DNA of 64,000 nucleotides from an uncultured Ruminococcus sp. (GTDB lineage Bacteria > Bacillota > Clostridia > Oscillospirales > Ruminococcaceae): NCBI GenBank assembly GCA_902787825.1, contig CADAHS010000007.1:1-64000 (forward strand). Reading direction: 5' to 3'. This document shows positions 1 through 64,000 of the stretch, one piece after another. Position numbers and translations under genes: made by a program. The notes beneath the pieces are model-generated. The model worked only from the letters and a program-made list of their open reading frames with translations. It was not told where the DNA came from and searched no databases. The number at the start of each line of letters is the position of its first letter. The first letter of the stretch is position 1.

Positions 1-73
1 CTTACTGCGGTATTCTTGTTGAATAACTGAGGATATTCTCTTGAAGAAAGTTTTCTCTCAAACTCTCTTTTCT

Positions 74-185
74 GAACTTTCAGTTATTTTTACTAATCGG
101 GCTTATATGCCCGATTAGTAAAAATCATTAAGAGGTTTAGTAAGGGGGTCTGGGGGAGAACCCTTCTCCAAAAGGGTTTCCCCCA
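74..185. repeat. Structured intergenic repeat, copy 1
   Basis: The segment starts GAACTTTCAGTTATTTT, then has a 12-bp perfect hairpin (arms 91-102 and 109-120, loop TTATAT) whose stem is extended by the flanking ATTTT/AAAAT. It continues with AAAATCATTAAGAGGTTT, a G-rich stretch and a second hairpin (GGGGGA..AACCCTT / AAGGGTT..TCCCCC). The same flanks with different hairpin arms recur at 60600-60720, so the pairing is kept while the sequence changes. Function unknown; a structured RNA or mobile intergenic element is inferred. Confidence 0.75.
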
Positions 186-219
186 GCTGTCCGGCAGGAA
201 CACGGCGGCAAATTCTGAT

Positions 220-984
220 TTATAGTTCACCCTTTTTACTTTGCACTTTACCGGTCATAGCCACAAGGAGATTTCTTGGGATCAGTCTTGATCCGACGGA
301 AACAAACTTGAGAGTAGCAGATGGAACGATAATAGTTTTGCCCGAGAACATACCCTTGACGGCAGTGTCGCTGCACTCCTTTGCGCTGATCGCCCTGACA
401 CCGAACGAGCAGCCTGCGACCTCGTTGAACTCAGTGTCCACAGGCCCCGGACAAAGAGCGCAAACGTGAACCCTGCTTCCCTGCTCAGCAAGCTCTCTGG
501 CTACGGCGCTTGTAAAATCAGCAACATATGCCTTTGTAGCATAGTAAGTACTCATATACGGTCCGCCGCTCATGAGTCCGGCACTTGATGCGATGTTCAT
601 TATATACCCGCTGTCACGAGCGATAAAGTCCTTTAAAAACAGCTTGGTGAGAATGTGCACCGCCGTGATGTTTGTGTCGATCATTTTCAGCTCCGTCTCA
701 AGCTCCGTCTCGCAGAACTTTCCGAACAGCCCGAAGCCTGCACCATTGATAAGCACCCCGATCTTCTCGTCCTTCACCTGCTCGTAAAGTGAAAAACAGT
801 CCTCTTTTTTGGACAGGTCTGAAACGACGATCCTTGTGTTCTCACCAAGCTCCTGAGCAAGCTCTGCAAGCCTGTCCTCACGTCTTGCGCAAAGAATACA
901 CCTGAATCCCTTTGCGTAAAGATTTCTTGCGATCTCTCTGCCGATCCCCGAGCTTGCGCCGGTTATCAATGCCGTTTTTGCCAT
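220..984 (-). CDS. SDR family NAD(P)-dependent oxidoreductase
   Basis: Classical short-chain dehydrogenase of about 254 aa. Residues 1-20 carry the Rossmann motif TGASSGIG, followed by NGAG, a catalytic Ser in NIASSAG and YYATK (YxxxK). The ATG at 984 is chosen because GGGAGG precedes it and the TGASSGIG motif then sits near the N terminus as in the family; the upstream in-frame extension (to 1050) has no Shine-Dalgarno. The substrate cannot be told; the C-terminal part resembles uncharacterised DltE/YqjQ-like short-chain dehydrogenases. Divergent from the nucleotidyltransferase gene, with its own promoter at 1062-1091. Confidence 0.9.
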   Translation of the reverse strand: MAKTALITGASSGIGREIARNLYAKGFRCILCARREDRLAELAQELGENTRIVVSDLSKKEDCFSLYEQVKDEKIGVLINGAGFGLFGKFCETELETELKMIDTNITAVHILTKLFLKDFIARDSGYIMNIASSAGLMSGGPYMSTYYATKAYVADFTSAVARELAEQGSRVHVCALCPGPVDTEFNEVAGCSFGVRAISAKECSDTAVKGMFSGKTIIVPSATLKFVSVGSRLIPRNLLVAMTGKVQSKKGEL

Positions 985-1061
985 GATCTTTACCTCCCTG
1001 CGATCAAAATATGTATGCGGTCTGCCCGAACGATAATCCTCAGACCCCACCGTTCGCAGTT

Positions 1062-1091
1062 AGTATACCATATCAAAACAACGATTGTCAA
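1062..1091 (-). promoter_or_regulatory. Sigma-A promoter of the SDR gene
   Basis: On the minus strand TTGACA (1086-1091), an 18-bp spacer and TATACT (1062-1067) lie about 80 bp upstream of the SDR start. Confidence 0.65.
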
Positions 1092-1142
1092 TGTACAGGC
1101 GTGTAAATTCATCTAATTATTGTACAATATTTTACGATTCTA

Positions 1143-1171
1143 TTGACAAAGCATTCGATTTATGCAATAAT
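1143..1171 (+). promoter_or_regulatory. Promoter of the nucleotidyltransferase gene
   Basis: TTGACA (1143-1148), 17-bp spacer, AATAAT (1166-1171), 38 bp before the start codon. The -35 is perfect; the -10 is one mismatch from consensus. Confidence 0.55.
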
Positions 1172-1208
1172 AAATACTGGAAAATTATATTTCCAGGAGG
1201 ATAATAAT

Positions 1209-2117
1209 ATGAACGCAACATTAGTAATTCTCGCAGCAGGTCTGGGAAGCCGCTTTAAAGGCGGTATCAAGCAGCTTGAACCTCTCGGGCCCAGCGGCGA
1301 AATAATAATGGACTATTCCATCTACGACGCAAAGCAGGCAGGCTTTGACAAAGTGGTTTTCATAATCAGAAAAGATATCCGTGAAGCCTTTGACAATATG
1401 ATCGGAAACAGGATCAAAAAGCATATCAACGTTGACTATGTGTATCAGGAGCTTGATCGCCTTCCGCAAGGCTTTGAGTGCCCTGCCGACAGAGTCAAGC
1501 CGTGGGGACACGGTCATGCCGTGTATTGCTGCAAGGGTGTAGTCAACGAGCCTTTCGTGGTCATCAACGCCGATGACTATTACGGCAAGCAAGCCTTTGT
1601 CCAGCTCTATAAGCAGCTTGAAAATGTAAACGAATCCGACGGCAAAACCCACATCGCAATGGCAGGCTTCAAGCTTGCAAATACTCTCAGCGACTTCGGC
1701 AGCGTCAACAGAGGCGTTTGCCAGACAAACGACGGAAAGCTTGAGCATATCTGCGAAACATATAATATCCGCCGTGAAGCCGACGGCGCTGTCCACAGCG
1801 GAAAAACGCAGGACAAGATACTTGATGAAAACAGCTGCGTTTCAATGAATATATGGGCTTGCCCCGCAGGCTTCATAGATAAGCTCGATAAACAGTTCAC
1901 TGCATTTTTGCAAAACTGTGAGGATAAGACTACTGCGGAATTTCTGCTTCCCGGCGCAATAGAGGATATGATCCGAGCAGGCGAGCTCAGCTGCAGCATT
2001 GTCACAAGCAACGACCAGTGGTTCGGTGTGACCTACGCCCAGGATACACCAATAGTAAAAGCAAAGTTCAAGGAGCTTACCGATAAAGGAGTCTACCCTG
2101 TCGATCTGTGGAACTGA
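1209..2117 (+). CDS. NTP-transferase (sugar nucleotidyltransferase) family protein
   Basis: A 302-aa protein with the N-terminal nucleotide-binding signature LAAGLGSRFKGGIKQL at residues 7-22, followed by GEIIMDYSIYDA and the metal-binding NADDYYG. This is the layout of NTP_transferase (GlmU/RfbA-like) proteins that make NDP-sugars from sugar-1-phosphates, though the exact sugar is not evident. Start ATG 1209 is preceded by CAGGAGG at good spacing; the longer frame from 1143 would overlap the promoter. It stands alone, so pathway assignment is not possible from context. Confidence 0.85.
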   Translation: MNATLVILAAGLGSRFKGGIKQLEPLGPSGEIIMDYSIYDAKQAGFDKVVFIIRKDIREAFDNMIGNRIKKHINVDYVYQELDRLPQGFECPADRVKPWGHGHAVYCCKGVVNEPFVVINADDYYGKQAFVQLYKQLENVNESDGKTHIAMAGFKLANTLSDFGSVNRGVCQTNDGKLEHICETYNIRREADGAVHSGKTQDKILDENSCVSMNIWACPAGFIDKLDKQFTAFLQNCEDKTTAEFLLPGAIEDMIRAGELSCSIVTSNDQWFGVTYAQDTPIVKAKFKELTDKGVYPVDLWN

Positions 2118-2180
2118 TGCTTTGACGGCGAAAAGATAGGTTTTCAAAACAAGGCGTCAGTATAAATTGGTTTTGTGCAC

Positions 2181-2279
2181 CTTACCTCTAACATCTTTCT
2201 TCTGAACTCTTACATCTTATCTCTTACTTCTTACCTTCTGCATCTTTTCTCTTACTTCTTACATCTTACATCTAATATG
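2181..2279. repeat. Heptanucleotide repeat cluster A
   Basis: Read on the minus strand this is about 14 consecutive 7-bp units of the type GANRTAA (GATGTAA, GAAGTAA, GAGATAA, GAGGTAA). It is non-coding. The same unit family recurs at 21631, 35203, 44600, 48651 and 60321. Confidence 0.75.
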
Positions 2280-2304
2280 TACGGCAGCCCCCGCTGCCGT
2301 TTGA

Positions 2305-2478
2305 TCAGCCCATGATCTGAGCTATGCCCTCTGCCATTTCACCAATGGCGTACATCGCCTTGCTCGTCTTCTTTTTGAGCATACGCTTCTCGGAGTTCGA
2401 TGCCGATGCAATCGCATAGACCACAGTCCCGGCTGCCGCACAGACTGAAATGCCTGTAACTATCGTCTTAATTTTCAT
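2305..2478 (-). CDS. Small single-pass membrane protein (hypothetical)
   Basis: A 57-aa protein with one hydrophobic segment near the N terminus (TIVTGISVCAAAGTVVYAIAS) followed by a basic stretch (KRMLKKKTSK) and a short amphipathic end. I place the start at ATG 2478, with GGGGTGAAG acting as Shine-Dalgarno; a GTG three codons upstream is the alternative. This resembles the short YtxH/DUF3918-like membrane proteins of Firmicutes. No function can be assigned. Confidence 0.55.
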   Translation of the reverse strand: MKIKTIVTGISVCAAAGTVVYAIASASNSEKRMLKKKTSKAMYAIGEMAEGIAQIMG

Positions 2479-2620
2479 CTTCTTCACCCCACGCTGTTAT
2501 TTTTTGCAGCAGCGTTGAGATTATTACAAGAAACAATTTGAAAATTATTATAAAAAATGAAAATCATATCTGTGGACCGTATGACTGCTCAACCATACAA
2601 CTTGCAGACAGGTGTATCGT

Positions 2621-2636
2621 ACTAAAACGTTTTAGT
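2621..2636. promoter_or_regulatory. 16-bp perfect palindrome upstream of leuC
   Basis: ACTAAAACGTTTTAGT is a perfect palindrome with a central CG, the architecture of LacI-family operators. It lies 33 bp upstream of the leuC promoter -35. Which regulator binds is unknown; a LacI-type protein is encoded 4 kb downstream but no link is shown. Confidence 0.5.
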
Positions 2637-2668
2637 CAATCAATATTAACAATTTATTATTAATTGCT

Positions 2669-2699
2669 TTGTACATTTAATTGCAAACAGTGGTATAAT
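2669..2699 (+). promoter_or_regulatory. Probable leu operon promoter
   Basis: A perfect -10 TATAAT (2694-2699) with a poor -35 (TTGTAC, 2669-2674, 19-bp spacer). The weak -35 would fit an activated or operator-controlled promoter. Confidence 0.5.
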
Positions 2700-2748
2700 T
2701 AATTTGATAAAAAGTAAATATTTTTTCATATAAAAGGGGCAAATTTTA

Positions 2749-4008
2749 ATGGGAATGACAATGACACAAAAGATACTTGCCGCACACGCAGGACTCGACA
2801 GCGTCAAGGCAGGTCAGCTGATAATGGCCGATCTTGACCTCGTCCTCGGCAACGACGTTACATCGCCTGTTGCTATCAACGAGTTCAACAAGGCAGGTTT
2901 CACCGATATCTTCAATAAGGACAAGGTGACCATGGTCATGGATCACTTTGCACCCAATAAAGATATCAAAGCTGCTGCCCAGTGCAAGCAGTGCAGAGAT
3001 TTCTGCGGAAAGTACGACATTACAAATTTCTTTGATGTCGGTGATATGGGTATCGAGCACGCATTGCTGCCGGAGAAAGGACTTGTCGCTCCGGGTGACT
3101 GCGTTATCGGCGCTGATTCGCATACCTGTACCTACGGCGCACTCGGCGCATTCTCAACAGGCATCGGCTCAACAGATATGTGCGCAGGAATGGCTAAGGG
3201 CAAAACATGGTTCAAAGTCCCGAGCGCTATAAAGTTCAATATCATCGGCAAGCTTCCAGAATACAGCGCTGCAAAGGACGTTATCCTGCATATTATAGGA
3301 ATGATCGGCGTTGACGGTGCGCTTTACAAGTCTATGGAGTTCTCCGGCGAGGGTCTTATAAATCTCACAATGGAAGACAGACTCTGTATGGCAAATATGG
3401 CTATCGAGGCAGGCGCTAAAAACGGCATCTTCGCAGTTGACAGCGTAACGCTTGACTATATCAAGGATAAAGTAAACAGAGAGTATAAAGTGTTTGAAGC
3501 CGACGAAGACGCCGAGTATGAGGCAGAATATACTATCGACCTCAGCACCATCAAGCCGACAGTCGCTTTCCCGCATCTTCCGGAAAACACAAAAACATTC
3601 GACGAGATCGGCGACGTTGTTATAGATCAGGTAGTCATCGGCTCCTGCACCAACGGACGTATTGAAGATCTCAGATGTGCTGCGCAGATACTCAAGGACA
3701 GACATATCGCCAAGAATGTCAGATGTATCGTTATCCCCGCAACACAAAAAGTATATATGCAGGCTATGAAAGAGGGCCTGCTGGAAACATTCATCAACGC
3801 AGGCTGCGCAGTGTCTACACCGACCTGCGGACCGTGTCTGGGAGGACACATGGGTATACTGGCAAAGGGAGAAAGAGCCGTTGCCACTACCAACAGAAAT
3901 TTCGTGGGAAGAATGGGTCACCCCGAATCAGAGGTGTATCTCGCTTCCCCATACGTTGCAGCAGCAAGTGCAGTTGCAGGCAAAATAGCTCAGCCGTCAG
4001 ACCTCTGA
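2749..4008 (+). CDS. leuC: 3-isopropylmalate dehydratase large subunit
   Basis: Large subunit (419 aa) of isopropylmalate isomerase, which interconverts 2- and 3-isopropylmalate in leucine synthesis. Visible family motifs are [23 protein letters not shown], the Fe-S cysteine region VIGSCTNGR and CGPCLGG (aconitase-type CxxC), and the C-terminal NRNFVGRMG. The length matches the shorter archaeal/clostridial LeuC type, which pairs with a 160-170 aa LeuD as found here. ATG 2749 follows AAAAGGGGC. First gene of leuC-unknown-leuD-leuB. Confidence 0.97.
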
Positions 4009-4049
4009 CAGCTGCATTGTCATAGCTGCACTGCGAACAGGAGGTAACA

Positions 4050-4436
4050 ATGGATAATTTTCTTAAAGTTGTTTTCAACGATATTGTACTCAGCCTTGTT
4101 ACAAAAAAGTATGGCAGCTCTATGACCGATAGCCAGCGTGAGGAAAAAGCTGATGAAATAATAAGAATACTTCACGACACCAACTCGTATTCTGTTGAAA
4201 TGGCGCAGAAGCTTATCGACCAGAAAGGCTTCAATACCTTTTACAATACCCAGATCGACGGAAAATCCGTGACCGGATTTGTCAAGGAAGGTATGTTCCA
4301 TAAGGCGAAAACACGCTATTTTATCACCAGAAGAAAAGACAACCTCGACAGCGATTATATGGATCAGATCTATGACGAGCTGCGGCGGCAGGCAATGGGC
4401 GAGAATGTATTCAATACTAAGGATTATATCAAATAG
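4050..4436 (+). CDS. Unknown 128-aa protein inside the leu operon
   Basis: An open frame with an excellent Shine-Dalgarno (CAGGAGGTAAC before ATG 4050), 41 bp after leuC and 20 bp before leuD on the same strand, so co-transcription is very likely. The protein is charged and predicted mostly helical: an N-terminal amphipathic part, then ADEIIRILHDT, a central GFNTFYNT / VTGFVKEGMFHKAKTRYFITRR basic segment and an acidic C terminus. There is no signal peptide or membrane segment. I do not recognise the family. Its position between the two isomerase subunit genes suggests a role tied to the enzyme or its control, but that is inference. Confidence 0.85.
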   Translation: MDNFLKVVFNDIVLSLVTKKYGSSMTDSQREEKADEIIRILHDTNSYSVEMAQKLIDQKGFNTFYNTQIDGKSVTGFVKEGMFHKAKTRYFITRRKDNLDSDYMDQIYDELRRQAMGENVFNTKDYIK

Positions 4437-4456
4437 ACTGAAAGGGGCTATACACA

Positions 4457-4936
4457 ATGAAGGCTCGTGGTAAAGTACACAAATATGGGGATAACGTCGA
4501 TACAGACGTTATAATCCCTGCAAGATATCTCAATACAGCGGATATGCAGGAGCTTGCAAAGCACTGTATGGAGGATATCGACATAGATTTTGCCGGCAGG
4601 GTCCAAAAGGGCGATATAATGGTCGGAGAAGCTAATTTTGGCTGCGGTTCGTCAAGAGAACACGCACCGGCTGCTATAAAAGCAAGCGGCATCTCCTGCG
4701 TTATCGCAAAAACCTTTGCAAGGATCTTTTACAGAAATGCTATCAATATCGGGCTTCCTATAATCGAGTGTCCCGAAGCTGCCGATAAGATCAGTGCAGG
4801 CGACGACGTGGAGATCGACTTTGAAACGGGAGTTATCACCAACCACACCAAGAACGAGACCTATCAGGGACAGTCATTCCCCGATTTTCTCATCAATATC
4901 ATCAACTCAAACGGACTGCTCAACTCGCTGAAATAA
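4457..4936 (+). CDS. leuD: 3-isopropylmalate dehydratase small subunit
   Basis: A 159-aa swivel-domain subunit partnering LeuC. Motifs: [15 protein letters not shown] at residues 11-25, [17 protein letters not shown] (substrate-recognising YLRT/GSSRE loop region) and [18 protein letters not shown] 4457 follows GAAAGGGG. The short length is typical of the LeuD that pairs with the 420-aa LeuC type. Confidence 0.97.
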
Positions 4937-4956
4937 CCGAAAATATGCAGTCTGCC

Positions 4957-4986
4957 AAAATGCTATCGCCGTGATAGCATTTTTTG
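4957..4986 (+). terminator. Hairpin terminator or attenuator between leuD and leuB
   Basis: An 11-bp perfect stem (AAAATGCTATC, 4957-4967, with GATAGCATTTT, 4973-4983), loop GCCGT, then a T-run. It lies 20 bp after leuD and about 90 bp before leuB, so leuB is either expressed by read-through or from its own start. Confidence 0.8.
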
Positions 4987-5076
4987 TGTAAAAAACGCAG
5001 CAGACAGCAGCCTGCCCTGCTCTCTGCTTCCGATCACAGGCTTTGTAAACCAATCAACCGAAAGGGAGTTATCATA

Positions 5077-6159
5077 ATGAATAAAAAGATCACAGTAATA
5101 AAAGGCGACGGCATCGGTCCGGAAATAGTTACCCAGGCTCAGAAAGTGCTCGATACGGTTGCAAAAAAGTACGATCACACATTTGAGTACACCGATATCC
5201 TGATGGGCGGCTGCTCAATAGACGCTTGCGGCGTTCCTCTCACAGACGAGGCTGTTGCAACAGCAAAAGCCGCAGATGCAGTGCTCCTCGGTGCGATCGG
5301 CGGAAATACATCTACATCGCCGTGGTATAAGCTTGCGCCAAACCTCCGCCCCGAAGCAGGGCTTCTGAAGATCAGAAAAGAACTTGGACTTTTCGCAAAC
5401 CTGCGTCCCGCAGTCCTGTTTGACCAGCTCAGAAATGCCTGCCCACTCAACGACGAGATCATCGGCGAAGGCTTTGATATGATGATAATGAGAGAGCTTA
5501 CCGGAGGACTCTACTTCGGCGCAAGAGAAACTAAAGTCGTTGACGGTCTCGAAACAGCCGTTGATACACTGACTTATAACGAAAAGGAGATCGAGCGTAT
5601 CGCAAAAAGAGGCTTCGATATCGCAATGAAACGCCGCAAAAAGGTCACAAGCGTTGATAAGGCAAACGTCCTTGACTCCTCACGCCTGTGGAGAAAGATC
5701 GTGAACAAGGTCGCTGAAAATTATCCGGAAGTGGAGCTTGAACATATGCTCGTTGACAACTGCGCAATGCAGCTGGTCAAGGACCCGGGACAGTTCGACG
5801 TTATCCTCACTGAGAATATGTTCGGCGATATCCTCTCCGACGAGGCTGCAATGGTCACCGGCTCGATCGGAATGCTCGCTTCAGCCTCACTCAACGATAC
5901 CAAGTTCGGTCTGTATGAGCCAAGTCACGGCTCTGCACCCGATATCGCTGGTCAGGATAAGGCAAACCCCATAGCTACGATACTTTCCGCCGCTATGATG
6001 CTCAGATATTCCTTCGATATGGACGCAGAAGCCGATGCAGTCGAGGCAGCTGTTAAAAAGGTGCTCGAAGAAGGCTACCGCACTGTCGATATAATGTCCG
6101 ATGGGATGACCTGTGTCGGCTGTGAAAAAATGGGAGATCTGATCTGCGAAAGGATCTGA
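5077..6159 (+). CDS. leuB: 3-isopropylmalate dehydrogenase
   Basis: A 360-aa NAD-dependent beta-decarboxylating dehydrogenase of leucine synthesis. Motifs: [10 protein letters not shown] at the N terminus, LLGAIGG, the substrate region [24 protein letters not shown], the metal/substrate aspartates around [11 protein letters not shown], and [12 protein letters not shown] with the NAD-binding [11 protein letters not shown] 5077 is preceded by AAAGGGAG; the longer in-frame extension (to 4984) begins inside the terminator. Fourth gene of the leu cluster. Confidence 0.97.
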
Positions 6160-6207
6160 CAAGGGTATACCATTATAATATATAAAGAAGTTAATACTCA
6201 AAGTCGT

Positions 6208-6245
6208 GCAGCAGGATAACAAATATCCTGCTGCGTGTTACTTTT
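6208..6245 (+). terminator. Terminator after leuB
   Basis: An 11-bp perfect stem GCAGCAGGATA / TATCCTGCTGC (6208-6218, 6224-6234) followed by an imperfect T-rich tail. Confidence 0.6.
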
Positions 6246-6882
6246 GTTACTTTCATAAGACGGAAAATATATGTACAAAATAATGTACAATTTCCCCAAT
6301 ACTGCGTACTTTGAATAGTTACAAGCTCAGTGATATGATTTCTCAGACTTGTTTCATATTGTCGTAAAACAAGTTGCATATAATAACTGTTTATTCATAA
6401 TTTGTGGAATATGACAATAGAAAATCAAATCCCGCCATGGTTATTATTTTTAGAAAACAGCGTAAATACACTAATTTTTCAATTTTGTTCATACCGTTGC
6501 AACAGTTGTTGAAAACTTTGTCCTCAATTTTAAAATCCTTATATAACTTTGTACTCAGTTTGTAACTTTTACACCGAAAACGATTAAGTAAATTATTCAG
6601 CGTTGATTTTTGATGTTTTCAGGCTCAGATGCAGAAAAAATAGGCATCGTTACTTTTTATGTTGAATTTGCACATGAAAAACTCAAATATTTGTACATCA
6701 TATATAATCTTTTACAAAAATGCACCCTCTCGAGACCCTTTTTGGAATGTTTTTCCATCTAAATTATTACGAAACGGTAACAAATGTGATAAATGTGTGG
6801 TGAACTTGCATAAAAACGGTTAGAACTTTTTGTTCAAAGCGACATATTTTATTACAGCGTGCAAAAAAATAAAAGAAAAGAC
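6246..6882. other. AT-rich gene-free region upstream of the LacI regulator
   Basis: About 640 bp without a plausible gene. It is very AT-rich and carries several AAAACG / GAAACG half-site-like words (GAAAACGATTAAG near 6577, GAAACGGTAAC near 6770, AAAACGGTTAG near 6813), which resemble LacI-family half operators. I see no RNA gene or convincing hairpin. Confidence 0.4.
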
Positions 6883-6911
6883 TTGAAATTGAATGAGGAA
6901 TATTGTATATT
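6883..6911 (+). promoter_or_regulatory. Promoter of the LacI regulator, with adjacent dyad
   Basis: TTGAAA (6883-6888), 17-bp spacer, TATATT (6906-6911). A short dyad AGCGGAAACGCT (6919-6930) sits around the expected start of transcription and GAAAACGATTT follows at 6959, both possible autoregulatory sites. Confidence 0.6.
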
Positions 6912-6995
6912 ACATAGTAGCGGAAACGCTGAAAAGTTAAGCATCTTGAATAAATGGCGAAAACGATTTATATCAAGTGAAAGGCGGAAATATCA

Positions 6996-8006
6996 TTGGT
7001 TTCTTTAAAAGACATTTCCGTTCGCTGCGGTGTTTCGGTCGCTACGGTAAGTAAGGCGCTGAACGGTCATAAAGACGTATCGGCAGCCACAAGAGAGAAG
7101 CTGCTCAAAGCTGCCAAGGAGATGGGCTACTTCCCCAACTCGCAGGCAAGAGCACTGAAAACGAACAGGACGCACAATCTCGGAGTCATGTTCCTCGACG
7201 AAGCCGGAAGCGGTCTGACTCACGAATTTTTCGCAAAACTGCTAAACAGCTTTAAAACCAAAGCCGAGATGCTGGGATACGATATAACCTTTATAAGCAA
7301 GGGCATGGGCAAGAACAAAATGTCGACCTATGAGCACTGCAAATACAGGAATGTGGACGGCGTGATAATCGCCTGCACAAATTTTACGTCCCAGGATGTT
7401 TACGAGGTCGTCAACGGGGATATTCCCATTGTGACAATAGATCATATCTTCGATTGCAGGACTGCAATAATGTCTGACAACGAAAAGGGTATGCAAAAAC
7501 TTGTGGACTATGTGGTGTCCAAGGGACATACGCAGATAGCCTACATACAGGGAAACAAATCCTCAGTGGCGGACAAAAGACTTGCGGGTTTCTGTAAAGC
7601 CTGCATCAGCAGAGGGATCAATGTAAACAGCGAATGGCTCCTTTGCGGTGATTATCATAATCCCGACAAGACATATGAGCTTACCAAAATGCTTATGTCG
7701 CAAAAGGACAGACCTACCTGCCTGTTTATGCCGGACGATTATTCGGCGATCGGTGGGTATAACGCTCTGAAGGATATGGGGCTGTCGATCCCCGAAGATG
7801 TTTCGGTCGTCGGCTATGATGGAATAGCTTATTCACAGCTGATATCCCCTAAGCTCACAACATATTCCCAGGACACTGCAAAGATCGGTGAGATCGCAGC
7901 CGAACAGCTGATCTCGCTGATAGAAAATCCTCAGACAACATTTACTGAGGTCATAACTGTTGACGGAGAGCTTCTTGAAGGCAGCTCGGTCAGACAGCTC
8001 AACTAA
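6996..8006 (+). CDS. LacI family transcriptional regulator
   Basis: A 336-aa repressor. The N-terminal helix-turn-helix VSLKDISVRCGVSVATVSKALNG (residues 1-23) is diagnostic, followed by the hinge helix (NSQARALKTNRT) and a periplasmic-binding-protein-like sugar domain containing NLGVMF, GVIIACT, GHTQIAYIQG, RLAGF and the C-terminal VVGYDGI. Translation starts at TTG 6996, eight bases after AAGGCGG; no ATG fits. It lies 75 bp upstream of the ABC transporter genes, which it probably controls in response to their sugar. Confidence 0.93.
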   Translation: MVSLKDISVRCGVSVATVSKALNGHKDVSAATREKLLKAAKEMGYFPNSQARALKTNRTHNLGVMFLDEAGSGLTHEFFAKLLNSFKTKAEMLGYDITFISKGMGKNKMSTYEHCKYRNVDGVIIACTNFTSQDVYEVVNGDIPIVTIDHIFDCRTAIMSDNEKGMQKLVDYVVSKGHTQIAYIQGNKSSVADKRLAGFCKACISRGINVNSEWLLCGDYHNPDKTYELTKMLMSQKDRPTCLFMPDDYSAIGGYNALKDMGLSIPEDVSVVGYDGIAYSQLISPKLTTYSQDTAKIGEIAAEQLISLIENPQTTFTEVITVDGELLEGSSVRQLN

Positions 8007-8081
8007 CGGCATTAATATTTTACAGTCATTCCGGCTGTAAGACAATATAAATATAATGCGATATTTAAGGAGGAAATTATT

Positions 8082-9608
8082 ATGGCAAAACTTAAGAGAG
8101 TCCTTGCAGGTGCACTCAGCCTCTGCATGGTAGGATCAATGCTCACAGCTTGCGGTGATGATTCATCATCCAAGGCTGACGCTTCATCCAGCAAGTCTTC
8201 AGCAGCTGACAGCAGCACTGCAAACAGCAGCACAGCTGATAGCAGCACAGCTGATAGCAGCGAGGGCGGCGACAGCAGCGCAGCTAACCCTGACAGAAAG
8301 GATACTTCCAAGATCCACGGAACAGATTCTTCACAGGCTTCTAAGGACACAATAAGAATTTACTGCTGGAACACAGAGTTCAAGCTCAGACTTGACAAGT
8401 TCTATCCTAAGTACACAAAGCTGAAGGTTGAAACTGGCACATACAAGGACGAAAAGGGCAAAGAGCTCACAGAGATCAAGACAATCGACGGCAAGAAGGT
8501 TGAATGGATCCAGAACACAAACGATGGTAACGTATACCAGACAAAGCTTGACGAAGCTCTCAAGGCTCAGCCAACAAGCGACAACAAGGTAGACCTCTTC
8601 CTTGTGGAAGCTGACTACGCTATGAAGTACACCAACGGTAACGTTGCACTTTCTGTCCAGGACCTCGGCATCACAAGTGACGACACCAAGGAAATGTATC
8701 AGTACACACTTGATGCTGCTACATCTTCAGTTGATAACGAAGTTAAGGGTCTTTCATGGCAGGCAACTCCTGGTCTTCTGTACTACAATGTAGATAAGGC
8801 TAAGGAAGTTCTTGGTTCTGACGATCCTGCAGAGGTTCAGAAGGCAGTTGCTGACTGGGATAAGTTCAAGGAGACTGCTGAGAAGATGAAGGCTAAGGGC
8901 TACAAGATGCTGTCATCCTTCGCTGATACATACCGTGTATTCACATCTAACGTTTCAGCTCCATGGGTAACAGACAAGAAGCTCACAATCGACCCACAGA
9001 TCGAGACATGGATCAAGTACACCAAGGAGTGGACAGATGCAGGCTACATCAATGGTACAGACCAGTGGCAGGCACCATGGCAGAACGACCAGAAGCCTGA
9101 TTCTAAGGTATTCTGCTTCTTCTTCCCATCTTGGGGTCTTCCTAACTGCCTCCAGTCTAACTCCGGCGACGCTGGTAAGGGCAAATGGAAGGGTACTCAG
9201 GGACCAACATCTTGGTACTGGGGCGGCACATGGATCTGCGGTGCTATCGACTCCGACAACCAGGATATCGTTGCTGATATCATGAAGGTTATGACTTGCA
9301 ACAAGGAGTGCGCTAAGGACATCACTAAGACTGAGAACGACTACACCAACAACAAGGCTGGTATCAAGGAGCTCCAGGACGAAGGATTCAAGAGCGAATT
9401 CCTCGGCGGACAGAACCATCTGGCACTCATGTCAGAGAACGCTGACAAGATCAGCCTGAAGGGCAAGATCTCTGCTTATGACCAGGGCTGCGTTGAGAAG
9501 ATGCAGGGCGACATGGGCGCATACTTCAAGGGCGAGACAACATATGAGAAGGCTCTTGAGCAGTTCAAGACCGATATCAAGAAGCTCTACGCTGATCTCG
9601 AAGTTTAA
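8082..9608 (+). CDS. Sugar ABC transporter substrate-binding lipoprotein
   Basis: A 508-aa extracellular solute-binding protein (family 1). A lipoprotein signal with lipobox LTAC (Cys24) is followed by a roughly 45-residue Ser/Ala/Asp linker (repeated SSTAD units), then the binding domain beginning IRIYCWNTEFK and rich in aromatic residues (FPSWGLPN, PTSWYWGGTW) as expected for carbohydrate binding. ATG 8082 follows AAGGAGGAAA. Codon use is strongly optimised and the gene is followed by a stabilising hairpin, suggesting high expression. The sugar cannot be read from sequence; a plant or starch oligosaccharide is likely from context. Confidence 0.92.
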   Translation: MAKLKRVLAGALSLCMVGSMLTACGDDSSSKADASSSKSSAADSSTANSSTADSSTADSSEGGDSSAANPDRKDTSKIHGTDSSQASKDTIRIYCWNTEFKLRLDKFYPKYTKLKVETGTYKDEKGKELTEIKTIDGKKVEWIQNTNDGNVYQTKLDEALKAQPTSDNKVDLFLVEADYAMKYTNGNVALSVQDLGITSDDTKEMYQYTLDAATSSVDNEVKGLSWQATPGLLYYNVDKAKEVLGSDDPAEVQKAVADWDKFKETAEKMKAKGYKMLSSFADTYRVFTSNVSAPWVTDKKLTIDPQIETWIKYTKEWTDAGYINGTDQWQAPWQNDQKPDSKVFCFFFPSWGLPNCLQSNSGDAGKGKWKGTQGPTSWYWGGTWICGAIDSDNQDIVADIMKVMTCNKECAKDITKTENDYTNNKAGIKELQDEGFKSEFLGGQNHLALMSENADKISLKGKISAYDQGCVEKMQGDMGAYFKGETTYEKALEQFKTDIKKLYADLEV

Positions 9609-9642
9609 TTCACAAAAGATAAAACTTCATCTTTCTGAAAAT

Positions 9643-9676
9643 AATAGGGGTGGGCAAAATCCCTCCCCTATTTATT
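9643..9676 (+). terminator. Intercistronic hairpin after the binding-protein gene
   Basis: AATAGGGGTGGG (9643-9654) pairs with CCCTCCCCTATT (9661-9672) with one T-T mismatch, then TATTTT. Such a partial terminator between binding protein and permease genes commonly sets excess binding protein over permease. Confidence 0.7.
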
Positions 9677-9739
9677 TTCGTATAACTCTCGGAAAGGACA
9701 GTAATTGACGCTTTTTCAATTACGAAAGGGTAATCGTGT

Positions 9740-10711
9740 ATGAAAAGAAAAAGTGTAAGCTATGCAAAATGGGGTTACATTTTCCTTGCTCCGTTTTTCA
9801 TTGTTTATTGCATATTCGCACTGTATCCTTTGATCCAGACTTTCTATAACAGTTTCATGAGCTATGTAATCGACCGTGGTACTATCGACGACATCTGGGG
9901 CAGCGCAACAGGTGCAAAGGAAACAACCACGATCACATGGGGCGGACTTTCCAATTACTCAGCAGTATTCAGCAAGGACGAAACACTCGTTCAGAGTTTT
10001 CTGAATACCATCATTATGTGGGTTATCGGATTTATCCCTCAGATAGCAGTTTCACTGCTTCTTGCAACCTGGTTTACAGATCTTAGACTCAAGATCAAAG
10101 CTCAGGGCTTCTTCAAGACTGTTATTTATCTTCCAAACGTTATCATGGCATCAGCCGTTGCATTCCTGTTCACTTGCTTGTTGATCAGAGACGGAGCCTT
10201 GTATAACTTTTTCGGTCCGCTTGCGGGTGATTCGCCTGCCGGAGGTTACCTAAGTATTTTGGACAAAGTCTGGGGTACTCGAGCAACAGTCGGATTTATC
10301 AACTTCCTGCTTTGGTACGGTAATACGACCATCCTTCTTATGGCAGCTATCATGGGTATCGACCCCGGTCTTTACGAAGCTGCGCAGATCGACGGCGCTA
10401 CACCGAGCCAGACATTCTGGAAGATCACAATGCCTCTTATCAGGCCAATACTCTCATTCGTACTCGTAACCTCCATGATCGGTGGTTTGCAGATGTACGA
10501 CGTTCCTTCACTGCTTACTCTTGACCAGGGTAATCCACAGGGTAAGGCAATGACCATAATAATGGAGATCCAGCAGCGTAAAGATTCTGACGTAGGTAAA
10601 GCTTGTGCTGTCTGCGTTATCATCTTCATAATCTCTGCTATACTTGGCTTCATTACTATGTTCGGTATGGACGATTCGAGAGAAAAGAAAAAGAAAAGGA
10701 GGAAGGTATAA
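9740..10711 (+). CDS. Sugar ABC transporter permease, MalF/UgpA type
   Basis: A 323-aa inner-membrane permease with about six membrane segments. The cytoplasmic EAA loop EAAQIDGATPSQTFWKITMPLI (about residue 213 on), which contacts the ATPase, is intact. A large loop after the first segment (residues 36-70) is typical of CUT1 MalF-like subunits. The C terminus is very basic (REKKKKRRKV). Its stop codon abuts the next gene's ATG, so the two are co-translated. Confidence 0.93.
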   Translation: MKRKSVSYAKWGYIFLAPFFIVYCIFALYPLIQTFYNSFMSYVIDRGTIDDIWGSATGAKETTTITWGGLSNYSAVFSKDETLVQSFLNTIIMWVIGFIPQIAVSLLLATWFTDLRLKIKAQGFFKTVIYLPNVIMASAVAFLFTCLLIRDGALYNFFGPLAGDSPAGGYLSILDKVWGTRATVGFINFLLWYGNTTILLMAAIMGIDPGLYEAAQIDGATPSQTFWKITMPLIRPILSFVLVTSMIGGLQMYDVPSLLTLDQGNPQGKAMTIIMEIQQRKDSDVGKACAVCVIIFIISAILGFITMFGMDDSREKKKKRRKV

Positions 10712-11593
10712 ATGACCGGATCAACCGAAATCGTTGGACAGGAAACCGGAAAAACCTCTCTCTTGATTAGAAGGATCGTAGCATATGTTGTGCTTGTAAT
10801 TCTTGTTTTCATTTCTCTTCTTCCGTTCTATCTCCTGTTCATTAACGCAACTCGTGATAAAGCACAGATCGGTATACAGTGGTATCCGGGCAGTGCACTT
10901 ATAGAAAACTTCAGAAAGCTGTTTGCTGCAAGTACACAGGTCGCTTTCGGTAACGTTTATAAGGCACTTCTTAACTCGCTGATCATTTCATCTTGTGCTT
11001 CAGTTCTGTGCGTATACTTCTCTGCTTTGACTGCTTATGCAACTCATGTATATCAGTTCAAACTCAGAAAAGCCGCTGATACATTCATTCTCCTGATAAT
11101 GATGGTTCCTACTCAGGCATCTGCTATCGGTTTCTATAGAATGATGATCAGCCTCAATCTTATCGACTCTTACATTCCACTTATTATTCCTGCAATCGCA
11201 GCACCGGCTACATACTACTTCATGAAGCAGTATATGGCATCTTCGCTGCCGTTGGAGATCGTGGAGGCCGCCCGTATCGACGGCTGCGGAGAGTTCAGAA
11301 CGTTCAATACCATTGTTCGTCCTATACTCAAGCCTGCATTCGCAGTTCAGATCATCTTTACCTTCGTTGGTAACTGGAATAACTTCTTCACACCAAGACT
11401 TATCATCAACGCAAGAGAAAAGTACACTGTACCTCTCGTGCTTAGTGCGATGAGCCACGCAGGTCCTGTCGAGAGAGACGTTGCAATATTCTACCTTTAC
11501 ATGGTACTCGCTATTCTCCCTGTAATCGTAGTTTATCTGTTCCTCTCCAAGTTCATTATCCGTGGTGTTGCTCTTGGTTCCGTTAAGGGTTAA
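10712..11593 (+). CDS. Sugar ABC transporter permease, MalG/UgpE type
   Basis: A 293-aa CUT1 permease with six predicted membrane helices and the EAA motif EAARIDGCGEFRTFNTIVRPIL. It begins one base after the previous stop, with GGAGGAAGG as Shine-Dalgarno inside the preceding gene. No ATP-binding subunit follows, so as in many Firmicutes a shared MsmX-like ATPase encoded elsewhere is inferred. Confidence 0.93.
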   Translation: MTGSTEIVGQETGKTSLLIRRIVAYVVLVILVFISLLPFYLLFINATRDKAQIGIQWYPGSALIENFRKLFAASTQVAFGNVYKALLNSLIISSCASVLCVYFSALTAYATHVYQFKLRKAADTFILLIMMVPTQASAIGFYRMMISLNLIDSYIPLIIPAIAAPATYYFMKQYMASSLPLEIVEAARIDGCGEFRTFNTIVRPILKPAFAVQIIFTFVGNWNNFFTPRLIINAREKYTVPLVLSAMSHAGPVERDVAIFYLYMVLAILPVIVVYLFLSKFIIRGVALGSVKG

Positions 11594-11610
11594 TAGCAAA
11601 ACAAATAAGC

Positions 11611-11647
11611 AAAAAGTCGAAACAAGAAATTGTTTCGACTTTTTTTG
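11611..11647 (+). terminator. Rho-independent terminator of the ABC operon
   Basis: A 15-bp perfect stem (AAAAAGTCGAAACAA, 11611-11625, with TTGTTTCGACTTTTT, 11630-11644), a GAAA tetraloop and a run of T. It also separates the operon from the convergent phage cluster. Confidence 0.92.
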
Positions 11648-11662
11648 TTGCTGTTGTAGCTT

Positions 11663-12598
11663 TCAGATCTGCCCGAATGCATCGTCATAGCAGTAAACCC
11701 TCGTACGCTGCCCCTTTGCGTCCGCAGTGAGCACTACCCTGTTTATGTACATTCCGTCACACGCTGTCCCCGATTCTGATACACGATCAAACAGCTGCTC
11801 GTTGAGAAAATCACAGTACTCAAAAAACTTCATGTTCTTCTTCCTGTCACCGCTTCCCAGCTTGTATTGCAGCCCCTCATCCGGATCGTGAAGCCACTGG
11901 TAGTCAAGCTCATAATACTTCGAGCGCTTGATCTTAAACGTCTGAGCCGTCGGATTTGTCCTGTTGTATTGGTATTGTTCATCGCCAAGCCTCATATGTA
12001 CGTCCGAAAGCATTGTTATCGTGTTGATGCCAATTCCCTCAGTGACAAGTCTTTGCCCGAGATAGCTCCGGCTAACACTGTTTGCCTTGGTGGACATTAT
12101 CGTGTTTGCACCGTGAATGTATGGAAGCCTCCCCAGCTTTTTGATGTTGTACGCTGTGAGCGCCTCCCACAAGTTAGACGATGGCTTGACATAAATGTAA
12201 TTCTCAACAGGCGTGTTGTTTTCAACAGTGATCTCGGTGTGGTCAAGACAACTGCTGACAAGCTGCTGCATATTAACATCTGAAATAACTCCCGGCTCAG
12301 GTTCGTTTTGTACCGCAAGCGACGTATAGCTGCGTGAAACAAAGCTGATACGCTTTATCCCACCTTTGTGATAAATGTATACCTTGTCAGGAATACCTCT
12401 GAAAATATCATCATTTCCCCACTTCAGACGTATAGAGCATATCTCACCAAGCGTTACCGCCTTGTCGCAGACAAATTCGCCGCTGAGCCTGACATATGGC
12501 AGGTAAAGCTCCCGCTCCATCGTCAGCCTTATCCCCTTTTCAAAGCTCTTGACCGTGCCGGCGCTGCTAACTGTACATATCGTAAGATTACGGCTCAT
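11663..12598 (-). CDS. Phage baseplate hub-like (late control D/XkdQ-like) protein
   Basis: A 311-aa protein, last gene of the nine-gene phage cluster. The layout (an N-terminal beta-rich part with LTMERELYLPYVRLSGEFVCD and GIPDKVYIYHKGGIKRISFVSRSYTSL, then a helical segment SSNLWEALTAYNIKKLGRLPYI) recalls the gp27/XkdQ hub fold that tops phage tail spikes. The C-terminal VYCYDDAFGQI is followed directly by the ABC terminator. Assignment is by pattern only and could be a different tail-tip protein. It starts one base after the preceding stop. Confidence 0.55.
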   Translation of the reverse strand: MSRNLTICTVSSAGTVKSFEKGIRLTMERELYLPYVRLSGEFVCDKAVTLGEICSIRLKWGNDDIFRGIPDKVYIYHKGGIKRISFVSRSYTSLAVQNEPEPGVISDVNMQQLVSSCLDHTEITVENNTPVENYIYVKPSSNLWEALTAYNIKKLGRLPYIHGANTIMSTKANSVSRSYLGQRLVTEGIGINTITMLSDVHMRLGDEQYQYNRTNPTAQTFKIKRSKYYELDYQWLHDPDEGLQYKLGSGDRKKNMKFFEYCDFLNEQLFDRVSESGTACDGMYINRVVLTADAKGQRTRVYCYDDAFGQI

Positions 12599-12599
12599 A

Positions 12600-12947
12600 T
12601 CAGTACCTCCTGAACTTTATGCGGTATTTGTATAGATCACTGTCTGATTTTCTTGAAAGCTCATATCCGACCATCGTGCAACCGTTGTAATTAACTCCGT
12701 CCGCAGTCAGATCAACTGTCGCTGCTCTCACGATCCCTATAAAAGCCTCGAATCTCAGCTTGTCCGATGGGATAAATCCACCCTCAAACACAAGCTCGCT
12801 GTACTTGACCCCCAGGATCTTTGTGTAAAATCCTCCGTCCATCAGCGGCAGCTGCGAAACACTGAGTACCTCAGAGCAGAGCATCTCATCAAAAAGAATA
12901 TCTACGTTGCCGCAGCAAAGACTGTGACTTTCCTTTTTTAAGTACAT
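12600..12947 (-). CDS. Phage tail/connector protein, unknown
   Basis: A 115-aa protein tightly packed between the 139-aa protein (4-bp gap) and the hub-like gene (1-bp gap). It is beta-rich with no membrane segment and ends in a basic KYRIKFRRY. The size and place suggest a small tail-tube, tail-initiator or baseplate subunit. I do not recognise the family. Confidence 0.5.
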   Translation of the reverse strand: MYLKKESHSLCCGNVDILFDEMLCSEVLSVSQLPLMDGGFYTKILGVKYSELVFEGGFIPSDKLRFEAFIGIVRAATVDLTADGVNYNGCTMVGYELSRKSDSDLYKYRIKFRRY

Positions 12948-12951
12948 TTGT

Positions 12952-13371
12952 CTACACCTCCGCCTTTTGCATTACCCTGACCGTGAAGGTCATATCTCTC
13001 TCAAGCCTCTTCAAAGGCATAGACTGTACCGCCTTGGACATCTGCATCTTGCAGATCAGCATACTGCCATCGCTGACAATGTCGTAAAACAGCTTTGTGC
13101 AGGCATCACTGAGATCCTCGTAATCCACAAAATCACCGCTTTTGCCAAAAAGGCGCAAACACAAAGCATAATCCACCTCTGTGCAAAGGCTCATATCTGT
13201 GTTGTCAAACGCCTGAGCTACGGTCCTGCACTCATCAATGCTGATAACACCAAGCATCTTGTCAGCGTGAACAAGACTATCCACCGCTGAAAACTCTCTC
13301 ATCACCGTAAACCCACGGTTTTCAAGCTTAGCCGTAACAAGCGTGATAATGCTTTCTATACCCTGTGTCAT
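12952..13371 (-). CDS. Phage tail-terminator/neck-like protein, unknown
   Basis: A 139-aa protein in the position of a head-tail joining or tail-terminator protein. It starts with an amphipathic helix (GIESIITLVTAKLENRGFTVMREF), has an alternating middle typical of an alpha/beta neck protein, and ends in a beta strand (DMTFTVRVMQ). Ten bases separate it from the preceding gene. Confidence 0.5.
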   Translation of the reverse strand: MTQGIESIITLVTAKLENRGFTVMREFSAVDSLVHADKMLGVISIDECRTVAQAFDNTDMSLCTEVDYALCLRLFGKSGDFVDYEDLSDACTKLFYDIVSDGSMLICKMQMSKAVQSMPLKRLERDMTFTVRVMQKAEV

Positions 13372-13381
13372 ACCTTCCCCC

Positions 13382-13756
13382 TTAGCCTATTGCCATAAAC
13401 AGATGATCGCAGCCCAGCATACACGGCTTGATAGCTTTGAGCGCCGAGTCACGAAGATCCTTTGCGCTTTGTATCCTGCTTTTGTAATCAATGTCCGTTG
13501 AAGCCTTTCCCGTGAGCGTGCAGATTATCTTGCTGCGGGCATTTTCACTGCAAATGAAATCATAGAAAGCGACTGTTGCCGCAGCGTATTGCGCAGCCGT
13601 GATGTCCGCAGATGTGCATTTTTTCTCGTCCAGAAGCCTGCTGATAAGGTGGCAGGCATTGTTTATGATAAACAGCGAATCGTTCGCCTGCTGCTGTGAG
13701 CAGCCTGAAAGCTGCCTGAACTCAGCAATAACACTTGTCTGATCCAGTTTGACCAT
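13382..13756 (-). CDS. Phage head-tail connector-like protein
   Basis: A 124-aa, all-helical protein immediately downstream of the capsid gene, the usual place of the gp6/YqbG-like head-tail adaptor. Three to four helices are visible (SVIAEFRQLSG, QANDSLFIINNACHLISRLLDEK, AQYAAATVAFYDFICS). Family not recognised; the role rests on synteny. Confidence 0.55.
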   Translation of the reverse strand: MVKLDQTSVIAEFRQLSGCSQQQANDSLFIINNACHLISRLLDEKKCTSADITAAQYAAATVAFYDFICSENARSKIICTLTGKASTDIDYKSRIQSAKDLRDSALKAIKPCMLGCDHLFMAIG

Positions 13757-13797
13757 TCACATAACCTCCTTAGATGCAGCCAGAAGCCGCTTTTGCT

Positions 13798-14772
13798 TTA
13801 TTTAGTTGCATTAAGCACCTTGACTGCACCGGTTGTCAGCTTGGAGAAGCCAACACTTACCGAGCAGGCGATCTCATCGCACTGTGTAGAGATAAGCTTG
13901 TCAAAGTCAACGATCACGTCAGTTCCGAATACAGCCTCAACTGCACAGCTCTTGTCGATGCCGACTGCGATATCGCTTGAAAGCTCAGAGCACTTTACAA
14001 GTGTTACACCATAAGGTGTCTTGACCATACCGCTTGCCATGTAGTCACCTATGCAGTACTTCATCTCCGAAAAACCAAGGATCTTAGCCATAGTCTGAGG
14101 CTTGCAGACCATAGTGGTCATATTGTGCTCATTCATGCTTGACCAGAATGTCGCAAGGTCGCTGTAAGCGATAGTGTTTCCGCTGATAGTCGAAGGTGTT
14201 ACACCTGCGATTATCTGAGTCATACAAAGTCCGTTGACATCTCTTGCAAGCGCCGCACCCAGATTTCTGAGGATAACCCCGAACGCTTCAAGTCGCTGCT
14301 TTCTGATAGACTCGTATGAGCAGGAAAGCTTTCTTGCGAACTTAGTAAGCGCAGTTGCCGAGTTGGCAAGTCTTACTGTTGTAACAGGAAGTTCGCCTGC
14401 CTGTGCAACAACATCTGTGCTGCCTGACTTGGTCACAGTCAGTCCCCTGAAATCCATAGAGTCAGTGTAAGTCACCGTCGCAGCCACCTGTGAAAGGATA
14501 GAAGCTTCGTTCATTCCTGCCTTTACAGCACGTCTTACATACTCAGGGAACAGAACTGCGGATTGTGTAGAGAGGAAGAACTTCTCTACCCTGTCTGAGT
14601 TTGCACCCTTGACCTTGATGTCAAATCTCTTGAGCTGTCTTTCAAAGGCGTCAAGCCCTTTAAGCTCAGTGTTCTCGTAAGCGCTGTCCGGATCAAGCTC
14701 TGAAAGCGCCTGTGTGAATGTCTTGCCTGTGATAGAATAAAGTCCCTTTTCAAGTCTGATGTCTGTATACAT
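13798..14772 (-). CDS. Phage major capsid protein
   Basis: A 324-aa protein with HK97-fold-like organisation: an N-terminal helical segment (ALSELDPDSAYENTELKGLDAFERQLKRFDIKVKG), then LSTQSAVLFPEYVRRAVKAGMNEASILSQVAATVTY, which is typical of capsid E-loop/P-domain regions of Firmicutes siphophages, and a central helix ASFGVILRNLGAALARDVNG-like segment. It follows the protease gene by 16 bp. No frameshift or truncation is apparent. Confidence 0.8.
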   Translation of the reverse strand: MYTDIRLEKGLYSITGKTFTQALSELDPDSAYENTELKGLDAFERQLKRFDIKVKGANSDRVEKFFLSTQSAVLFPEYVRRAVKAGMNEASILSQVAATVTYTDSMDFRGLTVTKSGSTDVVAQAGELPVTTVRLANSATALTKFARKLSCSYESIRKQRLEAFGVILRNLGAALARDVNGLCMTQIIAGVTPSTISGNTIAYSDLATFWSSMNEHNMTTMVCKPQTMAKILGFSEMKYCIGDYMASGMVKTPYGVTLVKCSELSSDIAVGIDKSCAVEAVFGTDVIVDFDKLISTQCDEIACSVSVGFSKLTTGAVKVLNATK

Positions 14773-14788
14773 TTTTCATTTCTCCTTT

Positions 14789-15682
14789 TCAGATAGTATA
14801 ATCATTGTTTTCATCGGTCTTAATGTTTGTGCCGACAAAGCTCTTTTCCTGAGCCTCAAGCTCGTCAGCGTGTCTTGCCATATGCTGTGAAAGCTGATCT
14901 TTAAGCTCCAGCAGCCTGTAAATATCCATTTCACGGGTCATCTCAGCGACCTGCTGAGCAGTGTAAAACGGCGTGCAAAAGTATGAAAGCTTCAGTATCT
15001 CGCCCCTTATGTACTCACAGGCGGTCCCCAGCTTTGCCGAAGCCTCACCAAGCTCACCCTTGAGCTTGCTTACCAGCCTTGATTCCTCACGTCTGCCGTC
15101 AAATCTCTTCGTGACTCCCGCACCGATCTGTGCAGGCACCGCCACGAACGACCATTCATAAGCGTCTGTTGGCTGATCAAGCGTCACAAAGCAAAGCTTC
15201 TCGCCATACTTTCTGCCCTTGTGGTGTGAGCAGGCTGACTTGCTGATGTCGCTTCCGCAGATCGAACAGATCTGTCTTGCGACCGAGCAGCTGACCGATA
15301 CCTCCTTTTTGATACCGCCGCTTATCTCCTTTATAAGGTCAGCATTTGCATCTGTTCTGACCATGTAAGCCTTTGCCTGCAAAGTCTTGTATGGCTTGCC
15401 GTCACGGGTGGACCTGCCCGGGATACTCACGACCTTTGTTTCAAATATCCTTGATGTCTGCTTTGTACCCTTGGGATCGTGGTCAAATATACCCGTCCTG
15501 CCCTCGAACAGCTGTGCCAGCTTTTCCAGAGCTTCATCACTGAAACGCTCGCAATCTCTGTCGATATCGTTGTCGCATAGGTTCACGCAAAAGCAGAATA
15601 CCTGCTGCGGCGTAAGCTCCTCCACGGCAAACCGGTTGATCTTTTGCATTACCTCATCTGTGATCTCAAATGATTTTTCCAA
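14789..15682 (-). CDS. Phage prohead protease/scaffold-like (XkdF-like) protein
   Basis: A 297-aa protein between portal and capsid genes, the standard place of the maturation protease. The N-terminal two thirds carry a protease-like core (GIFDHDPKGTKQTSRIFETKVV, VSVSCSV) with an inserted Cys/His cluster CSICG..C.HHKG..C near residues 141-166 that looks like a zinc-binding knob. The C-terminal 90 residues form a coiled-coil-like helix (MTREMDIYRLLELKDQLSQHMARHADELEAQE), as in scaffolding domains fused to proteases. Catalytic residues could not be assigned with certainty. Confidence 0.7.
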   Translation of the reverse strand: MEKSFEITDEVMQKINRFAVEELTPQQVFCFCVNLCDNDIDRDCERFSDEALEKLAQLFEGRTGIFDHDPKGTKQTSRIFETKVVSIPGRSTRDGKPYKTLQAKAYMVRTDANADLIKEISGGIKKEVSVSCSVARQICSICGSDISKSACSHHKGRKYGEKLCFVTLDQPTDAYEWSFVAVPAQIGAGVTKRFDGRREESRLVSKLKGELGEASAKLGTACEYIRGEILKLSYFCTPFYTAQQVAEMTREMDIYRLLELKDQLSQHMARHADELEAQEKSFVGTNIKTDENNDYTI

Positions 15683-15697
15683 TCACCGCTCCTCCTT

Positions 15698-16861
15698 TCA
15701 TAGTGTATCTGTACGGTCTGCGTTCTGATCTTCAAGCATCTGAGCCTGTGCATTGTAAAGCCTTGCACGAGCAAGCTCCACCTCGTCCTGAAGATTGATG
15801 TTGTCCCATACCACGCTGCATTGTGCGCTCGTTCCGCAAAGCCTGAGGAATGTATCTCCCACACGCTTTATGATCGGCGTGAGCAGCCTGCGGTAGTACT
15901 CCAGCTCACTTGTGAGCATATCAGCCTGCTGTGAGCTCATTCTCTCCGTCGTTGACCAGTTCAATCCCAACAGGAACGGCGGTATCGAAAGCTTCGCCAC
16001 TATCTGTTCCAGCAGCTGTCTGACCGGTACCTGTGTGTCAATGATCTGATTGTCTGCGCCGATCACCCTGATGTCAACATCTCCGACCGAGATAAAGTCC
16101 TTGACCACACCATGTCTTGAAGCGTTCATTCCGTCAGACCATTCCTTTGCGATATCCATCGCCCTTTGCTTTGCATACATCTTGTCCGAGCTGTCACCCG
16201 GCTTGTAGGTCACTGCATACCGCACATTTCCTGCCCTGTCAAAATTCTGACCGATGCATTCGTATATGCGCATCAGCACATTGCTCATCGCCGGCAGCCC
16301 ACGCAGCAGCGATACACCCTCAGGGCTTTTGGGACTTGGATTAAGCGTCGTGTACAGCAGCTTCTGCGGCGAGCCTATCCTCATAAGTTTCCCGCTGAAG
16401 CTTCCCCACACCTGTATATCCAGCGGATCATTTCCCTGCCTGATATGATACAGCGTCGGGTCGCCGACATAAAGCCCCTTTATGCACAAATTCTTCGGAT
16501 CTGTGAATATCCTTCCCACAGCCCTGCCGTATGTCAGCAGACTGTCCAGATACATATCCGCAAACGTGTTCAGCGAGCAGCCCGAGATCCCCACAGGTAC
16601 ATCTGCGCAGAACCTTTCAAGCTCCTCATCGTAACGTTCATCGTCCGAAACGAGCCTGAATCCGCCTGTCAGCCTGACTATCTTATCAATGCAGGCATCA
16701 ATTACCGGAACGCTTTCCCGCAGGCTTTCAAACAGCTCTGTCTGAAAACCGTCTGCACCGGAAGCGATATGGTATTCAAAACGCTGCTGTGACCTTCCCG
16801 CACCTGTGACAGGCAGATCCGTGCTCTGTCTTTTGTTTCTGAAGCCTTTTAAAATGCCCAA
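15698..16861 (-). CDS. Phage portal protein
   Basis: A 387-aa portal subunit, which forms the dodecameric DNA entry ring and docks the terminase. Family-like segments: VPVIDACIDKIVRLTGGFRL near the N terminus, SPKSPEGVSLLRGLPAMSNVLMRIYECIGQNFDRAGN in the centre, and IPPFLLGLNWSTTERMSSQQADMLTSELEYYRRLLTPIIKRV toward the C terminus. It begins one base after the large terminase stop. The length is on the short side for portals. Confidence 0.85.
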   Translation of the reverse strand: MGILKGFRNKRQSTDLPVTGAGRSQQRFEYHIASGADGFQTELFESLRESVPVIDACIDKIVRLTGGFRLVSDDERYDEELERFCADVPVGISGCSLNTFADMYLDSLLTYGRAVGRIFTDPKNLCIKGLYVGDPTLYHIRQGNDPLDIQVWGSFSGKLMRIGSPQKLLYTTLNPSPKSPEGVSLLRGLPAMSNVLMRIYECIGQNFDRAGNVRYAVTYKPGDSSDKMYAKQRAMDIAKEWSDGMNASRHGVVKDFISVGDVDIRVIGADNQIIDTQVPVRQLLEQIVAKLSIPPFLLGLNWSTTERMSSQQADMLTSELEYYRRLLTPIIKRVGDTFLRLCGTSAQCSVVWDNINLQDEVELARARLYNAQAQMLEDQNADRTDTL

Positions 16862-16862
16862 T

Positions 16863-18119
16863 TTATCCCTCCTTGTTCTGATCTCTGTCTATTGACATGA
16901 CAAAAAACGACTGCTCCACCTGAGCCACAAATGCTGTGACAAAATACCTGATATCGTCCATCGCATGATCGTTCTCTTTTATGGGCGTGTCCTTGCCCGC
17001 CTTTTCGTCCCAGCGATAAAGTGAGAACTCACGAATAGTATCCCTGCACTCACGGCTTATCATTATCCTTTTGAGCCTTATGCAGTCCGATACCAGCCTT
17101 ATCCCCCAGACAACATCGTTCTTTGCAGGCATTACGCTGTATTTGCCATGACGCTGGATACACTGGATAAACGACTGTGCCGAAGGATCGCATATGATAG
17201 TTTCAACTTCCCTGTCGCCGATAAGCCGGCATAAGCCTTCATAATGCTCCTCGTCCGTAAGGCGTTTACCCTCACGCCTTGAATCGTAGTAATACTCACC
17301 CAGTCTGTACCATGTGTCTGCCGACTGACCCCACAGTCCAAAGCTGGACGGGTTTACCGTTCCGTAGTCACAGCTCACAACGTACCTGTCGCAAGCGATC
17401 TGTCCGTCAAATGTATGTATATCAGGATCGAACATAGGGTAAACAAGCCCCTGTGTTGCAGTCCATTTGCCCAGTACAAAGCGTTTGAAAAAAGCTCCCG
17501 AGTAAAGTCTGTAATAGCGTTTTATCACCTCGTCAGAAAGCGAAGGGTTATCTCTGAGTGAGAACCTCACATACGCAAGCTTTTTCTGCGCTGCCTTGTC
17601 TATCCATTCTCTCTTGAACCAGTGATACGGATTATCGGGATTGCAGTTGAACCATAGCTTCGACCCCGTGACCGAGCACCTCGCTACCGCCTGCTCCACA
17701 AAGCTCCTTGGCATCAGCACCACCTCATCAAGCAGCACTCCTGCCAGCGTTATGCCCTGTATCAGGCTTGCCGAGCCCTCGTCCTTTCCGCCGAAAATAT
17801 AGAACCTGTTGCGGCGGTGATCGAACGTGATGTCAACGCAGTTCGCTGACCTGTGCTCCTTGACCCTCATTCCGAGTCCGGTGATCTTTTGCAAAAGATC
17901 GTCCAGCACATTTCTTCTCAGCGAGATAACCGTTTTTCCGCAAAGCGCAAAGTTCTTCCCCTCGAAATTGGTCATCGCCCATGTCACGAACGAGATCGAC
18001 ATACTCATCGTCTTGCCCGATCTCACCGCCCCGTCACAGATTATCCCGTCCAGCTCCCTGTGGCTCTCGCTGTTCCACCAGCGCATCACAAATTGCTGCT
18101 TCGGGGAAAGCTTATTCAT
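16863..18119 (-). CDS. Phage terminase large subunit (PBSX-like)
   Basis: A 418-aa packaging ATPase-nuclease. Walker A is GAVRSGKT, Walker B VLLDEV. The nuclease aspartates appear in CDYGTVNPSS, IICDPSAQ and AMDDIRY, so both activities look intact. I chose ATG 18119, which overlaps the end of the small-subunit gene by 8 bases; ATG 18122 is equally possible. The longer frame to 18182 would overlap the small-subunit gene extensively. Confidence 0.93.
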   Translation of the reverse strand: MNKLSPKQQFVMRWWNSESHRELDGIICDGAVRSGKTMSMSISFVTWAMTNFEGKNFALCGKTVISLRRNVLDDLLQKITGLGMRVKEHRSANCVDITFDHRRNRFYIFGGKDEGSASLIQGITLAGVLLDEVVLMPRSFVEQAVARCSVTGSKLWFNCNPDNPYHWFKREWIDKAAQKKLAYVRFSLRDNPSLSDEVIKRYYRLYSGAFFKRFVLGKWTATQGLVYPMFDPDIHTFDGQIACDRYVVSCDYGTVNPSSFGLWGQSADTWYRLGEYYYDSRREGKRLTDEEHYEGLCRLIGDREVETIICDPSAQSFIQCIQRHGKYSVMPAKNDVVWGIRLVSDCIRLKRIMISRECRDTIREFSLYRWDEKAGKDTPIKENDHAMDDIRYFVTAFVAQVEQSFFVMSIDRDQNKEG

Positions 18120-18621
18120 CATTGTCCTGCACCTCGCCATCTCCGTCAAGCAGATGTGAAATGTCCTCTGACGAACCTTCATTCAGCGCTGCAATGAATT
18201 GCTCCGCCTTTGACTGGTCCCTGAGCTGATCGTCCAGCTCAACAAGCTTTTCCAGCGCCTTTTGACGGTCAAAGAACTTCATCTCGACCCCGCCGCCCTT
18301 CACCCGCTTGATCTCTGAAACATTGAAAAGATCCGCCGAAGCTATCTCCTGCTCTCCGGGCTGTTCACTGAACATCAATGCCGCTGCGTCGTTTGCCGAC
18401 CCGAAAGCGAGCCTTGCAAGACCCGCCCTTACATACGCCATCATCTGTTCATCAACACTGTCAAGCCTGTCTATCTCCCTCTTTACCGCAGGGCTTGAAA
18501 CCAGCCTTGCCCCCTCAGTTTTTGCCTGATGCGGATCAATTCCCAGCCTCACAGCGGTTTCATAACTGTTTCTGAGCTGCACGAAAAGCCGTGCGAATGT
18601 CTTTGGTGATAATCGCTGCAT
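18112..18621 (-). CDS. Phage terminase small subunit
   Basis: A 169-aa DNA-recognising partner of the large subunit. The first 60 residues have the terminase_2/XtmA-like helix-turn-helix region (RLFVQLRNSYETAVRLGIDPHQAKTEGARLVSSPAVKREIDRL), then a helical oligomerisation stretch and an acidic tail that overlaps the large-subunit start. ATG 18621 follows GAAGGAGGAC. It is the first gene of the cluster; I find no good promoter directly upstream on the minus strand. Confidence 0.85.
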   Translation of the reverse strand: MQRLSPKTFARLFVQLRNSYETAVRLGIDPHQAKTEGARLVSSPAVKREIDRLDSVDEQMMAYVRAGLARLAFGSANDAAALMFSEQPGEQEIASADLFNVSEIKRVKGGGVEMKFFDRQKALEKLVELDDQLRDQSKAEQFIAALNEGSSEDISHLLDGDGEVQDNDE

Positions 18622-18930
18622 ATGTCCTCCTTCTTTTCACGCTGCACCCCGGCAGCGCTCTTTGTTTTCATCATTCACTAAGTCGGTGCCGCCGTTGCAG
18701 TACCCTCTCACTTATAGCCCCTTTTGCCCCTTTTGTTGCATTGACTTGTGCAACAAATACTGAAATATGTCTTGGTTTTTTCATTTATCATTTGTTTTCA
18801 CAGTTTTACCCACCGCTTTTTGTGCACACTATACAAGCAGGATCCCACGCTATGTTAATTTGATAAAATATTGATTTTCGACGTTTTTAATTTGTATATC
18901 CTCACAAATTGTCATTTTAAACAACCACTG
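18622..18930. other. Gene-free stretch between phage cluster and glgP
   Basis: No repressor, integrase or att-like repeat is seen. On the minus strand a short hairpin CGCTGC-CGGGGT-GCAGCG lies 15-40 bp ahead of the terminase genes. No consensus minus-strand promoter is visible here, so how the phage genes would be transcribed is unclear. Confidence 0.5.
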
Positions 18931-18933
18931 CAC

Positions 18934-18962
18934 TTGACAATTATGCAAAAGTGACATATAAT
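18934..18962 (+). promoter_or_regulatory. glgP promoter P1 (perfect consensus)
   Basis: TTGACA (18934-18939), 17-bp spacer, TATAAT (18957-18962): an exact sigma-A consensus, 206 bp before the start codon. Confidence 0.85.
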
Positions 18963-19048
18963 AATAAAGTATGAATAATTGATGTGAAGATTTTTCTTTT
19001 CGTTTACAGATAATTCTTTGAAATATGTAAATAATGCGGCTTCCAAGC

Positions 19049-19077
19049 TTGCAAAAATTGTAGAAATGTGGTACAAT
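19049..19077 (+). promoter_or_regulatory. glgP promoter P2
   Basis: TTGCAA (19049-19054), 17-bp spacer, TACAAT (19072-19077), 91 bp before the start codon. Two stacked promoters suggest strong or condition-dependent expression. Confidence 0.7.
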
Positions 19078-19168
19078 ATATTGTGTATCCGGGCACCTGT
19101 CCGGTTGAAATATATCATTGAGAAATAATTGTCCCTGAAAAGGGGGACATTCAGGAGGATTAAGAATA

Positions 19169-21580
19169 ATGGCTAAGAACACATCGGAAAACACGATCTC
19201 CAAGGCGGAGCTTAAAAAGCAGTTCGTTGAGATACTTCACAACGACTTCCAGACCAACCCCGACGAGGCTTCCGACAAGCAGGTCTATGAGGCGCTTGCC
19301 AAGATAGTTGTGGGCATACTCAGAGCCAAGAGAAGAAAGTTTACCGTAAAGCATAACTCAGAAGGCAAAAAGAGAGTTTACTATCTTTCTATAGAGTTCC
19401 TTATGGGACGTTCACTCAAGACCTCTATCTATAACCTCGGTATGCAGGATCAGACCGTGGCTATGCTCAAGGATTTTGGCATCTCGATAAACGGCGTTTA
19501 CGAGCAGGAGCCTGATGCAGGTCTGGGCAACGGCGGTCTGGGAAGACTTGCTGCCTGCTATCTTGATGCGCTTGCAGCAGACGGCTACCACGCAACAGGC
19601 TATTCTATCTGCTATGAGTACGGTATTTTCAAGCAGAAGCTTGAAGAAGGCTGGCAGACCGAGCTGCCCGATAACTGGCTGCCCGGCGGCTCAGCATGGC
19701 TCGTACCCGCTCCGACCCAGTCGGTCGAGGTACGCTTTGACGGCGAGCTGAGAGAGTATTGGGATAACCAGTATCATTGCGTAACACACGAAAATTACAC
19801 CTCGGTCATGGCTGTTCCGTACGACCTGTTCGTTTCAGGCTATAAGAGCGAGGCAGTTTCAAAGCTTAGATTGTGGAAGGCTGAGCTTTCTACATTTGAT
19901 ATGTCAATGTTCAATAATGGTGACTACTCAAAAGCCCTCGGCAGAAACATCATCTCGCAGGCTATCACAAAAGTGCTTTACCCTAACGATAACCACGCAG
20001 AGGGCAAATCACTTCGTCTGCGCCAGCAGTATTTCCTTTGTGCCGCTTCTATCGGCGATATCGTAAACCAGCATATGGCTGTATACGGTACGCTTGATAA
20101 CCTCCACGAAAAGGTGGCTATCCATATCAACGATACCCACCCGACACTCGCGATCCCCGAGCTTATGAGAACTCTGCTTGACGACTGCGGCTATTCGTGG
20201 GATAAGGCTTGGCATATCGTTCAGAATACATTTGCATACACAAACCATACCGTTATGCCCGAAGCACTCGAAAAGTGGGACTGCAACCTGCTCAAGAGCG
20301 TCTGCCCGAGAATATTCTCTATCATCATCGAGATCAACGAGAGATATTGTAAGGAGCTTTGGCAGAGATATCAGGACGAGGCAAAGGTATCTCATATGTC
20401 GATCGTCGAGAATAATAAGGTCAAAATGGCTACCCTTTGCGTCCATGCCTGCCATAGCGTAAACGGCGTTGCCAAGATCCATTCAGAGATCATCAAGAAA
20501 GAAACATTTAGGGACGAGTACCTCGATACCCCTACAAAGTTCAAAAACGTTACCAACGGTATCGCATACAGAAGATGGCTGTATCAGTCCAACCCCGGTC
20601 TTACCGATCTGCTTCGTGATAAGATCGGCGACGGCTTCCTCAGAAATGCCGCTGAGCTTTCAAAGCTTGCCGTGTTCAGCAATGATAAAGCTGTGCTTGA
20701 AAAGCTCGGAAAGATAAAGCAGGATAATAAAGCAAGCTTCGCTAAGTATGTCAAGAACCAGTACGGCGTTGTGCTCAATACAGATTCGATCTTTGACGTA
20801 CAGGTAAAAAGACTGCACGAGTATAAGCGTCAGCAGCTCAATGCCCTGAACATCATCGCACAGTACAATTACCTCAAGGAAAACCCGAATGCCGACTTCG
20901 TTCCCAAGACCTATATCTTTGCAGCAAAAGCAGCACCGGGCTACTATATGGCAAAGCAGATCATCAAGCTCATCTGGAACATCTCTGAGGAGCTTAAAAA
21001 GGATAAGAAACTCAACGAAAAGCTCAGCGTTATCTTCCTTGAGGACTATAACGTATCCCTCTCTGAGATCCTTATGCCTGCGGCAAATATCAGTGAGCAG
21101 ATCTCACTTGCAGGAACAGAAGCCAGCGGAACAGGCAATATGAAGCTTATGATAAACGGAGCCATCACGCTCGGAACAATGGACGGCGCAAATGTCGAGA
21201 TCCACGAGCAGGTAGGCGATGATAACATCATCATCTTCGGTATGAATGTCGATGAGGTCAATGCCTGCAAGAGCAATTACAGACCTATTGACATCTATAA
21301 TAAGAACAATATCATCAAGGCAGCCGTAAACAAACTCCAGACAGGAATAAACGGCAACCAGTTCAACGAGATCGCAGATAACCTGAAGAATCAGGATCCG
21401 TATATGGCCCTGAAGGACTTTGACAGCTACCAGAAAGCACAGGCATACGCTTCTGAGTGCTATAAGGATAAGCTCAAGTGGGAAAAGATGAGCCTTGCAA
21501 ATATCGCAGGCGCAGGCATCTTCTCCGCCGACAGATCAGTTGAGGAGTACGCAAAGGACATCTGGGGATTGACCAAGTAA
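19169..21580 (+). CDS. glgP: Glycogen/starch alpha-glucan phosphorylase
   Basis: An 803-aa GT35 phosphorylase releasing glucose-1-phosphate from alpha-1,4-glucans. Clear motifs: VYYLSIEFLMGRSL near residue 70, GNGGLGRLAACYLDALA, the HINDTHPTLAIPELMR region, LHEYKRQQLN, and the pyridoxal-phosphate lysine site EASGTGNMKLMINGAITLGTMDGANVEI near residue 650. Length is typical. ATG 19169 follows CAGGAGG. Single-gene transcript with its own terminator. It complements the pullulanase at 26.8 kb, which removes alpha-1,6 branches. Confidence 0.97.
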   Translation: MAKNTSENTISKAELKKQFVEILHNDFQTNPDEASDKQVYEALAKIVVGILRAKRRKFTVKHNSEGKKRVYYLSIEFLMGRSLKTSIYNLGMQDQTVAMLKDFGISINGVYEQEPDAGLGNGGLGRLAACYLDALAADGYHATGYSICYEYGIFKQKLEEGWQTELPDNWLPGGSAWLVPAPTQSVEVRFDGELREYWDNQYHCVTHENYTSVMAVPYDLFVSGYKSEAVSKLRLWKAELSTFDMSMFNNGDYSKALGRNIISQAITKVLYPNDNHAEGKSLRLRQQYFLCAASIGDIVNQHMAVYGTLDNLHEKVAIHINDTHPTLAIPELMRTLLDDCGYSWDKAWHIVQNTFAYTNHTVMPEALEKWDCNLLKSVCPRIFSIIIEINERYCKELWQRYQDEAKVSHMSIVENNKVKMATLCVHACHSVNGVAKIHSEIIKKETFRDEYLDTPTKFKNVTNGIAYRRWLYQSNPGLTDLLRDKIGDGFLRNAAELSKLAVFSNDKAVLEKLGKIKQDNKASFAKYVKNQYGVVLNTDSIFDVQVKRLHEYKRQQLNALNIIAQYNYLKENPNADFVPKTYIFAAKAAPGYYMAKQIIKLIWNISEELKKDKKLNEKLSVIFLEDYNVSLSEILMPAANISEQISLAGTEASGTGNMKLMINGAITLGTMDGANVEIHEQVGDDNIIIFGMNVDEVNACKSNYRPIDIYNKNNIIKAAVNKLQTGINGNQFNEIADNLKNQDPYMALKDFDSYQKAQAYASECYKDKLKWEKMSLANIAGAGIFSADRSVEEYAKDIWGLTK

Positions 21581-21586
21581 TCTTTA

Positions 21587-21618
21587 AAAGCCATACAGTC
21601 AAAGCTGTATGGCTTTTT
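21587..21618 (+). terminator. glgP terminator (GCCATACAG family)
   Basis: A 12-bp stem AAAGCCATACAG / CTGTATGGCTTT with loop TCAAAG and a T-run. The same arms occur at 25947-25979 and 51830-51865. Confidence 0.9.
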
Positions 21619-21630
21619 CAACGATAGTGG

Positions 21631-21707
21631 GAGGAAGCAAGAATATGCAAGCAAGAGGCAGCATTAAATGAGCCGATTCTTCTTGCTTCTTGTTTCTTGC
21701 ATCTTCC
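21631..21707. repeat. Heptanucleotide repeat cluster B
   Basis: Two facing blocks of the GANRCAA variant: GAAGCAA GAATATG CAAGCAA GAGGCA on the plus strand (from 21634), and GATGCAA GAAACAA GAAGCAA on the minus strand (21675-21707). Confidence 0.6.
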
Positions 21708-21723
21708 AGCGTAGGTGAGGAAA

Positions 21724-22464
21724 ATGGACAAAGAGGCGTTTTACGCAGCGTGTGAAAAAATAATCGGCACTCAGCGTTCTAAAAAGGGTATCGGCACGCT
21801 CGGTGAGAAAACTCTGCACGCCGTGCTGAAAAACTACTACGAGCCTTTTGAACAAAACCACGAAATAAAGGTAGGACGCTTCGTTGCGGACATCGTCAGC
21901 GAGCAGGGCGTTATCGAGATCCAGACACGAAATTTCGGCAATCTGCTCGAAAAGCTGGATAACTTTCTGGAGTTCTGCGATGTCACAGTCGTCTACCCCC
22001 TGCCTGCGCTCAAATATGTGTCGTGGCTGGATATGGAAACAGGCGAGCTTTCGCAAAAACATAAATCTCCCAGAAAGTGCCGCATATACGACGCTTTCAA
22101 GGAGATAATAAGAATAAAGTATGCCCTTGACAACCCACGCTTTCACCTCGTGCTGTGCTTTTTGGAGGTTGATGAGATCCGCTTTCTCAACGGCTGGTCT
22201 GAAAATAAAAAACGCGGTTCATCACGCTGCGACCGTATCCCAAAGGACATTATCGAGGAGGTCCGCTTTGACTGTATCGAGGATTACCGCAGGTTCCTGC
22301 CCGACGGACTCCCCGATGAGTTCACCTCTGCTCACTACGCAAAAGCGTGCAAAATCAACAAACAGCTCGCATCAAACGGGCTGAATATCCTCAATTACCT
22401 CGGTCTTGTCGAGCGTGTCGGCAAAAAAGGCAGAAGCTATGTTTATAAGGTGGTAGAAAAATGA
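21724..22464 (+). CDS. Predicted PD-(D/E)xK nuclease-like protein with winged-helix end
   Basis: A 246-aa unrecognised protein. Around residues 48-65 it reads VGRFVADIVSEQGVIEIQTRNF, in which an Asp followed by E-x-Q on a hydrophobic strand matches the D...ExQ variant of PD-(D/E)xK nuclease cores; E36/E43 upstream could complete the site. The C-terminal 80 residues (FTSAHYAKACKINKQLASNGLNILNYLGLVERVGKKGRSYVYKVVEK) have a winged-helix pattern ending in a basic wing. ATG 21724 is chosen because GTGAGG is its Shine-Dalgarno. It overlaps the next gene by 4 bases, so the two are translationally coupled. Function inferred, not known. Confidence 0.7.
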   Translation: MDKEAFYAACEKIIGTQRSKKGIGTLGEKTLHAVLKNYYEPFEQNHEIKVGRFVADIVSEQGVIEIQTRNFGNLLEKLDNFLEFCDVTVVYPLPALKYVSWLDMETGELSQKHKSPRKCRIYDAFKEIIRIKYALDNPRFHLVLCFLEVDEIRFLNGWSENKKRGSSRCDRIPKDIIEEVRFDCIEDYRRFLPDGLPDEFTSAHYAKACKINKQLASNGLNILNYLGLVERVGKKGRSYVYKVVEK

Positions 22465-22811
22465 ACTGCAAAATAGCATCACTGTACATCTGCGTCAGAG
22501 ATATGCAAAGAGCAATAGAGTTTTACGAACAGCTTTTTGATATGCCCGTCACCGAAAAAGACGATGTTTACAGCGTTTTCGAGATCGGCAGCTTCCGTTT
22601 TGGGCTGTTTGCATATGAAAAGAAAGGCGAAGTGCATGAGTATGGCTCAAACTGCCTGCCCAGCATCAGCTTTGACTGCCTTGAAACGCTCAAAGAAAAG
22701 CTTTCACACAAGCAGATCTGCTTTGAGCTTACAAAGATAAAAACTAACTGGGTCGCCGAAATAATCGACAGCGAGGGAAATCATATCGAGCTTACCGCAC
22801 CCGATAAATAA
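22461..22811 (+). CDS. VOC (glyoxalase/bleomycin resistance) family protein
   Basis: A 116-aa single VOC module: IASLYICVRDMQRAIEFYEQLFDMPV at the start and IIDSEGNHIELTAPDK at the end, which supplies the usual metal Glu. The usual N-terminal metal ligand (His) is replaced by Ser8 or Tyr, so metal binding is uncertain. It overlaps the nuclease-like gene by ATGA. Substrate unknown. Confidence 0.8.
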   Translation: MNCKIASLYICVRDMQRAIEFYEQLFDMPVTEKDDVYSVFEIGSFRFGLFAYEKKGEVHEYGSNCLPSISFDCLETLKEKLSHKQICFELTKIKTNWVAEIIDSEGNHIELTAPDK

Positions 22812-22828
22812 AAATTTCTCCTCTGCCC

Positions 22829-22857
22829 TTTACAAACGACAGATTATTCTATATAAT
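22829..22857 (+). promoter_or_regulatory. Promoter of the carboxypeptidase-like gene
   Basis: TTTACA (22829-22834), 17-bp spacer, TATAAT (22852-22857), 52 bp before the ATG at 22910. Confidence 0.7.
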
Positions 22858-22909
22858 ATATGTGTACGACTTTTTACACCAAAGCGTGTTTATATAAAGG
22901 AATGGTAAA

Positions 22910-24340
22910 ATGAAACTCACAACCAAATGCCGCAGAGTCCTCTGCTTTGTGCTTGCACTCATTATGCTCATACCAACACTGAGCGCATCTGCGGTCAACT
23001 TCAAGCCGATAGAGTCGATAGACGAAAAAGGCAAACCCGTCGAGCTGAAACTGTATTCAAAAGCCTGCTGCGTTATGGATATAGAGTCCGGCGAGGATAT
23101 TTTTGAAACCAATGCCGATAAGGAAATGCCAATAGCTACGCTGAATATGCTTATGACCTCTCTGCTTGTCGTGGAAAAATACCCCGATGTCCATGCCCTC
23201 AAAGGCTCCTTTGCATCAGCAGGCTCCGAAGCCTACGACGAGCTTTTTGATAAAGGCACTCCCACAGCCGATATCCAGCCCAACGAAAAGGTCACCTATT
23301 ACGACCTCATCTGCGCAATGATGCTGCAATCCTCCTGCGAGGCTGCAAACATCGCCGCTATCAATATCGGCGGAAGCATCTCGGGCTTCACTAAGATGAT
23401 GAACGATAAAGCCGCCGCACTCGGACTCAGCCATACCAAGTTTTCCAGCGCCCACGGCTTCTGGACAAGCGGCAACTACTCCACCGCAAACGACCTTGCA
23501 AAGCTCAGCCGCCATATCATCGAGAACTCATCTATCCTTAAAGATATCGTCTGCCTCAGCGAGTACAATATGTCTAAGACCGAATACCACCCCGACGGCA
23601 CAACACTTTATAACAATAACGTTATGCTCAATTCCGCATCACCCTATTATTACCCTGCCGTCAAAGGGCTCAAAACTGGTACGACCAACGAAGCCGGACG
23701 CTGCTTCAGCTCCTACTCGGTCATCGAAGGCACAGGCTATATAATCGTTACCCTCGGCGCACCGCTTGAAAAACTTGCGCAGGACGAAAAAAAAGCCGAA
23801 GCCGACCCGAACTCGCTGTATGCCAACGACTATATCTATTATAGCCTTATCGACCACATCAACCTGTGCAACTGGTGCAAGAATTATCTTGATACCTCAG
23901 ATTTTCTCAACCCCGAAAGTGAGATAAGAGATGTCACCGTGATGTTCGGCGATAAAGACTACGCAAACCTCAGAGCAAAAACAGGTTACAGCAGAATGTG
24001 GCCGACATATATCAAAACAAGCGATGTCAAACGAGTTATTACCGTCAAGGAAAACATCGTCGCACCTGTCGAGGTGGGCGACATACTTGGCGAAATGAAG
24101 CTTGTCTATGACGGCGAAACAATAGCGACGCTCGATCTTGTTTCAACAACACAGGTCAAACGCTCGACCTTCTCGTCAAAAGTTGAGATAGCAAAGAGCT
24201 ATTTCCGCTCAAAGGTGTTTTTTATCACCCTCGGAATAATCGTAGCCGTCATCGCACTTTATACCGCATTACACGTCGTAATGGTGCATAAACACTATCT
24301 CAGAAAGAATGTGGAGGATCAGGATGATAATAGATTTTGA
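22910..24340 (+). CDS. Peptidase S11 (DacA/DacF)-like protein lacking catalytic Ser and Lys
   Basis: A 476-aa exported, C-terminally anchored protein: signal peptide to about residue 28 (ending SASA), an S11 transpeptidase-like domain, a C-terminal beta domain and a membrane helix (FFITLGIIVAVIALYTALHVV). KTGTT is present in VKGLKTGTTNEAG. However, where the family has SxxK (for example PASLTK in the paralogue at 51897-53075), this protein reads PIATLN, losing both Ser and Lys. Where SxN is expected it reads SSC. The frame is clean, so this is an inactive homologue rather than a broken gene. A scaffolding or regulatory role is inferred. Confidence 0.85.
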   Translation: MKLTTKCRRVLCFVLALIMLIPTLSASAVNFKPIESIDEKGKPVELKLYSKACCVMDIESGEDIFETNADKEMPIATLNMLMTSLLVVEKYPDVHALKGSFASAGSEAYDELFDKGTPTADIQPNEKVTYYDLICAMMLQSSCEAANIAAINIGGSISGFTKMMNDKAAALGLSHTKFSSAHGFWTSGNYSTANDLAKLSRHIIENSSILKDIVCLSEYNMSKTEYHPDGTTLYNNNVMLNSASPYYYPAVKGLKTGTTNEAGRCFSSYSVIEGTGYIIVTLGAPLEKLAQDEKKAEADPNSLYANDYIYYSLIDHINLCNWCKNYLDTSDFLNPESEIRDVTVMFGDKDYANLRAKTGYSRMWPTYIKTSDVKRVITVKENIVAPVEVGDILGEMKLVYDGETIATLDLVSTTQVKRSTFSSKVEIAKSYFRSKVFFITLGIIVAVIALYTALHVVMVHKHYLRKNVEDQDDNRF

Positions 24341-24656
24341 AAACATCGCCGAGCAGGAGCTTGTAAACTTCAAGGGCGGCGAAAAAAGCTATAATAAAAA
24401 AGGATTTGAGGACGAAAACAACAAAATAATGCTCGGCAGACTCGTACCGGGTGCCTCTATCGGACTTCATACCCACAAGGGTACCAGCGAAACTATATTT
24501 ATCCTGCGTGGCGAAGGCAAAGTCCTTTACGACGGAAGCTTTGAGAACATCAAAGCAGGTCAGTGCCACTATTGCCCGATGGATCACGAGCATAGCCTGA
24601 TAAATGATTCGGATTCCGAATTAGTGTTCTATGCCGTCGTTCCCAAGCACATCTGA
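24324..24656 (+). CDS. Cupin domain protein
   Basis: A 110-aa small beta-barrel: GRLVPGASIGLHTHKGTSETIFILRGEGKVLYDG (cupin motif 1 with the metal-binding HxH and Glu) and HYCPMDHEHSLINDSDSELVFYAVVP (motif 2 with His). ATG 24324 follows GGAGGAT and lies inside the end of the carboxypeptidase-like gene (17-base overlap), so it is co-transcribed. Specific role unknown. Confidence 0.88.
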   Translation: MIIDFENIAEQELVNFKGGEKSYNKKGFEDENNKIMLGRLVPGASIGLHTHKGTSETIFILRGEGKVLYDGSFENIKAGQCHYCPMDHEHSLINDSDSELVFYAVVPKHI

Positions 24657-24664
24657 AAAATAAG

Positions 24665-24694
24665 AGGTGAGAACTCCGGTTCTTGCCTTTTTTT
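24665..24694 (+). terminator. Terminator after the cupin gene
   Basis: A 10-bp stem AGGTGAGAAC / GTTCTTGCCT with TCCG loop, followed by TTTTTT. Confidence 0.8.
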
Positions 24695-24757
24695 GTGGTG
24701 ATCGCTGACACAAGCACCCTGAGATGTCCTGCAAGATGATATTTTTTCATTTACCCC

Positions 24758-24810
24758 TTGACAAATCTTGTGTCTGGTGCTATAATTCTATTAATCTACC
24801 GAGTTGGTAG
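24758..24810 (+). promoter_or_regulatory. cysK promoter with start-site dyad
   Basis: Perfect consensus TTGACA (24758-24763)-17-TATAAT (24781-24786). A dyad CTACC-GAGTT-GGTAG (24796-24810) covers the expected transcription start. Its layout resembles Rrf2-type (CymR/IscR-like) operators, which control cysteine genes in Firmicutes; that identity is inferred. Confidence 0.75.
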
Positions 24811-24829
24811 GTTGAAATGAGTGATCACT

Positions 24830-24955
24830 ATGCAAACCGTATCTGAATGTACCCACAGCACAAATCTGCACCTCGTGCGAATGTGTCGATGCCGCTGTTG
24901 CATCATTTTTTCTGAAACCCTTATAATAAAGGCTCAGGTCTTGGTTTCACAATAA
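24830..24955 (+). CDS. Cysteine-rich leader peptide upstream of cysK
   Basis: A 41-codon frame in the cysK 5' leader with Cys at residues 7, 19, 21, 23 and 24, including MCRCRCCIIF at residues 18-27. It ends 28 bp before cysK. A cluster of four Cys codons in six positions ahead of a cysteine-synthase gene is what a ribosome-stalling leader sensing Cys-tRNA would look like. The Shine-Dalgarno is weak (GAGTGA), and a shorter overlapping frame starts at 24817. Stems GCAC/GTGC (24868-24878) and GAAACC/GGTTTC (24914-24948) surround the Cys codons. Confidence 0.6.
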   Translation: MQTVSECTHSTNLHLVRMCRCRCCIIFSETLIIKAQVLVSQ

Positions 24956-24983
24956 ATTCTATTTAATAACGGAGGATAATACT

Positions 24984-25916
24984 ATGTCAAATATCTACAC
25001 ATCAGCAGATCAGCTTATCGGGAAAACTCCCCTTCTGGAGCTCACGCATATCCAAAAGGAGCTTGGGCTAAAAGCAAGAATACTTGCAAAGCTTGAGTAT
25101 TTCAACCCCGCAGGCTCTGTCAAGGATAGAGTTGCCAAAGCAATGATCGAGGACGCCGAGAATAAAGGCAAGCTCACCAAAGGCTCTGTCATCATCGAAC
25201 CGACCTCCGGCAATACAGGCATCGGTCTTGCATCTGTCGCTGCCGCAAGAGGCTACCGGATCATCATCGTAATGCCCGAAACTATGTCCATCGAAAGAAG
25301 ACAGCTCATGAAAGCCTATGGCGCCGAACTTGTTCTTACCGACGGAACAAAGGGAATGAAAGGTGCGATCGCCGAGGCTGAAAGGCTCGAAAAGGAAACC
25401 CCCGGCGGAATTATTCTTGGACAGTTCACCAACCCCGCAAATCCGCAGGCTCATTTTGATATCACCGGACCAGAGATATATGAGGATACCGACGGAAATG
25501 TAGATATCTTCGTTGCAGGTGTCGGCACAGGCGGAACTGTAACAGGTGTCGGCAAATACCTGAAGCACAATAAGCCCGATGTCAGGATCGTAGCCGTTGA
25601 ACCTGCCTCCTCTCCCGTACTCTCAAAAGGTACAGCCGGAGCGCATAAGATACAGGGCATCGGCGCAGGCTTTGTCCCTGATGTGCTTGATACCACCATA
25701 TACGACGAGGTCATCGCAGTCGAGAACGACGACGCTTTCACCTACGGCGCACTCGTCGGAAAGAAAGAAGGCGTGCTTGTGGGAATTTCCTCGGGCGCAG
25801 CCGTTTACGCAGCCGTTGAGCTTGCAAAACGTCCCGAGAACGAGGGCAAAACTATCGTTGCCCTTCTTCCCGATACAGGCGACAGGTACCTTTCCACCGC
25901 CCTTTTTGCAGACTAA
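24984..25916 (+). CDS. cysK: Cysteine synthase (O-acetylserine sulfhydrylase)
   Basis: A 310-aa PLP enzyme making cysteine from O-acetylserine and sulfide. Motifs: LIGKTPLLEL, the PLP lysine in NPAGSVKDRVAKAMIE (about Lys43), the substrate loop PTSGNTGIGLA, phosphate-binding GVGTGGTVTGVG, and SSGAA near the C terminus. ATG 24984 follows CGGAGGATAA. Probably controlled by the start-site dyad and the Cys-rich leader upstream. Confidence 0.97.
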   Translation: MSNIYTSADQLIGKTPLLELTHIQKELGLKARILAKLEYFNPAGSVKDRVAKAMIEDAENKGKLTKGSVIIEPTSGNTGIGLASVAAARGYRIIIVMPETMSIERRQLMKAYGAELVLTDGTKGMKGAIAEAERLEKETPGGIILGQFTNPANPQAHFDITGPEIYEDTDGNVDIFVAGVGTGGTVTGVGKYLKHNKPDVRIVAVEPASSPVLSKGTAGAHKIQGIGAGFVPDVLDTTIYDEVIAVENDDAFTYGALVGKKEGVLVGISSGAAVYAAVELAKRPENEGKTIVALLPDTGDRYLSTALFAD

Positions 25917-25946
25917 ATAATACAAACGATCCCTATATGACCAACA

Positions 25947-25979
25947 AAGCCATACAGACTGCTTTTTTCTGTATGGCTT
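25947..25979 (+). terminator. GCCATACAG-family hairpin between cysK and trmO
   Basis: Arms AAGCCATACAG and CTGTATGGCTT, 11-nt loop containing six T. The downstream tract is only weakly T-rich, so termination may be partial. Confidence 0.65.
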
Positions 25980-26011
25980 GTTGGCTTATTATTCAATGCG
26001 AGGTAACTTTA

Positions 26012-26728
26012 ATGGATAGCTTTTCACAAACTGAGCTCACCGTCATCGGGCACGTCAGAAGCGACTTTCCCACAAAGTTCGGTGTTCCCCGTCAAAGCGG
26101 ACTCTGCCGTGATCTTCTCTCTCAGCTCGTTTTTGAACCGCCCTATAATTCTCCCGATGCCTTCCGTGGGATAGAAGACTTTTCGCATATCTGGGTGCTG
26201 TGGGGCTTTTCCGACAGCGTCACCCAAAAGTTCTCCCCCACCGTGCGTCCGCCAAAACTCGGCGGAAATACACGTTTAGGTGTCTTTGCCACACGTTCAC
26301 CGTTCAGACCCAATGCAATAGCGCTCTCCTGCGTAAAGCTCGAAAGAGTCATTCAGACTGACGGAAAAATAACGCTTGAAGTCTCAGGTGCGGATATGAA
26401 GAACGGTACACCAATACTGGATATCAAACCCTATATCCCCTATGCCGACAGCATCGCCGATGCAAAAGGCAGCTTTGCATCTGAGCATAGAAACGACCGC
26501 CTTACTGTGGATTTTCCAAGCGACCTGCTCGAACTTATACCGCAAAACAAGCGTGCTGCCCTTAACGAAGTGCTGTCCCTCGACCCACGCCCTGCCTACC
26601 ATACCGACGAACAGCGTGTCTACGGCTTCAATTTCGCAGGCTTTGAGGTCCGATTCAAAGTCCGCTGCACTATCCTCACCGTCGTCAGCGTTTCAAAACA
26701 GCCCATACCTGATTCTGCGGAAAAATAA
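26012..26728 (+). CDS. trmO: tRNA (N6-threonylcarbamoyladenosine37-N6)-methyltransferase TrmO (TsaA)
   Basis: A 238-aa UPF0066/TsaA-like protein. Motifs: IGHVRSDFPTKFGVPRQSGL at the N terminus, FRGIEDFSHIWVLWGFSD, PPKLGGNTRLGVFATRSPFRPNAIALSCVKLE (SAM-binding RSPxRPNxI), and DIKPYIPYADS. These fit the beta-barrel SAM methyltransferase that adds a methyl group to t6A37 in tRNA. ATG 26012 follows CGAGGTAAC; the frame extending upstream to 25937 runs through the hairpin. Confidence 0.93.
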   Translation: MDSFSQTELTVIGHVRSDFPTKFGVPRQSGLCRDLLSQLVFEPPYNSPDAFRGIEDFSHIWVLWGFSDSVTQKFSPTVRPPKLGGNTRLGVFATRSPFRPNAIALSCVKLERVIQTDGKITLEVSGADMKNGTPILDIKPYIPYADSIADAKGSFASEHRNDRLTVDFPSDLLELIPQNKRAALNEVLSLDPRPAYHTDEQRVYGFNFAGFEVRFKVRCTILTVVSVSKQPIPDSAEK

Positions 26729-26741
26729 ATAATATCAAAAA

Positions 26742-26774
26742 AAAACATACGGCACACCACCGTATGTTTTTATT
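26742..26774. terminator. Bidirectional terminator between trmO and pullulanase gene
   Basis: An 11-bp stem AAAACATACGG / CCGTATGTTTT with A-rich and T-rich flanks on the two sides, serving the convergent genes. Confidence 0.88.
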
Positions 26775-26790
26775 TGTCCGTTTTTTTGTA

Positions 26791-28752
26791 CTACTTGTGA
26801 GCCTGCCTGTATACTACCGCCGATATTCCCGGACAGCACACGTTGCCGCTGACCTGTTCGTCACGCTCACCGCCGTCCTCATCACAGCACAGATACCAGC
26901 TGCCGTTTGGCAGACAAAAATGCCTGTCCTCGTCGTATGGGTTAAGCGCCACAACAAAGCTCTCGTTCTCGTCAAACAAACTGAAAATAATGAAGCTCTC
27001 GTCATTCATCTTCCAGAAAGACAGCTTCTGCTCGACCTCCCACCTCATCGACATTCTGAAAAGCCTGCTGGACTTTCTCAGTCTTATCAGCGCCTTGTAG
27101 TAGCGGAAAACCTCGAAATACTTAGCTTTTCTGTCCCAGTGTACAGCGTTGGTGTAATCAGGAGAGTTGTAGCTGTTATCCTCAAAAATGTTCACATCGT
27201 TAGGCTCTTCGCCCTGCTTGAGCACCCTTGGCTTTGTCCGCAGAAAATCCTGCCCCAGCTGCAAAAACGGCACACCCTGCGAAAGCAGCACTATCGCCGC
27301 AGAAAGCTTGTCCATTTTTATTCTCGTCTGCTCACTGTCGTTTTTGGCACAAATGCTCAGCTTGTCCCACAAGGTGTTGTTGTCATGTGCCTCGCAGTAG
27401 TTTATTGCCTGCGTCGGCTCAAAAGCCCAGCAAGCCTCCCTTGCATCTCGCAGCTCAAAGTGCGGCACCGAACCAACAATACCTCTTTTGAGCGTCGCAA
27501 CTGCATTTCGGTTGCCGCTGACGAACCCCTTGTCGTAAGGGTTGAACGTTCCGCCCTTCACCGAATCACGGATATTGTCGTTGAAAAGCCCTACCCTGCC
27601 GAACTTGTACGAGTTCCACTTGTAAGCGAGCTTGTCAGCCTGAATAGGCGATTCACCGCCCGTCCAGCCCTCACCGTACATCAGGATGCGGTTGTTTATC
27701 TTGTCCAGCTCCGCACGGATAGCGTTGACCGTATCAATGTCATGCAAAGCCATAAGGTCAAACCTGAACCCATCAATGTGGTATTGCTTGACCCAGAATT
27801 TGAGAGAGTCGATGATAAATTTTCTCATCATCAGGTGATCCGAAGCCGTTTCGTTTCCGCAACCCGAACCGTTTGTGAACCTGCCATTGCCCGTCGTTCT
27901 GTGGTAATAGTACGGGAAAGACCGTTCAAAAGCCGATTCTTCGGTGTAATATGTGTGATTGTAAACAACGTCCATAATAACGCCGATGCCGTTTTTGTGA
28001 AGTGTCTGCACCAGCTGCTTGAACTCTCTTATACGGCATTTCGGGTTGCTTGGGTCAGTCGAATACGAGCCTTCAAGGCAGTTGTAATTTTTCGGGTCAT
28101 AACCCCAGTTGTACTGCCCCTTCTCAGGGTGAGCCTCATCCACCGTCGCAAAGTCCTGCACAGGCAGCAGCTGAACGTGTGTGATACCCAGTTCCTTGAG
28201 GTGTTCAAGACAGGTGTTCACCCCATCGCAGTTCGTTCCGCCAATGCTCATTCCCAGATACTTTCCCCGGTAAAGATATGCGACCCCCGATGACTCATCA
28301 ATAGAAAAGTCCCTGATGTGACACTCGTATATCACCGCATCGCACGGATTAGTGCACTCAGGTGATGGGGTATCCTCCCAGTCCTTGGGGTCAGTCGTGG
28401 AAAAGTCCACTACCGCACCTCTCTGACCGTTCACACCGCAAGCCTTGGCGTAAATGTCTATCGTCTCGTCAAGACGTTTGTGATTGTATTCAAATGTGTA
28501 TGTGTAAAATTCACCGTCACAGTTACGCAGTATCTCAACGTACCACACACCCTTGTCAAGCTGTTCCATCGGCAGGCTCTCGGTGCGGTTGTCGCCCTCA
28601 CCATCAAGATAAAGATTCAGATAGACCGCTGTTGCAAGCGGCGCCCACGTCTTGAATACTGTTTTATCAGGGTATATCACAGCCCCCAGGTCATCACCGT
28701 CGTAGTAGTATTGCTCGTCTATCCACTTATAGTTCAATCTATACAACAGCAA
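26791..28752 (-). CDS. pulA: Type I pullulanase (glycogen debranching)
   Basis: A 653-aa GH13_14-type enzyme hydrolysing alpha-1,6 branches. An N-terminal CBM48-like domain (VFKTWAPLATAVYLNLYLDGEGD) precedes the catalytic barrel. The diagnostic YNWGYDP is at about residue 226. Catalytic residues: Asp in GFRFDLMALHD (about residue 330), Glu in YGEGWTGG, and the transition-state HD in CEAHDNN. There is no signal peptide, so it is cytoplasmic and probably works with GlgP on glycogen or imported maltodextrins. Last gene of a minus-strand run, 60 bp after psd. Confidence 0.96.
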   Translation of the reverse strand: MLLYRLNYKWIDEQYYYDGDDLGAVIYPDKTVFKTWAPLATAVYLNLYLDGEGDNRTESLPMEQLDKGVWYVEILRNCDGEFYTYTFEYNHKRLDETIDIYAKACGVNGQRGAVVDFSTTDPKDWEDTPSPECTNPCDAVIYECHIRDFSIDESSGVAYLYRGKYLGMSIGGTNCDGVNTCLEHLKELGITHVQLLPVQDFATVDEAHPEKGQYNWGYDPKNYNCLEGSYSTDPSNPKCRIREFKQLVQTLHKNGIGVIMDVVYNHTYYTEESAFERSFPYYYHRTTGNGRFTNGSGCGNETASDHLMMRKFIIDSLKFWVKQYHIDGFRFDLMALHDIDTVNAIRAELDKINNRILMYGEGWTGGESPIQADKLAYKWNSYKFGRVGLFNDNIRDSVKGGTFNPYDKGFVSGNRNAVATLKRGIVGSVPHFELRDAREACWAFEPTQAINYCEAHDNNTLWDKLSICAKNDSEQTRIKMDKLSAAIVLLSQGVPFLQLGQDFLRTKPRVLKQGEEPNDVNIFEDNSYNSPDYTNAVHWDRKAKYFEVFRYYKALIRLRKSSRLFRMSMRWEVEQKLSFWKMNDESFIIFSLFDENESFVVALNPYDEDRHFCLPNGSWYLCCDEDGGERDEQVSGNVCCPGISAVVYRQAHK

Positions 28753-28812
28753 TGCCTCCTTTCGACTTTATTATTCAAGCTGTGAAATAAACTGATGTTT
28801 GATATTCTTTGT

Positions 28813-29691
28813 TTATTTTGCTGTTTTGGCTGTCGCTACTGCTTCGCCCTGCTTGACCTTTGTTTCATATCCCTCACGGGTATTTTCCAGCAGATCCTCG
28901 CAAAGCTTGACCTTATCCTTTTGCAAAAGCAGTATTATAGTCGAACCGCCGAATTCAAAATAGCCCTTCTCCTCACCACGCAGTACAGTTCTCCTGCCGT
29001 AGGGGTGCATATTTGTGATCCTGCCCACCATCAGTGCTCCGACCTCCATCTGAATGATGTCGCCGAAATTCTCCGTCCTGATAAGGCAGTAGTTTCTCGT
29101 GTTCTCCTTGTAGACCGCAACATACTCGTTCACCACCGGGTTGACCGTGCTCAGCACACCCTTTATCACCCTGTCATGGCTCTTTATCCCCGTTGCGGGG
29201 TAACAGTATCTGTGGTAATCGTCCGGCGAAAGCCTGATTATCACAGCGTAACCGTCCTCAAATCTCTTTGCAAGCTTGCTGTCACGCAAAAGGCTGTGTA
29301 TCGTGTACACAGAATTTTTTATTACAAACCCGTTTACTTTGTCTGTCTCATAAGCAGAGATCTTTCCGTCCGATGGTGAGAAAAGCACATTTTTGTCCTT
29401 CGGGATCGGTCTGCTTCCCCGCTTCACCTTGCGGATAAAGAAATCGTTGAACGACTTGTAAGCCTTAGGCTCATATTCCGAAAGATCAATGTTATTGTTC
29501 TCAGCAAAGTCCGAGATAAAGCTTGCCGAAAGCTTGCTGTCAAGCAAAGCGCCCGCCAGCCTTGAAAATGCCGGTATACTCAGAAATCTGAGAAAAGCCC
29601 TGCAAAAATAGCTGTCATACATCTTACGCAGCAGTTTGTCCTGACCCGTGGTCTGCTCAAACTCCTGTCCCTGTCTGTTGCGGTATTTCAT
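28813..29691 (-). CDS. psd: Phosphatidylserine decarboxylase
   Basis: A 292-aa proenzyme making phosphatidylethanolamine. The self-cleavage motif is GGST in GYFEFGGSTIILLLQKD near residue 256, generating the pyruvoyl group. SPSDGKISAY and the HRYCYPATG segment (with the catalytic-triad His) are also typical. N-terminal LLRKMYDSYFCRAFLRFLSIPAFSRLAG fits the longer class found with clostridial pssA. It lies 22 bp after pssA. Confidence 0.96.
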   Translation of the reverse strand: MKYRNRQGQEFEQTTGQDKLLRKMYDSYFCRAFLRFLSIPAFSRLAGALLDSKLSASFISDFAENNNIDLSEYEPKAYKSFNDFFIRKVKRGSRPIPKDKNVLFSPSDGKISAYETDKVNGFVIKNSVYTIHSLLRDSKLAKRFEDGYAVIIRLSPDDYHRYCYPATGIKSHDRVIKGVLSTVNPVVNEYVAVYKENTRNYCLIRTENFGDIIQMEVGALMVGRITNMHPYGRRTVLRGEEKGYFEFGGSTIILLLQKDKVKLCEDLLENTREGYETKVKQGEAVATAKTAK

Positions 29692-29713
29692 AAGCTCTCC
29701 CCCTCTTTAAAAC

Positions 29714-30343
29714 TCAGCGTGCCGGTGCAAACGTCCACAGTCCGATGATGACCAGAGCTGCGAGTGTGAACATAATGAAGATGCTCTTTGCAGAGAGCTT
29801 TTTCACCTTTATGTCAGCAACGAAAAGCACAGCCAGTGCCAGCATAAAACCTTGGAAAACATACGGATAAGCCTCATCGGGAATATTCTTCTTGCTCAGG
29901 AACAAAAGCGGCAGGATTATCGAGGAAGTAGTTATCGGAAGACCCTGATACTCCTTTCTGTTTTCCGCAGTGTTTCTCTGACGCTCCTCCTCCATAACGT
30001 TGAAGAAGCCCAGACGTATCAATCCGCAAAGCACGATCAGTATAGCCGAAGCAAGACCCAGACCGTAGTTGAATCCCATGTTGTACCCTATGCAAGCCGG
30101 AAGCACACCGAAAGCAACGAGATCACACAGCGAGTCTATCTGAATGCCGAATAATTTTTCCTGATCCGTCCTGTCCTTTTTGTGTCTTGCGACCTTTCCG
30201 TCAAACAGATCACAAATACCCGAGATAAGAAGACAAAGAATAGCTATCCTCTCACGGCCCTCAAAAACCTGTGTGATGCCGACCACAGCCGAGCATAGGC
30301 TCAGATATGTGAGTATCACCGTGTAATTGTAAAATCCGATCAT
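29714..30343 (-). CDS. pssA: CDP-diacylglycerol-serine O-phosphatidyltransferase
   Basis: A 209-aa multi-pass membrane enzyme making phosphatidylserine. The CDP-alcohol phosphatidyltransferase signature reads CDLFDGKVARHKKDRTDQEKLFGIQIDSLCD, with all four Asp; the AR-to-G spacing is four residues longer than the textbook motif, a form I associate with PssA. Start ATG 30343 is used since AAAAGGTG precedes it; the frame upstream to 30424 overlaps the flippase-like gene. Followed by psd, completing the PE pathway. Confidence 0.95.
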   Translation of the reverse strand: MIGFYNYTVILTYLSLCSAVVGITQVFEGRERIAILCLLISGICDLFDGKVARHKKDRTDQEKLFGIQIDSLCDLVAFGVLPACIGYNMGFNYGLGLASAILIVLCGLIRLGFFNVMEEERQRNTAENRKEYQGLPITTSSIILPLLFLSKKNIPDEAYPYVFQGFMLALAVLFVADIKVKKLSAKSIFIMFTLAALVIIGLWTFAPAR

Positions 30344-30371
30344 ATTTTCACCTTTTCCTTTTCCCCTTGGT

Positions 30372-31496
30372 TTAGCGTTCCTTTTTATCCGCCGTTGGGA
30401 TCTCAGCGACCTCCGCCTGCTCAAGCTCGGCCTGCTGTTTCTCCTTGTCGGTGTCCCGTCCGTAACGTTTAATATTTATCAGATGTGTTCCCAGTGTCAC
30501 GATACCGCCTATGATGATGACCGCATAGAAGCTCAGACCTCTGTTGAGCAGTATCGACGGGCTTATCAGATCTATCGTGAACACACCCTCAAAGAACTTG
30601 ATGAAGCAAGCCTCCGTGATCCCGGCTGCGCCCGGCAGCGGCAGCATCTCCACCGCAACGCCTATCAGCACCTGCAAAGCAACTATCTGCATAAATGTCG
30701 TACCCTGCAAATGATATGCCTTGTAAACTATCCATGTCAGCAAAAACAGCGACATTCTCTGAACGACCGTTATCACCGTTATCGTAAACAGCGATCTCAG
30801 ATTGTCCTTGATGTATTTTGAAGCCTTTACATAGTTGTCAAAGATCCTTGTCAGTCTTGCTATCATTTTTTCTGACTTTTCGGGTTTGATGATGTGCAGC
30901 CTTGCCAGCAGGTTGATCGCCTTTATTCCCATTTTTCTTGACCACAGCGGTTTAAGGCAAACCACCAGCAGCAGAGCGATGTATGCAATATTCAGCAGGA
31001 ATCCGAGATATATCAGCCAGATGTAATTGCCCACATGATCTATTACATAGCTGTGATAGAAAATGTAGAAGAACAATCCCAGCAGCACCAGCACAGCCTT
31101 ATAAACCACTGCAATGACCAGCATTATCAGCGTCGAGTAGCCGTAGTAAATGCCGTCTTTTTTCATATACACCATCTGAGCAGGCTGTCCGCCCGATGAA
31201 GACGGAGTGATGTACGAGTAGAAAAACCCTATGAATGAGTATTTCAGGCATCGCACAAACGGGACCTTTTCCTTGAACAGCCACAGCATATATTTAATGA
31301 TCACCGATTCGCCCGCAATAAAGCAGAACACACTCACTGCTCCTATCACCAGCCACAGTTTGTCAGCTCTGCGCAGCTCACGCATTATTTCGCCTATCTC
31401 TCTGTTAGCAAAAAGTATCCTGAACGTCAGATAGCCGACAACTGCAATAAACAACACGTTGATCGTATATTTGACCTTTTTGTTTATATCTATCAC
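30372..31496 (-). CDS. Lysylphosphatidylglycerol synthase TM-region/flippase-like (YbhN/UPF0104) protein
   Basis: A 374-aa integral membrane protein with about eight helices and no catalytic aminoacyl-transferase domain. The family segment FIGFFYSYITPSSSGGQPAQMVYMKKDGI and the C-terminal MLPLPGAAGITEACFIKFFEG are typical of the UPF0104/MprF-flippase-like family. The C terminus is charged (KEKQQAELEQAEVAE). It lies between mraY-like and pssA genes, so a role in moving a lipid or lipid-linked sugar is plausible. Confidence 0.88.
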   Translation of the reverse strand: MIDINKKVKYTINVLFIAVVGYLTFRILFANREIGEIMRELRRADKLWLVIGAVSVFCFIAGESVIIKYMLWLFKEKVPFVRCLKYSFIGFFYSYITPSSSGGQPAQMVYMKKDGIYYGYSTLIMLVIAVVYKAVLVLLGLFFYIFYHSYVIDHVGNYIWLIYLGFLLNIAYIALLLVVCLKPLWSRKMGIKAINLLARLHIIKPEKSEKMIARLTRIFDNYVKASKYIKDNLRSLFTITVITVVQRMSLFLLTWIVYKAYHLQGTTFMQIVALQVLIGVAVEMLPLPGAAGITEACFIKFFEGVFTIDLISPSILLNRGLSFYAVIIIGGIVTLGTHLINIKRYGRDTDKEKQQAELEQAEVAEIPTADKKER

Positions 31497-31525
31497 TCCA
31501 TATTTAACTTTATAGCCTCAGACTA

Positions 31526-32512
31526 TCACATTTCAGCGAGGCAATAGCACATTCCCACCACAGCCTGAATGATAACGAATCTTATCACGACCTGCGTGTC
31601 CGACCAGCCCTTGTTTTTTCTTACATGGTCGTGGATAGGTGTGCGGATATTTTTCATAAAATTCTTCAGCTTGAGAAATCTGATGAATGATACCTTGATA
31701 AGTCCCATACCGCCGTCGATTATCAGCACGATAGTCAGCGGAATGAAAACAAACGGCGAATTCGTTTTCAGTGCCAGCAGCGCAAGGAACACGCCCAGCG
31801 CCCTTGAACCCGCATCTCCCATCAGCATCGTGCTCGGGGAGGCGTTGAACCACAGATATGCAGCAACGACCGAGACCATGATAATGCACATCGACATCAT
31901 GTCCGATGAGTCCAGCAGTCTGCCAAGGAACAGTATCGAAACCACACAAAGGCTGCCGCAAAGGCCGTCCACACCGTCAGCGCAGTTTGTCACATTTATC
32001 GAAGCCCATACCAGCACCGTAGCAAGTATCACAAAAACCACCGGATTTATATGTATATGCCACTTGAACAGACTTATCATAATATCTGATGAGTTGAAAT
32101 AGTAATACGTCCCTGCAATGCCGCCTGAGACCACCAGATCAATAAGACCCTTTTTGAGGTTGCCCCACGGTACCTCCGCAGCGTCGTCAAAATAGCCGCT
32201 GAGCATAGCAATGTAAATGAACACGATATACAGCGCAAGCTCAAGTTTAAGCGGAACGAACAGTGCCGCAAGCAGAACGAAGCAGCTGATAAAAATAATC
32301 CCTGCGCCTCTTGCCTTGCCCTCAGACAGCGAACCGTTCACTGCGAACTCACGTCCCTGATCTTTAGGAAGCACCCTTCTGAACAGCTTCAGGCTGAAAA
32401 ACGTCAGCAAAAAGCTTGCCAGAAACATCGTCATCAGGGCAATACCCTTTACCGGAGAATTATCCGCAAGCTTTTGCAAAAGATCGTATAACATCTGTCC
32501 CATCCTTTTCAT
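31526..32512 (-). CDS. MraY-family undecaprenyl-phosphate phospho-sugar transferase
   Basis: A 328-aa polytopic membrane protein. Active-site segments match MraY: SGYFDDAAE (DDxxK region), NVTNCADGVDGL (NLTDGLDGL), NASPSTMLMGDAGSRALG (FMGDxGSLALGG), and TPIHDHVRKNKGWSDTQVVIRF (the HHxELKGWSExKVVxRFW segment of MraY, rather than WecA). It is therefore closer to lipid I synthesis than to teichoic-acid GTs. It is outside any cell-division cluster and heads a run with flippase-like, pssA and psd genes; it may be the only MraY or a second copy. Confidence 0.85.
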   Translation of the reverse strand: MKRMGQMLYDLLQKLADNSPVKGIALMTMFLASFLLTFFSLKLFRRVLPKDQGREFAVNGSLSEGKARGAGIIFISCFVLLAALFVPLKLELALYIVFIYIAMLSGYFDDAAEVPWGNLKKGLIDLVVSGGIAGTYYYFNSSDIMISLFKWHIHINPVVFVILATVLVWASINVTNCADGVDGLCGSLCVVSILFLGRLLDSSDMMSMCIIMVSVVAAYLWFNASPSTMLMGDAGSRALGVFLALLALKTNSPFVFIPLTIVLIIDGGMGLIKVSFIRFLKLKNFMKNIRTPIHDHVRKNKGWSDTQVVIRFVIIQAVVGMCYCLAEM

Positions 32513-32581
32513 ATGCCGAACCTACGGCGTTTGAAGCCTCTCAGCCGCCGCAAGACCACACTTCTCAAAATACACAGTACT

Positions 32582-32610
32582 ATTATACTACATTTATGCG
32601 GAAATTGCAA
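32582..32610 (-). promoter_or_regulatory. Promoter of the mraY-pssA-psd run
   Basis: Minus-strand TTGCAA (32605-32610), 17-bp spacer, TATAAT (32582-32587), 70 bp before the mraY-like start. Confidence 0.75.
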
Positions 32611-32716
32611 ACAATATCTCAAATAATATTGCACAAATTTAGGGAATTACCGGCGTAATTTTTTAGACTTTTAGAGATAATTTGTGATATATCGGATCTG
32701 AATGCGTCATTTGCGC

Positions 32717-32750
32717 AAAAAAAGAGGCATCAGCACCGCTTCAGCCTCTT
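32717..32750 (-). terminator. Terminator of the VanY-like gene
   Basis: On the minus strand AAGAGGC-TGA-AGC-GGT-GCT-GAT-GCCTCTT then a run of T. The internal TGA/GAT loop allows tandem G-A pairs. Confidence 0.8.
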
Positions 32751-32766
32751 GTCGTCTTATATGATC

Positions 32767-33888
32767 TCAGTATGAATATTTGCTCGATATTCCCAGATAT
32801 TCCTCCAGACTCAGTCCGCTCGCCTCAATAGACTTGCACAGATTGATGTCACCCAGGTATCTGACGTGCCACGATTCAGCCATGTATCCCGTCGAGCTTT
32901 CCTTTCCCGCCTTGTAACGGATAATGAACCCGTAATCTGTGCAGTGCTTCGCCAGCCACTTTGCCTCGACTGTGTTGTCAAAATAGCTTGAAGCCATATT
33001 GATGTCCGCAGCAAGACCCGTCTGGTGCTCACTGTGACCCGGCCTTGCCGAATATCTGTCCGCAGCAGCCTTTCCGTCCATAGCAACATAATTGTTGTAC
33101 AGATACTGCTGATAGCTGTAGCTCCTGTAACCCGAGCAAACAAAAAGATTTATTCCCTCAGCCGCAGCAGCCTTCTGCATCTTTGTGAATGCAGCTGCAG
33201 CGTTCGGATCGAGATACTGATAGTTTCCCACCGGCACTACGTTTGGAACATAGCTTGACGGCAGCGGGTACGTCTTGTTCGCAATAAGTATCCCGTTCAC
33301 ATATGTAAGTCCGCCTTTTTTCTCAACGTCCGCAGGACCTACCGGTTCGGTAGCCGTCTGCTTTGTCGTCTGCTTGGACACAGTCGTTTTTCTGGTCGTC
33401 TGCTGTGAAGCAGTGGTCTGCTTTGCAGTCGTCTTTGCAGTCGTCTTTACAGTCGTCTCAGTCGTCTGCTGAGTCGTCGTCTGCTCGTCAGTATCCGAAG
33501 TTTCCTGTGTCGTCTGCGATGTCTGCTCACTTGTCGCAGACGTGTCAGAAGTCGAAGACTGCTGTGTCTGCGTCATCGTCTCGGTCTGAGTGTCGCTGAG
33601 GCTTGAAGGATCGTCCAAAGCCGATGCCTCAGTCTGAGTACCGTCCGAAGACTGCCTTGCGACCTCTATTGCGCTGTCAGCATCTGAGATGTCATTTCCA
33701 GAGCACTTTGCCAGTACCACTACCGAGCCTCCCAGTACCACAGCCAGAGCAATAACTCCGCATACCTGTCTTATGCGGTACTTGTTGCGCTGAGCAAAGC
33801 TCTTTTTGTGTGCAGCATTATATCCGTCCGAATGTGCAGCGCTCTCTTTTTTTTCGCTGCGTATCTCATTTTCATTTTTGTCGTCCAT
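32767..33888 (-). CDS. VanY-type D-alanyl-D-alanine carboxypeptidase (peptidase M15B)
   Basis: A 373-aa protein anchored by one N-terminal helix (VCGVIALAVVLGGSVVVLA), followed by a roughly 110-residue Ser/Thr/Gln-rich linker (TETTVKTTAKTTAKQTT) and an M15 domain. The zinc site is visible as SARPGHSEHQTGLAADI (HxxxxxxD) and ESWHVRYLG, with SGYRSYSYQQYLYNNYV. It trims peptidoglycan stem peptides. I prefer ATG 33888 after GGGGAAA; ATG 33900 is possible. Single gene with its own promoter and terminator. Confidence 0.92.
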   Translation of the reverse strand: MDDKNENEIRSEKKESAAHSDGYNAAHKKSFAQRNKYRIRQVCGVIALAVVLGGSVVVLAKCSGNDISDADSAIEVARQSSDGTQTEASALDDPSSLSDTQTETMTQTQQSSTSDTSATSEQTSQTTQETSDTDEQTTTQQTTETTVKTTAKTTAKQTTASQQTTRKTTVSKQTTKQTATEPVGPADVEKKGGLTYVNGILIANKTYPLPSSYVPNVVPVGNYQYLDPNAAAAFTKMQKAAAAEGINLFVCSGYRSYSYQQYLYNNYVAMDGKAAADRYSARPGHSEHQTGLAADINMASSYFDNTVEAKWLAKHCTDYGFIIRYKAGKESSTGYMAESWHVRYLGDINLCKSIEASGLSLEEYLGISSKYSY

Positions 33889-33945
33889 TTTTTTCCCCAT
33901 TCTTTATACATCATGTTTGACTTTTGTGCTTTCAAATACATTTTC

Positions 33946-33974
33946 ATTATACCACACTATCTCGTAAAATTCAA
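33946..33974 (-). promoter_or_regulatory. Promoter of the VanY-like gene
   Basis: Minus-strand TTGAAT (33969-33974), 17-bp spacer, TATAAT (33946-33951). Confidence 0.7.
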
Positions 33975-34036
33975 GCGGTTTGACCCCATATATGCAAATA
34001 AAAATCAATAATATAATTAAAAATTCGGGAACACTA

Positions 34037-34065
34037 TTGATTTTTTGTCGTAATAAGTGTATAAT
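34037..34065 (+). promoter_or_regulatory. Promoter of the FemX-like gene
   Basis: TTGATT (34037-34042), 17-bp spacer, TATAAT (34060-34065), 37 bp before ATG 34102. Confidence 0.7.
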
Positions 34066-34101
34066 ATCTTTGAATTGAAAAAAATTGGGGAAGGTACATT
34101 T

Positions 34102-35202
34102 ATGGAGATAATCAACAAATCCGACAAAAAACTTCTTGAAGAATACGAAGCATTCGCAAGCACCAGCAGATACGGTAACTTCATGCAGTCTATCCTGTGG
34201 CCGAAGGTCAAGGACAACTGGGGCTGGGACGCTGTTATCTCAAGAGATAAAGACGGAAAAATAAGAGGCACCTGCCTTGTTATAATCAAAAAGATCCCTA
34301 TTTTTGGCTGCACATTCCTTTATGCACCCCACGGTCCCGTCTGCGACTGGCGTGATAAAGAGGTCATGACCGACCTTTTTGAAGGCATAAAGGTACTTGC
34401 AAAGAAGTACAAATGCTACCAGTTCATGTGGGATCCCTGCCACGAGGAAAAGGATAAGGACATTTCCGAAATGATAATCTCCATGGGCTTCAAACATACC
34501 TATAATGCACCCGAGCTGACGACCATACAGGCACGCAACAACTATATGCTGCGCAATATCGAGGGAAAAACTCCCGACGAGGTAATGATGACCTTCCAGC
34601 CCGACTGGAGAAACAGGATAAGAAAAGCCGGAAGAAAAGGGGTAGTCTGCAAAGCCTGCGGCACCGAAGCTCTTGACGATTTCTATCCTCTGATGCAGGC
34701 AACCGGCATCAGGGACGGCTTCTCCATTCGATCAAAGGAGTATTTCGTCAAAATGCTCAACGGACTTGGCGAGAAGCATTGCCGCCTGTTCATGTGCTAT
34801 GTCGAGGAAGACGGCAAACAGATACCGCTCTCAGGAGCAGTCACCACCCAGTATGCCGGCAAGACCTGCTACGTCTACGGCGCATCTGCCAACCACCACA
34901 GAAACCTTTACCCTAACTACCTCATGCAGTGGACTATGATAAACTGGGCGATCCAAGGCAAGAACTATATCTACGATTTTCAGGGAATACCATTTTATAA
35001 AGACCCCGAGCACCCGAACTACGGTGTTTATAAGTTCAAAAAGGGCTTTAACGGCGAGGTCGTAACCTATGCAGGCGAATTTTTCTATGTATTCAAACCG
35101 TTCATGAAAAAGATCGTCGATCTGTGCGAAAAGCTTGTAATGTGGAAGCACGACAGAAAAACCAAAAAGCTGCTCAAAAACCGCAATAAAGATATGCAGT
35201 AA
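34102..35202 (+). CDS. FemABX-family peptidoglycan cross-bridge aminoacyltransferase
   Basis: A 366-aa protein with the paired GNAT-like domains of FemX/MurM, which add amino acids from aminoacyl-tRNA to lipid II. Recognisable parts: FASTSRYGNFMQSILWPKVKDNWGWDAVISRD, YAPHGPVCDWRD, TIQARNNYMLRNIEGKTPDEVMMTFQPDWRNRIRKAGRKGV, and the C-terminal YDFQGIPFYKDPEHPNYGVYKFKKGFNGEVVTYAGEF. ATG 34102 follows GGGGAAGG. With the MraY-like and VanY-like genes nearby it forms a loose cell-wall neighbourhood. Confidence 0.93.
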   Translation: MEIINKSDKKLLEEYEAFASTSRYGNFMQSILWPKVKDNWGWDAVISRDKDGKIRGTCLVIIKKIPIFGCTFLYAPHGPVCDWRDKEVMTDLFEGIKVLAKKYKCYQFMWDPCHEEKDKDISEMIISMGFKHTYNAPELTTIQARNNYMLRNIEGKTPDEVMMTFQPDWRNRIRKAGRKGVVCKACGTEALDDFYPLMQATGIRDGFSIRSKEYFVKMLNGLGEKHCRLFMCYVEEDGKQIPLSGAVTTQYAGKTCYVYGASANHHRNLYPNYLMQWTMINWAIQGKNYIYDFQGIPFYKDPEHPNYGVYKFKKGFNGEVVTYAGEFFYVFKPFMKKIVDLCEKLVMWKHDRKTKKLLKNRNKDMQ

Positions 35203-35240
35203 AGAAGCAAAAAGTAAGAATCAAGAGGCAAGAATAATAA
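35203..35240. repeat. Heptanucleotide repeat cluster C
   Basis: Five plus-strand units: GAAGCAA AAAGTAA GAATCAA GAGGCAA GAATAAT, immediately after the FemX-like stop and before its terminator. Confidence 0.6.
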
Positions 35241-35245
35241 ACGTG

Positions 35246-35272
35246 AGGCAGGACTCAGCTCCTGCCTTTTTT
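35246..35272 (+). terminator. Terminator of the FemX-like gene
   Basis: Stem AGGCAGGA / TCCTGCCT, loop CTCAGC, then TTTTTT. Confidence 0.88.
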
Positions 35273-35298
35273 CTGCTCATTTTAATAATTTGCAAATA

Positions 35299-35342
35299 AA
35301 ATTATATAATCCTCTTGACAAATTATATAATCGTGATATAAT
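35299..35342 (+). promoter_or_regulatory. Promoter of the RHH gene with two direct repeats
   Basis: TTGACA (35315-35320), 16-bp spacer, TATAAT (35337-35342). AAATTATATAATC occurs at 35299-35311 and again at 35320-35332, a 21-bp (two-turn) period that brackets the -35. Ribbon-helix-helix proteins bind such repeats cooperatively, so autoregulation by the next gene is inferred. Confidence 0.7.
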
Positions 35343-35377
35343 ATTATTGAACGATAAAGAAAAAAGGAGGCAGTCAA

Positions 35378-36034
35378 ATGTCAAAAAGCGTTTATAGTCT
35401 CGTGCTTGACGATGAGGTAGTCAGCGAGGTCGATAAGCTTGCCTGCCGAATGAATACCAGCCGCAGCAGCCTTATCAATACAATACTTGCGCAGAAGCTT
35501 GAATTGAATACACCCGAAATGCGAATGAAGGAGATCTTTGATGCAATGCGAGCGCTCGTGGACGACCGCTTTCAGCTTGTCGAGCAGCCAAGTGATTCGA
35601 TGCTTTCAATGAAAAGCCTGCTGAAATATAAATATCGCCCGACGATCCGATACAGCGTCGAGCTTGCAAGGGATCTCGGCGGAAAGGTCGGCAGACTAAA
35701 GGTCCGCTTCCGCACCACCTCCGATAGCCTGATACGAGTAACCGATGGCTTTTTCAGGCTCTGGCAGCAGCTTGAAAGGTCGCACCTTTCACATATGTTT
35801 GAGGGAGGCTTCCCCTGCACCGTGACCCACGGCTGCTTCACGAGGGACTTTTATTCCCCCAAGCAGGAAAGCCTCAGCGACGAGGATATCGGAAATGCGA
35901 TCGGACGGTATATCGAGCTTATGGACTCGTGTATCCAGAATTACTTTGACAATCTTGATGACCCCGGGCTTGCCGCAAAGCTCACCGAGCAAACGTATAC
36001 CAACTATCTGAAAAAAGGCGTTCTGATCCTTTAG
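35378..36034 (+). CDS. Ribbon-helix-helix protein with unknown C-terminal domain
   Basis: A 218-aa protein. Residues 1-45 (YSLVLDDEVVSEVDKLACRMNTSRSSLINTILAQKL) form a clear CopG/Arc-type ribbon-helix-helix DNA-binding domain. The remaining 170 residues include a beta-rich, basic part (KYKYRPTIRYSVELARDLGGKVGRLKVRFRTTSDSLIRVTDGFFRLW) and an acidic helical end, and belong to no family I recognise. It is 74 bp upstream of clpB on the same strand with no terminator between, so it may regulate or accompany clpB expression. Confidence 0.8.
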   Translation: MSKSVYSLVLDDEVVSEVDKLACRMNTSRSSLINTILAQKLELNTPEMRMKEIFDAMRALVDDRFQLVEQPSDSMLSMKSLLKYKYRPTIRYSVELARDLGGKVGRLKVRFRTTSDSLIRVTDGFFRLWQQLERSHLSHMFEGGFPCTVTHGCFTRDFYSPKQESLSDEDIGNAIGRYIELMDSCIQNYFDNLDDPGLAAKLTEQTYTNYLKKGVLIL

Positions 36035-36108
36035 CATTCACAAAACTCTGATATGCTGCAGCGATCAGCCGCAAAACTATAATATAAAAATGAAAGGTGG
36101 TCTGAAAA

Positions 36109-38727
36109 ATGAATGTTCAGAAATTGACCCAGAAATCTATAGAAGCCCTGCAAAATGCGCAGTCTGCTGCTTCCAGCTACGGCAACCAGACCGTCGATCA
36201 GCAGCACCTTATGCTTGCCCTGCTCACCCAGGAAAATGGGCTTATCCCCCAGCTGCTCACTAAAATGGAAGTCGATCCCGATAATTTCAAAGCAGCTGTC
36301 ACCCAGTCCGTAAATACGATCCCCAAGGTCAGCTTCTCCGGCGGACGACAGGCTGATTCTGTCTATGTGTCCAATGATTTGGACAGAAGTATGACCGATG
36401 CCGAAGAGTGCGCAAAGCGTATGAAAGACGAGTATGTGTCAGTTGAGCATATCATGCTTGGCATGATAGATATGCCAAACAGCGAGATGAAAAAGCTCTT
36501 TCATACCTTCAACATCACCCGTGACGAGTTTTTGCAGGTGCTCCAGTCCGTAAGAGGCAACGCCACCGTCACCAGCCAGAACCCCGAGGAGACCTACGAT
36601 GTGCTCAAAAAGTACGGTCAGGATCTTGTCGAGCTTGCAAGAGCTAATAAGCTTGACCCCGTTATCGGACGTGACAGCGAGATACGAAACGTTATCCGTA
36701 TCCTCTCCCGAAAAACCAAGAACAACCCCTGCCTTATCGGTGAACCTGGTGTCGGAAAGACCGCTATCGCCGAGGGTCTTGCACAGCGTATCGTCAGCGG
36801 AGATGTCCCCGATAACCTCAAGGACAGACAGATTTTCAGCCTCGATATGGGTGCGCTCATCGCAGGCGCAAAGTATCGTGGCGAGTTTGAGGAGCGTTTC
36901 AAGGCAGTCGTACAGGAGATCAAGAAATCAGAGGGCAGGATAATCCTGTTCATCGACGAGCTTCATAACATCGTCGGCGCAGGCAAATCCGACGGCGCAA
37001 TGGACGCAGGCAACCTGCTCAAACCAATGCTTGCAAGAGGCGAACTGCATTGTATCGGTGCTACTACCCTCAACGAGTACCGCCAGTATATCGAAAAAGA
37101 TGCCGCCCTCGAAAGACGTTTTCAGCCCGTAATGGTCAACGAACCGACCGTTGAGGATACCATCTCCATTCTGCGTGGACTGAAGGAACGCTACGAGGTC
37201 TTTCACGGCGTAAAGATCCAGGATCAGGCGCTCATCTCCGCCGCCGTGCTTTCAAACCGCTATATCAGCGACAGATTTCTGCCCGATAAAGCGATCGACC
37301 TCGTTGACGAAGCCTGTGCGCTTATCCGTACCGAAATGGACTCTATGCCTACCGAGCTTGACGAAATAAGAAGAAAGATCCTCCAGCACGAGATCGAGGA
37401 GACCGTGCTCAAAAAGGAGAACGATAAGCTTGCCCTCGAACAGCTTCACGACGTGCAAAAAGAGCTTGCCCAGATGCGTGAGCAGTTCAATGAGATGAAA
37501 GCAAAGTGGGAAAACGAAAAGTCCGCTATCTCCAAAGTTCAGAAACTGCGTGAGGATATCGAAGCCTGCTCCAAGGACATCGAGAAAGCCGAGCGTGAGT
37601 ATGACCTCAACAAACTTGCAGAACTCAAATACGGCAAAATGGCTCAGCTCCAGCAGCAGCTTGCACAGGAAGAGGCAAAAGCCGAAAAGTCCGCAGCAAA
37701 CAATACCCTTTTGCGTGATAAAGTCACCGAGGAGGAGATCGCAAGGATAATCGGCCGCTGGACAGGTATCCCGGTCTCAAAGCTCGTTGAAAGCGAGAGA
37801 GATAAGCTTCTGCGTCTGCCCGATATCCTCCACGAGCGTGTCATCGGACAAAACGAAGCCGTCGAGCTTGTCTCACAAGCGATCCTGAGATCCCGTGCAG
37901 GCATAGCAAATCCTAACCAGCCGATCGGAAGCTTCCTGTTTCTCGGACCTACCGGTGTCGGAAAGACCGAGCTTGCCAAAGCGCTTGCGCAAGCCCTGTT
38001 TGACGATGAAAACAACATCGTGCGTATAGATATGAGCGAGTATATGGAGAAATTCAGCGTCAGCCGGCTTATCGGAGCGCCTCCGGGATACGTCGGCTAT
38101 GAGGAAGGCGGTCAGCTCACCGAAGCCGTCAGAAGAAAGCCGTATTCCGTCGTGCTGCTTGATGAGATAGAAAAAGCCCACCCCGATGTGTTCAATATTC
38201 TCCTGCAAGTCCTCGACGACGGCAGAATAACCGATTCTCAGGGCAGAACAGTCGATTTCAAGAATACAATAATAATTCTCACCTCAAACCTCGGCTCACC
38301 CTATATTCTCGAAGGCATCAACGAGAACGGCGAGATCTCCGAAACTGCCCGCAAACAGGTCGATGATCTGCTGCATAAGCAGTTCCGTCCCGAGTTCCTT
38401 AACAGACTTGATGAGATCATCTGCTATAAACCGCTGATGCGCTCCGAGATCGGCAGTATCGTTGACCTTATGCTCTCGCAGCTGCAAAAACGCCTTGCCG
38501 ACAAGCACCTCACCATCGAGGTTTCCGATAAAGCCAAGGAAGCGATCATCTCGCAGGGCTATGATCAGAACTTCGGCGCAAGACCTCTGAAAAGGTTTAT
38601 CCAGAGAAAGATCGAGACCCTCATCGCCAAAAAGCTCATCGCCGAGGATATCTCCCCCGAGTCCATCCTCAGCATCGACTACAACGGTTCGGATTTCACC
38701 CTTGAGATCATTTACCAGGCACAGTGA
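36109..38727 (+). CDS. clpB: ATP-dependent disaggregase ClpB
   Basis: An 872-aa AAA+ chaperone that rescues aggregated proteins with DnaK. N-terminal Clp repeat domain (1-150), first ATPase with Walker [16 protein letters not shown], a long coiled-coil middle domain (about 400-530, [20 protein letters not shown]), second ATPase with [16 protein letters not shown] and the pore-loop region [17 protein letters not shown], then the D2 C domain. It has the M-domain length of ClpB rather than ClpC and no ClpP-binding tripeptide was noted. No CIRCE or CtsR site is seen; transcription probably begins at the RHH promoter. Confidence 0.97.
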
Positions 38728-38749
38728 AACGATCATTTGTTTACGATCA

Positions 38750-38787
38750 AAAACAGGTCTGTGGAATAGTTTCCACAGACCTGTTTT
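38750..38787. terminator. Bidirectional terminator between clpB and cellulase
   Basis: A 17-bp perfect stem AAAACAGGTCTGTGGAA / TTCCACAGACCTGTTTT with loop TAGT. Confidence 0.92.
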
Positions 38788-38837
38788 CATTAGTTTTCAT
38801 TTTAAAGTATTCCGGGAAAGAGTTTTTCCCTGCATCA

Positions 38838-40841
38838 TCACAGAGATTTAGCTTCCGTCAGATTGATACCGTTTGCGCCAAGCTTTATCTGGTGGTCAAG
38901 CCCTACGAACTTGCCGCCCTGCTGCCACAGTACCTCCTTGACAAAGTTGTACTTTTCAGTGTCCCACGTTCTGAAATCGTCAAGCACCAGTCCGCCCGTG
39001 TCTCCTGAGTTTGCGTTGAAGCACCAGAAGGTGTGGTTGAGATGGTTTTGCTTGATGAGCTGCCTCATGTATGTCATCCACTTGAGGTTAGGCTCCTTCA
39101 TAAATCCGCCCCACTCACCGATAAGCAGCGGCGCAGTGTTGTTTTTGTGTATGTAGAACCAGTTGTCCTGCCAGCAGTCCTTCATCAGACTGTCAAATGT
39201 GTAATCGCTCTTGAACCACGGCTGCTCATAAACAGTCGGACCATAGTCGTGCGGCGAGTAGACCAGCTTGTCCTTGTACTTTCCGAGATCTATCGGATAA
39301 TCCTTGACAGCTCTGAGATTTCCGCCCCACCAGTTGAAATAGTAGTCCTTCTCATCTGTGGACGAGTAATCGCCCTTTGAGTTTTTCGGATATATCTCCG
39401 TGCCCTCGACCATTATCAGCACGTTTGGATTCTTTGCAAGTATCTTTGCCGCCGCAGTTTCCGCAACGTACTTCCAGTTGTTGGCGTCCTTGGAGTCGTT
39501 CCATATAGCAGCGTTTTTACCCTCGTTCGGCTTGCCGTGAGGCTCGTTTTTGAGATCATATGCAATGATCGTGTCGTTGTTGCGATACCTCTCAGCCATC
39601 CACTCCAGCGCCTCATAGAACTTGTCAACACTGATCTTTTCTGTGTACCACAGGTTCACATTGTGACCCGAAGCGTTAGTCTCAGCGCTGTGAATGTCAG
39701 GCATTACCTTCATTCCGTTTTCCTCCGCAAGCTTGAGAAAATAATCAAATATCTGCAAACTGTTGAGGTCGTTGAGCACAGGGTTGTATGCGTTGTTGTA
39801 GTTAGCCTTGGGGTACTCTCCCGCCTTCCACTGCAAAATGAGCTCAGCGGAGATCGGCACTCTTATAAGGTTGAAGCCGTGGTCAGCAATGCTCTTCACC
39901 GTCGGTGCGAGCTGACTGTTCCAAAGCCCGTCGAACGTGTTGGTTCCCGTGTTGTATCCGAACCAGTTCACACCCGTCAGCCAGACCTGCTTGCCGTCTT
40001 TGTCAAGTATCTTGTTTCCGTCCGTGTGAAGCCAGTCATCACCCTGCTTGGCATTTTTAGTCCTCGTCAGCAGCGTAGAAGCGTCAGTCTTTTTCTCGCC
40101 CGTCTGCGTCGTGACCTTGTCTTTTCCGCTGTCCGTTTCTATCTTTCCTGCCTTGACGGTCATCTCCTTGCCGTTGAGCTTTGCGGACTTTATAACGACC
40201 TTGCCCGATGTTCCAATGTTGCAGCCAACGTCCGAAACGCTGCCGCCCTTTTTGATCTCGCCGTTGTGAGAAGCGTTGGTTATCTTCAGCGTGTTTCCGC
40301 TGGTCGTGAAGTTTCCGCACCAGCCGCTGCAAGATTTCAGCCCCTCGACCTCCAGAACGAGCGTCCAGTTTTTGATGTCGCTGTCCGTGTTGTTGACGAT
40401 GTTCAGCGCCAGACCGCTCATCTTCTTGTCGCCGTCCTCCCAGCTGTTGCCGACCGAGTAAGCAAGATAAAGACCCTTTTCAAGCTTTTCAGCCTTTGTG
40501 GTCTCCTTTTCCGAGCTGCTGTCCGCAGCGCTTGAACCGCTGTCATCTGCCACACCGCTGACATCACTTATGCTGTCCGTCACGGCCGTTCCGCTTTCGT
40601 CGCTGCTTTCAGCCGACGAAACTGAGGAAGAAGCGTCCTCCCGGGAACTGCTGTCGTCCTTTTTCTTGCCCGAAAGCAATACTATTATCAGCACTACCAG
40701 CAGTAATATTATCGTCACACCCATTACAGCAAAGCCAATTATTATCTTTTTGTTTGTGTCACCCTTAGCCTTGCCGGTATCCGCAGACGATGTCTCTGAC
40801 TGCCCGTCAGCAGCCGGCTTGTTGTTCTCATCATTAGCCAT
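38838..40841 (-). CDS. Membrane-anchored GH5 cellulase with CBM2-like module
   Basis: A 667-aa protein. After a 32-residue cytoplasmic tail comes a membrane anchor (IIIGFAVMGVTIILLLVVLIIVLL), a Ser/Asp-rich linker (about 60-115), a cellulose-binding, CBM2-like beta domain (YSVGNSWEDGDKKMSGLALNIVNNTDSDIKNWTLVLEV...KSCSGWCGNFTT) and a GH5 barrel starting VWLTGVNWFGYNTG. The acid/base Glu is in IIAYDLKNEPHG and the nucleophile in LLIGEWGGFM. Unlike secreted or cellulosomal enzymes it is tethered to the membrane. ATG 40841 has GGAGAG upstream; an in-frame TTG at 40856 overlaps that site. Confidence 0.93.
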   Translation of the reverse strand: MANDENNKPAADGQSETSSADTGKAKGDTNKKIIIGFAVMGVTIILLLVVLIIVLLSGKKKDDSSSREDASSSVSSAESSDESGTAVTDSISDVSGVADDSGSSAADSSSEKETTKAEKLEKGLYLAYSVGNSWEDGDKKMSGLALNIVNNTDSDIKNWTLVLEVEGLKSCSGWCGNFTTSGNTLKITNASHNGEIKKGGSVSDVGCNIGTSGKVVIKSAKLNGKEMTVKAGKIETDSGKDKVTTQTGEKKTDASTLLTRTKNAKQGDDWLHTDGNKILDKDGKQVWLTGVNWFGYNTGTNTFDGLWNSQLAPTVKSIADHGFNLIRVPISAELILQWKAGEYPKANYNNAYNPVLNDLNSLQIFDYFLKLAEENGMKVMPDIHSAETNASGHNVNLWYTEKISVDKFYEALEWMAERYRNNDTIIAYDLKNEPHGKPNEGKNAAIWNDSKDANNWKYVAETAAAKILAKNPNVLIMVEGTEIYPKNSKGDYSSTDEKDYYFNWWGGNLRAVKDYPIDLGKYKDKLVYSPHDYGPTVYEQPWFKSDYTFDSLMKDCWQDNWFYIHKNNTAPLLIGEWGGFMKEPNLKWMTYMRQLIKQNHLNHTFWCFNANSGDTGGLVLDDFRTWDTEKYNFVKEVLWQQGGKFVGLDHQIKLGANGINLTEAKSL

Positions 40842-40979
40842 GATACCACTCTCCAAATTCTATTCAGACTAAAATAGTTTTTCATTCTCACACCGGGCAA
40901 TACTGCTATTAAACAGTATACCCGCCGCCGAGCCGTGATTTCCGCTTTTTCAGCCTCTGACCCGGACATCAGTGATTAG

Positions 40980-41008
40980 ATTATATCATATGTTATTTTA
41001 AATTACAA
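40980..41008 (-). promoter_or_regulatory. Cellulase promoter
   Basis: Minus-strand TTGTAA (41003-41008), 17-bp spacer, TATAAT (40980-40985). About 140 bp of leader follow, containing the inverted repeat ATACTG-CTATTAAA-CAGTAT near 40901-40920. Confidence 0.65.
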
Positions 41009-41136
41009 CATTGAACAAAAAATTGTTACAACTTCACAACTATTTGCTAAGATTTATCTCAGCACCCTTCTGTTTGTTTCCACCCAAAAACGGCGCTTCC
41101 CCTTTGACCCAAAAGCTCATAAACCCTGCGCCTTGC

Positions 41137-41165
41137 TTGACAATCGCAGTGCAGTGTAGTATAAT
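41137..41165 (+). promoter_or_regulatory. ilvB promoter (perfect consensus)
   Basis: TTGACA (41137-41142), 17-bp spacer, TATAAT (41160-41165), only 48 bp before ATG 41214, so there is no room for a T-box leader. Confidence 0.85.
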
Positions 41166-41213
41166 AATTTAGTATAATCAAATTTGACAAAAAATATCAC
41201 AAGGAGTGTTTTT

Positions 41214-42902
41214 ATGAAACTCAACGGCTCGGATATAATTATGGAATGTCTGCTCGAACAAGGCGTAGATACGGTGTTTGGCTACCCCGGCGGTGCAGTG
41301 CTGAACATCTACGACGCACTTTATAAGTATTCTGATAAGATCCACCATGTCATCACAGCCCACGAGCAGGCTGCCTGCCACGCCGCAGACGGCTATTCAA
41401 GAACTACCGGCAGGACCGGCGTAGTCTTTGCGACCTCAGGTCCGGGTGCCACAAACCTCGTAACCGGTATCGCAACAGCCTATATGGACTCAATACCGCT
41501 TGTTGCGATCACAGGCAACGTACCCAGAAGCCTGCTTGGACTTGACTCTTTCCAGGAGGTAGATATCTGCGGTATCACTATGCCCGTGACCAAGCATAAC
41601 TATATCGTCAAGGATCCCGACAAGTTCCCCGATATCATCAGAGAAGCCTTCTATATCGCCAATGAAGGCAGAAAAGGACCTGTCCTCATCGACGTTCCCA
41701 AGGACATCTCCGCAGCAATGATCGAGTATAGAAAGAAAAAGCCGAAGAAAATAGTCAACCATAACCCCGATACCGTGAATGCCGAGATCGAAAAGGCAGT
41801 CGAGCTAATCAAAGCAAGCAAGCGTCCGTTCATCTACGCAGGCGGCGGTGTCGTTTCCTGCAACGCTGCGGACGAAATGGCTGAGTTCGTTAAAAAGGTC
41901 AACGCCCCCGTCTCCCTCTCGCTTATGGGACAGTGTGCGTTTGACAACACAAAAGAAGAGTATATCGGAATGCTGGGAATGCACGGTACCAAGACCGCTG
42001 CGCTCACCCTCAGCGAGTGCGACCTTATGATAGTGCTCGGATCAAGGTTTTCCGACAGAGTTCTTTGCAACCCCAACACCTTTGCAAACGGCAAGAAGAT
42101 AATCCATATCGAGATCGACCCCGCCGAGATAGGCAAAAATATCGAAGTCTACCACCATGTAACCGGCGACCTTGAATACGTCATCGCCAGAATGACCGAG
42201 CTTCTGCCGCAGCAGACCCATACCAAGTGGATGCAGCAGGTCAAAGCGTGGAAAAAACAGTATGCACTTAAAATGGTGCCTGTTGAGAGCGACGACGAGG
42301 TCCTTCCACAGGACGTTATCGAGCAGCTTGATAAGCTCACAAATGGCAGCGCCATCATCACCACCGAGGTCGGACAGCACCAGATGTGGGCAGCACAGTT
42401 TTATAACTTCAAGTGCGAAAGAAGCTTTGCTTCAAGCGGCGGACTCGGCACCATGGGCTACGGACTCGGCGCAGCCATAGGCAGCAAGCTCGGAAACCCT
42501 GACAGAACAGTTGTAAATATCGCAGGCGACGGCAGCTTCTTTATGAACTGTAATGAGCTTTCCTCTCTTGCAAAGCACAATATCCCCGTTATCGAGCTTG
42601 TGTTTGAAAACGACGTTCTGGGAATGGTAAGACAGTGGCAAAGACTTTTCTACGGAAAAAGATTTTCACAGACCGATATCCAGCGTCATACCGACTTTAT
42701 GAAGCTCGCTGATGCCTTTGGCATCGAAGGTATCCGCATCACTAAGAAAAGCGAGATCAGGCAGGGGCTCAAAAAGGCACTCACATGCGGCAGACCATGC
42801 CTCATAGATGTCGTTATAAACAAGGATATCAACGTCCTCCCAATGGTACCGGCAGGTGCAGACGTTTCAGAACCGATCATGGAGATCGACCTTAGCGTTT
42901 AA
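41214..42902 (+). CDS. ilvB: Acetolactate synthase large (catalytic) subunit
   Basis: A 562-aa thiamine-diphosphate enzyme, first step of valine/isoleucine/leucine synthesis. Motifs: FGYPGGAVLNIYDAL, the catalytic Glu in TAHEQAACHAADGYSRTTGRTGV, and the ThDP/Mg fold GDGSFFMNCNELSSLAKHNIPVIELVFEN. ATG 41214 follows AAGGAGTG. No regulatory subunit (ilvN/ilvH) or ilvC follows, unlike most operons. Confidence 0.96.
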   Translation: MKLNGSDIIMECLLEQGVDTVFGYPGGAVLNIYDALYKYSDKIHHVITAHEQAACHAADGYSRTTGRTGVVFATSGPGATNLVTGIATAYMDSIPLVAITGNVPRSLLGLDSFQEVDICGITMPVTKHNYIVKDPDKFPDIIREAFYIANEGRKGPVLIDVPKDISAAMIEYRKKKPKKIVNHNPDTVNAEIEKAVELIKASKRPFIYAGGGVVSCNAADEMAEFVKKVNAPVSLSLMGQCAFDNTKEEYIGMLGMHGTKTAALTLSECDLMIVLGSRFSDRVLCNPNTFANGKKIIHIEIDPAEIGKNIEVYHHVTGDLEYVIARMTELLPQQTHTKWMQQVKAWKKQYALKMVPVESDDEVLPQDVIEQLDKLTNGSAIITTEVGQHQMWAAQFYNFKCERSFASSGGLGTMGYGLGAAIGSKLGNPDRTVVNIAGDGSFFMNCNELSSLAKHNIPVIELVFENDVLGMVRQWQRLFYGKRFSQTDIQRHTDFMKLADAFGIEGIRITKKSEIRQGLKKALTCGRPCLIDVVINKDINVLPMVPAGADVSEPIMEIDLSV

Positions 42903-42960
42903 CAGATCCGCCTCTCATAAGTAATCAAACGAAAAAACGTAAATAAGCAGGTATCGAAAA

Positions 42961-44277
42961 ATGACTCCTTCTAAAAGATTCCGAGAAAACCTTGTGCTGA
43001 TAATCATCGGGATAATCCTGTTTTTCGTTCTGACAAATTACAGGCTCTTTCTGACTATCATCGCCTATATCTACGATATCCTCTTCCCGGTACTGCTGGG
43101 CGGACTGATAGCCTTTATCCTCAACGTCCCGATGTCGGCGATCGAAAAAAAGCTGTTTAAAAAGCCGAAAAACCCCAAGCGTGAAAAACTTGTCAAAACG
43201 ATCAAGCGGCCCTGCTCTATCCTGCTGACACTGCTCATCGCTATCGGCGTGATAGTGCTTGTGCTTGCCCTTGTTATCCCATCGCTTGCAAAGACCATAT
43301 CCTCGCTCTCGGAGAATATCCCGACGATCGTTGACCACATCGCCGAAACGATAGATAACAACAAGGCTCTGTCCTCACTGTTCAAAAGTCTTGATATCAC
43401 AAAGGACTCTATCGTTGACGGTCTGACCAACTGGCTCAAAACCGGCGTAAGCGCACTGCAATCAATGGATTCCACCGTTTCAGTGGCAACTGCAATATTC
43501 TCATCTATCGTGAACTTCGTGCTCGGCACATTCTTTGCGATATATTTTCTCGCAGAAAAAGAAAAGCTCAAAAGGCAGGCATTGAAATTCTTTGCCGCAT
43601 TTTTCCCCGAAAAAGCGTCCGGCAAGTTTTCAAGGATCGCAAGACGTTCTGTCGATACCTTTGGAAAATTCCTCTCCGGACAGTGCCTTGATGCCGTTCT
43701 GCTCGGTGCACTGACTGCACTGGGAACAACGCTCCTCGGCTTCCCCGACGGCTTGCTCATCGGCGTTGTTATCGCTGTTGCTGCACTCGTGCCTATCTTA
43801 GGCTCGGTAGTCGGAATGAGCATCGGTTTTCTGCTCATATGCGTACATAGCTTTCAGCAGGCAGCCTGGTTTGTCGTTTTCCTGCTTTGTCTTATACAGA
43901 TCGACTGCAACCTCATCTATCCCAGGATCGTCGGCAACTCAGTCGGACTCCCCTCTTTGTGGGTACTTTTTGCCGTAACAGTCGGAGGCAGAGCCTTCGG
44001 AGTTCTGGGAATGTTTATCGCCGTACCTATCTGTGCGATCGTGTACAGTGCCCTCAGCGAGATAGTCAATGACCGTATCAAGAATAAAGATCATTATAAA
44101 AAGCTGCGTGAGGAACGAAAAGCACGGCGTGCGGCACGTTTCGCAGGCGAAACCGTTTACCCTGCCGACGACGAGCCGAACGATCCCGACAGCGACACCC
44201 TCCGCACTGATGATACTGATGATAACAAAACTGCCGCATCAGCCGAGTCTGACCAAACCCCTGAACCAACGCAGTGA
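42961..44277 (+). CDS. AI-2E family transporter (PerM/YtvI-like)
   Basis: A 438-aa membrane protein of the UPF0118 family. About seven to eight helices; a paired N-terminal hairpin (LVLIIIGIILFFVLTNYRLFLTIIAYIYDILFPVLLGGLIAFILNVP), a long periplasmic-side helix region (SLSENIPTIVDHIAETIDNN), and the C-terminal IGFLLICVHSFQQAAWFVVFLLCLIQIDCNLIYPRIVGNSVGLPSLWVLFAV core. Its 60-residue cytoplasmic tail is acidic. The substrate is unknown; the family includes Na/H antiporters and exporters. Confidence 0.92.
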   Translation: MTPSKRFRENLVLIIIGIILFFVLTNYRLFLTIIAYIYDILFPVLLGGLIAFILNVPMSAIEKKLFKKPKNPKREKLVKTIKRPCSILLTLLIAIGVIVLVLALVIPSLAKTISSLSENIPTIVDHIAETIDNNKALSSLFKSLDITKDSIVDGLTNWLKTGVSALQSMDSTVSVATAIFSSIVNFVLGTFFAIYFLAEKEKLKRQALKFFAAFFPEKASGKFSRIARRSVDTFGKFLSGQCLDAVLLGALTALGTTLLGFPDGLLIGVVIAVAALVPILGSVVGMSIGFLLICVHSFQQAAWFVVFLLCLIQIDCNLIYPRIVGNSVGLPSLWVLFAVTVGGRAFGVLGMFIAVPICAIVYSALSEIVNDRIKNKDHYKKLREERKARRAARFAGETVYPADDEPNDPDSDTLRTDDTDDNKTAASAESDQTPEPTQ

Positions 44278-44382
44278 CCGCACTTTTTAGATTTATTGAA
44301 CAAATTACACTAATAAGCGCTCGGTTAGTAAAGTCTTTTTTGAACAAGTTTACAATTTTGCAATCATTCTTGGTCATAAACA

Positions 44383-44411
44383 TTGACATTAAAATACTGT
44401 TGTGCTATACT
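44383..44411 (+). promoter_or_regulatory. Orphan promoter ahead of a gene-free transcript
   Basis: TTGACA (44383-44388), 17-bp spacer, TATACT (44406-44411), one base from perfect consensus, with no plausible protein-coding gene downstream before the terminator at 44560. Confidence 0.8.
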
Positions 44412-44417
44412 GTCATT

Positions 44418-44592
44418 GTTCGGTAATATATGCGATTATTTTACCGAGTAACTGTTAAAAGAGAGTAGCAAAAGAGAGTAGCAAAAAGAACGGTGTAATT
44501 AAAAAAGCTCCTTACTGCTAAAGCTCAGGCAGACCAAGGAACTAAATATTGATTTCACTCCCACGGTAAATTTTTTGCCGTGGGCTTTTTGT
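44418..44592 (+). ncRNA. Candidate small RNA (about 175 nt), unknown family
   Basis: Delimited by the promoter at 44383-44411 and a terminator CCCACGG / CCGTGGG (44560-44566, 44578-44584) plus TTTTT. Inside are a stem CGGTAA / TTACCG (about 44421-44448) and a direct repeat of AGAGAGTAGCAAAA (44459-44487). Only a 12-codon frame without Shine-Dalgarno is present. It does not match 6S, SRP or tmRNA signatures that I can recognise. Confidence 0.6.
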
Positions 44593-44599
44593 GCTTTCA

Positions 44600-44670
44600 G
44601 AGGTAAGAGGTAAGAGGTAAGAAGTAAGAGAAAGGGTATCAGATATAAGATATAAGAAAAAGAGGCAGGA
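44600..44670. repeat. Heptanucleotide repeat cluster D
   Basis: Plus-strand units GAGGTAA GAGGTAA GAGGTAA GAAGTAA then, after a short gap, GATATAA GATATAA GAAAAAG, just beyond the small-RNA terminator. Confidence 0.75.
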
Positions 44671-44758
44671 GTCCGACTCTTGCCTCTTTGTTTTTTCAGT
44701 ATGCACAATACACTGTATTCTCGCCCGGAATTTCTATCTTAACATTCCCAAGCGAATG

Positions 44759-45679
44759 CTAAACAAGCTTGTCGCATATGTACGTCACCAGCGGCAGCGT
44801 CAGCCCGCTCAGGACTGTTGTCGCCGCAAAGAATTCCGATGACTTTTCAGGAAACCTGTCCATTGAGATCGCAAACATCGTTCCCGTCGTGGCGACCGGG
44901 CACCCTGCCGCAATAGTCACCACCATCTTTACCATAGCCGGCGCATTGAAAACGCTCAACGCCGCAAAAGTCACCGCCGGTACAATGATAAGCTTGCCTA
45001 TACACACACGGTACATCGCCGCACTCCTGAACGCCTTGAAAATACTGGTCTGAGCGACCGTCGCCCCCGCAATGAGCATCGCAAGCGGCGTGTTCATATC
45101 GCTGATAAGCTGCATAGACCTTGCCGGCACCTCAGGCAGCCTTATGTTTGTATAGTAAAAAACAAATCCCACTATCGTTGCGATCACCGAAGGCGAAAAC
45201 AAAGCCTTTTTCAGCGAGGAAAAATCTCTTTCCCCCTTCATCAAAATGTACCCGTGCGTCCATACCAGCAGATTGAATATCGTAACGTAAGCCGTCAGAT
45301 AAAGCACACCTTCATCGCCATAGATGTTCTTTACCAGCGGTATCCCCATAAAGCCGCAGTTTGAGTATATCACCGAGAACCTCTGCACAACGCTGTAATC
45401 GCTCTTTTTGGGAACAAACACCATCGCCAGCGTTATCGCCAGCGCAAATGATACCAGCGAAAGAATAAACGACCACATCAGTCCCGTCATCAGCTCTGAG
45501 CGGTACTCGCTCTGATATGACATAAATATCAGTATCGGGTTGACTATATTCAGCTCCACCGCCGAAAGGCTCTTTGTGCCGTCCTTGGTGATGATCCCCC
45601 TCAGATTGCACACCACTCCCAGCATCAGAATGATGAACATAATCAGTATCTGCGTTCCTATGACCTGACCGGCGTTCAT
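44759..45679 (-). CDS. AEC (auxin efflux carrier) family transporter
   Basis: A 306-aa polytopic protein with about ten helices and the family's internal duplication. The N-terminal half holds LNIVNPILIFMSYQSEY (the conserved N-P of the family) and IYSNCGFMGIPLVKNIYGDEGVLYLTAYVTIFNLLVWTHG; the C-terminal half has PLAMLIAGATVAQTS and ITAAGCPVATTGTMFA-like segments. It exports or imports organic anions; substrate unknown. Confidence 0.9.
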   Translation of the reverse strand: MNAGQVIGTQILIMFIILMLGVVCNLRGIITKDGTKSLSAVELNIVNPILIFMSYQSEYRSELMTGLMWSFILSLVSFALAITLAMVFVPKKSDYSVVQRFSVIYSNCGFMGIPLVKNIYGDEGVLYLTAYVTIFNLLVWTHGYILMKGERDFSSLKKALFSPSVIATIVGFVFYYTNIRLPEVPARSMQLISDMNTPLAMLIAGATVAQTSIFKAFRSAAMYRVCIGKLIIVPAVTFAALSVFNAPAMVKMVVTIAAGCPVATTGTMFAISMDRFPEKSSEFFAATTVLSGLTLPLVTYICDKLV

Positions 45680-45700
45680 TCTCTCACTCCCTTGCTGTCT

Positions 45701-48418
45701 TTATTTGAGAATTTCCTTTGGTGAGCGGCAGTTCACTATTACCGGATAAACATAGATGATAAGCAGTACTATTGCGCCTATCACTATCACAGCATAGCTG
45801 CAAACCTTGTATGCCACATCGTCCAGCTTCACCTTTTTGCGAAGTATGAAAAATCCCAGCGTCACAACTGCGCCAATACAGCTTATCACGATCCCCGCAG
45901 TAACACCCATCGGCGTGTTTGTAATGCGAATGTCGTTGCTTCCCTCTTTCAGATCAAACACCACAAAGTCGTCACACGTCTTTTCGTACTCCACCCTCTC
46001 GCCGTTTATCTCGACATTGAGCGTGTTTGACCACGGCAGGAATACGATGCACTTTTCGCCCTGCTTTGCATCATAAGAGCCCGTGATAACTCCCCTGTCC
46101 TCGTTGAGCTGCGCACTCTTTGCACTGCTCACCGCCTTGTCGAGCTTATCCAGATCCAGTCCGTAAACGCCGAATGACGAGCAGCTCACGTTCTGCAAAA
46201 CTCTGAGCTCTACCGTGACCACACTATCCTCGTAATCTCCCAGATATAAAAGTCCGTTTGAACTCTGCGAAGGATAATTTGACTGTATCGCAACATCGTT
46301 CACCTTTATCACAAAGCTGTTGTACGAATACTCACTCAGGTTTGTCGAAGGCTTCTCAAAGCAGTCAAAGTAAAGTGCCTGTCTGCCATTGACCTTGAAT
46401 TCGTAATTCACCCTGTTGTTGTCACCTGCCAGCGTCAGCAGCGTGCTGTTTTCATCACTTTCCAAAACAACACTGCCCTTGCTCACCGGCTCGTAACGTG
46501 TCATTATCTCATCGTCATCATCAGCAGCGAACAGCGTCTTGTAAAGCCTCTGCTGGACCTCAAACCTGTTTACGTCCTCAAAGCTCTCAATATCCGAAAT
46601 GTCCCTGTCTGTCACAAGTCCGAAGCCTATCGTGTTCTTTCTGGGGTAGATAGCGTATTTCTGACCCATAAAAACTTCTCCGTCCTTTTCAACGTCAACA
46701 GCCGCTATCTTGTATTTCACACTGAACAAAGCGTCCGTAAGCTCCGTTCCTCCGTGAGAACCTACCTCCATCCAGTAAGACGAGTACCCAAGCCTCTTCA
46801 TCGCATAAATGTACCCCCTGTCCGTCAAAGAGGTGTAGTGACTCAGCGAACGGTATCCCAAAGCGCCGATGTTGTTCACATCGAATTGCTTCATCGTGTT
46901 TTTCACCCTGTAAAATTCGTCATCGTCGATCTTTCCTTCAAGTTCAAAAACCTCCTGCACCTTCTGAGCAGTCTCCGATGTGTATTGCTTTGAACCAACA
47001 ACGTGCATATTCAAAGCCGTCACAGACTGAGCGATAACAAATCCCGAAAGCAGCACCGTGAATGCCCTTTGCCCGAGCCTGCCCTTTTTGTGCATAAGGA
47101 AAACACCGCCGAAGCACACCGCTGTAACAAAGAAAGCCTTGCACTGTATAGCAAAGAAATCCTCGTCCACCCATAAGTGCCTTGACGAACTGTGAATATC
47201 CATACTGTTTCTGTTTACAATAGTGTTCACAAGCAAAACACTCGCCGCAAACAGCGCCGCACCCGCAGCAATGTATACTGCCGATATTTTCTTTGAACCC
47301 TCTTTTGCCTGTTCAATGTGTATGCTGTCACTGCCAAGTATCCCACCGCAGCATATCAGCATAATGAATACCGTTATGAATGCCGACCTGCACGGGAATG
47401 ACATATAGCTTCCCGTGTGCCACATCAGATTTATCGGCTCAACTATCATCGGTATCAGCAAAAGCACCAGCACAACATAAAATACCCTGTCCCTGCCGTC
47501 AGACTTTTTCTTGTCTAAAACGCACATAACGATCATCACGACCGCACACGCCGAGTACATCAGAAGCTGTATCGTCGATTGATATTCCGTCAGAAAGCTT
47601 GCGCCCAGCAGATTGTCCGTCAAAGATGTCGTTCGTCCGCTGACAAGGTATTGCAGCAGGCTCGGTACCCAGACCACAGCCGTTATCAGCGCCGCCGAAA
47701 GGCTCCCCGTCAGGAACAGAAATCCTGTCTGAACGTTCTCTTTTTTGCGGTCACGCAAACATAAAAGCGCAAAAAACAGTATGCAGAAAACTGCGATCAT
47801 GTAGCAGATGTAGTAGTTCACTATCGCCATAAGACTCAGCGTTACAACGTACCCTGCAACCTTTTTGTTTGTCACAAGGCTGTGGATCCCCATCATCAGA
47901 AGCGGGAAAAGATACATCACATCAAGCCATATGCTGTTTTGATAGTAGATCATCGCATATCCGCAGAAAGCATAGGAAATACTGAAGCAGGCAGAAATGA
48001 ACGGGTTCACGTTTTTCATGCATCTGAGGAAAAATATCATCGCCGTCATGCCCGCCGCCATAAGCTTGAGCATCGTCAGGATGTTGACAAACAAGACCAG
48101 ATCTCCCTTTGGTACAGCCATAGCCAGCAGATTGAACGGGCTTGCCACAAAGAAGAAAATAACACCGATCATATTCATTCCGCCGGCGTTCTGCAAGTTC
48201 ATGAACAACCCCGTCTTGCCCGAAAGAATGTCCCTCAGATCAGCCGTCATCGGTATCACCTGCTGAGTCATGTCACACCATGCTATCGTCCCGTTGCCGA
48301 ACGGGTAAAGCCCGTGCGACATGAATACAGCCGAAATAATGGACATTATCACCAGCGGTACACCGATGATAAAGCCCAGATCCTTTATCAGTTTTTTGTT
48401 TTTCTCATTCATTTCCAT
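45701..48418 (-). CDS. YfhO family membrane protein
   Basis: A 905-aa protein: an N-terminal polytopic block of about 12 helices (residues 15-470) with the typical opening PFGNGTIAWCDMTQQVIPMTADLRDILSGKTGLFMNLQNAGG, a large extracytoplasmic beta-rich region (about 480-840), and C-terminal helices. The N-terminal arrangement is that of GT-C-type glycosyltransferases; YfhO proteins in Firmicutes glycosylate lipoteichoic acid, so cell-envelope sugar transfer is likely. ATG 48418 follows GGGACG. Confidence 0.9.
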   Translation of the reverse strand: MEMNEKNKKLIKDLGFIIGVPLVIMSIISAVFMSHGLYPFGNGTIAWCDMTQQVIPMTADLRDILSGKTGLFMNLQNAGGMNMIGVIFFFVASPFNLLAMAVPKGDLVLFVNILTMLKLMAAGMTAMIFFLRCMKNVNPFISACFSISYAFCGYAMIYYQNSIWLDVMYLFPLLMMGIHSLVTNKKVAGYVVTLSLMAIVNYYICYMIAVFCILFFALLCLRDRKKENVQTGFLFLTGSLSAALITAVVWVPSLLQYLVSGRTTSLTDNLLGASFLTEYQSTIQLLMYSACAVVMIVMCVLDKKKSDGRDRVFYVVLVLLLIPMIVEPINLMWHTGSYMSFPCRSAFITVFIMLICCGGILGSDSIHIEQAKEGSKKISAVYIAAGAALFAASVLLVNTIVNRNSMDIHSSSRHLWVDEDFFAIQCKAFFVTAVCFGGVFLMHKKGRLGQRAFTVLLSGFVIAQSVTALNMHVVGSKQYTSETAQKVQEVFELEGKIDDDEFYRVKNTMKQFDVNNIGALGYRSLSHYTSLTDRGYIYAMKRLGYSSYWMEVGSHGGTELTDALFSVKYKIAAVDVEKDGEVFMGQKYAIYPRKNTIGFGLVTDRDISDIESFEDVNRFEVQQRLYKTLFAADDDDEIMTRYEPVSKGSVVLESDENSTLLTLAGDNNRVNYEFKVNGRQALYFDCFEKPSTNLSEYSYNSFVIKVNDVAIQSNYPSQSSNGLLYLGDYEDSVVTVELRVLQNVSCSSFGVYGLDLDKLDKAVSSAKSAQLNEDRGVITGSYDAKQGEKCIVFLPWSNTLNVEINGERVEYEKTCDDFVVFDLKEGSNDIRITNTPMGVTAGIVISCIGAVVTLGFFILRKKVKLDDVAYKVCSYAVIVIGAIVLLIIYVYPVIVNCRSPKEILK

Positions 48419-48650
48419 CGTCCCGATCCATTAATATATATCCTGCCGCTGTCCGCCGGCAGACTCAGACCCTCAAATAGCCTTTTGTGAAGCTCCCACC
48501 GGGGTACACAAGCTATCGACCATCATCTTATTCAAGAGTCTGCCCCGAAATTTCCCCGAACATACGACCTTGTGCGCAAAATAATTATATCATAGCTCAC
48601 CAGAAGCTTTTTGCGTCCGGCAAAGAAATGATCCCTGCCGGCAGCTTTCC

Positions 48651-48676
48651 TGCCTCTTGCATCTTGCTTCTTCCCA
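48651..48676. repeat. Heptanucleotide repeat cluster E
   Basis: Minus-strand units GAAGCAA GATGCAA GAGGC; the shortest cluster in the window, in the leader ahead of the yfhO gene. Confidence 0.5.
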
Positions 48677-48693
48677 GCGCATACGATGATTAG

Positions 48694-48722
48694 ATTATAA
48701 CACATATCCTTTATTTATGCAA
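48694..48722 (-). promoter_or_regulatory. Promoter of the yfhO gene
   Basis: Minus-strand TTGCAT (48717-48722), 17-bp spacer, TATAAT (48694-48699), leaving a leader of about 270 nt. Apart from heptad cluster E nothing is recognised in that leader. Confidence 0.65.
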
Positions 48723-48773
48723 GCATAAAATACCATACCCAATGCCATTTCACCGCCCCCACTGTGAAAAAGC

Positions 48774-48835
48774 TTGACAAACTGCCCGGATCGTGCTACT
48801 ATAATATCAGACAACACCCCCGGGGAGGGGGGGTG
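48774..48835 (+). promoter_or_regulatory. csoR-copA promoter and CsoR-type operator
   Basis: TTGACA (48774-48779) with either TACTAT (48797-48802, 17-bp spacer) or TATAAT (48800-48805, 20 bp). Just downstream lies a G/C-tract dyad, arms CACCCCC (48815-48821) and GGGGGTG (48829-48835), the typical form of CsoR-family operators. Copper binding to CsoR would release it. Confidence 0.8.
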
Positions 48836-48853
48836 CTCGGAGGTGTATATCAA

Positions 48854-49123
48854 ATGCAGGCAGATAAAGCAAAAGTGAGCAAGCTGCTCAAAACAGCAAA
48901 AGGACAGATCGACGGGATATTGCGAATGATCGAGGAGGACAGGTATTGCGTTGACATCTCCAATCAGATCATGGCAACACAGGCAGTGCTGAAAAAAGCA
49001 AATATGCAGGTGCTGACAGCGCATTGTAAAAGCTGCGTCGCAAATGCAGCCACCCCACAGCAGAAGGAAGAGAAGATCGAAGAGATGATCGCCCTGCTGA
49101 CCAAGCTCAATAAAGGGTATTAG
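48854..49123 (+). CDS. csoR: Copper-sensing transcriptional repressor, CsoR family
   Basis: An 89-aa all-helical repressor. The ligand set is visible: Cys in EEDRYCVDISNQI, and His and Cys in LTAHCKSCV (the C-H-C of CsoR). ATG 48854 is chosen since CGGAGGTG precedes it; the frame upstream includes the operator. It sits directly ahead of the copper ATPase gene and behind its own probable operator. Confidence 0.93.
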   Translation: MQADKAKVSKLLKTAKGQIDGILRMIEEDRYCVDISNQIMATQAVLKKANMQVLTAHCKSCVANAATPQQKEEKIEEMIALLTKLNKGY

Positions 49124-49259
49124 GCGATCATCACTATGTCCGCTGACCGACGCTCAAAGCAAGCTGACCAAAGCCGACCACTTGGCGGACTTTCTTTAAA
49201 AGCGTCTGAAGCCATCGCATAACAGTTCTCCCCGTTTACGGGTTAGAAAGGTCTAATAT

Positions 49260-51788
49260 ATGAAACAGAAATTTGATATCACAGGTATGACCTGTTCGGC
49301 TTGCAGCGCAAGGGTCGAAAAAGCTGTAAACTGCCTGAGCGGAATGAGCGAGGTGCAGGTCAACCTTCTCACCAACAGTATGAGCGTTGACTACGATCCG
49401 CAAAAACTCAGCGACGCTCAGATCATCACCGCAGTCGAAAAAGCAGGCTACGGCGCTTCTGTCAAAGGCACCAGCGTACAGGATAAACGATCCTCCGATA
49501 ACGCCGTGTCTGCCGCTGAAAAGCAAAGAAAAGCCATGAGATCACGAATGATATGGTCGTTTGTGTTCCTCATACCGCTGATGTATGTCTCAATGGGACA
49601 TATGATCTCACTGCCGCTGCCCTCGTTTCTGCATGGCGCACAAAACGGTGTCAGCTTTGCATTTGCACAGTTTCTGCTGTGCCTGCCGGTTGCGATCATC
49701 AATTCCGGCTACTATACCCGTGGCTGGAAAAACCTGTTCAGGCTCTCACCAAATATGGATTCCCTGATAGCTGTCGGCTCGACCGCTTCTCTTGTTTACA
49801 GCATTATCAGCATCTTTATTATGAGCCACGCCCTTGGCAAAGGCGACCTTGAAACTGTCAAAAGCCGAATGAGCGAGCTTTATTTTGAGTCAGCCGTTAT
49901 GATACTTGCCTTGGTCAACCTCGGGAAATATCTCGAAGCAAAGTCCAAAAGCCGAACCAGCGAAGCTATCACCGGTCTTATGGACCTCTCCCCCAAAACC
50001 GCCGAGGTCGAGCGTGACGGGCAGACTCTCATCATACCGACGAGCGAGCTTGAAAAAGGCGATGTCGTTATCGTCAGAGCCGGTCAGAGCATTCCCTGCG
50101 ACGGCGTGATAATCCACGGCAGCGCAAGCATCGACCAGTCTGCGATCACCGGCGAAAGTATCCCCGTTGAGAAGGCGCAGGGCGATAAGGTCATCGGAGC
50201 GACCATCAGTAAAAGCGGATTTATCAAGCTGCGTGCAACCGAGGTCGGAAATGATACCACCCTTTCAAAAATAATCTCCCTCGTCGATGAAGCCTCGTCC
50301 TCAAAAGCCCCGATCGCTAAACTTGCCGATAAGACCGCCGGCGTGTTCGTCCCGATAGTTATGCTGATCTCCCTTGTGACAGCCGTTATCTGGCTCGCTG
50401 TCGGCGCAGATACAGGCTTTGCACTCTCCTGCGCAATAAGCGTCCTCGTCATCTCCTGCCCCTGCGCCCTCGGTCTTGCCACACCGGTCGCTATAATGGT
50501 CGGCACAGGCAAAGGCGCAAAAAGCGGTATCCTTATAAAATCAGGCGATGCCCTCCAGACACTTCGCAGCGCAAATACCGTAGTGCTTGACAAAACAGGC
50601 ACCGTCACCGGCGCAAAGCCCAACGTCACAGCCGTCTGCCCGATAGATACTACCACCGATGAGCTTTTGCAAATAGCCCTGAGTCTCGAACAAAACAGCG
50701 AGCACCCACTTGCAAAAGCCGTCTGCGAGTATTGCGCAAATGTCAAAGCCCCCGCCGCCGAAAACTTCACCACCCATTCGGGTCTTGGCGTAAGCGCTGT
50801 CGTAAACGGCATCGAGTACTTCGCAGGCAACGAGCGATTTCTGCGTGAAAACGGCGTTTTCAAGTCAAGCGATAAGCTTGATGATGCATTGAGCAGCTGC
50901 GTGACTCCCCTGTTTTTTGCCTCAAAGGATAAAATGCTCGGCGTGATCTCCGTCGAGGACACCGTGAAGCCAGACAGCGCCGCAGCCGTCAAAGAGCTTA
51001 AACAGCGAGGTATCGAGGTCGTACTGCTCACCGGCGATAACCGGACCGCCGCAAACAAAGTCGCCTCTGTCATTGATCCCGATAAAACTGTCGCTGAGGT
51101 TCTCCCTGCCGATAAGGATAAAGTCGTCAGTGAGCTTCAGTCACAGGGCAGGATAGTCGCCATGGTCGGCGACGGGATAAACGATGCGCCCGCACTTGTC
51201 AGATCCGATGTCGGTATAGCCATCGGCGCAGGTACAGATATAGCTATCGACAGCGCAGATGTCGTGCTTATGAAAAACAGCCTTTGCGATGTCGTCACAG
51301 CCATCGACCTCAGCCGAAGCGTTATTCGCAATATCAAGCAGAACCTGTTCTGGGCATTTTTCTATAACGTCCTTGCGATACCCCTTGCCGCAGGTGCCTA
51401 TTACCACCTTTTAGGCTGGAAACTTGACCCGATGATCGGCGCCGCAGCAATGAGCCTGAGCAGCATCTTTGTCGTGACCAACGCCCTCAGACTCAGACGC
51501 TTCAGACCGTCAATGCCTCAGACCTGTCAGCAAAGCAATAACAGCATAAATACTGTTTCAAATATCAAGGAGGAAGAAACGATGAAAAACTACACCATGA
51601 AAATCAAAGGAATGATGTGTATGCATTGTGTCGCACACGTCAAAAAAGCGCTCGAGAGCAAAGGCGCTTCCGCCGAGGTCGATCTTGACAAAGGCGAGGC
51701 TTATATCAAAGCCGACGAGAATATCAGCACACAGGCTCTCACACAGGCAGTCACCGACGCAGGCTATGAGGTATTAAGCATAAGCTGA
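49260..51788 (+). CDS. copA: Copper-exporting P1B ATPase with C-terminal CopZ domain
   Basis: An 842-aa copper pump. One N-terminal HMA domain (GMTCSACSARVEKAV), eight-helix transmembrane core with CPC in VISCPCALGLATPV, phosphorylation site DKTGT, TGDN, and GDGINDAPAL. The usual CopA would end near NALRLRRFRP (about residue 755); here an unstructured linker (PQTCQQSNNSINTVSNIKEEE) joins in frame to a complete second HMA domain with GMMCMHCVAHVKKAL. The linker encodes a strong Shine-Dalgarno and an ATG, see the next entry. ATG 49260 follows GAAAGG. Confidence 0.96.
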   Translation: MKQKFDITGMTCSACSARVEKAVNCLSGMSEVQVNLLTNSMSVDYDPQKLSDAQIITAVEKAGYGASVKGTSVQDKRSSDNAVSAAEKQRKAMRSRMIWSFVFLIPLMYVSMGHMISLPLPSFLHGAQNGVSFAFAQFLLCLPVAIINSGYYTRGWKNLFRLSPNMDSLIAVGSTASLVYSIISIFIMSHALGKGDLETVKSRMSELYFESAVMILALVNLGKYLEAKSKSRTSEAITGLMDLSPKTAEVERDGQTLIIPTSELEKGDVVIVRAGQSIPCDGVIIHGSASIDQSAITGESIPVEKAQGDKVIGATISKSGFIKLRATEVGNDTTLSKIISLVDEASSSKAPIAKLADKTAGVFVPIVMLISLVTAVIWLAVGADTGFALSCAISVLVISCPCALGLATPVAIMVGTGKGAKSGILIKSGDALQTLRSANTVVLDKTGTVTGAKPNVTAVCPIDTTTDELLQIALSLEQNSEHPLAKAVCEYCANVKAPAAENFTTHSGLGVSAVVNGIEYFAGNERFLRENGVFKSSDKLDDALSSCVTPLFFASKDKMLGVISVEDTVKPDSAAAVKELKQRGIEVVLLTGDNRTAANKVASVIDPDKTVAEVLPADKDKVVSELQSQGRIVAMVGDGINDAPALVRSDVGIAIGAGTDIAIDSADVVLMKNSLCDVVTAIDLSRSVIRNIKQNLFWAFFYNVLAIPLAAGAYYHLLGWKLDPMIGAAAMSLSSIFVVTNALRLRRFRPSMPQTCQQSNNSINTVSNIKEEETMKNYTMKIKGMMCMHCVAHVKKALESKGASAEVDLDKGEAYIKADENISTQALTQAVTDAGYEVLSIS
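51582..51788 (+). CDS. Possible separately translated CopZ chaperone (internal start in copA)
   Basis: From the internal ATG 51582 the copA frame encodes exactly 68 residues with the fold and length of free CopZ chaperones (MKNYTMKIKGMMCMHC...). AAGGAGG (51567-51573) sits 8 bases upstream, as good as any Shine-Dalgarno in the window. So the mRNA may yield both the fused pump and a free chaperone. Ribosome use of this site is inferred. Confidence 0.55.
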   Translation: MKNYTMKIKGMMCMHCVAHVKKALESKGASAEVDLDKGEAYIKADENISTQALTQAVTDAGYEVLSIS

Positions 51789-51829
51789 AAAAGCCTGCTC
51801 AGCCCGGGATCTTTGAACTAAACAACCAA

Positions 51830-51865
51830 AAAGCCATACAGAAACCCTCGCTTCTGTATGGCTTT
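51830..51865. terminator. GCCATACAG-family terminator between copA and DD-carboxypeptidase
   Basis: AAAGCCATACAG / CTGTATGGCTTT with a 12-nt loop. The T-run is best on the minus strand, so it mainly ends the carboxypeptidase transcript. Confidence 0.85.
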
Positions 51866-51896
51866 GCTATTTGCTATTTGCTATTGTGTTATGCTC

Positions 51897-53075
51897 TCAC
51901 GCAGCCTTCTTTGTGGTCGCCCCTGCCTTAGGCTTTGTCGTCGCCGCCGCAGCCTGAGCCTTTGTCGTGGCTGTCGTCACCGTCACCGCATCAGGTATCT
52001 TCGCCTTGCTTCCCGGCAGGTACTTTTCATACATCGACATCGTCTCGCTCACCGACTGCTCCGTGCTTGCACACTTCACAAGTATGCATACATATGTATG
52101 ACCCGTATCACTGTCCGAACAGGTCGTTGCAATGCACGAACCTGCCTCATCAGTGAATCCCGTCTTTCCGCCGAGCACCTTTGCCGTGTCGTCACTTGCG
52201 CCGTTACCGTTTTTGTCGATGTAAAATCCGCTGAGCCTTCCGCCGAGCAGACACGCAAGATGTACTCCCTCCGGGTTCTGAGTCGTTCTGGAGGTGGTGT
52301 ATTCAAACGTGTTCATAACATTGCGGCAGGTGACATTGTGGTTAGCGACCTTCATGATGACCGCCAGATCTGCAGCCGTCGTGTAATGGTTCGGGTCGTG
52401 TATGCCCGTGCCGTTCACAAAGTTGGTGTTTTTAAGCCCAAGCTCCTTCGCCCTTGCGTTCATCAGCTTCACAAACGAAGTCTCCGAGCCTGCCACAAGG
52501 TTTTCAAGTCCGATGACCGCATCGGCGCCGCTTGGGAGGATAGCTCCGTAAAGCAGATCCTTTGCGCTGACACTTTCGCCGGCCTTGAATCCCGCCATAG
52601 ATGCGTTCTGCTCAACAGGCTTGGTGAAATCAGCCTCCTTGAAAGTATATGTATCATCATATGATCTCAGATTTTCAGCCGCAACAAGTATCGTCATTAC
52701 CTTAGTCAGCGATGCAGGATATATCCTTTTGTCCATGTTGTGTCCTGCGATCACCTGATCTGTATCAATGTCCGCAAGCAGTGAAGCCACCGCAGTAAAA
52801 CCCTTGATACTGGTCTGCTTTGTGCTTGTATCATTGTGGAAATAAAGATCCATCTGCGTCGTGGTCGTCGGAGTCGTCGCCGAGGTCACTACCGCACCCG
52901 TTTCAGATGAAGCGGTGCTGGTCTGAACGTACTTTTCAGTCTCGTCTATCGAGTTCCTTCCCGCAAGAACCATTACGATAGCAGCCACGCCGATAATGAT
53001 TATCATTATCAGCAGCGCCACCAGCGCAGCATTTCCTTTTTTGTTTGTCCGTTTCAAATCCTTCAGCCCTTTCAT
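51897..53075 (-). CDS. D-alanyl-D-alanine carboxypeptidase (peptidase S11)
   Basis: A 392-aa membrane-anchored penicillin-binding-type peptidase: N-terminal helix (ALVALLIMIIIIGVAAIVMVLA), Thr/Ser linker, then the catalytic domain with SxxK in YPASLTKVMT and KTG in GGKTGFTDEAG. The second motif reads PSGADA (SGA rather than SGN), a substitution worth noting though I believe it occurs in related proteins. The C terminus is an Ala/Thr/Lys-rich tail. No PBP5-like C-terminal anchor is present. Confidence 0.92.
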   Translation of the reverse strand: MKGLKDLKRTNKKGNAALVALLIMIIIIGVAAIVMVLAGRNSIDETEKYVQTSTASSETGAVVTSATTPTTTTQMDLYFHNDTSTKQTSIKGFTAVASLLADIDTDQVIAGHNMDKRIYPASLTKVMTILVAAENLRSYDDTYTFKEADFTKPVEQNASMAGFKAGESVSAKDLLYGAILPSGADAVIGLENLVAGSETSFVKLMNARAKELGLKNTNFVNGTGIHDPNHYTTAADLAVIMKVANHNVTCRNVMNTFEYTTSRTTQNPEGVHLACLLGGRLSGFYIDKNGNGASDDTAKVLGGKTGFTDEAGSCIATTCSDSDTGHTYVCILVKCASTEQSVSETMSMYEKYLPGSKAKIPDAVTVTTATTKAQAAAATTKPKAGATTKKAA

Positions 53076-53096
53076 TTTCCTGCCGTGAGCAAGACC

Positions 53097-53546
53097 TTAC
53101 TGCCGTGCCTGAAGCTCACTGTTGTTATCGTTATCCTTGTGGTCGATTCTTCCATGACAGTATTTAAGAACATCACTTCTTGTGATGATGCCGATAAACA
53201 TATTCCTGTCGTCAATTACCGGCACAAAGTTCTGATTCATAAGCATCAGCAGCACATCGTCGATAGAAGATGTCACCGAAACAGGCTTGACCTCAACATT
53301 ACGCTTTATCTTCACATCTTTTATGCTGTACTGCTCAAGCTCCTTTTTTCCGCAAAGCTCCTTGTTTATCATAAACCATAAAAGGTCGCCCTCTGCAAGC
53401 GTCCTTACATACTCACCCTCGTGATTGATAACAGGCACCGCCGTAAATCCGTGGTTTCCCATTATCTCCAAAGCCTGCCTGCAAGTCGAGTCATCATAAA
53501 CAAAGTCTATCAGAGCCTTGGGGTGTAAAAGCTGGATAATATTCAT
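53097..53546 (-). CDS. CBS-domain pair protein
   Basis: A 149-aa protein made of two CBS motifs (ALEIMGNHGFTAVPVINHEGEYV and VLLMLMNQNFVPVIDDRNMFIGIITRSDVLKY), the usual adenine-nucleotide-binding Bateman module, without another domain. Its ligand and partner are unknown. It has no overlap with neighbours (21 bp after it the DD-carboxypeptidase gene begins). Confidence 0.9.
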   Translation of the reverse strand: MNIIQLLHPKALIDFVYDDSTCRQALEIMGNHGFTAVPVINHEGEYVRTLAEGDLLWFMINKELCGKKELEQYSIKDVKIKRNVEVKPVSVTSSIDDVLLMLMNQNFVPVIDDRNMFIGIITRSDVLKYCHGRIDHKDNDNNSELQARQ

Positions 53547-53583
53547 ATACTCTACCCTTTAGTTCTTTTTTAGTTTTCAGTCG

Positions 53584-54630
53584 TTATGCCTTTGAGCTGT
53601 CCTCAGCCTTTGAACTTTCCTCCGTCTTGGAGCTTTCCTCCGTCTTGGAGCTGTCCTCAGCCTTTGAACTTTCCTCCGCCTTGGAGCTTTCCTCAGCCTT
53701 TGAGCTGTCATCGTCCGCCGGCTTTACCTTAGCGTTTGTAATGACCAGCTCTGCAAGCTCGGGATAGGTTATCTTTTTAAAATCGTAAGCATTGATACCC
53801 GAAGCAAAGTATTCCTCCTCCGAGATGTCATGTTCGCTTATAAGCTTTTTGCAAAGCCCCTCACGCTGCATCTCGTTGAGCGAAGCAAGATCAGTGTATT
53901 CGGTCTTTATCTGCTGGGCAGCAACACCTATAACTTTAGCACCTCCGGCCGACATCTTCAGCACCTCACGCTGCTGCACCTCGTTGTCCCTGCCCTCAAC
54001 AGAGTATGTCGCAGTGTAGTTTTTCAGCTCACCGCTTGCCTTGTCAAAGCAAAAGTCCATTACTGTAATATATGTCGGTCCGGTGTAGGTGTATTCCTCA
54101 ACAGCGTATTTCTGAGTGTCCGCATCACTGATGTGCGTCTTAGTCGGTGAGAGCTTCTTTCTGACCGTCTCCGTGATAAGGTTTCCCGAAGGCTCTGTCG
54201 TAACCTTGCCCTCCTGCTTCATGTAGGTCTTGGTAAAAGTGTCAAAGCTGTAAGTATCCTTGCCGTCACAGTAAACATAAGCCGTTCCGCCGCTGTACTG
54301 CGTGGTCTGCAAAAACTTGCTGCCCTCTTTTACAATAGTGATAGTTCCCTGCATTCCGTCGCCCGTCACCTTGCAGACATACTCATAATTTGTGTTTTCA
54401 AAGAATGCAGCTGCCTTTTTTATCCCCTCGCCTTGCTCAACGACCTTTGGCTGCGAGCTTTCATCCGCCGAGGAGTCCTGTGCATCTGAGCTGAGGTCAG
54501 AAACCGTCGAAGACTCAGCCACAGACGATGTGTCATCTTCCTGTGATGAGCTGCCGCTTTTAGAACAGCCCGTGACAAGCATAGCCGACACTGCTGCAAG
54601 TATTATAAGTACCTTTTTTATATTATTCAT
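53584..54630 (-). CDS. Lipoprotein with LolA-like body and acidic repeat tail
   Basis: A 348-aa exported lipoprotein: lipobox VTGC (Cys22), a Ser/Asp-rich linker, a central beta-rich domain (YVCKVTGDGMQGTITIVKEGSKFLQTTQYSGGTAYVYCDGKDTYSF) reminiscent of LolA-type folds, and a C-terminal tail of six to seven SSKAEE/SSKTEE hexapeptides. I start at ATG 54630, which puts the signal peptide at the N terminus; ATG 54651 is possible. Function unknown. Confidence 0.8.
   Translation of the reverse strand: MNNIKKVLIILAAVSAMLVTGCSKSGSSSQEDDTSSVAESSTVSDLSSDAQDSSADESSQPKVVEQGEGIKKAAAFFENTNYEYVCKVTGDGMQGTITIVKEGSKFLQTTQYSGGTAYVYCDGKDTYSFDTFTKTYMKQEGKVTTEPSGNLITETVRKKLSPTKTHISDADTQKYAVEEYTYTGPTYITVMDFCFDKASGELKNYTATYSVEGRDNEVQQREVLKMSAGGAKVIGVAAQQIKTEYTDLASLNEMQREGLCKKLISEHDISEEEYFASGINAYDFKKITYPELAELVITNAKVKPADDDSSKAEESSKAEESSKAEDSSKTEESSKTEESSKAEDSSKA
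53588..53710. repeat. 18-bp tandem repeat encoding SSKAEE/SSKTEE
   Basis: About seven near-identical 18-bp units (CCTTTGAGCTTTCCTCAG type) at the 3' end of the lipoprotein gene. In-frame unit gain or loss would only change tail length. Confidence 0.85.
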
Positions 54631-54698
54631 TATTATCTCTTTTCTTCTCATCTGTCAGACAATATCTGTCCCTTGTCCGAAAAATCACATACTATAAT

Positions 54699-54727
54699 AG
54701 TATACACCAATCCCACGTTATTGTCAA
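54699..54727 (-). promoter_or_regulatory. Promoter of the lipoprotein gene
   Basis: Minus-strand TTGACA (54722-54727), 17-bp spacer, TATACT (54699-54704). Confidence 0.75.
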
Positions 54728-54786
54728 GCATTATAAGGCGATCTGCGTTTTCCCTCATTTTTTGGTCTTACAGCTTTCACCGTCCT

Positions 54787-54832
54787 TGTAGCTTAGGCTA
54801 CACCTGCCCAGAACAGTGTAGTTTATGCTACA
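54787..54832. promoter_or_regulatory. Two 16-bp dyads upstream of the mini-ORF transcript
   Basis: TGTAGCTTAGGCTACA (54787-54802) and TGTAGTTTATGCTACA (54817-54832) lie exactly 30 bp apart, about three helical turns, and the second ends 20 bp before the -35 at 54853. This is the placement of a dimeric activator or a pair of cooperative sites. The binding protein is unknown. Confidence 0.7.
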
Positions 54833-54852
54833 TACCGCCTTGAATTTATCTA

Positions 54853-54881
54853 TTGAAAAAGCCGTAAAAGCGTGGTATCAT
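54853..54881 (+). promoter_or_regulatory. Promoter of the twin mini-ORF transcript
   Basis: TTGAAA (54853-54858), 17-bp spacer, TATCAT (54876-54881). Followed by a leader of about 70 nt made almost wholly of A and C, which would be unstructured and favour initiation. Confidence 0.7.
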
Positions 54882-54978
54882 ACATACAGAACAAGAGAGA
54901 AGGACAGACAAAAAAACAAAAAACAAAACACAAAAAACACACAACAGAATAAACAAAAACAGAAAGGAGTAATCAATA

Positions 54979-55038
54979 ATGCACTCGCCCTTCTTTATTA
55001 ATAAGTTCCAGGGATTTGTCTTTTGCAGACACAAGTAA
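54979..55038 (+). CDS. Mini-ORF 1, 19-aa peptide
   Basis: ATG 54979 with AAAGGAG nine bases upstream (54963-54969). The peptide is MHSPFFINKFQGFVFCRHK, short, aromatic and basic at its end. It aligns without gaps with mini-ORF 2, and the two units (Shine-Dalgarno plus frame) are 112 bp apart, a tandem duplication. Not recognised as any known toxin, pheromone or resistance leader. Confidence 0.6.
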   Translation: MHSPFFINKFQGFVFCRHK

Positions 55039-55090
55039 CGATCCAAAACCCCAATAATTATAATAATCTAACAGAAAGGAGAAATCACAA

Positions 55091-55150
55091 ATTAACACAT
55101 TCCTCTGCGTTGACAAGATCCGAGGATCTGTCTTTCGCAGAAGAAGATGA
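55091..55150 (+). CDS. Mini-ORF 2, 19-aa homologue with ATT start
   Basis: AAAGGAG (55075-55081) is followed after the same 9 bases by ATT, then 18 codons and TGA. Read from ATT it gives (M)NTFLCVDKIRGSVFRRRR, matching mini-ORF 1 in length and at K9, G12, V14, F15 and R17 with mostly similar residues elsewhere. No ATG, GTG or TTG is available in frame. ATT is the rare start used in infC, so initiation may be weak or IF3-sensitive, or the start has decayed. Confidence 0.5.
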   Translation: MNTFLCVDKIRGSVFRRRR

Positions 55151-55153
55151 TCT

Positions 55154-55228
55154 CATAATATATCCCCGATCCATAATAATATCCCCGATCCATAATAATT
55201 CCCAACCCATAATAATATTCCCCCAAAA
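55154..55228. repeat. Four 17-19 bp tandem repeats
   Basis: Units of the form CATAATAATATCCCCGATC: two nearly exact (55154-55190), then CATAATAATTCCCAACC and CATAATAATATTCCCCC. They lie in the 3' part of the mini-ORF transcript and carry no frame. Confidence 0.7.
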
Positions 55229-55272
55229 AATACACACCCCCCAAAAAATCATACACATTACCCACTATCTCG

Positions 55273-55310
55273 AGCGGACGCTGAATCAATCAGCGGACGC
55301 TTTTTCTTTT
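55273..55310 (+). terminator. Terminator of the mini-ORF transcript
   Basis: AGCG-GA-CGCTGA (55273-55284) pairs with TCAGCG-GA-CGCT (55290-55301); the two GA steps form a tandem G-A internal loop. A T-rich tail follows. It separates the mini-ORFs from padR, which has its own promoter. Confidence 0.8.
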
Positions 55311-55439
55311 TATTCACCTTCCTGACCGCTCAGAAAGCCTGTGCGCCCCTCTGCTTTGTGCAAAACCGGCAATACGGCAGGAATTTTCACCTTACAAGTT
55401 GTGCAGTCATACAATAATGAGAAAAAATATAATATCCTC

Positions 55440-55469
55440 TTGACAAATAATATTATATGACGTATAATA
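55440..55469 (+). promoter_or_regulatory. padR operon promoter with overlapping dyad operator
   Basis: TTGACA (55440-55445), 17-bp spacer, TATAAT (55463-55468). TATTATA-TGACG-TATAATA (55451-55469) is an inverted repeat that includes the -10, a placement suited to PadR autorepression. A leader of about 180 nt precedes the gene. Confidence 0.8.
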
Positions 55470-55655
55470 TACACAGTGATAGAGTATTACAGAGAAAAAA
55501 ATATCTTACAAAGAAAAATATCACATAAAGAGAAATATTGTAGAGCGAAAGAAAACAGACAACAAACAAAGCAGTGTTCAGATGCCGCAGGCAGCAGTGC
55601 TTCAGCTGCGAGGCCTGCGGACCGACGAACACTATATCGAAAGGAGCTAAAAATA

Positions 55656-56024
55656 ATGAGCTTTCCTATCAGCGCAGGACTTCTCGATTCAATGGTGCTT
55701 GCCGTAGTCAGCAGCGAGGACACCTACGGATACGAGATAACACAAACGATGCGAAAGGCTGTGGATGTTTCCGAGTCCACGCTTTACCCCGTCCTCAAGC
55801 GGCTCCAGAAAAGCCAGATGCTTGAAACCTATGACAAGGAGTATATGGGGCGCAACAGACGATACTACCATGTAACTCCAAAGGGTGCAGCACAGCTCAG
55901 CAACTACCGCAGCGAGTGGCTCGAACACAAAAACAAAGTTGACAGTATACTGATGAATGACAGCATCAGTAAAGAAAATAAAGAAATAAAAGAAGAGGAG
56001 GAAGTGCTTCCGCAGGAAGCATAG
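55656..56024 (+). CDS. PadR family transcriptional regulator
   Basis: A 122-aa winged-helix repressor: MVLAVVSSEDTYGYEITQTMRKAVDVSESTLYPVLKRLQKSQMLETYDKEYMGRNRRYYHVTPKGAAQL is a textbook PadR N-terminal domain, followed by a short dimerisation helix and an acidic tail. ATG 55656 follows AAAGGAG; the longer frame to 55476 begins at the promoter. It heads the envelope-stress operon (DUF1700, DUF4097, micropeptide, PspC). Confidence 0.94.
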   Translation: MSFPISAGLLDSMVLAVVSSEDTYGYEITQTMRKAVDVSESTLYPVLKRLQKSQMLETYDKEYMGRNRRYYHVTPKGAAQLSNYRSEWLEHKNKVDSILMNDSISKENKEIKEEEEVLPQEA

Positions 56025-56032
56025 TGGGGACT

Positions 56033-56701
56033 ATGAGAAGATTAGAGTACATGAGCATACTCAGGCAGAAGCTTGTAGAAGGCGGTCTGAGCAGCGAAGA
56101 AACAAACGACGCTCTGGAGTTTTATGAGGAGCTTTTCCTCGACGGCGGCTACGAGAACGAGGAAAAAACCGCTCAGAATCTGGGCGATCCCGAAACGCTG
56201 GCTAAGCAGATACTTGCCGAGAACGGTGCGGTCGGCTTTGTAAGACCCGACTATAAAATGGACGATGTTATCGACCCTACAAGACCCGGAACATCACAGG
56301 CTCAGCCTGCTCGTGATTACGACATCGCTCCCGATAACAGGAAAAAAGCGCTGCTGATACTTGTCATCTGTACATCATTTGTCTGGGTACCGCTTGGTAT
56401 CGGACTTCTCACAGGTGCATTCGGCATCGCAATAGGCATCTCAGCAGCATTGTTCAGCATCGGCTGTGTCGGCATAGGGCTGCTCGTCAGCGGAGCTATA
56501 ACACTTTTCCAGGCACCGCCCGTAGGTATCCTGCTGATAGGCACAGGGCTTTTCCTCATCGGACTCGGCGTTCTGGTGTTTATGCCGTTTTGCAAGTTCG
56601 CTGTCGGACTTTTCAAAAAGTTCTTCAGCTGGCTGGTCAGATCTCTCAAAAAGCTTTTCAACAATGCATCTTCACAGAAGGCGGTGAGCGACAATGGCTA
56701 A
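56033..56701 (+). CDS. DUF1700 (HAAS) domain membrane protein
   Basis: A 222-aa protein with the N-terminal HAAS signature (YMSILRQKLVEGGLSSEETNDALEFYEELFLDGGYENEEKTAQNLGDPETLAKQILAE, residues 6-65) and a C-terminal polytopic part with four hydrophobic segments. Such proteins almost always follow PadR and are thought to act with it and the DUF4097 protein in the envelope. ATG 56033 has GTGGGGA upstream; it starts 8 bp after padR and overlaps the next gene by 8. Confidence 0.92.
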   Translation: MRRLEYMSILRQKLVEGGLSSEETNDALEFYEELFLDGGYENEEKTAQNLGDPETLAKQILAENGAVGFVRPDYKMDDVIDPTRPGTSQAQPARDYDIAPDNRKKALLILVICTSFVWVPLGIGLLTGAFGIAIGISAALFSIGCVGIGLLVSGAITLFQAPPVGILLIGTGLFLIGLGVLVFMPFCKFAVGLFKKFFSWLVRSLKKLFNNASSQKAVSDNG

Positions 56702-57587
56702 ATACGACGCAATGGGTGACAGAGTAAAAAGCCGTGTTCCCGTGGCACTGTGGATAATGCTGCTTGGCATTGTTGTAGGCACAGTCGGCTTTATCTGGTG
56801 TATGAATACCGACCTTAAAAAGTACACCAAGACCGAGAACCTCTATGCCGATCAGGACACGACCGATATCAAAAACCTTGATTTTGAGTTTGACAGCGCA
56901 AACGTGACCATCTCGCCTTCAACCGATAAGCAGATACACGTTTCCATCGAAGACGCACCCGAGGGAGTCTACACCTTCGGCGAGAAGGACGGCACCTTCT
57001 ACATCCATAAAAAGAAGATGCTGAGCATTCTCAAATGGTCGGGCATTTCCAAAATACCTTTCCTCAAAGATGTCTACCCCGAGGCAAAGATCAATGTGCA
57101 GATACCGGAGGGAATGAAATTTGACAGCGTGAATATAGAATGTTCCGTCAGTGAGGCTGCTGTCAAGGGGATAACCTGTGAGAAACTGACGATAGAAAAC
57201 GGAATGGGAACGATCAAGCTCCTTGACTGCAAGGCAGAGAAAACCGATATCGACAACGGTATGGGAAAGGTCGAAGCAACCGATTCCACTCTCGGAAAGA
57301 CCGATATCGACAACGGAATGGGCTTAGTAAAGCTGACCGACTGCGAGCTTGACGAAACCGATGTTGACAACGGCATGGGTAAAATAAATATAACAGCCGA
57401 CATCAAGGGAGATATCGACATAGATAACGGCATGGGCAATGTCGATCTGCGGATCAACGGTGACGGCGAGGACTACCGTGTCACCGGCGATGATGCGGAC
57501 GTAAAGGGCAGATCAGGCTCAAGGGACGCTAAATATAAGATCTCCGTAGACAACGGAATGGGCGATGTAGATATCATATTTGACTGA
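56694..57587 (+). CDS. DUF4097 beta-helix protein with NGMG repeats
   Basis: A 297-aa protein with one N-terminal membrane helix (LWIMLLGIVVGTVGFIWCM) and a DUF4097/bactofilin-like adhesin fold. Six copies of a roughly 20-residue rung share the motif (D/E)NGMG, four of them as DIDNGMG/DVDNGMG between about residues 165 and 245, with a seventh partial near the end. The repetition suggests a right-handed solenoid on the outer face. Overlaps the DUF1700 gene by 8 bases. Confidence 0.9.
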   Translation: MAKYDAMGDRVKSRVPVALWIMLLGIVVGTVGFIWCMNTDLKKYTKTENLYADQDTTDIKNLDFEFDSANVTISPSTDKQIHVSIEDAPEGVYTFGEKDGTFYIHKKKMLSILKWSGISKIPFLKDVYPEAKINVQIPEGMKFDSVNIECSVSEAAVKGITCEKLTIENGMGTIKLLDCKAEKTDIDNGMGKVEATDSTLGKTDIDNGMGLVKLTDCELDETDVDNGMGKINITADIKGDIDIDNGMGNVDLRINGDGEDYRVTGDDADVKGRSGSRDAKYKISVDNGMGDVDIIFD

Positions 57588-57642
57588 ACAAAAGAAAAAC
57601 AGAAATAATAAAATTATAAAGACAGACAGCAAGGAGCACAAA

Positions 57643-57708
57643 ATGATACTTTCCGCGATCCCGGTCCTGCTCATTCTCGGCGCCTGCCTTATGAGCGATC
57701 AGGACTGA
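57643..57708 (+). CDS. 21-aa hydrophobic micropeptide in the padR operon
   Basis: ATG 57643 is preceded by AAGGAG at 7-base spacing. The peptide begins MILSAIPVLLILGACLMS and ends SDQD, that is, a single membrane-spanning segment with an acidic end. It lies between the DUF4097 and pspC genes, on the same strand and without an intervening terminator. A tiny regulator or partner of the membrane proteins is plausible; no family known to me. Confidence 0.55.
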   Translation: MILSAIPVLLILGACLMSDQD

Positions 57709-57766
57709 ACCACAAAGAACAAAAGACAATTATCAACAACGATGATCTGCTAAGGAGGAAACAGAG

Positions 57767-57955
57767 ATGGAAGAAAGGAAACGACTTTTTAAAGCAAAAC
57801 ACAACCGCATCTTTTTCGGAGTCTGCGGCGGCATAGGCGAGTATCTCAACGTAGATGCAAACGCCGTCAGGATCGCAGCTGTACTGCTTGCCTGCACAGG
57901 CACCGGTCTGCTTGCGTATATCATCGCAGCGATCCTGCTCCCCGAAAAACCGTGA
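57767..57955 (+). CDS. PspC domain protein
   Basis: A 62-aa single PspC module: LFKAKHNRIFFGVCGGIGEYLNVDANAVRIAAVLLACTGTGLLAYIIAAILLPEKP, with an N-terminal amphipathic part and one membrane segment. ATG 57767 follows AAGGAGG. Last gene of the PadR operon, just before a strong terminator. It fits a phage-shock-like envelope-stress role. Confidence 0.93.
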   Translation: MEERKRLFKAKHNRIFFGVCGGIGEYLNVDANAVRIAAVLLACTGTGLLAYIIAAILLPEKP

Positions 57956-58005
57956 GCGATCAACGGTCTGGTCATCAATGCATTCATCTGACCCCACTAT
58001 ATAAA

Positions 58006-58047
58006 AAGCCCGGCACGGAATGTCAAAACCGTGCCGGGCTTCTTTTT
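58006..58047 (+). terminator. Terminator of the padR operon
   Basis: A 13-bp GC-rich stem AAGCCCGGCACGG / CCGTGCCGGGCTT, loop of 10 nt, then CTTTTT. Confidence 0.92.
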
Positions 58048-58051
58048 GCAC

Positions 58052-58078
58052 AAAAAAAGGACCGTTAAAAGTCCCTTT
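58052..58078 (-). terminator. rnpB terminator
   Basis: On the minus strand AAAGGGAC-TTTTAACG-GTCCTTTT followed by more T: an 8-bp stem with one G-T pair. Confidence 0.75.
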
Positions 58079-58104
58079 GCAGTAAAACAGCGTGAACAGT
58101 CCTT

Positions 58105-58458
58105 CATCTAAAAGCCTGCCTGTAAGCCGAGTTTTGTCGAGTGCGGTAATCTATCTACTCCGTGCGTCGCCGCACGGCTCAAGCCACCTATGCCTGCAAG
58201 CCTGACGAGCAGCCATTGACTTGCACAGCACCATTGGTGTTGCATCGGATAAGGTTTACATGGCAGCGGCATCACTGCCGCTCCGGTGGGCTCTTACCCC
58301 GCCTTTCCACCCTTACCGCATTGCTGCGGCGGTATATCTCTGTTGCACTTGCTCGGAGGTCACCCTCGGCTGACGTTATCAGCTATCCTGCTCTGTGATG
58401 CTCGGACTTTCCTCATGAACTAAATCGTCCACGCTACCGCACAGCAAGCTTTTAGATG
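58105..58458 (-). ncRNA. rnpB: RNase P RNA (bacterial type A-like)
   Basis: The catalytic RNA of RNase P, which matures tRNA 5' ends. On the minus strand the universal core is present: GAGGAAAGTCCGAGC near the 5' end (58408-58422) and ACAAAACTCGGCTTACAG near the 3' end, with the GGAAAGGCGG/GGTAAGAGCCCACCGG middle. P1 is formed by CATCTAAAAGC and GCTTTTAGATG at the two ends, which set the boundaries (354 nt). A further GCGTGAACAG/CTGTTCACGC pairing lies just outside (58090-58099 with 58463-58472), so the primary transcript has an extended P1. Confidence 0.95.
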
Positions 58459-58484
58459 AAAAACTGTTCACGCTTTATATAAGA

Positions 58485-59522
58485 TCAATTTTCAATATCG
58501 CTTTGATCCTCAATTATGTAATCGCCGTTTTCAGTATCAATAATGATCGAATCACGCACGTTCCTGCTGATCTCCTCTGTCTCGTTTGCGTGCTGTTCAA
58601 AGCAGAGGTCATCGTTTTGCAGCATAAATCGAACGGCTTTTCTGTGGTTGATTATCGTCACCTGTCTGTGACTTCCGCCCGCTTCGCCGTCCAGCGTCCA
58701 GGGGATCTCATTTTCGCTGGTGAAAGTGACCTTTGAAGCCTTGAAGGTGACAAAATTCTTATCCTTTAGCTTGTTGGTCGCTGCGTTTGCGATAAGACTG
58801 CTCAGCTCCAGCGGGTTTTCCGGAGTCTTTGCAAGCACCACCTCAAAAAGTCCGTCGTCAAAGCAAACGTCCTTGGAGATAAGCTTTTTCATTCCCCCGA
58901 TAGAACGTGAGTTTGAGATAAGCCCGACAATAAAGCTGTCCGTTATCGTCTCGCCATCGTGCTCCACCGTAAGCCTCTGCCCCGAGATCTTGGGTATGCT
59001 TTTGAGCGCCTCTACGATGTAAGCTGCGTGACCGATCTTGTTTTTTATGCTCTGCGGAGTCATGTACGAAACATCAGTAAATGCGCCAAATCCCGCAACA
59101 TAAACAAAATTGCGGTCGTTGAACTGCCCGATGTCGCAGTCATAATACTCCCCTTGCATGATAGCCTTTGCTGCATTGAGCATCTTCTTTGAAATGCCCA
59201 GAGAATTGGCAAAATCATTCGTTGAACCTGCCGGAATATATCCCAGCGGTATCCTGACATTTGGCTCTTTTTCCTGTAGCTTCATCAGTGCGCTGACCGC
59301 CTCCGAAAGCGTTCCATCACCGCCTGAAACCACGATAAGATCGTAGTTGAAGCCGTCTTTGAGTATCTTCTCATACCCGTCCTTCGGTGCTTGTGTCGCA
59401 TACGCCAGCACCTCATAACCGCCTGCGGTAAACAGGTCGATTATATCGCAAAGATCGTCCTTGATGTGTCCCTTTCCGGCGTGCGGATTGAACACAAACA
59501 GCAGTTTTTTCAGTTCTCTCAT
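58485..59522 (-). CDS. Diacylglycerol/lipid kinase family protein (YegS/DgkB-like)
   Basis: A 345-aa cytoplasmic lipid kinase. Motifs: FVFNPHAGKG (N-terminal phosphate region), VVSGGDGTLSEAV (the nucleotide-binding GGDGT), LGYIPAGSTNDFANSLGI, and the C-terminal FTSENEIPWTLDGEAGG. DgkB recycles diacylglycerol from lipoteichoic-acid synthesis, so a link with envelope lipids is likely. It has an extra acidic 40-residue tail. The rnpB gene starts 26 bp after its stop. Confidence 0.93.
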   Translation of the reverse strand: MRELKKLLFVFNPHAGKGHIKDDLCDIIDLFTAGGYEVLAYATQAPKDGYEKILKDGFNYDLIVVSGGDGTLSEAVSALMKLQEKEPNVRIPLGYIPAGSTNDFANSLGISKKMLNAAKAIMQGEYYDCDIGQFNDRNFVYVAGFGAFTDVSYMTPQSIKNKIGHAAYIVEALKSIPKISGQRLTVEHDGETITDSFIVGLISNSRSIGGMKKLISKDVCFDDGLFEVVLAKTPENPLELSSLIANAATNKLKDKNFVTFKASKVTFTSENEIPWTLDGEAGGSHRQVTIINHRKAVRFMLQNDDLCFEQHANETEEISRNVRDSIIIDTENGDYIIEDQSDIEN

Positions 59523-59587
59523 ACCCCAGATTTCTCCTTGTTCTTTTTTTCTCTTCTCTTTTATCTGTTATTTCATTTCTGTTGAAA

Positions 59588-59670
59588 TTATATTTGATAC
59601 AATATAATTTGATACAATATAATTTGATACAATATAATTTTATCAAATATAGTTTTATCAAATATAATTG
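59588..59670. repeat. 15-bp tandem repeats upstream of the lipid kinase
   Basis: Five or so units: three of TTTGATACAATATAA followed by two of TTTTATCAAATATAR. The second type contains the reverse complement of TTTGATA, so the block mixes direct and inverted copies. On the minus strand it supplies TTGATA/TATATT-like words and probably contains the kinase promoter. Confidence 0.75.
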
Positions 59671-59779
59671 TGCGCTGCCGGACCTGTGCATCTGATAAAT
59701 GACCGATGGTCATACTATTACTAATAATTATATCACACAAAGCATATTCTTGTCAATGAACGCAGTTTAAAATTTTCAC

Positions 59780-59808
59780 TTTACAATCCGTGGCAAATGT
59801 GCTATAAT
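59780..59808 (+). promoter_or_regulatory. Promoter of the exporter gene
   Basis: TTTACA (59780-59785), 17-bp spacer, TATAAT (59803-59808), 40 bp before ATG 59849. Confidence 0.75.
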
Positions 59809-59848
59809 TATTTTGTTCGTGCAATCAGAACCTAAAAGGAGACTTATT

Positions 59849-60322
59849 ATGCTGAAAAAGTATTTGATCACATTTTTTATATCTATGGTACCGTTGGTGG
59901 AGCTGCGTGGAGGTGTGCCGTTCGGTACGGGAATGGATATCCCATGGCACTGGTGTCTGATCGTGTGCATGATCGGAAACATGATACCCGTGCCGTTCAT
60001 ATACCTGTTTGCAAGAAAGCTGCTTATCTGGGGCAGCAAAAAGAAGGTCGTCGGCAAGTTTTGCAGCTTTTGTCTCAGAAAGGGCGAAAACGGCGGAAAG
60101 AAGCTTCAGGAGAAGGCAGGCAAGGGCATTTACATCGCACTGCTTTTGTTTGTGGGCATACCGCTGCCCGGAACAGGCGCATGGACGGGAACGCTTGCAG
60201 CGAGCATTCTTGATCTGGACTTTAAAAAGAGCACACTTGCGGTGGTGCTGGGCGTACTGCTTGCAGGCCTCATAATGACAGTGCTGAGTCAGGTGGTCAA
60301 GACGGGATTCAGTCTCTTTTAG
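59849..60322 (+). CDS. Small multidrug export protein (COG2426 family)
   Basis: A 157-aa membrane protein with four hydrophobic segments: ITFFISMVPLVELRGGVPFGTGM at the start, CLIVCMIGNMIPVPFIYLFARKLL, and ALLLFVGIPLPGTGAWTGTLAASILDLDFKKSTLAVVLGVLLAGLIMTVLSQ. The PLVELRGG..FG and GIPLPGTGAWTG elements mark COG2426, whose export role is only weakly supported. ATG 59849 follows AAAAGGAG. Confidence 0.9.
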   Translation: MLKKYLITFFISMVPLVELRGGVPFGTGMDIPWHWCLIVCMIGNMIPVPFIYLFARKLLIWGSKKKVVGKFCSFCLRKGENGGKKLQEKAGKGIYIALLLFVGIPLPGTGAWTGTLAASILDLDFKKSTLAVVLGVLLAGLIMTVLSQVVKTGFSLF

Positions 60323-60378
60323 AGGTAAGATATAAGATGTAAGAGGTAAGAGATAAGATGTAAGAGGTAAGAAATTAG
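60321..60378. repeat. Heptanucleotide repeat cluster F
   Basis: Seven plus-strand units in a row: GAGGTAA GATATAA GATGTAA GAGGTAA GAGATAA GATGTAA GAGGTAA, beginning at the stop codon of the exporter gene. Confidence 0.8.
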
Positions 60379-60599
60379 ATTTAGAAGTTCGAGAGTTTTT
60401 CTTACTAATATTGGTATCCGGACCTCTTGTTTCTGAAAGCGAAGCGTTCTATTCTCAAGGCGCAAGAAGAATTGTCGTTGTGTACATAGCTGCGGGAAGC
60501 ATAATGCTTTGTGTGTCTGCCGTTATTGTCCCCTTTGACAGCTCTGCACTTTATCGGGAGTAGTTCTTCTTAATAAGCTATTTCTTCGCACTCTCTTGG
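60379..60599. other. Gene-free stretch before acylphosphatase
   Basis: A short frame is open (to the TAG near 60563) but lacks a start with Shine-Dalgarno and resembles no protein I know. It may be a relic. No RNA gene or terminator is seen. Confidence 0.35.
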
Positions 60600-60720
60600 G
60601 AACTTTCAGTTATTTTCGTCATAGGGGATCATTAGTTTACCAAGTTCCCCTATGACAAAAATCATTAAGAGGTTTCTCAGGGGGGACGGGGGGGAAATCT
60701 TCTCTAAAAGAGTTCCCCCC
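60600..60720. repeat. Structured intergenic repeat, copy 2
   Basis: It shares GAACTTTCAGTTATTTT and AAAAATCATTAAGAGGTTT with copy 1 (74-185), but the central hairpin arms are GTCATAGGGGA (60618-60628) and TCCCCTATGAC (60646-60656), unrelated in sequence to copy 1 yet fully paired. The 3' G-rich hairpin is likewise kept (GGGGGGAA / TTCCCCCC) with altered inner pairs. Confidence 0.75.
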
Positions 60721-60752
60721 GAAAAAGTACAGATTTTTCAAGGGTGATAATA

Positions 60753-61025
60753 ATGGCGATCATACGAAAGCACTATATTTTCTACGGCTCGGTGCAGGGG
60801 GTCGGTTTTCGGTACAGGGCTTACTACGCTGCACGGGAATACAACGTTTCCGGGTGGGTGAGAAACCTTTACGACGGCAGCGTTGAGCTTGAAGCTGAGG
60901 GCACGGCTGAGGATATACAAGCGATGCTGCTTGCGATCCGCAGCAGCCGCTGGATCAGCATTGACAACTTTTTATGTGAGGATATCCCTGTTGTGGGGAG
61001 TCACGGATTTGAGATAACAGGCTGA
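60753..61025 (+). CDS. acyP: Acylphosphatase
   Basis: A 90-aa enzyme hydrolysing acyl phosphates. The phosphate-binding loop with catalytic Arg is GSVQGVGFRYRAYYAA, and the catalytic Asn is in VSGWVRNLYDGSVELEAEG. Length and both residues are standard. ATG 60753 is preceded by AAGGGTG; an in-frame GTG at 60744 is part of that site. Confidence 0.95.
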   Translation: MAIIRKHYIFYGSVQGVGFRYRAYYAAREYNVSGWVRNLYDGSVELEAEGTAEDIQAMLLAIRSSRWISIDNFLCEDIPVVGSHGFEITG

Positions 61026-61091
61026 TATTGGTTCTTAACGCAGCCGGATACGCATATGATTTACCGATACTATAATGTGTGGGTGATATTT

Positions 61092-61781
61092 ATGCTTATC
61101 CAGCTGCTTGATTTTTTATGCTCAAATTTCCTGTTTTTCGCTTTGCATCTTGACAGCGCTCAGAGCTTTCCAAAGCCGCTTTCCGCAAAGGAAGAACGGC
61201 GCTGCTTTGAGGCAATGGCTGCGGGTGACAAGGCGGCAAGAGATAAGCTGATAGAGCACAATCTGCGGCTTGTGGCACACATCATAAAAAAATACTACGC
61301 TGCTTCGACCGATCAGGAGGATCTCATCTCGATCGGCACGATAGGGCTTATCAAAGCGGTTTCGACCTTTGACTACACCAAGGGCACACGCTTTGCAACA
61401 TACGGCAGCAGGTGTGTGGAAAACGAGATACTGATGCATTTCCGCAGCCTGAAAAAGACTGCTCTTGACAGATATTTCGACGACCCGGTGGATTCTGACA
61501 AGGACGGAAACAGCCTTTGTCTGATAGATATGATCTCTGACGGGACGGACGTTGCGGACAGCATCGAGCTTATTATCCGCTGCGAACAGCTTTACAAGCT
61601 CATTCAAAGCGAGCTTGACGAGCGTGAGAAACAGATAATCCGCATGAGATACGGACTGGACAACGGCAAGGCTCTGACTCAGCGTGAGGTCGCAAAAGAG
61701 CTTGGCATTTCAAGATCTTACGTTTCAAGGATAGAGAAAAAAGCTCTGGAAACGCTGCGGGCTAAATTTGAGGGAAAATAA
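61092..61781 (+). CDS. sigK: Sporulation RNA polymerase sigma factor SigK
   Basis: A 229-aa sigma-70 family protein of the SigE/SigK group. A hydrophobic N-terminal pro-region (LIQLLDFLCSNFLFFALHL) precedes region 2 (RDKLIEHNLRLVAHIIKKYYAASTDQEDLISIGTIGLIKAVSTFDYTKGTRFATYGSRCVENEILMHFRSLKK) and region 4 (LTQREVAKELGISRSYVSRIEKKALETLRAKF). The gene is continuous, with no skin-like insertion. ATG 61092 follows GGGTGAT. Its presence suggests late, mother-cell sporulation functions in this lineage. Confidence 0.92.
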   Translation: MLIQLLDFLCSNFLFFALHLDSAQSFPKPLSAKEERRCFEAMAAGDKAARDKLIEHNLRLVAHIIKKYYAASTDQEDLISIGTIGLIKAVSTFDYTKGTRFATYGSRCVENEILMHFRSLKKTALDRYFDDPVDSDKDGNSLCLIDMISDGTDVADSIELIIRCEQLYKLIQSELDEREKQIIRMRYGLDNGKALTQREVAKELGISRSYVSRIEKKALETLRAKFEGK

Positions 61782-61863
61782 CCAAAAAAGCGATTGCGAA
61801 TTTGTATAAAGAGTACATTTGATAATAGTTTCGATTTTTTTGTGCAAAGATTATAAAAAATGC

Positions 61864-61892
61864 TTGAAAATGTGACAGATATATGATATAAT
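61864..61892 (+). promoter_or_regulatory. Promoter of the REC-GGDEF-EAL gene
   Basis: TTGAAA (61864-61869), 17-bp spacer, TATAAT (61887-61892), 50 bp before ATG 61943. Confidence 0.75.
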
Positions 61893-61942
61893 TACTATGT
61901 ACATTTGTGTACACTTGTAATAATCAACAGGGAGGGTAAGTC

Positions 61943-64000
61943 ATGGAGTTTGCCAAAACAGTGCTCATTGCAGATGATGCGTTTATTAACCGTGCCTTGC
62001 TGAAAAAAATACTGTCGGATTCATACAATATCATAGAAGCCGAAAACGGCAGGATCGCCATGGATATCCTTAAAAACAGCAGCGAGCCTATCTCGTGTAT
62101 CCTGCTTGATCTGGATATGCCCGTGATGAACGGGTTTGAGGTACTTACGGCTATGAGAGTCAACGAGAAGCTCAGCTCTATCCCGGTGGTGGTAACGACC
62201 GGCGGAGAAGATGCCGAGAACGAGCTGAAGGCTCTTTCCTGCGGAGCGTGGGACTTCATCAAAAAGCCTTTTATACCGCAGGTGCTCAAATTCAGGATCA
62301 AAAATGCGATCGAAAGAAGCCAGTTCTCAGCTTTTGAACAGCTCAAATACATGGCTGAATTCGACCCGCTGACGGGTATCAGCAACCGTGAAAAGTTCTA
62401 CGATGAGACAAAGCTGCTCATCAAGGAGCACCCAAACAGGAGATTTGCAATAATCAGGCTGGATATCAACCATTTCAGCCTTATCAACTCGTTCTTCGGC
62501 ATTGACGAAGGTAACTCGCTGTTAAAATACATCGCAAAGCATCTGCGTGTGAACACGGCGGATTTCAACGGATCTGCCTTCGGACGCATGGAGGCGGATA
62601 TTTTCGGTATCTGCGTGCCTTTCTCGGACAAGCAGAGCGTTGAACATTTCATTATGCGAAGCATGAACGCTTTGCAGAATTTCTCAAGCGCATACTACAT
62701 TGTGCCTTGCTTTGGTATTTACATAACCGGCGAGGAAGATATACCCGTTTCGATCATGTTTGACAGGGCTACGCTTGCTGCCAAGCACTGCAAGGGCAAC
62801 TATGTGAACTACTTTGAATACTACAACGATGATATGAGGCTTCGCATCGAAAAGGAGCAGGAGATCATCAATGATATGAACATCGCTTTGCAGGACAGGC
62901 AGTTCACGATATATGTTCAGCCAAAATACGATGTTATGACCAACACGCCAGCAGGCGGTGAGGTGCTGGTGAGGTGGATACACCCGAAAAAGGGCATGAT
63001 ACCGCCGAACCTGTTCATTCCGCTGTTTGAAAAGAACGGCTTTGTGGTGAAGCTGGACGCTTACGTCTGGGAAGAAGCCTGCAAGATGCTCAAGCACTGG
63101 CTGGATCAGGGCAGGAAGCCAAACCCGATCTCGGTCAATGTTTCACGAGTTAATATTTACAATCCGCACTTTGTTGACAACATCATCAATCTCGTTGACA
63201 GATACCAGATACCGCACAGTCTGTTCAACATAGAGCTTACAGAAAGCGCTTACACGGACAACCCGGAGATAATGGTACAGGCTATCGACAGGCTGCAAAA
63301 AGAAGGCTTCCAGATAATGATGGACGACTTCGGAAGCGGTTACTCATCGCTGAGTATGCTCAAGAATATACCTGTTGACATTCTGAAGATAGATATGAAC
63401 TTCTTTGTTGACGCAAGCAAGAAGAGCCGCTGCGAGAGCATTGTGGCTTCTATCGTAAGAATGAGCAAGTGGCTGAACATTCCTGTCATTGCTGAGGGTG
63501 TTGAGACCGCTGAGCTGGTGAACTTCCTGCGTGAGATCGGCTGCGACTACGTTCAGGGATACTACTACGCAAAGCCGATGTGCGTGAGGGACTATGAGAG
63601 ATATGCCTTCGCTCCGGATTCGTCGATCTCAGATGGTTCGGACGGCGGCGACAACGCTTCGGAGATAATGGCTCACATCGACGAAATGCTCGTGTTTACG
63701 GATAATCTTCAGCCGGTGGCTATTGTTGAATGTGATTCTTCGATGCCGGAGGACATGGAGGTCATAAGGGTAAATGATGCGTTCTTTGAGATGCTGAACT
63801 CCCCTTCGCACGTTCTTTACAATTACAGTCCTTTGGACATTGTTTACGAAAAGGACAGGTGGAAGATCGTTGAAACTATCCGCACGGCTATACAGACAAG
63901 AAGCTCGGCGGAGTGCGAATACAGCAGGTTCATATCCTTCACAAACAGCTACAAGAGCATTCACGCTGTTTTTGAATATGTAAGCAGCATCGGCAACAAG
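61943..64000 (+). CDS. Response regulator with degenerate GGDEF and active-looking EAL domain (partial)
   Basis: The frame runs open from ATG 61943 (GGAGGG upstream) past the window end; at least 686 residues are seen. Receiver domain (1-125): acidic DD at 11-12, phospho-acceptor Asp in LLDLDMP, Lys in IKKPF. A GGDEF domain follows (about 135-300), but the active site reads RMEADIF instead of RxGGDEF, so cyclase activity is probably lost. The EAL domain (about 310-560) keeps its catalytic set: E in GGEVLVRW, N in NVSRVNI, E in ELTES, DDFGSG, K in ILKID, E in AEGVE, Q in VQGYYYAKP. So a c-di-GMP phosphodiesterase is likely. A PAS-like region follows. No stop is seen. Confidence 0.9.
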   Translation, partial: MEFAKTVLIADDAFINRALLKKILSDSYNIIEAENGRIAMDILKNSSEPISCILLDLDMPVMNGFEVLTAMRVNEKLSSIPVVVTTGGEDAENELKALSCGAWDFIKKPFIPQVLKFRIKNAIERSQFSAFEQLKYMAEFDPLTGISNREKFYDETKLLIKEHPNRRFAIIRLDINHFSLINSFFGIDEGNSLLKYIAKHLRVNTADFNGSAFGRMEADIFGICVPFSDKQSVEHFIMRSMNALQNFSSAYYIVPCFGIYITGEEDIPVSIMFDRATLAAKHCKGNYVNYFEYYNDDMRLRIEKEQEIINDMNIALQDRQFTIYVQPKYDVMTNTPAGGEVLVRWIHPKKGMIPPNLFIPLFEKNGFVVKLDAYVWEEACKMLKHWLDQGRKPNPISVNVSRVNIYNPHFVDNIINLVDRYQIPHSLFNIELTESAYTDNPEIMVQAIDRLQKEGFQIMMDDFGSGYSSLSMLKNIPVDILKIDMNFFVDASKKSRCESIVASIVRMSKWLNIPVIAEGVETAELVNFLREIGCDYVQGYYYAKPMCVRDYERYAFAPDSSISDGSDGGDNASEIMAHIDEMLVFTDNLQPVAIVECDSSMPEDMEVIRVNDAFFEMLNSPSHVLYNYSPLDIVYEKDRWKIVETIRTAIQTRSSAECEYSRFISFTNSYKSIHAVFEYVSSIGNK

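What the first reader, a model, noticed from the sequence alone, without database searches (positions are those of the whole stretch)
54787..55310. Stand-alone transcript with two homologous 19-residue mini-ORFs, one with an ATT start
Seen: promoter (54853-54881) behind two 16-bp dyads spaced exactly 30 bp; a G/T-poor A/C leader; AAAGGAG then, nine bases on, mini-ORF 1 (ATG 54979); 112 bp later the same layout with mini-ORF 2 starting at ATT 55091. Both are 19 codons plus stop and align without gaps (K9, G12, V14, F15, R17 identical). Tandem 17-19 bp repeats and a terminator with tandem G-A pairs end the unit. Equal frame length after divergence implies the peptides, not just the RNA, were under selection. 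Inference: a regulated micropeptide locus (signal, stress peptide or sensor of initiation), possibly related to the padR operon downstream.
Basis: partly seen in the sequence, partly recalled or inferred. Interest (0 to 1): 0.85.

Follow-up and report, generated by a model that had tools for sequence, protein, structure and literature searches.

The report
One promoter cassette, many tiny outputs
The spot is one of about ten near-identical switchable promoters in a Ruminococcus genome; it probably makes a short RNA with one plausible 19-residue micropeptide and a C-rich tail that may act as a small regulatory RNA, while the second, ATT-started mini-gene is probably a worn duplicate.

Summary
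The described features are all in the sequence, but the reading changes. The two dyads plus promoter form a rigid 113-bp cassette with at least ten copies in this genome; 90 distinct copies from ten genomes were examined. The dyads are TGTAG-N6-CTACA (GTA-N8-TAC), centred near -63.5 and -93.5, as for a Crp/FNR/NtcA-type activator. A Crp/FNR gene with conserved cysteines has a distantly similar promoter. Outputs include short peptides, often in tandem, secreted proteins, and a few units with no usable ORF but C-rich tails and terminators. The window unit resembles both kinds: leader and tail are kept in Ruminococcus sp. FC2018, which has one ATG-started 19-codon ORF and lacks the ATT copy. The two window ORFs show no clear purifying selection, and another frame is more alike. 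In two relatives with the unit upstream of padR, an SD stays but no ATG lies in its reach. Best reading: a Crp/FNR-controlled small RNA, perhaps dual-function; ORF1 plausibly translated, ORF2 probably not. PadR looks like a bystander. A peptide-only reading remains a close rival.

The parts
54787..54802 (+). Dyad 1, TGTAGCTTAGGCTACA (GTA-N8-TAC), centre about -93.5 from a start predicted at 54888
   Evidence: position 1-16 of the 21-copy alignment A2
54817..54832 (+). Dyad 2, TGTAGTTTATGCTACA, exactly 30 bp after dyad 1, centre about -63.5
   Evidence: 30-bp spacing in 81 of 90 copies
54853..54881 (+). Promoter: -35 TTGAAA, 17 bp, extended -10 TG-G-TATCAT; predicted start about 54888
   Evidence: of 90 copies, -35 begins TTG in 90, spacer 17 in 83, TG extension in 76 (best-fitting pair of hexamers taken)
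54888..54962 (+). A-rich, nearly T-free leader with some C; A-rich and T-poor leaders are common in the regulon
   Evidence: window leader A 0.69, C 0.17, G 0.12, T 0.01; 79 leaders pooled A 0.575, G 0.188, C 0.154, T 0.084, SD included
54963..55038 (+). SD AAAGGAG and mini-ORF 1 (54979-55038, MHSPFFINKFQGFVFCRHK), plausible micropeptide
   Evidence: counterpart MEFFINIWEGFQKFFRGKC in Ruminococcus sp. FC2018, three in-frame indels
55075..55150 (+). SD AAAGGAG and mini-ORF 2 (55091-55150, ATT start), tandem duplicate, probably little or not translated
   Evidence: absent from the FC2018 copy; part of it folds into a hairpin
55151..55273 (+). C-rich, nearly G-free tail (C 0.34, G 0.02) with UCCC/CCCC runs and two exact 19-bp repeats at 55160-55197; candidate sRNA seeds
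   Evidence: four TCCC sites in the unit, unpaired probability 0.76-0.92
55274..55306 (+). Intrinsic terminator with tandem G.A pairs
   Evidence: kept in the FC2018 copy

Best explanation
The locus is one copy of a promoter cassette that defines a regulon found mainly in Ruminococcus, largely from the rumen. Two GTA-N8-TAC dyads 30 bp apart are bound by a Crp/FNR-family activator, which turns on an extended -10 promoter (site type inferred from geometry; binding not shown). The regulator is most likely the 213-residue Crp/FNR protein encoded at G000 contig 26. Its conserved Cys21 and C-x3-C-x2-H suggest an FNR-like metal or Fe-S redox/NO sensor (inferred). The window copy would make a transcript of about 420 nt, mostly unpaired, ending in a C-rich, nearly G-free tail and a terminator. 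I think the RNA is the main product: a C-rich small RNA whose exposed UCCC motifs would pair with Shine-Dalgarno regions, in the manner of RoxS/RsaE and LhrC. ORF1 is probably also translated into a fast-evolving micropeptide, which would make it a dual-function RNA. ORF2 is a tandem duplicate without an ATG. Separate estimates: regulon membership 0.93; Crp/FNR-type activator 0.65; RNA function 0.43; ORF1 translated 0.6; ORF2 usefully translated 0.15.
For: Regulon: (90 distinct copies; 30-bp spacing in 81; dyad 2 to -10 distance of 59 nt in 82). Taxon: one scan of the species-level genome collection gave 23 stretches, 16 titled Ruminococcus. Crp/FNR: TGTAG-N6-CTACA contains the NtcA consensus GTAN8TAC (PMC3898017, start of abstract in the listing); the protein matches cNMP_binding and HTH_Crp_2 above their cut-offs; upstream regions of 11 of 15 of its orthologs match the cassette model at E below 0.01; conserved Cys pattern in 15 orthologs. 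RNA: the units L073+ and L086- keep promoter, SD-like AGGAG, CCTTYTAC, AATTTCCC and terminator in two species without an SD-led ATG ORF. The G027 and G028 units upstream of padR keep SD, C-rich tail and terminator without an ATG in reach of the SD. The window tail is 74-76% identical to the FC2018 tail, against 67% for the ORF. The window RNA has five C runs of 4 or more, the most of 90 units, and its four TCCC sites are mostly unpaired. UCCC as an SD-binding motif of low-GC sRNAs: PMC4132741, passages read. C-rich regions of RoxS, induced by NO through ResD: PMC4409812, passages read.
Against: No expression data. The TCCC count in the window unit is not above dinucleotide shuffles (4 seen, mean 2.6, 119 of 500 reach it); of ten units tested, L068 and L086- (1 of 500 each) and L115 (24 of 500) exceed shuffles, seven do not. 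C runs of 4 or more occur in 30 of 90 units, many of them ordinary genes. No Rfam match near the locus (0 at E up to 1). No target was predicted. The ORF-less pair L073-/L086+ is poorly conserved in its body. Crp presence does not track the sites perfectly: G016 has a 77% identical Crp but one site; G018 and G027 (86% and 70% complete) have many sites but no close Crp found; nine genomes with Crp homologs of 36-44% identity have no site. The Crp gene's own promoter carries TGTTG-N6-CAACA-like dyads, not TGTAG-N6-CTACA, and scores only 6.6 to 21.8 bits; part of that score is the -10 region, which an ordinary gene without dyads also has. Undoubted peptide families of the regulon, and a transporter gene beside two short-peptide units, argue for peptides as products.
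Confidence: 0.4

Rival explanations
1. The peptides are the product. ORF1, and perhaps ORF2 at a low level from ATT, belong to a fast-evolving group of 16-24-residue peptides of this regulon, acting as exported signals, bacteriocin-like or membrane-acting peptides; the RNA is only an mRNA.
For: 33 of 90 units start with an SD-led ATG ORF of 35 residues or fewer; about 27 look convincing by eye, six of the shortest being truncated or incidental (L083, L084, L101, L114, L117-, L134). Tandem arrays are frequent. A 31-residue family has pS 0.75 and pN 0.37. The FC2018 counterpart keeps ATG, SD and frame with indels of 6, 3 and 3 nt. Peptides in G006, G008 and G018 share ARG at or near the end. Two short-peptide units, in G021 (L098) and G027 (L119), lie near the same transporter gene, 83% identical, with MFS_1 and MFS_3 (transmembrane secretion effector) matches. 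GG-leader-like peptides occur in the same regulon in G009 and G019.
Against: No clear purifying selection between the two window ORFs; ORF2 lacks a usual start; sister units at the padR site lack an ATG in reach of the SD but keep the rest. The window peptides are not amphipathic (shuffle p 0.93 and 0.86). Apart from the transporter shared by L098 and L119 and a distant stretch shared by L079 and L119, translated comparison of seven other short-peptide loci and the window surroundings found matches only at the units themselves; two of the seven are cut at a contig end.
Confidence: 0.32
2. The unit is a decaying copy: the promoter still fires but neither RNA nor peptide has a role any more.
For: Units move or are lost (different context in FC2018; not found upstream of padR in 25 of 28 genomes with padR, flanks limited). 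Start codons are missing in several units. ORF2 has an ATT start.
Against: Leader and tail remain 74-76% identical to the FC2018 copy over ungapped columns, with SD and terminator kept, and the promoter is the best match to the model in its genome (it was also in the training set).
Confidence: 0.17
3. The dyads are bound by a different factor (GntR, XRE or other family) and the Crp/FNR gene is unrelated to this regulon. This concerns the regulator only and can hold beside any of the above.
For: Imperfect co-occurrence of Crp and sites; the Crp gene's own dyad is TGTTG-N6-CAACA-like. Only the Crp family was searched for; other regulator families were not.
Against: Geometry is that of Crp-family sites with two phased upstream sites; right half-sites with CAACA-type A at position 13 occur in 22 and 17 of 90 dyads; 11 of 15 Crp gene promoters match the cassette model at E below 0.01.
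Confidence: 0.3

Closest known systems
RoxS / RsaE sRNA of Bacillus and Staphylococcus
   Same: C-rich regions used for pairing; made under control of a redox-linked regulator (ResDE or SrrAB; PMC4409812, passages read)
   Different: No Rfam match at all near the locus; here the activator would be Crp/FNR-type, and the RNA is about 420 nt and carries mini-ORFs
LhrC multicopy sRNAs of Listeria
   Same: Several copies under one regulator and several UCCC motifs per RNA (PMC4132741, passages read)
   Different: LhrC copies are almost identical RNAs; here the copies share the promoter but differ in body, and many encode proteins
NtcA / FNR / CRP regulons
   Same: 16-bp dyad containing GTA-N8-TAC, upstream activator positions, a Crp-family regulator with conserved Cys
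   Different: Two dyads at a fixed 30 bp at about -63.5 and -93.5 instead of one near -41.5 (NtcA, PMC3898017, start of abstract seen); output rich in micropeptides, secreted proteins and possible small RNAs; a strict anaerobe (recalled)
FnrS of Escherichia coli (recalled)
   Same: A small RNA switched on by FNR
   Different: No sequence relation was tested; FnrS has no mini-ORFs as far as recalled
Leaderless multi-peptide bacteriocin operons (recalled)
   Same: Tandem SD-led genes of about 20-35 residues with no leader
   Different: Window peptides are not amphipathic and no immunity gene was recognised beside them (read by eye)

Membership tests
Crp/FNR-family regulon | Palindromic site of the TGTNN-N6-NNACA type | tested here: met
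   TGTAG-N6-CTACA; per-position counts over 90 copies of each dyad
Crp/FNR-family regulon | Site at a fixed activator position relative to the -10 | tested here: met
   dyad 2 start to -10: 59 nt in 82 of 90; geometry read from model-guided matches, so partly built in
Crp/FNR-family regulon | A Crp/FNR regulator in the genomes that have the sites | tested here: inconclusive
   close ortholog (58-100% identity) in 6 of 8 site-rich genomes and in G016 with one site; not found in G018 and G027, both incomplete; nine genomes have a 36-44% homolog and no site
Crp/FNR-family regulon | Autoregulation by a similar promoter | tested here: inconclusive
   upstream regions of the 15 Crp genes of this group score 6.6 to 21.8 bits with the cassette model, 11 of 15 at E below 0.01; an ordinary promoter shares the -10 part
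Crp/FNR-family regulon | Direct binding of the regulator to the dyads | not testable with these tools
   needs footprinting or ChIP
C-rich (UCCC) antisense sRNA | Exposed UCCC motifs in an RNA with its own terminator | tested here: met
   four TCCC sites, predicted unpaired probability 0.76-0.92; but their number is not above shuffles
C-rich (UCCC) antisense sRNA | Match to a described sRNA family | tested here: not met
   0 Rfam matches at E up to 1 in 52000-58000
C-rich (UCCC) antisense sRNA | Conserved noncoding relatives | tested here: inconclusive
   L073+/L086- conserved without SD-led ATG ORF, but L073-/L086+ poorly conserved in the body; relation of these to the window unit is by promoter and style, not by a tested alignment of the tails
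C-rich (UCCC) antisense sRNA | Base pairing with target mRNAs | not tested
PSM-like or amphipathic membrane peptide | Amphipathic helix | tested here: not met
   hydrophobic moment at shuffle level for both window peptides (p 0.93, 0.86); none of eleven peptides tested is below 0.05
Protein-coding mini-ORF pair | Purifying selection on the encoded peptides | tested here: inconclusive
   pS 0.48, pN 0.36; frame +1 more alike than the named frame

The most novel reading that the evidence does not exclude
A lineage of rumen Ruminococcus has spread one Crp/FNR-type tandem-dyad promoter cassette about ten-fold per genome to run a single programme. Its outputs are micropeptides in arrays, secreted proteins and dual-function C-rich small RNAs; the window unit is a transitional form between a micropeptide mRNA and a small regulatory RNA.
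Probability: 0.35. Interest if true: 0.78.

Novelty: new variant of a known kind. Interest (0 to 1): 0.6.

Why it matters
It turns an odd pair of mini-ORFs into an entry to a whole regulon that no tool used here names, with dozens of micropeptides and a few possible small RNAs in a major fibre-degrading rumen genus (role recalled). One carrier is a named strain in the collections (Ruminococcus sp. FC2018). It also offers related units at different stages between coding and noncoding, useful for asking how dual-function RNAs arise. I found no description in print in the searches made, which covered only the open-licence library and few term sets.

Tried and rejected
RRNPP quorum sensing was considered first, because the peptides are short and the dyads look autoinducer-like. 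The one paper search (seven papers listed, none opened) gave no lead on Ruminococcus; the flanks of seven short-peptide units show no shared regulator or kinase by eye, though two share an MFS-type transporter gene. RRNPP genes themselves were not searched for. PadR control was rejected. A phage link was not supported: no phage-record match, and two viral-contig pattern hits, one not promoter-like and one passing only a loose filter. Amphipathic PSM-like peptides were rejected for the window. An alternative frame (+1) was noticed, but copy 1 has no start codon in it, so it is not claimed. A gene in the own genome with a similar -10 and start but no dyads (L312) was set aside: that part of the cassette is also used by ordinary promoters. 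No structure prediction was run.

Limits of the counts: the 90 copies come from 80 loci fetched, chosen from a longer hit list (one search prints only part of it), plus the window, scoring 29 bits or more; three reverse echoes were named for dropping in the scripts (two of them reach the cut-off) and two repeated sequences were removed. 20 of the 21 training copies lie in these loci again and the window copy was counted directly. The 18 loci are not in the 90. Spacing counts use matches guided by the model.

Full report
What is in the window. No tRNA was found in the window and no Rfam family matches 52000-58000 at E up to 1.

The promoter is a multi-copy cassette. A nucleotide search of 29 genomes of the genus matched the promoter half of the unit many times, four times in the own genome including the window itself. 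Twenty-one copies align almost without gaps over 113 bp. A sequence model built from them finds strong forward matches at ten places in the own genome and many in related genomes; the list printed is cut. A separate pattern of the two dyads alone, up to three mismatches, gives 9 in the own genome, 8-12 in each of eight genomes (the own one included), 1-2 in five more and none in sixteen; the reversed control pattern gave one place in the 29. In 90 distinct copies the dyads are 30 bp apart in 81, dyad 2 to -10 is 59 nt in 82 and the -35/-10 spacer is 17 in 83. Titles that give a source name rumen, reticulum, omasum or jejunum of ruminants.

What the cassette drives. Among 90 copies the first SD-led ATG ORF has at most 24 residues in 15, 25-35 in 18, 36-100 in 10, more than 100 in 37, and none is found in 10. 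Of the 15 shortest, six look truncated or incidental by eye, leaving about 27 convincing micropeptide starts. Short peptides often come in arrays. A family of 31 residues in seven genomes and 30 in an eighth keeps its length; over the seven members of 31 residues pooled pS is 0.75 and pN 0.37, so micropeptides of this regulon are real genes. Longer products include secreted proteins with GKHPGESG-type repeats, class-3 lipases, two-span membrane proteins (spans judged by eye) and, in G009 and G019, peptides with double-glycine-like leaders.

Units without a usual ORF. Of the ten units without an SD-led ATG ORF, one has a TTG-started 25-residue ORF (L112), one a longer coding frame without ATG (L062), one a five-codon ATG ORF and a later 34-residue one (L113); seven (L115, L125, L073 twice, L086 twice, L120) have none that I could see. 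The pair L073+ and L086- keeps promoter, leader start, AGGAG, CCTTYTAC, AATTTCCC and terminator between two species. This is what a small noncoding RNA looks like. A search of the genus with this unit found the whole of it only in these two genomes; other matches were mostly the promoter start. The pair L073- and L086+ aligns well in the flanking genes and promoter but poorly in the body, so conservation there is weak.

The window unit compared. Its closest copy is in FC2018, in another gene context. Leader identity is 75%, ORF 67%, tail 74-76% of ungapped columns; FC2018 has one ATG-started 19-codon ORF followed directly by the tail, so the ATT copy looks like a tandem duplicate present in the window and not there. 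Upstream of padR, the unit is found in G027 and G028 too, with SD, C-rich tail and terminator but no ATG in reach of the SD. padR is in 28 of 29 genomes, and only three of 29 padR loci (own genome, G027, G028) show the cassette within the fetched flank, which is 1.5 kb at most and shorter at contig ends.

Peptides or RNA. Between ORF1 and ORF2 the differences by codon position are 9, 6 and 7, pS 0.48 and pN 0.36; read in frame +1 the two copies share 9 of 18 residues, more than the 5 of 19 in the named frame. This neither proves nor excludes coding, but it removes the argument from equal length. In favour of ORF1: ATG, SD and frame are kept in FC2018 with indels of 6, 3 and 3 nt, and two other short-peptide units, in G021 and G027, lie near the same MFS-type transporter gene, 83% identical, in different relative orientation. 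In favour of the RNA: the tail is C 0.34 and G 0.02, the transcript has five C runs, more than any other of the 90 units, and its four TCCC sites are mostly unpaired. Against it: the number of TCCC sites is not above shuffles for the window and for six of the other nine units tested, and C runs occur in 30 of 90 units. The whole transcript folds better than shuffles (z -3.6), largely through the terminator and a hairpin in ORF2 that copy 1 does not share (judged by eye). UCCC motifs of low-GC bacteria bind SD sequences in several sRNAs (PMC4132741, passages), and RoxS has C-rich regions and responds to NO through ResD (PMC4409812, passages).

The regulator. TGTAG-N6-CTACA contains GTA-N8-TAC, the NtcA consensus (PMC3898017, start of abstract in the listing), and the dyad centres lie near -63.5 and -93.5, positions typical of class I Crp activation (recalled). 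A search for the Crp helix-turn-helix led to a gene whose upstream region resembles the cassette. The protein has cNMP_binding and HTH_Crp_2 domains, distant PDB relatives FixK2, Lmo0753, FNR-type regulators and NtcA, an invariant C-x3-C-x2-H in 15 orthologs and an N-terminal Cys in all 13 that are full-length as called. Against it: its own promoter dyad is TGTTG-N6-CAACA-like, its distribution does not match the sites perfectly, and no other regulator family was searched. I hold this assignment at about 0.65.

Verdict. The best reading is a Crp/FNR-controlled small RNA, possibly dual-function, with a peptide-only reading as a close rival.

Noticed in passing
L059 (G000 contig 24), L124, L109, L088, L070, L082, L097, L117: A family of 30-31-residue hydrophobic peptides behind the same cassette, under purifying selection; other short hydrophobic peptides occur in arrays of three or four (L127, L131, L199).
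   Followed up: partly
L109, L066, L085, L060: Secreted proteins with GKHPGE(S/C)G-Y motifs, repeated in three of the four, under the same promoter; no Pfam match for the one tested (L060); they resemble multi-core precursors.
   Followed up: no
L132, L136, L296: Small peptides with double-glycine-like leaders in the regulon of G009 and G019; one has a sub-cut-off match to a bacteriocin family.
   Followed up: no
L063, L067, L089, L106, L127, L129: Small membrane proteins, five of the six ending in YF(V/I)FLRK-like motifs and L129 diverged, in L127 inside a micropeptide array; possible immunity or partner proteins.
   Followed up: no
L098:1361-2641 and L119:4778-6064: An MFS-type transporter gene (MFS_1, MFS_3) beside short-peptide units of two species, 83% identical, while the peptides themselves are unlike; a possible exporter.
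   Followed up: partly
window 54979-55150: Frame +1 of both mini-ORFs shares 9 of 18 residues (DLSFA), more than the named frame; copy 1 has no start codon in it.
   Followed up: partly
L169-L185 (Crp/FNR genes): An invariant C-x3-C-x2-H and an N-terminal Cys21 (all 13 orthologs full-length as called) suggest a metal or Fe-S sensor.
   Followed up: partly
L062 (G000 contig 39): A cassette drives a long coding frame that seems to lack its ATG, like other units with missing starts.
   Followed up: no
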